IMG/VR virus record: IMGVR_UViG_3300037076_000091
Coordinates: 1 to 30,565 of that record
Direction: 5' to 3' (one strand)
From: a virus
DNA length: 30,565 bases
Part shown: positions 1-30,565 of the stretch, in pieces
Position numbering within the stretch: position 1 is the first letter of the stretch
How the letters are laid out: each line of letters opens with the position of its first letter
Made by a program: the position numbers and the translations under genes
The notes under the pieces: model-generated
What the model was told of the DNA's origin: nothing
What the model saw: only the letters and a program-made list of their open reading frames with translations
Database searches by the model: none

Positions 1-14
1 GTTCCACGTGGAAC
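1..14. promoter_or_regulatory. parS-like perfect palindrome
   Basis: GTTCCACGTGGAAC is a perfect 14-bp palindrome and fits the core of the bacterial chromosomal parS consensus, GTTNCACGTGNAAC, at every defined position. The base after it is A, as in the 16-bp consensus; the base before it is outside the window. No ParA or ParB gene is visible. It could be a partition site, a ParB-hijacking site or an unrelated operator. Confidence 0.5.
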
Positions 15-17
15 AAG

Positions 18-34
18 CGTGCAAATATTGCACG
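18..34. promoter_or_regulatory. inverted repeat, operator-like
   Basis: CGTGCAA and TTGCACG form a perfect 7-bp dyad around a 3-base ATA spacer, four bases after the parS-like palindrome. The half-site TTGCA recurs in ATTGCAAT at 78-85. Size and symmetry suit a dimeric repressor or activator; no cognate regulator gene is in the window. Confidence 0.35.
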
Positions 35-106
35 AGTAGACATAATGCTTATTGTGCGTCAACCGGAGCGCAAACGAATTGCAATGTAAGTCGTTGATAC
101 AGTATT

Positions 107-137
107 GTAAAAAAAGCGTAAAAAAAGCGTAAAAAAA
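107..137. repeat. phased A-tracts, 11-bp period
   Basis: Three A7 runs (109-115, 120-126, 131-137) are spaced 11 bp start to start. The last two are perfect copies of GCGTAAAAAAA and the first is preceded by TTGT instead. Spacing near one helical turn is expected to bend DNA. Such tracts occur at promoters, origins and packaging sites; which applies here is unknown. Confidence 0.5.
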
Positions 138-203
138 GGGACTGTTATTTTCCTGGGTCCTCCTTGCTCCCGTCCGACACCTATGGTCCTAGGGATGAAA
201 CGA

Positions 204-282
204 ACAGTCAGGCAAGGGTTTTTTGGAAGGGTGGTCAGGCGTCTAAAAATCCGCTAAAATCAGGAAAAGACAGTCAGGCAAG
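204..282. repeat. 13-bp direct repeat pair upstream of terL
   Basis: ACAGTCAGGCAAG occurs at 204-216 and 270-282, 66 bp apart, with a partial copy (GGTCAGGC) at 233-240. GACTGTT at 140-146 is the inverted complement of the first part (AACAGTC at 203-209). Repeats just upstream of terL could be terminase recognition sites or operators; this is inference. Confidence 0.35.
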
Positions 283-398
283 CGAAAGGGGACCCTACTG
301 GTGGTAGTGGGGTACGGCAGGAGAAATGGATTGACGGGGAAGCGGTCCTGACTGAGAAGTCCGCGGGGTAGTTTTGGAGATGGGGTTAACGTTGCATG

Positions 399-438
399 GG
401 CCGGCTTGTTCAGGGGTGAGCAGGCCGGTCTTTTTTTT
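399..438 (+). terminator. strong intrinsic terminator before terL
   Basis: GGCCGGCTTGTTC (399-411) pairs over all 13 positions, with three G-U pairs, with GAGCAGGCCGGTC (418-430) around a 6-base loop. Eight T residues (431-438) follow directly. This is the textbook rho-independent form on the plus strand. It lies 38 bp before the chosen terL start with no gene upstream in the window, so it may end a leader transcript or act as an attenuator or antitermination target. Confidence 0.8.
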
Positions 439-476
439 GTTGCCGGTGGGGGGCGGTGGGTGGTATGGGGGATGGA

Positions 477-1928
477 ATGGCAGAAGAGGCAAACGCGGTG
501 GTGGAGACTGCGGGGGCGGTGGTAGAACCGCCGGCAGTCCAAGCGGCGCCCGTGGACGTAGCGACAATCAACTTCTGGCAGTTCTTCAAGCTGTTCGTGA
601 AGATGCAGAAGATCAGTCTGCCGGTGAAGGCGTTCCACAAGGAGGTTTGCGTGACGCTACAGCGGGCGGTGTGCGGAGAGTTGGCGGAACCGTATGTTGT
701 GATCAACATCATGCCGCGGGTGGGGAAGAGCAAGATTTTGGAGGCGCTGGCGTGCTGGGTTTTGGGGTATGCGCCGGACAGTCAGAACATTTACACGTCG
801 TTCTCGGAGGATCTGGTGACGGACCGGGTGCGGTACATTCAGGAGGTTATGCGCTCGGCGTGGTATCAGGAGATATTCCCGGAGGTGAGGCTTGGGAGCG
901 TTCAGAAGGCGACGGAGTTCAACACGGTGCAGGGGGGATTGGTGTATGGGGCGGGGTCGGGCGGGACGATTACGGGCAAGGGCGCGGGGCTTAAGAGGGT
1001 GCTGGGGGGCTTCATCGCGGTGGACGATCCGAGCAACCCGAACGCGGCTCTGTCGAAGGTCGAGAGCGAGGCTGTGCGGTTCTGGTTTGAGAACGTGCTG
1101 AAGTGGCGGCGAAATTCGGACCGGTGGTGCCCGATCATCGTGGTGATGCAGAGGCTGGCTGTCGACGATCTGACGGGGTATTTGCTGGAGGCGTACCCGG
1201 GCAAGGTGAAGCTGCTGAAATTCCCGGCGCGGGTGAACGGGGAAAGCATCGTTCCGGAAACACTGTCGACGGAGGGGATGAACATGGCGGAGAAAACCAA
1301 TCCGTTCACTTTCTGGGCGCAACTCATGCAGGAGCCGGTGGTGTTTGGAGGAAACCTGATCAAGACGGATGATTTCGTGATGGAGGTGATCGAGGCCGCC
1401 CAGAAGTGGGACAGGAAGATCATCACCGGAGATACCGGGATGAAGGCGAAGGAGCACAACGACTTTTCGGTTTTCCAGTGCTGGGGGAAGCGAGGGGCGC
1501 ACGCCTATCTCATCGATCAGATCCGGGGCAAGTGGGAGAGTCCGGAGCTGCTGACGATGGCGGAAGGGTTCTGGCGGAAGCACCGGGCGGGGCTATCCCG
1601 GTTCTACATCGAGGACAAGGCGAGCGGCACCGGGTTGATTCAGCAATTAAAGGGCAAGGGAATCGCCGTGACCCCAATAGAGCGGAGCCGCGACAAGGTT
1701 TCTCGCGTGCATGACATCCTGCCGTATATCGCGACGCATTGCGTGCACATCAAAGAAGGGCAACCCTGGACGGTGGCGTTTCTATCCGAGTGCGCGCAGT
1801 TCCGGGCGGACGGACTTCAGAAGCATGACGATCAAGTCGACCCGCTTTGTGACGCCCTGGAGATGCTTCTTGGCCACCGGATGACGGTCTGGGACGCGCT
1901 GGGGATCAAGGCGAAGCGGTTTGGGTGA
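477..1928 (+). CDS. terL: phage terminase large subunit
   Basis: This is the DNA-packaging motor: its ATPase drives DNA through the portal and its nuclease cuts the concatemer. In the 483-residue product the Walker A variant MPRVGKS is at 79-85 and Walker B FIAVDDP at 179-185. RNase H-like nuclease acidics follow: D319 in TGDTG, E379/D380 in YIEDKASGTG, and D451, D452, D455 in KHDDQVD. Length is typical. GTG at 456 and ATG at 465 are in-frame alternatives; I chose ATG 477 because MAEE is a plausible N-terminus and a G-rich stretch precedes it. It ends one base before the convergent glycosyltransferase-like gene. No small-subunit gene is visible. Confidence 0.95.
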   Translation: MAEEANAVVETAGAVVEPPAVQAAPVDVATINFWQFFKLFVKMQKISLPVKAFHKEVCVTLQRAVCGELAEPYVVINIMPRVGKSKILEALACWVLGYAPDSQNIYTSFSEDLVTDRVRYIQEVMRSAWYQEIFPEVRLGSVQKATEFNTVQGGLVYGAGSGGTITGKGAGLKRVLGGFIAVDDPSNPNAALSKVESEAVRFWFENVLKWRRNSDRWCPIIVVMQRLAVDDLTGYLLEAYPGKVKLLKFPARVNGESIVPETLSTEGMNMAEKTNPFTFWAQLMQEPVVFGGNLIKTDDFVMEVIEAAQKWDRKIITGDTGMKAKEHNDFSVFQCWGKRGAHAYLIDQIRGKWESPELLTMAEGFWRKHRAGLSRFYIEDKASGTGLIQQLKGKGIAVTPIERSRDKVSRVHDILPYIATHCVHIKEGQPWTVAFLSECAQFRADGLQKHDDQVDPLCDALEMLLGHRMTVWDALGIKAKRFG

Positions 1929-2639
1929 TCAGCCCGGATTCCCCGGCTCGCGCTGCCCATTCCACTTCTGATGACCGTAATCGTGATCGATGATGACGGT
2001 TGGCGAACTTCCGAGCAGTCGCGTTGACCAGTTGATACAGGAGGGCAGGAGCGGGCATTTGAGCCGGTGCGCGACCAGACTCCATACGTATTGCTCAAGA
2101 ACGTAGGTGACAGGAGGGGTCCATGGGACAACAGGCTCAAGCTCGTGCCACGCCGTGCGGTACATCGAGGCCAGATCCCTACGTCGGGGCGATGCTGCAA
2201 ACCACATGACGCCGCCCGACCGCTTCAGAACGTCCGACCATTCGCCCGTCATAAACGCGCCGACGTCGTAGAGGATACACCCGGAATCCGTTGTCATGGC
2301 GATTGGAACGCCGGCAAACTTCGCCAGCACCGGCCGCGGATCGCGCAGGATCGTCGCGTCCAAGTCGATCATCAGAATGTCTTCATCCGCAGGGAACGCC
2401 GCGAGCGCCGCCAGCGTGACAGCCGGCTTCACGTCGAACGGGTACTTTGGGCGGATGCAGTCATGCAGGAAGGCCGTGTCGAACGCGAGGCAGTCAATTC
2501 CCAGTACCTTTTCCGGCCGGTCCGTGATGATTGCTACGTCCGCGCCAAACGAGTGATCGCGTGTCCACGTCAGCCACTTTTCCGCCGTAGGGCGGTAACG
2601 CTCCATTGCGGGACCATACCAGGGGGCGACGATTTTCAT
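1929..2639 (-). CDS. glycosyltransferase-like protein (GT8-like), downstream paralogue
   Basis: This 236-residue protein looks like a GT-A fold glycosyltransferase. IDLDA at 91-95 supplies a metal-binding DxD motif on a hydrophobic strand. The C-terminal HDYGHQKWNG (219-228) resembles the HxxGxxKPW metal/diphosphate motif of GT8 enzymes without its proline. It is a clear paralogue of the next gene upstream, sharing DCIRP, PFDVK, PIAM, GVMWF, AWHEL, LEQY and HDYGHxKWNG. It starts with a 4-base ATGA overlap with that gene, so both are probably co-translated. Its strand opposes terL and portal, which suggests an acquired cassette. The substrate is unknown; host surface glycan or virion modification are possible roles. 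Confidence 0.7.
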   Translation of the reverse strand: MKIVAPWYGPAMERYRPTAEKWLTWTRDHSFGADVAIITDRPEKVLGIDCLAFDTAFLHDCIRPKYPFDVKPAVTLAALAAFPADEDILMIDLDATILRDPRPVLAKFAGVPIAMTTDSGCILYDVGAFMTGEWSDVLKRSGGVMWFAASPRRRDLASMYRTAWHELEPVVPWTPPVTYVLEQYVWSLVAHRLKCPLLPSCINWSTRLLGSSPTVIIDHDYGHQKWNGQREPGNPG

Positions 2640-3337
2640 GAGTTGGCGGGCGCTTTATCGCCGTTCCATTTGCCGTGACCGTAATCGTGTTCAATCACTG
2701 CCCCGGGGCATGGACCAAAAAACCGGCTGGACCAGTTCATCGAGGCCGGAAGCGTTGCGCCGCCCAGCCGGTGATTTACGAGCGTCCATGCGTACTGCTC
2801 AAGGAGGTGGGGGAATGGCGGAGACCATGGGAAGCGCGGAAGGGCTGCGAGTTCGTGCCATGCCGCACGGTAAAGGGCTGGGATCTTCGCCCGCAGTGGC
2901 GACGGGCCAAACCACATGACGCCCGCGCAATGCTTGGTCACGTCGGCGAAAGGCGCGTCCATCTGAATGGAGCGGAAGAAAATGAGCGCCCCATGGTCGG
3001 CAGGCATGGCGATGGGGTCCGCTGCGAAGTCGGCAAGGACTGCGGCGGGATTTGCCATCAGCAGCGCGTCAAGGTCGATGATCAACGCGCCTTCCGCCGG
3101 ATCGATCTTGCCGAGCGCATCGCAGATCAACGCGCCTTTCACGTCGAAGGGATGGCCCGGGCGGATACAGTCGGAGAATGGCTTGGCTGAACAGAGCAGG
3201 CTATGCCCCGGGGCGGGGTTATCGCCGATGAATCCAACGAGTGCCCCGTCGCGGTACCGTCGAGCGGCATTGAGCCATGTATCGGCGAACGAACCAAACC
3301 GTTTTACGTCCCCAAAGTAGGGCGCAAGAATCATCAT
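2636..3337 (-). CDS. glycosyltransferase-like protein (GT8-like), upstream paralogue
   Basis: From this start the product has 233 residues. IDLDA lies at 87-91 and HDYGHGKWNG at 217-226, matching the downstream paralogue along the whole length. The frame is open up to 3436, but similarity to the paralogue begins at MMILAPYFG, which lines up with MKIVAPWYG, so the start is placed at 3337 (3334 is equally possible). No clear Shine-Dalgarno is seen. It leads a two-gene minus-strand operon divergent from the methyltransferase, with only about 50 bp between the starts. Function is inferred from the DxD and HxxGxxK-like motifs; the sugar donor and acceptor cannot be read. Confidence 0.7.
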   Translation of the reverse strand: MMILAPYFGDVKRFGSFADTWLNAARRYRDGALVGFIGDNPAPGHSLLCSAKPFSDCIRPGHPFDVKGALICDALGKIDPAEGALIIDLDALLMANPAAVLADFAADPIAMPADHGALIFFRSIQMDAPFADVTKHCAGVMWFGPSPLRAKIPALYRAAWHELAALPRFPWSPPFPHLLEQYAWTLVNHRLGGATLPASMNWSSRFFGPCPGAVIEHDYGHGKWNGDKAPANS

Positions 3338-3387
3338 GGCGAAAATGAGGTTTGCAAAAGTGCGCGCTTCCGTCAATAGCGGGGTCG

Positions 3388-4056
3388 ATGCCCGAAGGAT
3401 GTTTCTTGGACAACGATACGGATTTCCCGCTCCCATGGCACATGACGCGGAGCGAACGAGCGACCTTACATGACATTCTGCGCAGGCTACGGCCGGTGAT
3501 CTCGCTGGAGATTGGAACGTATCAGGGCGGATCGCTTCAGGTCATCGCGAGATATTCACAGAGAGCGTTTACGGTGGACTGTGACCCAGGGTCGGCGACC
3601 GCAGCAGCGCAGTTCCCAAACGTGGAGTTTCACTGCGGCGATAGCGCAGTTGTCGGTCCTAATCTGATCCTTGCGTGCAATGCGCTTGGCTCTCTTCAGT
3701 TCGTCTTGATTGACGGAGGCCACTCGGAAGAGACTGTACGTCAGGACATCAACGCTGTGTTGAAGATCATCCCCACCGGCCGGATCGTCATTCTTCTGCA
3801 TGACAGCTTCAATCCCGGCTGCCGGGCCGGAATGAGATCGGCCGCATGGGAAGCGTGCCCCTTCTGCCACTACGTTGAACTCGACTACATCGCCGGCGTC
3901 TATCACGAGCAGGCGGTCGGCAATGCCGAGGCCGGCAGCATGTGGGGCGGATTCGCGCTCGCCGTACTGAGCGCCGAGCGCAGGACAACGCCGTTGACGG
4001 TCTCGGAGGCGCAGCGGTTCGTTTTCGAGGCCGTCAGAGAGAAAGCACACCTATGA
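3388..4056 (+). CDS. class I SAM-dependent methyltransferase
   Basis: This 222-residue protein has the Rossmann methyltransferase pattern: motif I EIGTYQGGS at 41-49, an acidic residue after the next strand (D64), DGGHSEE at 109-115, and LHDSF at 137-141. The DGGH and LHD pair is typical of the Methyltransf_24/cephalosporin-hydroxylase-like group that often methylates sugars or small molecules. The frame is open from a TTG at 3352; ATG 3388 is preferred. It ends with an ATGA overlap into the portal gene, so it is coupled to the late operon, yet it diverges from the two glycosyltransferase-like genes. A joint role in glycan modification is inferred from position. Confidence 0.75.
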   Translation: MPEGCFLDNDTDFPLPWHMTRSERATLHDILRRLRPVISLEIGTYQGGSLQVIARYSQRAFTVDCDPGSATAAAQFPNVEFHCGDSAVVGPNLILACNALGSLQFVLIDGGHSEETVRQDINAVLKIIPTGRIVILLHDSFNPGCRAGMRSAAWEACPFCHYVELDYIAGVYHEQAVGNAEAGSMWGGFALAVLSAERRTTPLTVSEAQRFVFEAVREKAHL

Positions 4057-5591
4057 GCGAATCACTTGACCGATTGAACAGCCTGGCGGACATCGCCATC
4101 CCGGATTTCTCAGGAGTGCAGGGAAGCGGCTGCTACGGATTCGAGCCTACGATTTCGACGCCTCAGGAGTTCATCACGTCAGCAGATTACAACACGCTCA
4201 CACTGAACCGGCCGGCGCTCAACTACGGGTTCAAAAGCTACGGCCTTGTCCGCAGTCTGATTTGCCAGCCGGTCGATGACGCCTTCAAGGGTGGGCTGAA
4301 GATCGAAATTCCTGAGATCACGGACAAGGACGAGCGGGCGAAGCTGGATGAGAAGATGGAGGAGGAGGGCGACCTTGAGGTTGCAAAGTCCGTTTTCCAC
4401 TGGACGCGGCTTTTCGGCGGGGCCGGTCTTATCCCGGTGACGAATCAGGACCCTTCAACTCCTCTGGACGAAACGAAGCTTGAAGGGCAGATGCTGCGGT
4501 TCATAGCCGCAGACAGATGGGAATTGCTGCTGTCGGGAATGCGGCCGGCGAGTTCGGAGGATGGCGGGCCGACTGAGCTGGAGAAGGCACGCAGCCTCTA
4601 TGCCTACGCGAGCGAAGGGGCTTACAACTACTATGGCATCCCGCTGGACGATTCGCGCGTCATCAAGGTCATGGGACTGGAGGCTCCTAGCCTGATCCGG
4701 CCGCGCCTTCAGGGGTGGGGGCTGTCGGTTCTTGAGCAGTGCATGAGGACGATCAACACCTACATCAAGTTTCAGAATCTGCTGTTCAACCTGGTCGATG
4801 AGGCAAAGGTTGACATTTACAAGCTGAACGATTTCGCCTCTCAGATTTCGAGCGCAGAGGGAACGGCGATCACGAAACTGCGTATCGGTTTGCAGAATAC
4901 GATAAAGAATTACCAGAACGCAATCGTGCTGGATTCAGAGGACGATTACGAACAGAAGCAAATGGCGTTTGGCGGGCTGGCGGAAATCATGGTCGAGTTT
5001 CGGATCAACCTTTGCGCCGACCTGAAAATCCCGTACAACAAGCTCTTCGGGTTGTCCGCCACCGGTTTCGCGAGCGGCGAGGATTCGATGGAGAACTACA
5101 ACTCGATGATCGAGGTCGAGGTCCGCAGCAAGGCGCGGAAAGTGCTCCGTCAAATCATACGGCTTCGCTGCCTTCAGCTCTGGGGATACGTTCCAAAATT
5201 CACCTTTGATTTCAAGCCGTTGCGGGAACTCTCAGGTCTGGAGGAAGAGCAGGTCCGAACGTCGAAGCAGAATCGCGTCATGCAACTGCGCAGTGCCGAT
5301 CAAATCGACGGCGAGGAGGCGGATAGGATTCTCCACCACGAGGGGCTTTTGATGATCGATACGGAGGTCGGCGAGGGCTTGCGCGAGCCGGAGCCGGGTG
5401 CGGACATGGCAGCCGCTGCGGCTGGCGGTGACTCCGGAGGCATGGGAATTCACCGGGATGCGTCCGGCCATTTTTCCCCGGGCAGTGGTGTTCGTAAATC
5501 CCCCAGTACGGACAAGGAGACAAAATCCAATTCCAAGACGTGGGGAATGGATCGCCTGTTCTCAGTAATGGGAATCAAAAAAGCCGCGTGA
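4053..5591 (+). CDS. phage portal protein, DUF1073 family
   Basis: The 512-residue product forms the dodecameric portal through which DNA enters and leaves the capsid. It matches the DUF1073 portal pattern: an N-terminal stretch with LVRSLICQPVDDAFKGG, a central IKVMGLEAP, the segment GWGLSVLEQCMRTI, and a later GLSATGFASGEDSMENY corresponding to the conserved portal motif with a G-x-ED turn. A low-complexity Ala/Gly/Ser tail follows. The start is ATG 4053, overlapping the methyltransferase stop as ATGA and preceded by a purine-rich AGAGAGAAAG. The frame is open upstream to 3942 but only as a shadow. It sits before the gpF-like head gene, as expected. Confidence 0.9.
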   Translation: MSESLDRLNSLADIAIPDFSGVQGSGCYGFEPTISTPQEFITSADYNTLTLNRPALNYGFKSYGLVRSLICQPVDDAFKGGLKIEIPEITDKDERAKLDEKMEEEGDLEVAKSVFHWTRLFGGAGLIPVTNQDPSTPLDETKLEGQMLRFIAADRWELLLSGMRPASSEDGGPTELEKARSLYAYASEGAYNYYGIPLDDSRVIKVMGLEAPSLIRPRLQGWGLSVLEQCMRTINTYIKFQNLLFNLVDEAKVDIYKLNDFASQISSAEGTAITKLRIGLQNTIKNYQNAIVLDSEDDYEQKQMAFGGLAEIMVEFRINLCADLKIPYNKLFGLSATGFASGEDSMENYNSMIEVEVRSKARKVLRQIIRLRCLQLWGYVPKFTFDFKPLRELSGLEEEQVRTSKQNRVMQLRSADQIDGEEADRILHHEGLLMIDTEVGEGLREPEPGADMAAAAAGGDSGGMGIHRDASGHFSPGSGVRKSPSTDKETKSNSKTWGMDRLFSVMGIKKAA

Positions 5592-6589
5592 TTTCGCTCC
5601 TGCCAATCGTCACAAAGGACAGCTATTCTGCCGCGGTGGAACGGCAGTTACTGGCCTACCTTGAAGAGGTGGTTTACGGTCCGCTTCTGGAAATCCTGCG
5701 CGAGGCAGGGTTGACCCCGCAGGCGTCGGACCAGCGGATGAACGCCGTCGCCAATGTGATCGAAGTGGCGATCCGGTCCGGGCGTGTGTTCTACAGCAAA
5801 GGTGTGTTCTCCGGTCAATTCGCCCCTGCGGTCGCGCGCGAGCTTCGCCGGCTTGGCGCGCGGTTCAACGACCGCACGCACGAATTCACCCTACCGGAAG
5901 ATCGCTTTCCCGATGACCTGAAGATCGTCGCGTCAATCGCCCAATCCAAGGCGCAAGAATTGCACAGCAAGATCAGCGCGACCTTGGCGCAGATGGCAGA
6001 GAACATTCCGCAGACCAGTAGCGGCATGATCTTCGACCGCGCCGCCGCAAGTATCGCGGATGACCTGAATCGGCAGTTTGACCGGTCGGTCAATCCGCTG
6101 GAGGCAATATCAATCCCGGCGGACATCACGGAGACCGTCCGGGCGAAACTCGACGAACGGCTGACGAAGAATCTCGACTTGGATATTCGGGACTGGTCGG
6201 CAAACGAAGTGCTGTCGTTGCGGCAGAAAGCGGAGGCGCACGCTTTCGCGGGGGGCCGGGCGGACGGCCTGGCGCGTATCATCGAATCCAGCTATGGAGT
6301 CAGCAAGCGCAAGGCGGCGTTTCTGGCCGCGCAGGAGACGAGTCTTGCAGTCAGTGAATACCGGCAGACCCATTTCGAGGCCATCGGCTGCACTCATTAC
6401 CGGTGGGTGACGGTGAAAGATTTCATCGTCCGGGACGATCACAAGGATTTGGATGGCCATATCTTCGCTTGGGCCGATCCGCCGATTGCCGACAAGCGGA
6501 GCGGAACGCACGCAAACCCCGGCGAATTCTACGGCTGCCGCTGCCGCGCTGTCCCGATGATTCCAACGCCGATGGGTACTTTGATATGA
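5588..6589 (+). CDS. minor head protein, Mu gpF / SPP1 gp7-like
   Basis: This head-morphogenesis protein is thought to act on the inside of the capsid near the portal. The C-terminal third has the family signature: RDDHKDLDGHIFAW (about 281-294) and GTHANPGEFYGCRCRAV (about 306-322), giving a conserved His/Cys cluster. The N-terminal two thirds are helical. The frame is open from GTG 5540, but GTG 5588 overlaps the portal stop as GTGA, the same geometry as neighbouring junctions, and gives 333 residues; I prefer it. The stop overlaps the next start as ATGA. Confidence 0.85.
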   Translation: MISLLPIVTKDSYSAAVERQLLAYLEEVVYGPLLEILREAGLTPQASDQRMNAVANVIEVAIRSGRVFYSKGVFSGQFAPAVARELRRLGARFNDRTHEFTLPEDRFPDDLKIVASIAQSKAQELHSKISATLAQMAENIPQTSSGMIFDRAAASIADDLNRQFDRSVNPLEAISIPADITETVRAKLDERLTKNLDLDIRDWSANEVLSLRQKAEAHAFAGGRADGLARIIESSYGVSKRKAAFLAAQETSLAVSEYRQTHFEAIGCTHYRWVTVKDFIVRDDHKDLDGHIFAWADPPIADKRSGTHANPGEFYGCRCRAVPMIPTPMGTLI

Positions 6590-6795
6590 GCGAATCACTT
6601 GAACAGATCACCGCTCCTACAGAACTTACTCGACGAATCTTATTGATTCGCCGCGAGGTAGAGGGTATGCGAAGGAATCGCAGCGGAATTGATATTGCTA
6701 TCGCATCCAAGATGAAAGCCCTTGCAAAGCTGGAAGCCCGACTCGCCTTACAGGCTGAGATAGGTCCACGCCGCGCCATGGTCGGTTGCGGGTAG
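6586..6795 (+). CDS. small protein between head and protease genes
   Basis: A 69-residue protein of unknown function, mostly predicted helical, with an Arg-rich middle (ILLIRREVEGMRRNRSG) and an Ala/Leu-rich helix after it. Its start overlaps the gpF-like stop as ATGA and its end overlaps the next gene by 10 bases, which supports real translation. Its first 18-nt context (TATGAGCGAATCACTTGA) is identical to that of the portal gene, so both proteins start MSESL. A possible role is small capsid assembly factor; nothing in the sequence proves it. Confidence 0.6.
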   Translation: MSESLEQITAPTELTRRILLIRREVEGMRRNRSGIDIAIASKMKALAKLEARLALQAEIGPRRAMVGCG

Positions 6796-7922
6796 AGCCG
6801 TCGTTCCGGGTAGTCACCAACGCGACCAATTGGGCGCGGCCATTCGTGGCGCGTCTGCTGGAGCCTGGCCTTGTTTCCTATGAGGATCAGGGTTGCGGTA
6901 AGTCTCTTGTCACAAAGGAGACTATCGACCGATGGATTCAGACGTTTGTTGGCCGGCCGGTCGTGCTGAAGCTAGATGCCAAAGGGGCGAGAGTCCATCC
7001 GGCGAACAAAAACAGCGTCACCCCTCAGAATATGAAGGAGCAGGGGTGCGGCTACATCACTGAGGTTTTCTACAATTCCAGTGACGGGTGGTGGTATGGC
7101 AGGGGCGTCGTTGACACCGACGAAGCCGTTGCGGCCCTTCAGGACCCGACTGGCTGCTCTGTCGGCTACCACGTCAACCGGAGCGTCCCGTCAACTCAAA
7201 GCAGTTCCCCGGGCGGGCGCTGGCATGACATCCCGTTCCATGACGAGATCCAAGAATTTGAAGGTTTGCACCTCGCTATCGTGGATTCCCCTCGATACGA
7301 GGCGGCGACGATCAGACTGAACGCGAAACAACCCAAAGACAACATGAGCATGTTCAAGTGGTTCAAGAAAGCCGCCCCCGGTGCAACCGTGAGTGCGGAC
7401 GACGCGGCGCAAGCCGCCGCTGCCAAGCTGGCAGCCGACAATGACGCGACGAAGGCCGCGGCCGACAAGCTGAACGCCACCGCTGCGCCCGATCAGATTT
7501 CCGGCGAGTCAGAGTTTGAAATCGCCACGGCTGACGGGAAGACGGAGAAGGTGACGCTTGCGAAGCTGATCGAAGCCCACAACGGCAAAGGCAGCGGCGA
7601 GATGGACGGCGAGACTGAAATCGTCCACAACGGCAAGACCTACAAGCTTAACGCGCTCGTGCAGGCGTTCGACATCTGGGAGAAGGAAAAGCAGAACGCC
7701 GCTGACGAAGCCAAGACAAAGGCCGAAAAGGAAACGAAGGAGAAGGAAGAGGCGGACAAAAAGACCAAGGAGAACGCTACCGCCAAACCTGACTTCTTTC
7801 GCGTCGTGCTGAATGCCGCCGCCAACGCCGCGCAGGCTCCCGAGTCTGCCCCGCAGTTCGACACCCTATCCGAGCGCCTTGCTCGCGGGCAGGAGCAATT
7901 CGGCACGCCTGCCAAGAAATAA
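6786..7922 (+). CDS. DUF2213 prohead protease / scaffold fusion
   Basis: The 378-residue protein has two parts. Residues 1 to about 185 match DUF2213, a presumed prohead protease, with PTGCSVGYHVN and FEGLHLAIVDSPRYEAATIRLNA. The rest is Ala-rich and then very rich in Lys and Glu, as in capsid scaffolds, ending in a short hydrophilic tail. Gene order (gpF-like, DUF2213, decoration, DUF2184 capsid) supports a protease-scaffold. The start is TTG 6786, overlapping the previous gene by 10 bases; no ATG is available before the conserved region. An internal ATG at NMSMFKWFKK could give a free scaffold, but no good ribosome-binding site precedes it. Confidence 0.8.
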   Translation: MRVEPSFRVVTNATNWARPFVARLLEPGLVSYEDQGCGKSLVTKETIDRWIQTFVGRPVVLKLDAKGARVHPANKNSVTPQNMKEQGCGYITEVFYNSSDGWWYGRGVVDTDEAVAALQDPTGCSVGYHVNRSVPSTQSSSPGGRWHDIPFHDEIQEFEGLHLAIVDSPRYEAATIRLNAKQPKDNMSMFKWFKKAAPGATVSADDAAQAAAAKLAADNDATKAAADKLNATAAPDQISGESEFEIATADGKTEKVTLAKLIEAHNGKGSGEMDGETEIVHNGKTYKLNALVQAFDIWEKEKQNAADEAKTKAEKETKEKEEADKKTKENATAKPDFFRVVLNAAANAAQAPESAPQFDTLSERLARGQEQFGTPAKK

Positions 7923-7966
7923 CCGAAACCACACTCTCGAAAACACACTAACAGGAGATTTCAACC

Positions 7967-8455
7967 ATGTCTGAGAATGTCCAAAATCTGAATCAATTCG
8001 CGCAGACCGCAATCGTCGGTCAGCAGGATTTGACGGTCAACAACAACATCATTCCGGCCCGCATTTATGCGAGTTCGTCCGGCGGCGCCCTTCTGGTTGC
8101 CGGCAATGCGTTCAAGCTCGTGGATCAGGTCGGAGAGATGCCGATCATCGACCTCGTGACCGGCGTGACCGATACGCCGTATTGCGTGGCGATCCACCAG
8201 ATGAAGAATGACACGTTCACCGCCGGCCAGGTGATCGACGTGGCGCTGTCCGGCTCCGTCGTGTACATGCAGGCCAGCGCGGCGATCGCGCGCGGCGTGC
8301 GCGTGCAGATCGATCCGACCGGCCCGACCGTTGCCACCCTCACGAGCCTCGGAACGAACGCCAGCCTTGGCGTTTGCATCGACAAGCCTTCCGCCGCTGG
8401 TGCCATGTGCCGCATTCAGATCAACCCGGCCGATCCGAACCAGTCCGCTTACTAA
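7967..8455 (+). CDS. putative capsid decoration/stabilisation protein
   Basis: This 162-residue protein has no charged helix and is rich in short beta strands, Gly, Val and Ala. The layout of a GNAFKLVD...GVTDTPYCVAI core and a closing GVCIDKP resembles small head-decoration proteins (DUF2190-like) encoded just before the major capsid gene. A good Shine-Dalgarno (AGGAG, nine bases upstream) sets the start. It is likely a trimeric cement protein on the capsid surface; the family assignment is by position and fold-like pattern, not a diagnostic motif. Confidence 0.65.
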   Translation: MSENVQNLNQFAQTAIVGQQDLTVNNNIIPARIYASSSGGALLVAGNAFKLVDQVGEMPIIDLVTGVTDTPYCVAIHQMKNDTFTAGQVIDVALSGSVVYMQASAAIARGVRVQIDPTGPTVATLTSLGTNASLGVCIDKPSAAGAMCRIQINPADPNQSAY

Positions 8456-8494
8456 CCAACCCGCGAAGAAACAACCAAATCAACAGAATCAACA

Positions 8495-9553
8495 ATGAAT
8501 ACCATTCGATACGTCACGAACGGGCGCGGGGAGAGGGAAGCCGATCCGATTCGCTCGACAAACGGCCTGACGCTCTTCAACGCATCCGGCGACATTGCCG
8601 ACCAGTCACTCGGCTTCAAGTACGCCACCGACACCTTGAGTTACATCAAGGCCGAGGTGACGAAACAGAAGTTCTACACGGTGCCCTTTGCGGACATCGT
8701 GCCGACCGCGATTGGCCGTGGTAGCTGGGCAGACCAGATTTTCACGAACGTCAGCTTTGCCTCTGCCGCCTCGTTTGAATCCGGCTTCATCCAGACGGGA
8801 GACAACACCCGTTTTGCCGGGGTCGACGCCGCTGTCGCGCAGAAGAGCCAGAAGGTTCGCACGTGGGCCAAGCAGCTCACGTATAGCATCGTAGAAGTGA
8901 TGCAGGCGCTTCAGGCCAACAACTGGGACCCGATCATGGCGAAGGCCGCGGCGCTCAAGAAGAATTACGACCTGGGCATCCAAAAGATCGCCTTCAACGG
9001 CGTCGCTGGAGACGCGGACATGACCGGTCTGCTGAATAACACCGGCGTCACGGTTGACGTGGCGACCATTGCCGCCGCGATTTCCGGGAAGTCCGCTGCC
9101 GATCTGGCCACGTTCGTTACGGCGTTGATCAAGTCGTACTTCATCGGCCTCAGCACGACGGACGTTGGCGCGAGCTACACGGCCATGCCGAATCACTTCA
9201 TTATGCCGTGGTCGGACTTCCTTGGGCTGTCGACTCCGTTCCCCGGCACGATTGGAACATTCCCGCTGCCGATGATCGATTACCTAGAGATGGCGTTCAA
9301 GAAGCAGACGGGCAACCCGGATTTCAAGATCGTCCCGTTGGCGTACTGCGAGGCCGCAAACAGCGCGTCGGGCACGCACGAATACTGCCTCTTCCGCAAG
9401 GACCCGGAGTCCCTGCTGTTCGAGCTTCCCATCGGCTTCACCACCACGCAGGCCAACACGCTCAACAACTTCACATTCCAGAGCGTCGGTTACGCGCGCG
9501 TGGGTTCTGTCGGAATCTTCCGCAACGCCGAAGTGCGCTACTTCCACTACTAA
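8495..9553 (+). CDS. major capsid protein, DUF2184 family
   Basis: The 352-residue product is the shell protein of the head. Its sequence fits DUF2184 (HK97-fold) capsid proteins: an N-terminal arm, then KFYTVPFADIVP, a central helix KVRTWAKQLTYSIVEVMQAL, a GVAGDADMTGLLNN turn, and a C-terminal PESLLFELPIGF. The leader (8456-8494) is A/C-rich and has no Shine-Dalgarno, odd for the most abundant virion protein. The N-terminus shows no obvious cleaved scaffold delta domain; scaffolding is probably supplied by the DUF2213 fusion upstream. Confidence 0.9.
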   Translation: MNTIRYVTNGRGEREADPIRSTNGLTLFNASGDIADQSLGFKYATDTLSYIKAEVTKQKFYTVPFADIVPTAIGRGSWADQIFTNVSFASAASFESGFIQTGDNTRFAGVDAAVAQKSQKVRTWAKQLTYSIVEVMQALQANNWDPIMAKAAALKKNYDLGIQKIAFNGVAGDADMTGLLNNTGVTVDVATIAAAISGKSAADLATFVTALIKSYFIGLSTTDVGASYTAMPNHFIMPWSDFLGLSTPFPGTIGTFPLPMIDYLEMAFKKQTGNPDFKIVPLAYCEAANSASGTHEYCLFRKDPESLLFELPIGFTTTQANTLNNFTFQSVGYARVGSVGIFRNAEVRYFHY

Positions 9554-9597
9554 TCCACCTCATTCATTCAACAATTACGGGCGGCGCTGATCGTGGT

Positions 9598-9617
9598 CGG
9601 CTCCGTCGCGGGAGCCG
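9598..9617 (+). other. hairpin after the major capsid gene
   Basis: CGGCTCC and GGAGCCG form a perfect 7-bp stem around a 6-base loop in the 94-bp gap between the capsid gene and the next gene. There is no T-run, so it is not a standard terminator. It could stabilise the 3' end of the capsid mRNA or slow transcription. Confidence 0.3.
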
Positions 9618-9647
9618 TAACCCGCATTCTTCCACGAAAGAATTCAC

Positions 9648-10076
9648 ATGAAAGTGTACAACAAAGGGCACAGGACATTTGCCTGCGGTAGTTTCTCGAT
9701 TACCGCCGGCAAACACACGCTGGTTCCCCCGGAATCAGAGGCGTTGGTCAAGATGATGATGACTCGATACCCGGGCGAGCTGATTGACGCCGGGGATGCT
9801 GACGCTGACATCGCGGCCAAGACTGCGATGCTGGAAGCCAAGGACAAGGAAATCGCGGATCAGAGGGTGATCATTGCCAATCTTCAACGGCTCCTGACGA
9901 AGGACGTTGGGGATTCTCGCGTGAAGGCGAATCGCCGGGCGGACGTTGCCGAGCTGGAGTTGGACAACGCGCGCGAGGAGATTGCCAAACTGAAGGCCGC
10001 TCTGGCCCCCAAGCCTATCGTCCTTCCGGTCATAGTTGCACCGGCCGCGCCTGCCGTCATCGCAGACAAGGGTTAA
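9648..10076 (+). CDS. coiled-coil head-tail region protein
   Basis: A 142-residue protein. Residues 1 to about 45 form a small beta-rich domain (KGHRTFACGSFSITAGKHTL), then a long heptad-like helix from about 52 to 118 (AKDKEIADQRVIIANLQRLL, then ELELDNAREEIAKLKAAL), and a Pro/Ala/Val-rich tail. Such genes between the DUF2184 capsid and DUF4054 genes are common, but their role is not established. It is followed after 3 bases by the DUF4054 gene. No family motif is recognised. Confidence 0.7.
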   Translation: MKVYNKGHRTFACGSFSITAGKHTLVPPESEALVKMMMTRYPGELIDAGDADADIAAKTAMLEAKDKEIADQRVIIANLQRLLTKDVGDSRVKANRRADVAELELDNAREEIAKLKAALAPKPIVLPVIVAPAAPAVIADKG

Positions 10077-10079
10077 TCC

Positions 10080-10538
10080 ATGGCATTCACCGTTCCAACG
10101 GTCGCGCAGTTCAAAGCTCAATTCGTCCGTGATTTCCCCTTCGCCCTACCAGAGGGCGGGAATCCCGGAACGAACGACAAGCGCGTTTTGGACGGTGACA
10201 TCACGAATGCCCAAACAGCCGCCGGCATGAATTCAAACGTAAATCTCTGGTCGAGTCAGACGGAGTACACCTACGTTTTCAACCTGCTGACGGCTCATTT
10301 TCTGGTCACGAACCTGCTCGCCAGTTCACAGGGACTGCGCGGGCAAGGTTCTTGGCTGACACAGAGCAAGTCGATTGACGGTGTATCAGAGTCGTTCGCC
10401 ATCCCGCAGCGCGTGCTGAATAGCCCGACGCTGGCACCGTTGAGCAAGACGACCTACGGGCTTCAGTATCTCAACATCCTGGCCCCGCGCATGGTCGGCA
10501 ACATCATGGCGATTCCGCGCCAAACTTCCGCCCGATGA
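10080..10538 (+). CDS. DUF4054 head-tail adaptor
   Basis: This 152-residue protein fits the DUF4054 head-completion family: an acidic/aromatic N-terminus (PTVAQFKAQFVRDFPFA), a helical middle with YTYVFNLLTAHFLVTNLLA, a loop typical of the family (SKSIDGVSESFAIP), and a C-terminal TTYGLQYLNILAPRM. It likely binds below the portal as the first neck ring. AAGGG lies eight bases before ATG. The stop overlaps the next start as ATGA. Confidence 0.8.
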   Translation: MAFTVPTVAQFKAQFVRDFPFALPEGGNPGTNDKRVLDGDITNAQTAAGMNSNVNLWSSQTEYTYVFNLLTAHFLVTNLLASSQGLRGQGSWLTQSKSIDGVSESFAIPQRVLNSPTLAPLSKTTYGLQYLNILAPRMVGNIMAIPRQTSAR

Positions 10539-11077
10539 TCAGCAAATCCATAGTCGTTGCGAATTTCGCTCCGCTCGATGCGCTGAATCTCGACATCGAG
10601 AACAACCGCGGGGCGTATGTGAAAGTCGGCATTCTTGGCGACGGTGGCCACGTTGGGCGCAAAGAGACGGGGATCAACAACCCCAGCCTGGGGCTGGCGC
10701 ACGAGTTTGGCGTTGCCTCCCACAACCTGCCCCAGCGGTCTTTCCTGCGCGTGCCGCTATCGACGGAGCTTCCAAAGCGGATGGCTGCCCTTGGCCGCGA
10801 CTTCTGGCAGGCGATTCTCGACAAGAAGGGCGTCAAAGGCGGGCTGCGAATCCTCGGAGGCTATGCGGAAAAGACGGTTGACGACGCCTTCGCCTCCGGA
10901 GGGTTTGGTCGATGGCCGACATGGAGCGACAAGTACGGTCGCCACCGCGAGCTTGAGCAGCGCATGAAGAAACGGAAGATGAACAAGATCGGGCCGATTC
11001 CGCTGGCCATCCTTGTCCGCACCGCGCAACTCGCCAAGTCCATCACCTCTGCCGTCGTAGGAGGCAAAAAGCCATGA
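10535..11077 (+). CDS. virion morphogenesis / neck protein (Mu gpG-like)
   Basis: The 180-residue product has the order YVKVGILGD, then LAHEFG, then PQRSFLRVPL. That order is shared by phage virion-morphogenesis and tail-completion proteins of the Mu gpG / HK97 gp10 type. The C-terminus is basic (RMKKRKMNKIGPIPL). It is expected to join head to tail. Coupled to both neighbours by 4-base ATGA overlaps. The broad family is clear; the exact neck position (stopper or terminator) is not. Confidence 0.75.
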   Translation: MISKSIVVANFAPLDALNLDIENNRGAYVKVGILGDGGHVGRKETGINNPSLGLAHEFGVASHNLPQRSFLRVPLSTELPKRMAALGRDFWQAILDKKGVKGGLRILGGYAEKTVDDAFASGGFGRWPTWSDKYGRHRELEQRMKKRKMNKIGPIPLAILVRTAQLAKSITSAVVGGKKP

Positions 11078-11487
11078 TGGCGATCTACAACGCGGCGGAT
11101 TCGACGCCTGACGTGGGGGCTGTTTCACAGGCTCCGAACGTCAGCTCGACATTGAACGGCAATTTGCTGCCGGTCCAGTTCTCGTCCGTGAGCAAGTCGA
11201 TTGATCCTGTCACCAAGGAAGTGAAGGAAATTATCGTCACGGTCGAAACCCTCGCCAGTATCCAGCCGCTTCGCACGCGCGAACTGGCGATGAAGCCGGA
11301 GGGCGAGCGGAGCTGGGAATGGTACAAGATTTACGCGCTACCGGAATTGGTCTTGAAGACCGGAGACATGATCCAGATCAACGGCGAGGGCAGTTTCCGA
11401 GTGATGGGACTGAAGAACTGGCGGGCGCGCGGGTATATGTATTACGAAATCGTCAACGGCTTCACGGCCCCGACCGGCAATGCCTGA
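11074..11487 (+). CDS. head-closure / stopper-type protein
   Basis: A 137-residue beta-rich protein. The C-terminal half carries GERSWEWYKIYALPELVLKT, then GDMIQINGEGSFRVMGLKNW and YMYYEIVNGF, the small beta-barrel pattern of head-closure proteins seen next to DUF4054 genes. The first ATG (11074) overlaps the previous stop; a second ATG at 11077 is equally possible. The gene overlaps the next by 8 bases. Assignment rests on gene order and fold-like pattern. Confidence 0.65.
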   Translation: MMAIYNAADSTPDVGAVSQAPNVSSTLNGNLLPVQFSSVSKSIDPVTKEVKEIIVTVETLASIQPLRTRELAMKPEGERSWEWYKIYALPELVLKTGDMIQINGEGSFRVMGLKNWRARGYMYYEIVNGFTAPTGNA

Positions 11488-12004
11488 AGTGATCACAACT
11501 CCAGACACGCCGGCATTGATCGCGGAATTGATTCGTGCGCAGATGCACTTGTCGCAAGATCCTCCGCGGGTTTTCGTGTACAATTCGGCATGGCCGCTGC
11601 CGGACACTAACGACCTGTTTGTCGTTGTGGGCATTCTGGCAGATGACGATTTCGGGGCAGGTCTAAACTACGCAGTGAACCCGGCGACCGGAGACATGAC
11701 AGCCCAGCAGGTTCTTGAGCGAACGACGACCTACACCGTTGACGTGTTCTCTGTTACCACAGAGGCCCGCCGACGCCGCCACGAGGTTCATTTCGCGCTT
11801 CAGGGTGACGCCGCGCAGGTCTTGAGCGAGGCGCACGGCCTGAGGATCTTCCGCCCGTCCAACTTTATCGACCTTTCCGAAATCGAGGCAAGCCGCCGGA
11901 TGAACCGATTTCAAACCCAGTTCCAAGTATTCGAGGGATTCTCACAAACGCGGCCCGTGGCGTCCATGACGCATGGACCAATCACAACTGAAATTCAACC
12001 ATGA
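11480..12004 (+). CDS. tail/neck terminator protein (LIC_12616-like)
   Basis: This 174-residue protein has the pattern of neck/tail-terminator proteins of contractile phages: an N-terminal helix (LIAELIRAQMH), then PDTNDLFVVVGILADDD, TTTYTVDVFSVTTEARRRRHEVHFAL, and a late NRFQTQFQVF strand. It would cap the tail before head joining. It precedes the sheath gene and overlaps it as ATGA. The start at 11480 lies inside the previous gene, with no strong Shine-Dalgarno. Confidence 0.7.
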   Translation: MPEVITTPDTPALIAELIRAQMHLSQDPPRVFVYNSAWPLPDTNDLFVVVGILADDDFGAGLNYAVNPATGDMTAQQVLERTTTYTVDVFSVTTEARRRRHEVHFALQGDAAQVLSEAHGLRIFRPSNFIDLSEIEASRRMNRFQTQFQVFEGFSQTRPVASMTHGPITTEIQP

Positions 12005-13155
12005 GCACCGCCACACTGCCTGTTTCAACAGTCGTTACCATTTCCGTTTCCGCGCCGCAGCCCGGGCTGTTGGTGCCGAACGTCAACAACATCTGCATCG
12101 TCGACACGGAGGCGCCTGCCGTGCCCAGCAACCTCACGAACAACCTTGGTATCTATGCCACGGCCGCGCAGGTCGGGGTCGACTGGGGCACCACGAGCGA
12201 AGCCTACCTGCAGGCGCAGGCGATCTTCAATCAACAGCCGAACATCCTTGCCGGTGGTGGTCAGCTTGCGATTTACGCCATGAGCGGAGCCGTCACAACG
12301 GTTTCTCAAGCCATCGCGGCGGTCGAGGGTCTGATCTATGTCGGGGCCTACCTCTGGGCCGGCTATTCGCCCAATGCGGCTGAAGTTGAGGCCGCGGCAA
12401 GCGCGGTCAATACGCTCCGCAAGATCCTTGGCGTTTCCAGCTACCAAGTCAGCGATATGACTTCTCCGGGAGTGCTGTATGCAATCTCCGGATCGAACCT
12501 GCCGAGCGCGGATCTTGTCCTCTACACGCAGGCGGGCACGGCGGTGGGAGCACGGCTCGCGGAAGCGGCCCGGCTGTCCCAGCAGATGGCCACGAACTTC
12601 TTGGCTCAGAATTCCTGCATCAACATGAACATGAAGACGGCGCAGGGACTCACGGCTGACGCGGGGATCACTCCGGCCGTCCTGACAACCGCGTCCGGTC
12701 TTGGCGTCAACGTGTACGGAAACATCCAGGGCGTGGCGAAGTGGATTTCCAACGGCGGACCGAACAACATCTATCTGGACAACACGTTCAATCTGCTCTG
12801 GTTCACCAATGCTCTCCAGGTTGCATACTTCAACGCGCTGGCAACGACTTCGACGAAGATCCCGCAGACGGAGGCCGGCATGACGACGATCAAGAACGCG
12901 CTTTTGGCAGTCTGCAAACAGGGCGGGCTGAACGGCTATTTGGCCCCGGGCCAGTGGAACGCCACGGACACCTTTGGCGACAATGTGAGCTTCCTGCGCA
13001 ACATTACGCAGCTCGGCTATTACATCTATAGCCAGCCGATGGCGGCGCAATCGCAGGCGGTGCGGGTGACGCGAGCGGCCCCGCTCGTGCAGATCGCCGC
13101 AAAGCTGGCCGGAGGGATCAACACCGGTTCTGTGAGCGTTTTAATCAACCCGTGA
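12001..13155 (+). CDS. tail sheath protein, DUF3383 family
   Basis: The 384-residue product is the contractile sheath. It fits DUF3383: a beta N-terminus (VSTVVTISVSAPQPGLLVPNVN), the middle AAEAARLSQQMATNFLAQ, the conserved NMKTAQGLTADAGITPAV, then NGYLAPGQWN and the closing GYYIYSQPMAAQSQ and RAAPLVQIAAKLAGGI. It is shorter than T4-type sheaths, as usual for this family. Its presence identifies the phage as a myovirus. The ATGA overlap with the terminator gene sets the start. Confidence 0.9.
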   Translation: MSTATLPVSTVVTISVSAPQPGLLVPNVNNICIVDTEAPAVPSNLTNNLGIYATAAQVGVDWGTTSEAYLQAQAIFNQQPNILAGGGQLAIYAMSGAVTTVSQAIAAVEGLIYVGAYLWAGYSPNAAEVEAAASAVNTLRKILGVSSYQVSDMTSPGVLYAISGSNLPSADLVLYTQAGTAVGARLAEAARLSQQMATNFLAQNSCINMNMKTAQGLTADAGITPAVLTTASGLGVNVYGNIQGVAKWISNGGPNNIYLDNTFNLLWFTNALQVAYFNALATTSTKIPQTEAGMTTIKNALLAVCKQGGLNGYLAPGQWNATDTFGDNVSFLRNITQLGYYIYSQPMAAQSQAVRVTRAAPLVQIAAKLAGGINTGSVSVLINP

Positions 13156-13191
13156 TCGGCACGGCAAACCAATCAACCAGGAGAATAGACC

Positions 13192-13653
13192 ATGAGCGGA
13201 CCTACAATCGCACTGACCGGAGCCGACACCATTGCAGTCGACGGCGTTCCGATGAACAACTTTGGCCCCGGCGACGTGATGACCGGGGAGTTCCCGAACG
13301 ACGTCTCCACTGTGGAAATCGGGAAAAACGGGAACGTGGTTGCGGCGCTCAATGCGCAGGGCCAGAAATTCGAGGTCGTTCTGCGGACCCTGCGCGGCTC
13401 GCCGGAAGACATCTATCTGACGACCCGTGAGGCGCAGTTCCTTTCGGACCCCGCTTCGTTCTCGACGTACACGGGCAATTTCGTGAAACGGGTGGGCAAT
13501 GGGTCCGGGCGCGTGGCGTTCGACACGTACATCGCCGCTTTCGGACTGCCCAAGAAACTGCCGGGCTTGAAGGAGAATGTATCCGGCGACGTTTCGCAGG
13601 CGGTCGCCGAGCATTCAATTACCTTTGGGCAGGCCCTTCGCGCAATCTTCTAA
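13192..13653 (+). CDS. tail tube protein
   Basis: A 153-residue beta-rich protein with the pattern of tube proteins paired with DUF3383 sheaths (DUF3277-like): GPGDVMTGEFPNDVSTVEIGKNGN, then VVLRTLRGSPEDIYL and a C-terminal SITFGQALRAIF. It would stack as hexameric rings inside the sheath. A strong Shine-Dalgarno (AGGAGA) sits 9 bases before ATG, suiting a highly expressed structural gene. It lies between sheath and chaperone, the standard place. Confidence 0.85.
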   Translation: MSGPTIALTGADTIAVDGVPMNNFGPGDVMTGEFPNDVSTVEIGKNGNVVAALNAQGQKFEVVLRTLRGSPEDIYLTTREAQFLSDPASFSTYTGNFVKRVGNGSGRVAFDTYIAAFGLPKKLPGLKENVSGDVSQAVAEHSITFGQALRAIF

Positions 13654-13688
13654 GCAACCGATCGATCTAACCTTCAGGACCACGAACC

Positions 13689-14156
13689 ATGAAGAAAGTC
13701 ACCACACTGAAAAGCGGTCATGTCTTGACCGTGAATGTTGCAAGCCTTGCGGCTGCATCGGAGCTGAAATCCGTCATCGCAAATGAACTCCAGCGGCGCG
13801 TCACATTGAACGGCATGTCGGACGGCGTTGTCTTCGCGCTCTTGGCGGGCAACCGAAAGGGCGTGCTGGGGGCCATTGCGGGCAGCGACGTGAATGTCCT
13901 ATGGCAGATCGTCCTGACGTTGCTCGGCTCGCGCGAGATCGAAGCCGCGTTTTTCGAGTGCGCCAAGGTCTGCACGCTCAACACAGTGGGGCCGGACGTG
14001 AAGATTGACCGGACGACTTTCGAGCCGGAGGAAGTGCGCCGGGATATGATCCCGGTTGCGCTGGAGGTGATGAAGGAAAACCTCAGCCCTTTTTTCGAGG
14101 ACCTTCTATCGCAGTCACCCATCCCCGGAGCGGAGACAGCCGCCAGCCCGAAATAA
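13689..14156 (+). CDS. tail assembly chaperone (G-type, zero frame)
   Basis: The 155-residue product is in the chaperone slot between tube and tape measure. It is mostly helical, with ELKSVIANELQRRV, NVLWQIVLTLLGSREIEAAFF and a late VALEVMKENLSPFFEDLL. Near its end it carries the slippery heptamer T TTT TTC (14090-14096) in the correct frame. The -1 frame is open from there into the next small ORF, so a longer G-T type fusion is expected from a fraction of ribosomes. It acts in the cytoplasm by coating the tape measure and is absent from the virion in related phages. Confidence 0.8.
   Translation: MKKVTTLKSGHVLTVNVASLAAASELKSVIANELQRRVTLNGMSDGVVFALLAGNRKGVLGAIAGSDVNVLWQIVLTLLGSREIEAAFFECAKVCTLNTVGPDVKIDRTTFEPEEVRRDMIPVALEVMKENLSPFFEDLLSQSPIPGAETAASPK
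14090..14096 (+). promoter_or_regulatory. -1 ribosomal frameshift slippery site
   Basis: TTTTTTC read as T TTT TTC in the chaperone frame (codons CCT TTT TTC) is a canonical -1 slippery heptamer. After slipping, the frame has no stop through 23 codons to the ATG of the downstream ORF (14165) and on to TAA at 14339. Position near the end of the upstream gene matches lambda G-GT and other tail-chaperone frameshifts. Confidence 0.7.
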
Positions 14157-14164
14157 CCTGCACC

Positions 14165-14341
14165 ATGGATGACACCCGGCTTGCATCCTTCAGGATAGCG
14201 GAGGCCGGATACTTCGGAGGGAATCCCCTCCTTGTGTTGGATGCGCCGGTTGACGTGGCAATGGATCTTCTGCACTTCCTGAAATTCCGGTCAGAGCTTG
14301 AAAGCACGTTCGCGGAACTGAACAAACCAAAAGGAATGTAA
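14165..14341 (+). CDS. T-type tail chaperone segment, -1 frame
   Basis: This 58-codon ORF begins MDDTRLASFRIAEAGYFGGN. The AGYFGGNP motif followed by a hydrophobic helix is typical of the second, frameshifted part of tail chaperones. It can be read alone from ATG 14165 or as the C-terminal part of a fusion of about 216 residues made by slipping at 14090-14096. The fusion is more likely because no good Shine-Dalgarno precedes ATG 14165. It ends directly before the tape-measure GTG. It would recruit tail tube subunits to the tape measure complex. Confidence 0.7.
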   Translation: MDDTRLASFRIAEAGYFGGNPLLVLDAPVDVAMDLLHFLKFRSELESTFAELNKPKGM

Positions 14342-15640
14342 GTGACGATTGGCGAGCTATTTGTAAAGTTGGGTTTTAAGGTTGAAGGCGCTGGCGACTT
14401 CAAGAAGGTTGCTGCGGACCTGAAGGACAACGCGGCGGCAGCCGGCAAACTCGCTATTGGAATCGATGCGATCATGGCGGGGTTCACCGGCATGATGTAT
14501 CTGGCGATGCAGGCCGGGACTACGCTTCAGAAGTTCCACTTGACAACCGGACTCAGCACGGACGAACTTCAGCGGTGGCGATTTGCCGCGGCCGGCGCGA
14601 GCGTTGCGGCGAATGAACTCGACGACGCGGTAAAGCAGATCCAGATGGCCGGCATGAAGGCAAGCGCGACCGGCGAGGGCGTGGGCGCGTGGTATCTGCT
14701 CGGAATCGATCCGCGCCAGAACCCATTCACGATTCTCCGGCAGTTGAACCAGGAGAATCACAGCGTTGACCAGACGCGCGTGGCCGCAGCTCGCTACATC
14801 GCAGAGCAGGCGGGGTTTGGGGCGAACATTTTTCAGATGCTTCGGGGCGACCTGAATCTCAACACGCCAGCCGGAAGTTTGGTTTCGCCTGACGACGCAA
14901 AGCGCCTCTATGAGATGAACGGGGAGTGGAACCAGATGAAGCTGCGTATCGAAGCCGCGGGGGAGCGGTTCGCCGTGGTTTTCAAGCCGGCGTTTGAAGA
15001 CTTCATCGGAGTACTGTCCCGCTTACTGGAGAAGACTGGGGGATTCTTTGACTTCCTGAATAGCGGCAGCGCGAAGGCCACGGAGATGAATGACAACATC
15101 AACACCTTGGCCAAAACTTTCGGCATGTTTGCGATAGCTCTATCTGCTGTAGCGCTGGCAGCCAAAGGAGTTGCCCTTTCGATGAATCTCATAGGAGCAG
15201 CAACGGGACCTGTCGGGGCAGCGATCTTGGCGATAATGACCGTCATCGGTCTGTCCACCGACTTCAGCAATTTGCCGGAAGAGAAAGACGATGCTCACAA
15301 AGGCGGAATGAGCATGGATGAAGTGAGGGAAGAAGCGACAAAGACTCCTAGCAAACAGCCGTCCTCTAGAGCGGCTAGGTATATGAGAGAAAAGTACGGG
15401 CAAATTGATCGCTTGAATGATGCCCCGCCTTCATCGATGCGAGACTGGATCAGGCTCTCCAGAGAATCCGGTGCATTTAGCCTCAATCGAACAGCCCCGG
15501 CAGCAACGACCGTTCAGCAAACAAACACGTTCAACATCAACGGGGCGCAGTCACCGGAGGCCACGGGGTTGGCTGTTGGCAGCCACATTCAGCGGATGCT
15601 CCGTGATGCGTCGAACAACGTCCCGGCCGCTGCCTATTGA
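14342..15640 (+). CDS. tail tape measure protein
   Basis: The 432-residue product sets tail length. It has an amphipathic N-terminus (GELFVKLGFKVEGAGDFKKV), GLSTDELQRWRFAAAGA typical of this tape-measure family, and a hydrophobic segment at about 260-305 (AIALSAVALAAKGVALSMNL and on). A polar Gln/Thr/Asn-rich C-terminus follows. At about 1.5 angstrom per residue it predicts a tail near 65 nm, short for a myovirus. GTG 14342 is the start, one codon after the chaperone stop, with AAAGGA upstream. Confidence 0.85.
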   Translation: MTIGELFVKLGFKVEGAGDFKKVAADLKDNAAAAGKLAIGIDAIMAGFTGMMYLAMQAGTTLQKFHLTTGLSTDELQRWRFAAAGASVAANELDDAVKQIQMAGMKASATGEGVGAWYLLGIDPRQNPFTILRQLNQENHSVDQTRVAAARYIAEQAGFGANIFQMLRGDLNLNTPAGSLVSPDDAKRLYEMNGEWNQMKLRIEAAGERFAVVFKPAFEDFIGVLSRLLEKTGGFFDFLNSGSAKATEMNDNINTLAKTFGMFAIALSAVALAAKGVALSMNLIGAATGPVGAAILAIMTVIGLSTDFSNLPEEKDDAHKGGMSMDEVREEATKTPSKQPSSRAARYMREKYGQIDRLNDAPPSSMRDWIRLSRESGAFSLNRTAPAATTVQQTNTFNINGAQSPEATGLAVGSHIQRMLRDASNNVPAAAY

Positions 15641-15642
15641 CC

Positions 15643-16737
15643 ATGGCGACGAACATCATTCCCAGCGATTCCCCTAGCGTATTCGAGGCGTTGAACACGC
15701 TCGAAACGAGCAGCCCTGGGCAGTACGCGGCCATCGTGCGGCCAAATAACCCGCCGCCCGGGATAGGCGGCTTCCTGTTCGACATTCCAGGCGATGAGGA
15801 ATTGCGGCTCAAGTCGGCGATCTCCCGGCACTACGTTGAGAACAACACGCCAATTTCAGACCATATCGCGCTTGAACCGGAGATGATCACCTTGCGCGGC
15901 GTGGTGGCCGAAATAGCCACGCCAACGGCTCCGCAGAAGGCGGTCAACAACGTGGTCGGGGTTCTTCCTATCTGCGCTCCCATGGTCCCGACCATGAGCG
16001 CGGGCGTTGTTGCGAAGATGGCGGCAATCGTGATCGGTACGGTTTCCAATAAGGCGGGCGGGATCGGCGGACAAATCGGATCGATGGCAGCCGCAGGGCT
16101 TGCGGGCGGCGGGATAAGCAGCGCGCAGATGCAGGCGACCGTCACTGGCGCCGTCGCGCAGACCGCGGCGAACCTGTCCGGGTTGCCAGCCGCTTCTATC
16201 ACCAGCCTGCTCGGATTGATTTCCAGCGGATCGTCAGGCAATACCACGCAGGCGATGAACATCCTTTGCGCGTCCGCCAGCTCCCCGGCGATCTCAAGCG
16301 CGGCAATAAATCTGCAAATCCTCGGAGCGAAGACGCCGACTTCGACGAATCAGAGCGTTTACAACTACTTCGCCAACTCTTCCGCATACCAGACTAAGGG
16401 ACCGCGCCAGTCGAATGCCTCCCTGTTCTTTCAACAGGCGTGGTGGGGTCGTCAGCTCATGTCCGTTGAAACGCCGTGGGGGATTTTCAACAACATGGCT
16501 ATTGCCGAGATTCGCGCCGTGCAACCAAAAGAGAGCAAGTGGCAGACGGACATGACGGTGATCTTTGAGAAGATCCGAGTCGTTGGCGACATATCGACGA
16601 AGATCGGCCAGCTTGCAGATCGGAATGCGATTCAATCCGCACCGCAAACCCAGATCGGAAATGCCGGCATGACCCAGCCGACAACGAGCCAATCAACGAG
16701 CCTCTATGTCGGATTCTCGACGGCCGCGGGTGTTTGA
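15643..16737 (+). CDS. baseplate protein with Dit-like N-terminus
   Basis: This 364-residue protein sits first after the tape measure. Residues near 40-85 read GGFLFDIPGDEELRLKSAIS and then NNTPISDHIALEPEMITLRG. This pattern recurs in N-termini of central baseplate proteins that bind the tail tube. A long Ala/Gly/Ser-rich linker (about 120-220) follows, then a C-terminal domain with TPWGIFNNMAIAEIRAVQPK, also typical of baseplate proteins. TTG 15637 is in frame, but ATG 15643 is more likely. Confidence 0.7.
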   Translation: MATNIIPSDSPSVFEALNTLETSSPGQYAAIVRPNNPPPGIGGFLFDIPGDEELRLKSAISRHYVENNTPISDHIALEPEMITLRGVVAEIATPTAPQKAVNNVVGVLPICAPMVPTMSAGVVAKMAAIVIGTVSNKAGGIGGQIGSMAAAGLAGGGISSAQMQATVTGAVAQTAANLSGLPAASITSLLGLISSGSSGNTTQAMNILCASASSPAISSAAINLQILGAKTPTSTNQSVYNYFANSSAYQTKGPRQSNASLFFQQAWWGRQLMSVETPWGIFNNMAIAEIRAVQPKESKWQTDMTVIFEKIRVVGDISTKIGQLADRNAIQSAPQTQIGNAGMTQPTTSQSTSLYVGFSTAAGV

Positions 16738-16739
16738 CC

Positions 16740-17093
16740 ATGCCAACGATTCTCACAGGACTGACGGACAATCCGAATCAGCAATGGCCCATCACTATTC
16801 CTGACGGCACCACGGCGACATTAAGCCTTGTCTATCGGCCTCAGCAGCTGGGATGGTTCTACGATTTGAGCTGGGATGGCAATACCCCGCCATGGCAGAA
16901 TAACGGGCGGCGTCTTGTGGCCGGTCCGAACGTCCTGCGGCAATACCGAAACCAGATCCCGTTTGGCCTGACGGTCTCGACGGGCAACAATCTGGACCCG
17001 TTCGCACAGACGGCGTTTATCGACGGGACATGTACGCTGTTGCTTTTGGACCCAGTTGACATTTCAGGGATCGAATCTGCGCTCTTCCCATGA
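16740..17093 (+). CDS. baseplate plug-type protein
   Basis: A 117-residue beta-rich protein. The order YRPQQLGWFYDLSWDG, GRRLVAGPNVLRQYRNQIPF, GLTVSTGNNLDPF and then CTLLLLDP matches the small baseplate plug family (DUF6983-like) of simple contractile tails such as that of cyanophage Pam3. ATG 16740 is preferred over the in-frame TTG 16734. The end overlaps the hub gene as ATGA. Confidence 0.7.
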   Translation: MPTILTGLTDNPNQQWPITIPDGTTATLSLVYRPQQLGWFYDLSWDGNTPPWQNNGRRLVAGPNVLRQYRNQIPFGLTVSTGNNLDPFAQTAFIDGTCTLLLLDPVDISGIESALFP

Positions 17094-18028
17094 GCTTCGC
17101 TGGCGCAAAATTCGGCAGGACGTGCAAGCTGAACCTTGAGGTCAATGCGATCTCAGGAACGAAGGCCAGCATGACGATTCCGCCGGAATGCTCTATTGAA
17201 TTCACCGTCACGCGCCAATCGCTCGCCAGCACGCAGACCGCCCAGTTCAAGATTTTCGGGCTTGGCCCCACCACGCGCGAACTGATTTATAAGGACCGTT
17301 TCGACTGGACTCAGTTTCGCGCCATTCAGTTCTTTGCCGGTTACGACGGGTTCATGCCGCGGATCTTCAACGGGACGATCCTTCAGGCGTACTCTGAGAA
17401 GCAGAAAGAGGAGACGGTGACGATCATCGATGCTTACGACGGCGGCAACATGATGACCAATGGCTGGACGAACACAGCCACGGCCGGCGCAAAGACCCGG
17501 AAGGAAGTGCTGAACCAGCTTGGGGCCAGCCTGCCAAACATCCAGGGACCTCCCATCGTTGGCGATTTCCCGACCGTCAACATGCGCGGCGAAGTGCTGA
17601 ACGGAAATACATGGGATCTCATCCGCCAGCAGAGTGACGACAACTGCACGATCTCAGATGGGATTGTTTACGTTCTCCAGCCGACAGAGGGATTGCTGAA
17701 CGGACAGGTTCAGAACATCGCCACTCTCTCAAGCGCCAGCTCGACAATCCCAGTGATCAATTCGGCCACTGGCCTGCTGGGCGCTCCGAGGCGGTCCGGC
17801 GTTTTCGTCGAGTGGGAAATGCTCTTTGAACCGCGGTTGCAGCTCTTCCAGATTGTGGATATTCAGAGTACGTTCAACCCGAAATTCAACGGTGCCCACA
17901 AGACGATGGGATTCCGCCACCATGGCATGGTTTCAAAGTCCGTCACTGGCGATTACCAGACGACGGCCAGCTTCCTTTTTGGCAAGGGCAACACTTTCAG
18001 CGCGGCGGTCGCCGCACTCGCAGGATGA
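17090..18028 (+). CDS. baseplate hub protein
   Basis: The 312-residue product fits the hub (T4 gp27 / P2 gpD-like) slot between plug and spike. It is beta-rich, with CSIEFTVTRQSLASTQTAQF, then IQFFAGYDG, FNGTILQAYSEKQKEETVTI, NTWDLIRQQSDDNCTISDG and a C-terminal MGFRHHGMVSKSVTGDYQTT. The last two are typical of hub proteins that bind the spike. It is coupled at both ends by ATGA overlaps. Confidence 0.8.
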   Translation: MSFAGAKFGRTCKLNLEVNAISGTKASMTIPPECSIEFTVTRQSLASTQTAQFKIFGLGPTTRELIYKDRFDWTQFRAIQFFAGYDGFMPRIFNGTILQAYSEKQKEETVTIIDAYDGGNMMTNGWTNTATAGAKTRKEVLNQLGASLPNIQGPPIVGDFPTVNMRGEVLNGNTWDLIRQQSDDNCTISDGIVYVLQPTEGLLNGQVQNIATLSSASSTIPVINSATGLLGAPRRSGVFVEWEMLFEPRLQLFQIVDIQSTFNPKFNGAHKTMGFRHHGMVSKSVTGDYQTTASFLFGKGNTFSAAVAALAG

Positions 18029-18615
18029 GAAACCAAGGATCAATCCCGGAACAAGACCTGCGCGCGCTGCTCGACAGTGAGCAGGTCCGGCTGTTTGCGA
18101 AATTCAACGGCTGCCGGGTCGGGGTGATCAACAGCTACGCGAACCAGAAGGCGGTCGTTCAGCTCGTGAACACTCAGGCGGTTTTCAACACGCCGATGAC
18201 ATCGAGCGTCGAGCCGACGAAGCCGACCCTTTACCCGTATCCGCTCCTTGTGGACGTTCCGGTTTTCGTGCTGTCGGGCGGGGCCGGCTACATCACTTGC
18301 CCGATTTCCAAGGGCGACCCGTGCATCGTCCTGTTCAACGACCGGGATCTTGACCCGTGGTTCACAGCCGGAACCTTGGGCGCTCCTCCGAACAGTACGC
18401 GGATGCACTCGTTGGCGGACGGGATCGCCTTGGTCGGTATCCGGCCGGCGACCAATCCCATTCCCAGCAACGGGTCGGCAATCGTGGTTCATCACCCTTC
18501 GATCAAGCTCGATGGGAATGCCTACGTGCCGGCGTTCCCGACAGACACTTTCGTCTCGGCTGACGGCGCAACAGTGACGGTGGTAAACGGATTTGTAACG
18601 AACATTTCAAGGTAA
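18025..18615 (+). CDS. baseplate spike, Gp138-like OB-fold
   Basis: This 196-residue protein is the membrane-puncturing spike. Residues about 28-115 match the Gp138 N-terminal OB-fold: RVGVINSYANQKAVVQLVN, YPLLVDVPVFVLSGGAGY, KGDPCIVLFNDRDLDPWF. The segment MHSLADGIALVGIRP follows, and a short beta C-terminus (DTFVSADGATVTVVNG) would form the tip. No lysozyme domain or long beta-helix is present. The 4-base overlap with the hub gene fits a stoichiometric complex. Confidence 0.85.
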   Translation: MRNQGSIPEQDLRALLDSEQVRLFAKFNGCRVGVINSYANQKAVVQLVNTQAVFNTPMTSSVEPTKPTLYPYPLLVDVPVFVLSGGAGYITCPISKGDPCIVLFNDRDLDPWFTAGTLGAPPNSTRMHSLADGIALVGIRPATNPIPSNGSAIVVHHPSIKLDGNAYVPAFPTDTFVSADGATVTVVNGFVTNISR

Positions 18616-18616
18616 C

Positions 18617-18988
18617 ATGGCAGCGATCAACACAGCATGGGTAAACAACCTCACGGCGCAGGTGAACTCGGTCAATGACTGCGCATCACTCCAGCTCGTG
18701 GCCACATTCGTTGAGCAGGCGATGACGGCACAGATAGAGGCGCAGATCCGGCAAATGACGGCGCTCGCCGGTCTCTGCGTCTCGCCGACCGACCTGCCTT
18801 CAACGATCACTTTCCTTGCCAAGCTCGTGGCGTTCTACGAAGTCCAATACGCGCAGGCGGTTGCCAGTCAGGTTGCCCTGCTCGCGGCCTACACGGAGCT
18901 TCTGGCAGCCATCAGCGCGAAGATAGGAACGCTGGGCTGCACGATCTCTCTTCCGTCCTTGCCTACACTGCCAACTCCTCCTATTTGA
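18617..18988 (+). CDS. hypothetical helical baseplate-region protein
   Basis: A 123-residue protein, largely helical and Ala/Leu/Gln-rich (QLVATFVEQAMTAQIEAQIR, then AVASQVALLAAYTELLAAI), with three Cys and a Pro-rich end. It lies one base after the spike and 7 bases before the gp25-like wedge gene, so it probably belongs to the baseplate. No family is recognised. Confidence 0.7.
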   Translation: MAAINTAWVNNLTAQVNSVNDCASLQLVATFVEQAMTAQIEAQIRQMTALAGLCVSPTDLPSTITFLAKLVAFYEVQYAQAVASQVALLAAYTELLAAISAKIGTLGCTISLPSLPTLPTPPI

Positions 18989-18995
18989 AACTCCC

Positions 18996-19370
18996 GTGCT
19001 AACGTCGAACAGCATCCGCGGTCTTGACGCAAATGGAGACTGGCAATTCGGCCAAGGATTCTCCAGCTATGCGACCGGCCGCGCGGCGATTATTCAGGAC
19101 ATTCAGACGAGCCTTCTGTTTTTCCAGAACGATTGTTTTTGGGCTATGACATTCGGCGTCGATTGGTGGAACCTCCTTGGCCAGCTCGGAGCGGCGGCAG
19201 AGAACGCAATCCTGATTCAGGTCCGGCAAGTCATAGCGCAGACGCAGGGAATCGTTTCCATCGATTCCGTTGACGTGATACTCGACAGCGGGAATCGAAA
19301 ACTGACGATCCGCTACACCGTCAACGACATTTACGGTCAGTTCAACGGATCGGTCCAACCAACTTCCTGA
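18996..19370 (+). CDS. gp25/gpW-like baseplate wedge protein
   Basis: The 124-residue product has the gp25-like layout: GLDANGDWQFGQGFSSYATG, IIQDIQTSLLFFQNDCFWAM, then VDWWNLLG and a C-terminal SIDSVDVILDSGNRKLTIRY. This protein links the hub to the wedge and triggers sheath polymerisation. It directly precedes the gpJ-like gene, its usual partner. The start is GTG 18996. Confidence 0.8.
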   Translation: MLTSNSIRGLDANGDWQFGQGFSSYATGRAAIIQDIQTSLLFFQNDCFWAMTFGVDWWNLLGQLGAAAENAILIQVRQVIAQTQGIVSIDSVDVILDSGNRKLTIRYTVNDIYGQFNGSVQPTS

Positions 19371-19371
19371 C

Positions 19372-20787
19372 ATGGCAACAAACAGCATCGGCGCAACGGG
19401 CATCACGATTCAGGGGCTTCTGGATATTCTGGCCGAGCTGAACGCCGGGATGCAGGCCATCTATGGCAGCGGGATCAACATCAACCCGAACAGCCCGGAC
19501 GGACAGATGATCAACCTGTTTGCGCAGGCGAAGCTGGACGTTCTGGAAATGATCCTAGCGGTGGCAACTTCGTTCGACCCAGACCAGGCGACGGGCGTCT
19601 TGCTTGACCAGCGGGTTGCCATCAACGGAGTCGTTCGCGAGCCTGGCACTTACACGCAGCAGGCGGTCTCTGTGACAGTCAGCCAGGCTGTCACACTCCC
19701 GGGGCTGGACCTTTCGCCGAGTTCACCTTTCACGGTCGCCGATTCGACGGGCAACCAATACCAGCTCGTTACGACCTACGCTTTTGGGGGTGCTGGGACC
19801 GCGAGTCTGACTTTCCAGGGCGCGACAATCGGGGCGATCTCCAGCCCTGCGAACACAATCACGGTCCCTGTGACCATTCTGGCGGGCGTGACGACGATCA
19901 ACAATCCTTCCGTGGCTTCGTTCGTTGGCGTCGACGAAGAGCCGGACGTTCTTCTGCGCATCCGGCGCACCAACTCGACGGCGTTGCCAAGCCAAGGGTT
20001 TCTTGCTGGAATGATCGGCGCCATCATGGCGGTCAACGGCGTGACTCAGGTGGCGGTTTTCGAGAACCAGACGCCGGCCGTGAATGGCTACGGAATGCCG
20101 GCAAACTCCGTTTGGATCATTGTTGCGGGCGATCCGGTGGCCGCACAGGTGGCGGCTGCGATATACGCCAAGAGGCACGCAGGAACGCCCCAGATGAACG
20201 CCGGCGCGGGCGGTGTGGGCACGGCCAGCCTGTCCGGAACGGCAGTCAATGCGATTGCCAACACGAACGCAGGGAACGGCTATTTCAACGCGCCGGGCGT
20301 CAAACTGGTTGGCGGGGGCGGTGCCGGAGCCTTGGCGCACACGACTGTCGACGGTTCTGGGCACATTGCCAGCTACGTCATCGACGCGGGCGGCACCGGT
20401 TACACGAGCGCCCCGACCGTCGAGCTGAACCCAAACACGGTCGCCACGGCGGTAACGCAACTGGACAGCACTGTTTTCACGATCTTCTATGACACGCCGG
20501 TTGCTGAGGCGCTTTGGTTCCAAGCGACCCTCACAGCCATCACTGGCGCACTCGACAGAACGTGGATTGCCGCGCAGATCCTTGCGCAGTTTGGAAGCTC
20601 CTACAGGATCAACCAAGCGGCGGACACGGCCAGTATCGTGGCGTTCATCAAATCGATTGCGCCAAACGCCAGCGTGGCCAGCGAAGGAGTTTCCACCACG
20701 GGAAGCGGCTTCTCCAATCTTGTCACTCCCACCGGCGTCAATTACCAGTTCACGATTCCCGACGTGTCCCACATCACCATTTCCTGA
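19372..20787 (+). CDS. baseplate J-like wedge protein with inserted domain
   Basis: The 471-residue protein matches baseplate J / gp6 proteins: N-terminal NPNSPDGQMINLFAQAKLDV, GVLLDQRVAINGV, the central DEEPDVLLRIRRTNS, then VNGVTQVAVFENQ and IYAKRHAGTP, and a C-terminal FTIFYDTPVAEALWFQATLT. Between about residues 282 and 356 it carries an extra Gly-rich module (see separate feature). It builds the outer baseplate ring. It overlaps the next start by one base (TGATG). Confidence 0.85.
   Translation: MATNSIGATGITIQGLLDILAELNAGMQAIYGSGININPNSPDGQMINLFAQAKLDVLEMILAVATSFDPDQATGVLLDQRVAINGVVREPGTYTQQAVSVTVSQAVTLPGLDLSPSSPFTVADSTGNQYQLVTTYAFGGAGTASLTFQGATIGAISSPANTITVPVTILAGVTTINNPSVASFVGVDEEPDVLLRIRRTNSTALPSQGFLAGMIGAIMAVNGVTQVAVFENQTPAVNGYGMPANSVWIIVAGDPVAAQVAAAIYAKRHAGTPQMNAGAGGVGTASLSGTAVNAIANTNAGNGYFNAPGVKLVGGGGAGALAHTTVDGSGHIASYVIDAGGTGYTSAPTVELNPNTVATAVTQLDSTVFTIFYDTPVAEALWFQATLTAITGALDRTWIAAQILAQFGSSYRINQAADTASIVAFIKSIAPNASVASEGVSTTGSGFSNLVTPTGVNYQFTIPDVSHITIS
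20215..20440 (+). other. Gly-rich beta module inserted in the J-like protein
   Basis: Residues about 282-356 contain two copies of a G-N/T-G-Y-x-x-A-P-x-V motif (GNGYFNAPGV and GTGYTSAPTV) separated by GGGGAGALAHTTVDGSG. This module is common in phage and secreted adhesive proteins but is not part of the core J fold, where residues about 280 and 360 would adjoin. It may project from the baseplate as a surface-binding element. Confidence 0.6.
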
Positions 20788-22337
20788 TGGCCCGCGACCT
20801 CCAGACCGTTGAGCAGTATTACAGCGACCGGCTCCCGATTCAGTTTCGGGGCAGCCCGAAAGCCGCCGCGACCATTCAGCTTCTGGCAAAGCAGGCGGTC
20901 GGGGATCTCATGGTGCAGGATTTGCAGGATGCGTTTGACATCAACACGGCGGTCGGCCCGCAACTCGACATTCTCGCCAAGTATGTCGGGGTTAACCGTG
21001 ATGTCGTCACGTCGTTGACGATGCCCTATTTTGGGTTCGCTGAGTACGACGGGAGCAGCACAAACACTAACGGGTTTCAGGATTATTCTTCCTATCCGTC
21101 ATTAGTTGGCTTGGGCGCGGCAATCGCCTCCGGCCCAGCTGAGGCCATGGGGAGCAACCCGGCGAATCCAGCCCAAATCGTTGCGGCAGGCCATGCCTCT
21201 CCCTCACAGCTCCAATACAGCACCGACAATGGAGCGACCTGGACCCAGGTAACGGTTGCCGGGGGATGGAATTTCAGGACGGCGGGGGCTGTTTGCTGCG
21301 GGAACGGATACTGGGTGGTGACTGGACCGGACAACGGGAATCAGCTGAGGGTGGCCTACTGTCCGGTGACGGATCTGACGGCGTGGACATCGATCACCCT
21401 CGGAGAAGTGAACCACTTCGGCGGCCTGTGCGCCTGCTGCTTCGCGACTGACATAGGGCAGTTTTGCGCGGTGGCCGGCACGCAAACCACAAACCTCTGG
21501 ATTTCGTTTACCTGCACCGTCCCCAGTGCATGGACGAGTCACGCTACTGCTCTATTTAGCTCCCCCCAGTCTGGCGGCATCTGCCGCGGTGCCGGACTGT
21601 TCGTGGCTGTCACCTACAGCGATTCCTATATCAGTGCTGACGGGATCACATGGACGCATTACGCGGGGTCTTTCGTCGGTGCAGCGTGCGTGGTGTATGC
21701 CGCCGCACAAGGCAAATTCGTGATGGGCGCTCAATCTCCGTCAACGGTTCCCATTTACATCTCATCTGACGGTCACAGCTGGTTAGATGCAGGGGCAGCA
21801 ACGGGAAGCGTTCCCCCGGCGGCGATCACGTACACCAATGGCCTTGTGGTGGCGGTTGGTGGGGGGGGTGAGGTCAAGGGGTATCTTTCAAGCTCAAATC
21901 TTTCCTCTTGGGTCGCATCATCGCTACCGGTGGAACTGAGTTTTGCGTATGCAGTGTGTCCGTGCTTGGGCGGCGTGATCGCCGGATCGGACAATGGGAA
22001 TAACTACGTGTCAATTAGCAATATCGGCGTTAGTTATTGGAATCTCGACGGCATTTTCCTCCAGTACGATTACCAGTCAACAGCGTTGACTGCGATGGCC
22101 GATCCAGATTTCCGTTTCGTTATGAAACTCCAGATCGTGCTGAACCATTGCAACGGCACATTGGCGTCGATTCAGCAATATCTGGCCACGTTCTTCTCCG
22201 GGCTCATCACCGTTGTTGACAACCAGAATATGAGCCTAACCTACAGTATATCGCATCTCGTCCCGGTCGATCCTTCGATTCTCGCAAACTATCTGCCGCG
22301 GCCCATGGGCTGCTCGCTAACAATCAACGTCACCTAA
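20787..22337 (+). CDS. DUF2612-like baseplate protein with inserted BNR repeats
   Basis: The 516-residue protein is split. Residues 1 to about 110 (VEQYYSDRLPIQFRGSPKAA, FDINTAVGPQLDILAKYVGV) and about 416-516 (ADPDFRFVMKLQIVLNHCNG, VVDNQNMSLTYSI) match the two ends of DUF2612 tail proteins. Between them, about 130-415, lie Asp-box/BNR-like repeats: YSTDNGATWTQV, YISADGITWTHY, YISSDGHSWLDA, and a degenerate YLSSSNLSSWV. They suggest a beta-propeller. ATG 20787 overlaps the J-like stop by one base. The propeller probably binds or displays a receptor-binding surface; no sialidase catalytic set is evident. Confidence 0.75.
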   Translation: MARDLQTVEQYYSDRLPIQFRGSPKAAATIQLLAKQAVGDLMVQDLQDAFDINTAVGPQLDILAKYVGVNRDVVTSLTMPYFGFAEYDGSSTNTNGFQDYSSYPSLVGLGAAIASGPAEAMGSNPANPAQIVAAGHASPSQLQYSTDNGATWTQVTVAGGWNFRTAGAVCCGNGYWVVTGPDNGNQLRVAYCPVTDLTAWTSITLGEVNHFGGLCACCFATDIGQFCAVAGTQTTNLWISFTCTVPSAWTSHATALFSSPQSGGICRGAGLFVAVTYSDSYISADGITWTHYAGSFVGAACVVYAAAQGKFVMGAQSPSTVPIYISSDGHSWLDAGAATGSVPPAAITYTNGLVVAVGGGGEVKGYLSSSNLSSWVASSLPVELSFAYAVCPCLGGVIAGSDNGNNYVSISNIGVSYWNLDGIFLQYDYQSTALTAMADPDFRFVMKLQIVLNHCNGTLASIQQYLATFFSGLITVVDNQNMSLTYSISHLVPVDPSILANYLPRPMGCSLTINVT

Positions 22338-22338
22338 T

Positions 22339-23043
22339 ATGGCAGCAATCCCACGTTTCTTTCAGAAGATTTTCGGAGGCGGTCTTACGCCAGGAACAAA
22401 CACACTTCCCGACTTCGGATCACTCGCGGCCGGGACTCCTACGTCGTCGGGCAATCTGGCGACCATGCAGACGTCGGCATGGCTGCAAGGATGGGCTACT
22501 GCGATCATCGGCAACCATTCCCCGACGCTTCAGGATTTCAACACGCTGTTCTACGAGATCACGAGCCAACTGGCGTACATCCTTCAGCAGGGAATCCCTG
22601 AGTGGGAGACGAACACGACGTATAAAAACGGAAGCTTCTGCCAGGTGGCTGGCGTGCTTTACAAGTCGATTCAGGACAACAATACCGGGCACGCCGTAAC
22701 GGATTCGTCTTGGTGGAACCCGTTCTTGAGCACGGTAAACACAGCCGGAGCGGCTACGGCCTTTGTCAACTTCGCAGGGCCAAGCGCCGCAATCAACAAC
22801 GCGCTGAATATCAGCGCGGTTACGCTCATAGCTACGGGCCATTGGGCTATCAATTTTAACCCGGCCATGGCAGACACCAATTACGTCGTTGTCGCGAGTT
22901 GCCAAGGATACGACAGCACCATGCGGGATTACATCGTACTGGGGGGCAGCAGAACTATATACAGCTTCGATGTTTGGTGCAAGAACGACAATAACGAGGT
23001 CCATAATTCACCCTGCGTGAACGTGGCCGTGTTTGGAACCTGA
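22339..23043 (+). CDS. tail fibre-like protein
   Basis: This 234-residue protein has an N-terminal region that likely docks to the baseplate and a middle with IPEWETNTTYKNGSFCQVAG and LYKSIQDNNTGHAV. That is the carbohydrate-binding-like W-x-x-x-x-x-Y pattern common in fibres. A C-terminal domain reads ALNISAVTLIATGHWAINFN, AMADTNYVVVASC, a frequent tip domain of phage fibres. It is only one base after the previous gene. Likely part of the adsorption apparatus; receptor unknown. Confidence 0.75.
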   Translation: MAAIPRFFQKIFGGGLTPGTNTLPDFGSLAAGTPTSSGNLATMQTSAWLQGWATAIIGNHSPTLQDFNTLFYEITSQLAYILQQGIPEWETNTTYKNGSFCQVAGVLYKSIQDNNTGHAVTDSSWWNPFLSTVNTAGAATAFVNFAGPSAAINNALNISAVTLIATGHWAINFNPAMADTNYVVVASCQGYDSTMRDYIVLGGSRTIYSFDVWCKNDNNEVHNSPCVNVAVFGT

Positions 23044-23046
23044 CCT

Positions 23047-23850
23047 ATGAGCACAGTACCAATTCCAATTCGCCTTCAGCTCAGCACGGTTTCCGCCACG
23101 GCACCGATTGACGCCAACACCGGAAACCCGCCGGCCGCATGGCGCGGGCAGGCGCTCGCGGTGCAGGTCGGGATATTCGACGGCAGCGGAGTTGCGGTGG
23201 ATCTTTCCAGCCTCGCAAGCCTCACGGTGGCAATCCAGACGGACGTCAATGCACTGACTCCGCTGGCCACGGTCACAACGACAGCCATCGGGAACGCCCT
23301 CACTATGGCCGATTGGCTGGCAGGACTGGCCCAGCAGGCGGAATGCGACTTCACGGCTGCCCAGATGGACCAGAGCCTTGGCGGTGCGGCCTACGCGAGC
23401 CTATGGGTCGTGGTCACTGGCATTACGACCTCCGGCGCTCAGATCATCTACGGGGCCGGGGCTTTCACTCTCGCCCTCGCATCGAACAGCGTTCCATTCC
23501 CGCCGCCAGCCGGCCTCGTGTCCTACCACTCACAGACCAACACCACGGGCAATTCCACTGTCAGTCCGACGAGTCAGCTGCACACTGAGAAGCTGACAAC
23601 CGCGGGCGCCGCACGAACAAGCGCGGTAATCATGGCTACCGCTGGCATTTCAGCCGGTGCGCGCGTAACGCTGGCCTTAGCCGGCCTCAACGTCATCTCC
23701 GGGATCGTCCTGAACTTCTACAGCGGAAGCACGTCCGGTCCGCTCCTTTTCAGCTACACTACAACTGGCATAACGTCCGCTGGCGTGGCCGAGTTCTTCT
23801 TTGACGGCACTCAGTGGCAATTCCTGTTCGACAAAATCCCTTCACTTTGA
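23047..23850 (+). CDS. putative tail/fibre structural protein
   Basis: A 267-residue beta-rich protein with no membrane segment. Residues about 30-130 read WRGQALAVQVGIFDGSGVAV and LTVAIQTDVNAL, an Ig-like or BppU-like arrangement found in proteins that attach fibres to baseplates. A short Pro-rich hinge (PFPPPAGLVSYH) is followed by a second beta domain ending in GVAEFFFDGTQWQFLFD. Flanking fibre genes support a virion role; no named family is certain. Confidence 0.65.
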   Translation: MSTVPIPIRLQLSTVSATAPIDANTGNPPAAWRGQALAVQVGIFDGSGVAVDLSSLASLTVAIQTDVNALTPLATVTTTAIGNALTMADWLAGLAQQAECDFTAAQMDQSLGGAAYASLWVVVTGITTSGAQIIYGAGAFTLALASNSVPFPPPAGLVSYHSQTNTTGNSTVSPTSQLHTEKLTTAGAARTSAVIMATAGISAGARVTLALAGLNVISGIVLNFYSGSTSGPLLFSYTTTGITSAGVAEFFFDGTQWQFLFDKIPSL

Positions 23851-23885
23851 TAGCTCGATAACGTCCTTGAGCAAATAATCCAATC

Positions 23886-25529
23886 ATGAAAAGACTTCTC
23901 GCTGTTCTCGCGCTTCTCCTTCCGTCAGTCGTTCTCGGCACGTCTCCGACGCCCGGCGGTTCGCTGGGAGTGGCAGTCAGCTCCAACGGGGCGCACCAAT
24001 TTCTTCAGGTCGATTCTCTGAACAACCTGATCCCATCGATTTTAGCGGTCGGATACGGATTTGCCAGCCCGATTCCTGCCCCGGCTGGAAGCGTGGCGAT
24101 CGCGGTTGATCCCAGCGGCCATTACCAGTTCCTTCAGGTGGACTCGACGGGTGCGCTGATCACGAACGTTACGAATAACTCCCCCGTCCTCGCCTCCCTT
24201 GCCTCGCCGGCACCGAGCGCGGGGGCAACGGCGGTTGGCGACACCGGGGCCAATGCCGGCAAGTGGGTTGTCGGAACAACAAACTCCCCTATCATCGCAA
24301 GTGCCGTGATCGGGCAAACAGGTTTAATCGGCATTCCTAACCTATTAACAATAGGTCGAAATATAGTTAATCCCGCAAGTAACGACAATTGCGCGTATAT
24401 TTTGTGTTGGCCTAGTTTCACAACTCCGGGGACATTAACTGTCAACACGTTCGCCACTAGAACGGAAAATCGAGTAATTATCGCGACAGGCACACAACTG
24501 GGTCCGTTCGCGTCTTTACCGGGGGCACAATCCGGCGAATCCAACGCTGTATGGAGCGTAGCTCTACGGAACTATAACGGCGCGGCTGACGACGACGGCG
24601 GAAAGCTCACCAACCAATATGCTTTTCGCGGAGAATATGGACATTTCAGCTCTAACGCCGCCGCCACTCCGCAAACGTTAAACTCCGTTGGACTTTTCTT
24701 GCGACCGTTTTGCTATACGGGAACTATCACAAACCTATATGATCTCTACATAGCGAACGATAGGGAGCCGTTTGCGGGAACCGTGACAAACCACTACGGG
24801 TTTTACTCTCCAAGCACGACCGCCCAGCACTACATGGCAGGGAATTTGTTTCTTGGCCTGACCCCCGCGACTTCCGCGTGGAAACTAAGCGTGCTCGGGG
24901 AAACGATGTTTGGCAACACCGCAGCCAACGCATTTTACACTCAGGGGTCATCGATCAATGGACAGTATGGAACCAATGCGAACGGCTCGATGTGGCTGAA
25001 TTTCGCTGGCTACAATGGTGGAACTACCCAGTTTCGAGACACCAAGATTGGAGACGGTAAGAATGCCGCTGTAGTAACCTGCACCGGGAGCACTAAGGGA
25101 GTGGCTTTCGCGGGGGCGATAACTACTACGGGTATCACCATGGGCAGCGGCACGGGCACCGTTACCGCAGCAAGCGGGGTGTTCTCAGTCACGTCCGATA
25201 AGCGGGCAAAGAATCCTCATGGGGATTTCACCACTGGCCTCGATGCGATCCGTCAGCTTCACCCCGTCACTTACGATTTCAAAGCTGACCCGAAGCACCT
25301 TACTCGCGCAGGATTCTACACGCAGGACGTTGAGCCGCTGATTCCCAATGCCGTGTTCCACGACTCCCCGGACGGAATGGCGAGTCTTGATGACCGCCCG
25401 ATTCTCGCAGCTATCGTAAACGCCGTTAAGGAACTGGACCAGCGATCACAAGCCGACTGGTTCGCCCGTGGACTGGCCGGACTAGCGCTCGCCATGGCAA
25501 CCGCAGCCTACTTCAGGAAACGCTCATGA
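23886..25529 (+). CDS. S74-type tail fibre with signal peptide and C-terminal membrane segment
   Basis: The 547-residue protein starts with a clear signal peptide (MKRLLAVLALLLPSVVLG). Two similar units follow, GSLGVAVSSNGAHQFLQVDS and GSVAIAVDPSGHYQFLQVDS (within about 24-95), then a long variable beta region. The C-terminus is a peptidase S74 intramolecular chaperone: SDKRAK at 437-442 with the Ser/Lys dyad S437 and K442, then GLDAIRQLHPVTYDF, GFYTQDV and AIVNAVKEL. It ends with a hydrophobic helix (about 525-541) and RKRS. Signal peptide and C-terminal anchor are unusual for a fibre. Part of the middle (about 24330-24800) is less GC-rich, suggesting mosaic origin. Confidence 0.8.
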   Translation: MKRLLAVLALLLPSVVLGTSPTPGGSLGVAVSSNGAHQFLQVDSLNNLIPSILAVGYGFASPIPAPAGSVAIAVDPSGHYQFLQVDSTGALITNVTNNSPVLASLASPAPSAGATAVGDTGANAGKWVVGTTNSPIIASAVIGQTGLIGIPNLLTIGRNIVNPASNDNCAYILCWPSFTTPGTLTVNTFATRTENRVIIATGTQLGPFASLPGAQSGESNAVWSVALRNYNGAADDDGGKLTNQYAFRGEYGHFSSNAAATPQTLNSVGLFLRPFCYTGTITNLYDLYIANDREPFAGTVTNHYGFYSPSTTAQHYMAGNLFLGLTPATSAWKLSVLGETMFGNTAANAFYTQGSSINGQYGTNANGSMWLNFAGYNGGTTQFRDTKIGDGKNAAVVTCTGSTKGVAFAGAITTTGITMGSGTGTVTAASGVFSVTSDKRAKNPHGDFTTGLDAIRQLHPVTYDFKADPKHLTRAGFYTQDVEPLIPNAVFHDSPDGMASLDDRPILAAIVNAVKELDQRSQADWFARGLAGLALAMATAAYFRKRS

Positions 25530-25612
25530 TCCGCTTCACCCTCGCCGACGCAGCCTGTTTACTCGCCTGTCTCGCGATTACAGCGCTGCTGGCGGCGACT
25601 ACCACTTTATGA
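25526..25612 (+). CDS. 28-residue single-span membrane peptide
   Basis: ATG 25526 overlaps the fibre stop as ATGA, and the TGA at 25610 overlaps the next start as ATGA, exactly as at the other coupled junctions. The product is a short N-terminus (MIRFTLADAA) followed by one hydrophobic helix and three Thr. It fills what would otherwise be a 79-bp gap. It may be a lysis regulator or small holin-type peptide; this is inference from location and hydrophobicity. Confidence 0.55.
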   Translation: MIRFTLADAACLLACLAITALLAATTTL

Positions 25613-25878
25613 GCGATCCAACACCGACACCGCAGCCGACCGGGTTCATCCGCCAGCTTTGCGAGGATGGCAACGGCGCGTATTCCACCATGCGGGCATT
25701 GACGCTGCTCAACGGCGCCATCTCCCTTCCGATCATCGGAGCTCTGTGGATCTGGGCAGCAATCGACGCCTCACGGCTTCCCGTGGCACAATCAGCAACG
25801 CTCGCGCTCGGCACACAGTTGGCTTCCATGCTCACGGCAAAGATCGTCCAGAATAACCAGGAGAACAAACAGCAATGA
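25609..25878 (+). CDS. small two-span membrane protein, holin candidate
   Basis: The 89-residue protein has a polar N-terminus with LCEDGNGAYSTMRALTLLNG, seen in a class of small phage membrane proteins, then a hydrophobic span (about 37-53, ISLPIIGALWIWAAI). A second, weaker span (about 62-79) and a Gln/Asn/Lys tail follow. It is coupled on both sides by ATGA overlaps and precedes a 3TM holin. Candidate holin or antiholin. Confidence 0.65.
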   Translation: MSDPTPTPQPTGFIRQLCEDGNGAYSTMRALTLLNGAISLPIIGALWIWAAIDASRLPVAQSATLALGTQLASMLTAKIVQNNQENKQQ

Positions 25879-26363
25879 ACTTCCTCGACATCCTATCCCC
25901 GCTCATCAAGCCGATCTTGGACGACATTGTTTCGTTCATCCCGAACCCAGAGGAGAAGCAGAAAGCCCGGCTTGCCGCTGAAGCTGCTCTTCAGGCTCAG
26001 TCGGCCGCGCTGCAAGCTGCCGCCATCCAAGCCTCCCAAAGCCAGCTCGATATTGACAAGGCCGAAGCTGCGTCGCCTTCGCTGTTCGTCGCCGGCTGGC
26101 GCCCGGCTGTCGGCTGGGTTTGCGTATTCGGCCTCGCATGGCAGTTTGTCCTTCAGCCGTTCATCCAATACGGGCTAAACATTTACTCGACCTACTCACT
26201 GCACGCCATCCCGCCGCTTCCTGCGCTCGATACAGGCCAGCTCATCGCCCTGCTCATGTCCATGCTTGGACTTGGGACTATGCGCACCTTTGAGGCCACT
26301 CAAGGCGTTGCCCGCGACAATCTCACAAGTCCGCGTCCTCAACCTCAAACACCTGCCCAATGA
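25875..26363 (+). CDS. holin, 3TM family
   Basis: This 162-residue protein fits the Holin_3TMs family: an amphipathic N-terminus, an Ala/Gln-rich helix (about 35-60), then the signature AEAASPSLFVAGWRPAVGW with VCVFGLAWQFVLQPF as a membrane span. A second span near IALLMSMLGLGTMRT and a polar tail follow. It would form the pore that releases the lysis enzyme. No endolysin gene is recognisable next to it. Confidence 0.8.
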   Translation: MNFLDILSPLIKPILDDIVSFIPNPEEKQKARLAAEAALQAQSAALQAAAIQASQSQLDIDKAEAASPSLFVAGWRPAVGWVCVFGLAWQFVLQPFIQYGLNIYSTYSLHAIPPLPALDTGQLIALLMSMLGLGTMRTFEATQGVARDNLTSPRPQPQTPAQ

Positions 26364-26575
26364 CCACCGCAATTCTCATCTCATTCTGCGCCGGCTTCGT
26401 CGCCTGCTGGATCTGGAAAACCGTCGTCATCCTGGAACTTCAAGACCTGAAGGCAAAAGCTGAGGCCGACCTGAAGAGCCTACAGTCCCGGATCTTCAGC
26501 ACGGCTCAAGCTGCCGTGAAAACCGACGTTGCAGCGGTCAAGGCTGACGTCGCCAAGGTCGAATCCAAACTGTAA
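26360..26575 (+). CDS. membrane-anchored coiled-coil protein, spanin-like
   Basis: A 71-residue protein with one N-terminal span (about 3-24, including FCAGFVACWIWKTVVIL), then a charged helix with repeated A-V-K-x-D-V units (AAVKTDVAAVKADVAKV). A type II membrane anchor with a helical rod resembles an inner-membrane spanin, but is short. It starts in an ATGA overlap with the holin gene. Function is inferred from neighbourhood. Confidence 0.6.
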   Translation: MTTAILISFCAGFVACWIWKTVVILELQDLKAKAEADLKSLQSRIFSTAQAAVKTDVAAVKADVAKVESKL

Positions 26576-26583
26576 CCCTTACC

Positions 26584-26829
26584 ATGCACTACAGAAACGG
26601 AAGAGAAGCAAAGAACGCCGACGTAATTGTCAGCCTCGGAACCAATGGAGTCGTACAGGCAGTCGGTGTCCTTTATGGTGCGACACCGGGCAATGACTAC
26701 TGCAACGGCAGCATCGCTCCAATCCAGTCAATGACGCAAGGAGCCTGCATGTGCGACTGTCTCCACGTCGATGATGTTGCCGCGATTCTGGCCGAGAAGG
26801 GATTGGATAATCGCCCCGCTGGAAAGTAA
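26584..26829 (+). CDS. small Cys-rich protein, intact paralogue of 27484 ORF
   Basis: The 81-residue product begins MHYRNGREAKNADVIVSLG, a small-barrel-like start seen in uncharacterised phage proteins. It has CNG near the middle and a Cys cluster CMCDCLHVDD at 55-64. It is a paralogue of the ORF at 27484, which has TGA in place of the codon for C57. The first 34 nucleotides of the two genes are identical and the rest has diverged. No known function; the Cys cluster could bind metal or be redox active. Confidence 0.75.
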   Translation: MHYRNGREAKNADVIVSLGTNGVVQAVGVLYGATPGNDYCNGSIAPIQSMTQGACMCDCLHVDDVAAILAEKGLDNRPAGK

Positions 26830-26870
26830 CCCCTGCCGACAGACCGCCAGTGGACCTACTGGACACAATT

Positions 26871-27170
26871 ATGACCGCAAAAAACGATCACGAGACCGCC
26901 AAGAGTGACCACGAAAATGCGCAGAATACGCGGAACCGTTCTTCCGGTCTGCACACCATTCTCCTGGTCGTCACCATAGGAGTCATTGGGTGGGTTGGAA
27001 CGACGGTCCAAAACCTGACGACTTCAATGGCCCGCATGGAGGTCGGACTGTCGACTCACATTTCCAGCGGCGACAAGGACACCATGGAAATGAAGCATGA
27101 CATCCTTGATCTCCGAATGCGCGTTGACGCATTGGAGATCAAGGTCGCTCAGTTTGTACGGGCTCCGTGA
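26871..27170 (+). CDS. single-span membrane protein with C-terminal coiled coil
   Basis: From ATG 26871 the product has 99 residues: a polar N-terminus, a span (TILLVVTIGVIGWVGTTV), and a heptad-like C-terminus (MEMKHDILDLRMRVDALEIK). GTG 26850 is an in-frame alternative giving 106 residues. The shape again resembles an i-spanin or holin accessory protein. It ends in a GTGA overlap with a short basic ORF. Confidence 0.6.
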   Translation: MTAKNDHETAKSDHENAQNTRNRSSGLHTILLVVTIGVIGWVGTTVQNLTTSMARMEVGLSTHISSGDKDTMEMKHDILDLRMRVDALEIKVAQFVRAP

Positions 27171-27319
27171 AAGACCCCGACTTCAGGCGATGGATGAAGC
27201 GGCTGCGGGCAAAAGCCGTCTCCGACTGCGCCAAGATTTCCGCGATGGCGAGGACCGCCCAAAAACCAAAGCACGCAGGGAACGCCGGTGGATTCTCAGC
27301 GCGTCACGCAGGCGCTTAA
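27167..27319 (+). CDS. short basic ORF in GTGA overlap
   Basis: GTG 27167 overlaps the previous stop as GTGA. The 50-codon product is basic (VKDPDFRRWMKRLRAKAVSD at the start) and ends GFSARHAGA. There is no recognised domain. The overlap geometry is the main support. An 82-codon minus-strand frame (27183-27431) overlaps it but looks like a shadow. Confidence 0.4.
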   Translation: MKDPDFRRWMKRLRAKAVSDCAKISAMARTAQKPKHAGNAGGFSARHAGA

Positions 27320-27357
27320 ATGCCCCCCGCTCGACGGCGTTGCACATAGGATAAGGC

Positions 27358-27480
27358 GTGGCGGGAAGTGCGGACATGGCGAGCTTAACGGGGGTCCAGT
27401 CGATGCGCAGGCTGTGGTTCATTGGCGCCATCGTAGCGCAGACCGGGCTTGACGGGAATGGGGTGTTATACCTACCGTAA
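27358..27480 (+). CDS. possible 40-codon ORF between paralogues
   Basis: GTG 27358, with AAGG just upstream, opens a 40-codon frame with a short hydrophobic stretch (LWFIGAIVAQTG). It ends at TAA 27478, four bases before the TGA-containing paralogue. There is no overlap coupling and no known motif, so it may be chance. Otherwise 27320-27483 holds nothing recognisable. Confidence 0.2.
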   Translation: MAGSADMASLTGVQSMRRLWFIGAIVAQTGLDGNGVLYLP

Positions 27481-27483
27481 GAA

Positions 27484-27726
27484 ATGCACTACAGAAACGG
27501 AAGAGAAGCAAAGAACGGCGACATGATCGTCAGCTTGGACGGAGGTAAAGTCCACGCATTCGGAGTCCTGCACGGCGCGACTCCCGGCAACGATTATTGC
27601 AACGGAAACATCGCAATCATTCAGGACGCTCGAACGGGCGCATGTATGTGAGACTGCCTCCACGTCGATGACCTCGAGGCCCTTCTCGCCGAGAAGGGCC
27701 TCAATAAACGCCCTGTCGGTAAGTGA
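27484..27726 (+). pseudogene. paralogue of 26584 gene with in-frame TGA at a Cys position
   Basis: The reading frame from ATG 27484 to TGA 27724 has 80 codons with one internal TGA at codon 56 (27649-27651). The upstream paralogue reads CMCDCLH; this copy reads CM-TGA-DCLH. Frame and similarity continue through the TGA: 18 of the next 24 residues match, and 8 further codons differ only silently. Either it is a recent nonsense mutation, or the TGA is recoded, for example as selenocysteine. A 12-bp hairpin starts 24 bases after the TGA. The truncated product would have 55 residues. Labelled pseudogene as the conservative call. Confidence 0.6.
27676..27702 (+). other. perfect 12-bp hairpin after the in-frame TGA
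   Basis: GAGGCCCTTCTC and GAGAAGGGCCTC pair perfectly around a 3-base loop, GCC. The loop lies 36 bases after the TGA and its first base is G. There is no T-run on either strand, so it is not an intrinsic terminator. The paralogous segment of the gene at 26584 does not form this stem, although the encoded peptide is similar. It resembles the geometry of a bacterial SECIS element. Confidence 0.6.
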
Positions 27727-27727
27727 T

Positions 27728-27949
27728 TTATCGCTCCCGCTCTTGGAGTCCCCAGTCGATTTTCTGCCGGCCTCCATGGACACTGAATGAGCCAGACTTC
27801 GACGACCAGAATCCGCGCAGCGATTCGCGAGTAGCCTTTTTCGCCTTCGCGTCGGCAGAATAAAACGCGGTGCGGCATTCAGCCGAACAGAAATCATGTC
27901 GTCGGACATCCTCGAATGACTTCAAACACTTGACGCAGAAAAAGCGCAT
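27728..27949 (-). CDS. small zinc-finger-like protein
   Basis: A 73-residue protein starting MRFFCVKCLKSFEDVRRHDF followed by CSAECR. C5, C8, C21 and C25 give a CxxC-x12-CxxxC zinc-binding pattern. The C-terminal half is basic and Ser-rich. It is the last gene of the leftward block and converges on the TGA-containing ORF with a one-base gap. No Shine-Dalgarno is seen. Larger frames here (27472-27909 minus) are shadows of the plus-strand paralogue. Confidence 0.55.
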   Translation of the reverse strand: MRFFCVKCLKSFEDVRRHDFCSAECRTAFYSADAKAKKATRESLRGFWSSKSGSFSVHGGRQKIDWGLQERER

Positions 27950-27958
27950 GGTGTTTGT

Positions 27959-28153
27959 TTACCCGCTCGACGGGGTTTTGCGCTCGGGGGCGGGAGTGAG
28001 GGCGAGGGCTTCGTTGAAAACGACATCGCCATAGAAACTCAGCGTGATGCGCTTGGTGAATGGGTTTAGGAGTATTCGAATAAGTTTCCAGCGATTCCCC
28101 TTCAACCCAAAGCTCACTGCCGCTTTCATGTCCTGGTCGCGTGTCGTGATCAT
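27959..28153 (-). CDS. hypothetical small protein
   Basis: The 64-residue product (MITTRDQDMKAAVSFGLKGN at its start) has a central strand-like LIRILLNPFTKRITLSFYGD and a Pro/Lys/Ser tail. The open frame extends to 28228, but ATG 28153 overlaps the upstream gene's stop as ATGA, so I start there. No family is recognised. It belongs to the leftward operon. Confidence 0.6.
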   Translation of the reverse strand: MITTRDQDMKAAVSFGLKGNRWKLIRILLNPFTKRITLSFYGDVVFNEALALTPAPERKTPSSG

Positions 28154-28716
28154 TCCATACTCCCGGCGATAGCGGCGCGAATCTGTTCGCGTTCTTCTGG
28201 CTCGTATCCCTCCGGGCTGACCACGCACATTACTGCGTCCGCGATGACTTCCGTGGTGTCGTCAGGCCGGTTCTCTTTCGGCCATCCGCACTCTTCGCAC
28301 CAGTCTGTGCCATCGCGTTCCTGAATCACGTCTGCCCCGCATTGCGGGCATTTGGTCGGGCGTTCCTCATCCGACAGGGCCGTCGGGCGGGCGAGGTCGG
28401 CGTTCTCGGCCACAGCCTCTTTGCGTGCGGCCTCGCAAGCGGCGAGTTGGTCGGCTAGGGCGACGGCCGTCTCGCTGCAAATATACCCGCAGCCTTCGAC
28501 GCGCTTCAGGAGTTCGGCTGTAATGGCCGGATCATACGGGGTGGGTGTATTCATTTTGCGGTGCCAGTTGATTCCGTCGTAATTCTCGCGGAATTGTGGG
28601 GAGAAGCAGTTGCGGGGGCGGTCGCCTTTGCCGTTCACGCCGATATTTGTGGTTGTGATTCTTGAGCTTGTTTTTTCGGCTCTCGCTGATTGATGGTGGA
28701 TGACATGGTTTTTCAT
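28150..28716 (-). CDS. NGKGD-motif phage protein fused to a zinc ribbon
   Basis: The 188-residue frame has an N-terminal motif NGKGDRPRNCFSPQFRENYD (28-47) plus INW, which in many phages is a stand-alone small protein of unknown function. An Ala/Glu-rich helix follows. A zinc ribbon with C123, C126, C140 and C143 (KCPQCG and WCEECG) precedes an acidic C-terminus. M55 (28554) could start a separate zinc-ribbon protein. Either the two are fused here or two products are made from one frame. It overlaps the next leftward gene as ATGA. Confidence 0.65.
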   Translation of the reverse strand: MKNHVIHHQSARAEKTSSRITTTNIGVNGKGDRPRNCFSPQFRENYDGINWHRKMNTPTPYDPAITAELLKRVEGCGYICSETAVALADQLAACEAARKEAVAENADLARPTALSDEERPTKCPQCGADVIQERDGTDWCEECGWPKENRPDDTTEVIADAVMCVVSPEGYEPEEREQIRAAIAGSME

Positions 28717-28728
28717 AAGCGCGCGCGC

Positions 28729-28929
28729 TCATCGTGAGGTTGGTGTTTTCTGGTTGATGGAGGCCTCCAAAGAAGAGAGCGCTGCCTTTGCAATACAGCA
28801 CGGGCATTCGCCAGCCGCGTAGCTGTGCTGGGCGCAATAGTCTATCGCGGCGATTTTCTTGAGCGCGGCGGTTACCGGGTCGTCGGGAATCGCGTAGCGG
28901 AAATCTTCGTCGCCCATGTGGACAGGCAT
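28729..28929 (-). CDS. small Cys-rich hypothetical protein
   Basis: A 66-residue protein with a helical middle (DDPVTAALKKIAAIDYCAQH) and a CxxH/CxxC set (C32, H35, C42, C45 within YCAQHSYAAGECPCC) that could bind zinc. ATG 28929 or the internal ATG four codons later could be the start. It lies 12 bases before the NGKGD-motif gene. A 232-codon frame covering this and its neighbours (28532-29230) is Arg/Pro-rich and rejected as a shadow. Confidence 0.6.
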   Translation of the reverse strand: MPVHMGDEDFRYAIPDDPVTAALKKIAAIDYCAQHSYAAGECPCCIAKAALSSLEASINQKTPTSR

Positions 28930-29006
28930 TGCACCGCCACCATCTCGCCACGCCTTTTTGCGCCGAGACGCGGGCTGACCCGCGCACGATGATGAGAGCT
29001 TCTAGG

Positions 29007-29381
29007 TTATTCATGGGTGAAATCGGATGGATAGGCTTCGCTCCACGAATATGATGACCCGCCTTGAGTGATCCACTCGTGCCCCACATAGGTCTTGCCA
29101 TCGACCGCGACGTAGAGATGGGACACTTTGATCGTCTCATCCTCCTGATTGCATTCTGTCGGAATTGACCCGCTGATTTGTGCGGCTTGTCGCAAGACCT
29201 GTCGCATGTAATAGCTGACTTTGAATCCATAGCGCCGGAGTCGCTTGAGTGGTGGTCCGACCGGCGTGGCTTTCTTGCAACAGTCTAAGCAGAGCACGTC
29301 TTTGCATGGGTCTCCGCATTTCGTGCAGCCGAGCTTACCTAGCTGCTCATTTCTTGCTGTGATTGCAGTATTCTGTGTCAT
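29007..29381 (-). CDS. zinc-ribbon hypothetical protein
   Basis: The 124-residue product has an N-terminal Cys cluster, LGCTKCGDPCKDVLCLDCCK, with C19/C22 and C31/C34 as likely zinc ligands. A helical basic segment (PLKRLRRYGFKVSYYMRQVL) and a C-terminal beta part with SHLYVAVDGKTYVGHEWITQ follow. No specific family is recognised. It lies 13 bases downstream of the truncated PP-loop gene, in the same leftward operon. Confidence 0.65.
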   Translation of the reverse strand: MTQNTAITARNEQLGKLGCTKCGDPCKDVLCLDCCKKATPVGPPLKRLRRYGFKVSYYMRQVLRQAAQISGSIPTECNQEDETIKVSHLYVAVDGKTYVGHEWITQGGSSYSWSEAYPSDFTHE

Positions 29382-29394
29382 TTGTAATCTGGGG

Positions 29395-29625
29395 TCACAG
29401 CGCCGCCTCGTTGTTGAACGATTTCCCCGCCGTCACCCGATACACCGGGAAGGGAAGTTGCTTCTCCAACCAGTCGAGCCAGCGATACACGCTGGCCGGC
29501 TCGTCCTGCGTGTCCGCGAAGATGGCCGCCGCCGGCATTGGGGTGACCTCTCCAGCTGCCGCCATCAAAGCCAGCGTGCTGCTCTGGACACCGGCGCCTA
29601 GCGACAATATGTGAATTGGTTCCAT
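29395..29625 (-). pseudogene. truncated PP-loop (PAPS reductase-like) protein
   Basis: The 76-residue product begins MEPIHILSLGAGVQSSTLAL, carrying the PP-loop SLGAGVQSS. IFADTQDEPASVYRWLDWLE then matches the first ATP-pyrophosphatase module of the phage PAPS-reductase/DndC-like family. Full-length relatives have about 250-350 residues; here the frame stops after NNEAAL and another gene starts 13 bases later. Nothing corresponding to the rest is seen downstream. It is probably a remnant, although a shortened nucleotide-binding protein cannot be excluded. In phages this family is linked to nucleotide or DNA modification. Confidence 0.6.
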
Positions 29626-29671
29626 GTTAAACCTTGGTGTTTTAGCATATCAACCCAATTTTCCGCTTAGC

Positions 29672-30565
29672 TCATGTTATCCTCACTTCTATTCGTGGAC
29701 CGTTCCCATCGTCCCATCGCTTCGTCAAAGTACCGTCTGAAACGGTGCAGTCCTGAGCGAATAGGGAGTCGAGAATGGCCTTGTCGATGTTGTCGCGGTC
29801 GGGTTTCAGCCGGTGCGGGTTGCCGCGTAGCAGATCTCGCTTCTTCTTGGAGTACGATGCAGGGAAGGCGAACCAGGCGCACCAACTGACGGAGAATGGA
29901 GACGTGCTGCCGGATTCGGCGGTAACATTGCTGCCGGAGTAGGCGTGGACCACGCTGCCGGATTCGGCGTGGACCACGCTGCCGGATTCGGCGGTAACCA
30001 TGCTGCCGGATTCGGCGGTAACATAGCTGCCGGTGCGGGCGGTTACAGAGCTGCCGGTGCGGGCGGTAACCATGCTGCCGGATTCGGCGGTAACATAGCT
30101 GCCGGTGCGGGCGGTTACAGAGCTGCCGGTGCGGGCGGTAACATTGCTGCCGGATTCGGCGGTAACCATGCTGCCGGATTCGGCGGTAACATGGCTGCCG
30201 AAGTAGGCGGTAACATAGCTGCCGGTGCGGGCGGTTACAGAGCTGCCGGTGCGGGCGGTAACATTGCTGCCGAAGTAGGCGGTAACATTGCTGCCGGATT
30301 CGGCGCAGACCGTGCTGCCGGCATAGGCGGCTCGTGCGCGGTCTGCCCATTCACGGTATCTCAGAACGGCCGGCCGCTTCGCCCATTTGTCGCGCTGCGT
30401 CATGCGCGGCTTGCCGACCGGATTGCCGGGAATCGTGAAGCAGCACTCTCCTCCGGCGTTGAATACTGGTGCCGCTGGCAACTGTGGCACTTTCTGCATC
30501 GGTTGCCCGTCCTGCCGGCTGAAAAGGTTCGGGTTGAGTCGGCGGACTGACTCGCTGGCGTTCGC
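29672..30565 (-). CDS. RusA-like Holliday junction resolvase with octapeptide-repeat insertion (5' partial)
   Basis: From ATG 30499 the product has 275 residues. Residues 20-58 (FTIPGNPVGKPRM, then LRYREWADRAR) and 199-275 match RusA: KPDRDNIDKAILDSL gives D234, D236 and K240, and VSDG gives D255, the expected metal-binding acidics. Between them, 59-194, are 17 copies of an 8-residue unit (RTGSSVTA, ESGSMVTA). RusA proteins are normally about 120-150 residues. The frame stays open upstream of ATG 30499 to the window edge and reads SVRRLNPNLF, so the true start may lie outside. It resolves recombination intermediates and leads the leftward block as seen here. Confidence 0.8.
   Translation of the reverse strand, partial: ANASESVRRLNPNLFSRQDGQPMQKVPQLPAAPVFNAGGECCFTIPGNPVGKPRMTQRDKWAKRPAVLRYREWADRARAAYAGSTVCAESGSNVTAYFGSNVTARTGSSVTARTGSYVTAYFGSHVTAESGSMVTAESGSNVTARTGSSVTARTGSYVTAESGSMVTARTGSSVTARTGSYVTAESGSMVTAESGSVVHAESGSVVHAYSGSNVTAESGSTSPFSVSWCAWFAFPASYSKKKRDLLRGNPHRLKPDRDNIDKAILDSLFAQDCTVSDGTLTKRWDDGNGPRIEVRIT
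29894..30325 (-). repeat. 24-bp tandem repeat array inside rusA-like gene
   Basis: Seventeen full 24-bp units and one partial unit lie head to tail and in frame, each coding for x-x-G-S-x-V-T-A. On the plus strand a typical unit reads GCGGTAACATTGCTGCCG plus six variable bases. Variants fall into a few classes (ESGS, RTGS, YFGS), and blocks of two or three units recur almost unchanged, indicating recent slippage or recombination. No spacers are present, so it is not a CRISPR array. Confidence 0.9.

Follow-up and report, generated by a model that had tools for sequence, protein, structure and literature searches.

A phage RusA-family resolvase with an octapeptide array, predicted to form a beta-solenoid, in the loop after helix 1

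The resolvase gene and its surroundings

The stretch of DNA analyzed here (the window) is an entire IMG/VR record of 30,565 bases. The source is a contractile-tailed phage, as a tail sheath gene was found, and the sequence is unlikely to be complete. An open reading frame (ORF; 29672–30565, 297 codons up to the contig end) occupies the minus strand at its right end and remained open through both halves of a RusA protein and the repeat between them. The ORF matched Pfam RusA (PF05866; E=2.4e-9, residues 194–275, 38.3 bits, above the cut-off of 22.8) and PHROG 140, 'RusA-like Holliday junction resolvase' (E=5.6e-16). On these matches it is classed as a RusA-family resolvase, and junction cutting is predicted.

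An ATG at 30499 would give a protein of 275 amino acids. The contig ended 66 bp upstream of this ATG, with the ORF still open across 30500–30565 on the minus strand, and by eye this upstream extension resembled the N-terminal extension of the RusA protein of L001, a relative (ASEAFKRMN / ASESVRRLN). Given the open frame at the contig end and the extension in common with L001, the real start codon probably lies beyond the contig. Directly downstream of the gene, positions 29395–29625 of the minus strand encode a 76-amino acid fragment of phosphoadenosine phosphosulfate (PAPS) reductase, apparently a truncated remnant, covering positions 160–228 of the 460 in the PHROG 424 profile.

The N-terminal RusA half (residues 19–60; 30320–30445, minus strand) contains strand 1, the conserved GKPRMTQRDKWAKRP, and helix 1; the alignment and AlphaFold2 both placed it there, with the strand at 19–24 and the helix at 42–60. 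The C-terminal half with the active site (residues 202–275; 29675–29896, minus strand) was delimited by Pfam, AlphaFold2 pLDDT, and Foldseek. The catalytic residues D234, D236, K240, and D250 (29750–29800, minus strand) were invariant in an alignment with 15 relatives, and a profile match to Escherichia coli RusA (1q8r) paired them with D70, D72, K76, and D91. The preliminary description had held that both halves, with the three Asp and the Lys, are intact and that the insert lies in the loop between the first helix and the next strand. Pfam, PHROG, the alignment, and the pairing with 1q8r bear out the former; for the latter, the alignment put the array at this short loop, in agreement with AlphaFold2. 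The flanks aligned cleanly with the relatives, save for a 2-residue gap in the strand after the array. Comparison of the flanks with those of L028 and L001, codon by codon, gave pS values of 0.65–0.80 and pN values of 0.12–0.22. Since silent differences greatly exceeded replacement differences, we conclude that purifying selection acted on both RusA halves, at least up to the origin of the array.

A terminase scan for sister phages found only two distant relatives (35–49%), and the best match to the major head protein was 34% (Bdellovibrio phage phi1422). Because all of these matches were distant, there was no close phage for comparison. Elsewhere in the record, two tandem paralogous proteins, 44% identical and without a Pfam match, are encoded at 1929–2639 and 2636–3436 (minus strand), flanked by the terminase and portal genes, which lie on the other strand. 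They adjoin a Methyltransf_24 gene (3352–4056, plus strand), an arrangement that looks like a moron cassette. A fibre-like protein with a C-terminal Peptidase_S74 intramolecular chaperone domain is encoded at 23886–25529 (plus strand).

The octad array and its predicted fold

The array comprises 17 in-frame octapeptide units of 24 bp each (residues 60–195; 29915–30322, minus strand), as defined by TRF, autocorrelation, and AlphaFold2; TRF itself reported a 24-bp array at 29905–30305. The consensus is x8-x1-G-S-x4-V-T-A, and an 18th 'GS' runs on into the C-terminal half. Autocorrelation at lag 8 was 0.70, compared with a maximum of 0.25 in 2000 shuffles (lags 1–32). The 17 repeats and 136 residues given in the preliminary description were recovered, with one refinement: G, S, V, and A were invariant in all 17 octads, and the T position was H in two units and C in one.

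All units were exactly 24 bp, with no frame-breaking indel among the 17, and the codons GGC, AGC, and GCC were each identical in every unit. The variable codons were x4 and a coupled pair, x8/x1 (GAA-TCC, CGC-ACC, TAC-TTC). Among octads, which are not independent units, pN (0.25) exceeded pS (0.13), and the replacement differences fell mainly at predicted exposed positions. A diversity-generating retroelement, with the variable codons as its mutagenic cassette, was weighed from the codon pattern alone and dropped. The octads contained 8 Glu, 6 Arg, and no Lys, for a net charge of about −2. On every second octad x8 read Y-R-E-R-E-R-E-Y, which could form a ladder of salt bridges if one coil comprises two octads. 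The longest exact internal repeat was 81 bp; with one assembly and a repeat of this length, the presence of the array is credible and its exact copy number less so.

Structure prediction was performed with and without relatives. With a 16-sequence alignment, AlphaFold2 produced helix 42–60, octad strands over 63–185 (one 4-residue strand per octad), and strand 202–210. Block means of pLDDT were 82–96 in the catalytic core and mostly 76–85 in the octads, and fell below 50 at residues 187–199. From a single sequence, the octads scored 88–95 over most of their length, with a solenoid to about residue 194 and a poor core. AlphaFold2 is generous with solenoids for near-perfect repeats. The pTM was only 0.49, and the placement of the rod against the core was not fixed by the model. 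Foldseek matched 1q8r and 2h8c with a probability of 0.99–1.00, although E was at least 0.04 for PDB entries. Of its 12 viral matches at E<=0.001 most were RusA, and beta-helix folds and one DUF7666 protein were matched with weaker support.

The octads are thus predicted to fold as a regular beta-solenoid with or without the RusA alignment. The beta-solenoid arm proposed earlier was supported in both runs, and the models showed a regular solenoid rather than the disordered repeat that would have spoken against it, except at residues 187–199 of the alignment-based run. Within x4-V-T-A, the strand of each octad, V and A would face the core and x4 and T outward, the same pattern as in models of ice-nucleation solenoids (PMC9418140). 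With two octads and about 4.8 Å per coil, as in those models, we infer a solenoid of about eight coils, roughly 35–40 Å long. The entry and exit of a linear solenoid are at opposite ends, a point that the preliminary description had not raised; therefore, the chain must return, by a linker or by domain swapping. The drop in confidence in the last octads fits either, and residues 187–199 (29903–29941, minus strand), given their pLDDT in the alignment-based model, are a probable return linker to strand 2.

Occurrence and possible origin of the array

The window protein is known from one metagenomic assembly only. No such insert was present in about 80 distinct RusA relatives from IMG/VR, GTDB genomes, phages, and plasmids, and the stretch from KPR to DN was 70–81 residues in nearly all of the 61 distinct sequences measured. 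The genome searches took in two sets, 388 genomes from the phylum of L028 and 369 from the class of L029 (about 757 in all), and yielded no second RusA with an octad insert; the 12 RusA genes in the latter set had ORFs of 124–250 amino acids and no split match. Two IMG/VR scans for a fusion pattern, in which one or two octads stand at the appropriate spacing from the RusA DxDN motif, returned no other case, and a DNA-level pattern of the 24-bp unit had no match elsewhere. A tblastn search with the octads alone also found nothing, perhaps because of its low-complexity filter. One candidate, L019, was considered as a contig broken inside an array and rejected, as in L016 and L017 this gene has an ordinary loop. 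Among the relatives and genomes searched, the insert is a singleton. The search for other fusions of RusA with the repeat thus yielded no second case, in keeping with the earlier remark that no described RusA is known to have such an insertion.

Octads of the same class were found in DUF7666-type proteins of Mycobacterium and Gordonia phages, in microvirus proteins, and in several IMG/VR proteins. This class is widespread in phages and resembles ice-nucleation repeats, a relationship that the preliminary description had missed. Many matches to the octad pattern were low-complexity reading frames and were rejected as solenoids. Among the octad proteins examined, none other than the window protein had octads inside an enzyme. 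In two bajarodmic microviruses from rodent faeces (L023 and L030), a protein consists almost wholly of A-x-x-G-S-x-V-x octads. The nearest array, about 67–77% identical to that in the window, was in L027 (IMGVR_UViG_3300048599_000888), where seven near-identical KSGSNVTA/ESGSNVTA octads lie at the contig end (5720–5881, minus strand). They form the C-terminal end of a protein that begins beyond the contig edge; a DNA polymerase gene follows immediately downstream, and a search of the contig yielded no RusA.

The preliminary description had also missed an apparent likeness between the array and the native RusA loop at the same site. In many relatives this loop reads P-E-S-G-x-H-V-T-F, much like the octad E-S-G-S-x-V-T-A; in Citrobacter phage Chris1 it is AESGSHVTF. 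When whole proteins were compared with the array, the best match was the relative's own insertion-site loop in 61 of the 80 distinct RusA relatives, at one exact position in 49 of them. Octad arrays of eight other phage proteins gave 3–28% in the same test. Column-permuted arrays reached the observed fraction in 10 of 300 trials, the relatives not being independent. The nearest subfamily (L001, L028, and L002) was without the loop motif. Over all octads, a generic phage octad profile scored 10.2 bits vs. 2.7 for the RusA-loop profile; on the latter the ES octads reached 8.8, higher than any of 130 generic octads (maximum, 7.6). It is possible, although we hold it only tentatively, that the solenoid was born in place, by tandem duplication of RusA's own turn-plus-strand into ESGSxVTA octads. 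Because the relatives are not independent, the nearest subfamily is without the motif, and the octads fit the generic profile, such self-seeding is suggestive only. If the rod did grow from the enzyme's own loop, it would be a concrete example of how a beta-solenoid can start in a globular enzyme.

Possible roles and comparison with known systems

The reading we prefer, without great confidence, is that of a RusA-type resolvase, with both halves and the active site preserved, whose loop grew into an octad solenoid rod for association or docking. Tandem duplication of the 24-bp unit would have lengthened the surface loop between helix 1 and strand 2 into the solenoid. Each subunit of the RusA dimer would carry one rod, which starts where helix 1 ends, and its chain would return to strand 2 through about 13–15 extended residues. 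The rod would have no part in catalysis itself and would most likely serve as a protein–protein or self-association surface joining resolvase dimers to one another or to a replication or recombination partner. In support of this model, the invariant V and A alternate with exposed positions, and the variation falls at x4 and x8/x1. Without a working return linker, a linear solenoid in a loop would strain the RusA fold. The DNA-binding arm suggested earlier appears disfavored, because the array is slightly acidic and has no Lys. Should the predicted fold be right, the core fold of a small dimeric resolvase accommodates a rigid rod, which the enzyme either tolerates or uses, and such insertion would be a route for resolvases to gain clustering or docking surfaces.

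A serious rival to this self-association or docking rod, although we rate it as unlikely, is a recent, tolerated, functionless expansion by slippage or unequal exchange in one phage, the enzyme still working or starting to decay. The insert is a singleton among the roughly 80 relatives and 757 genomes, with no close phage relative to show selection keeping it; the identical GGC, AGC, and GCC codons point to recent expansion, and the adjoining gene is a truncated fragment. However, the RusA halves are intact, none of the 17 units has a frame-breaking indel, and the core V and A are perfectly kept while the exposed positions vary. An assembly artefact, with either the number of copies wrong or the flanks falsely joined across the repeat, is the least probable explanation. 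The contig is metagenomic, with the 81-bp exact repeat inside the array and its end 66 bp from the ATG, and has no second record; yet the two flanks complement each other as halves of a single RusA and share a reading frame, and the units, all 24 bp, include differing variants through which long k-mers could resolve the array, so that the copy number alone may err.

Two further alternatives accept the rod and give it other work. In domain swapping, the N-terminal half of one chain would complete the C-terminal half of a second, and the products would be linked dimers or chains of RusA. The last octads unwind when the core is built, whereas without the core the solenoid extends to about residue 194, so that the intramolecular path looks strained; but in the monomer model the core forms with a normal linker, about 13 residues long, and we regard swapping as improbable. 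We also doubt, if not quite so strongly, that the rod is a junction-probing stalk like that of RecU, which is likewise a resolvase with an inserted projection, on an unrelated fold. The RecU stalk contacts the junction and RecA and is essential for recognition and distortion of the Holliday junction (PMC5314769). It is, however, a short beta-hairpin (residues 56–89) with an experimentally shown junction-binding role, compared with an insert of 136 residues in the window protein, whose net charge and lack of Lys would be poor for DNA contact.

With RusA proteins (PF05866; 1q8r and 2h8c) the window protein has in common both halves of the fold and the three Asp and Lys, and with phage RusA relatives the KPRMTQRDKWAKRP motif; it differs in having the octad array where they have a short loop between helix 1 and strand 2. 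The DUF7666-type proteins (Squirty gp51, Spooky gp76, ThetaBob gp59, and MW202485) and the bajarodmic proteins share x-x-[GS]-[SA]-x-V-x-A octads with it, but their arrays follow a short N-terminal segment or make up nearly the whole protein and are not inserted in an enzyme fold. The DUF7666 domain of Squirty gp51 (PF24703) had no match in the window protein. L027 shares [KE]-S-G-S-N-V-T-A octads and differs in their position at a protein C-terminus.

The ice nucleation repeat (PF00818) shares the A-x-x-G-S-x-x-T octad register, the predicted solenoid, and outward Thr, and its octad periodicity and beta-solenoid recur in the window array, the fold there being predicted; on the window protein the Pfam profile scored 18.5 bits, below the cut-off of 27. 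Ice nucleation proteins have TxT, SLT, and YGS motifs in 16-residue coils, modeled for PbINP as a beta-solenoid (PMC9418140). Instead of those motifs in tens of such coils, the window array has G-S-x-V-T-A in 17 octads only. Unlike ice nucleation proteins, it has Val at the core position and lies inside an enzyme, without an outer-membrane context. If its fold is as predicted, the window protein links a widespread, little-studied class of phage octads with ice-nucleation-like folds.
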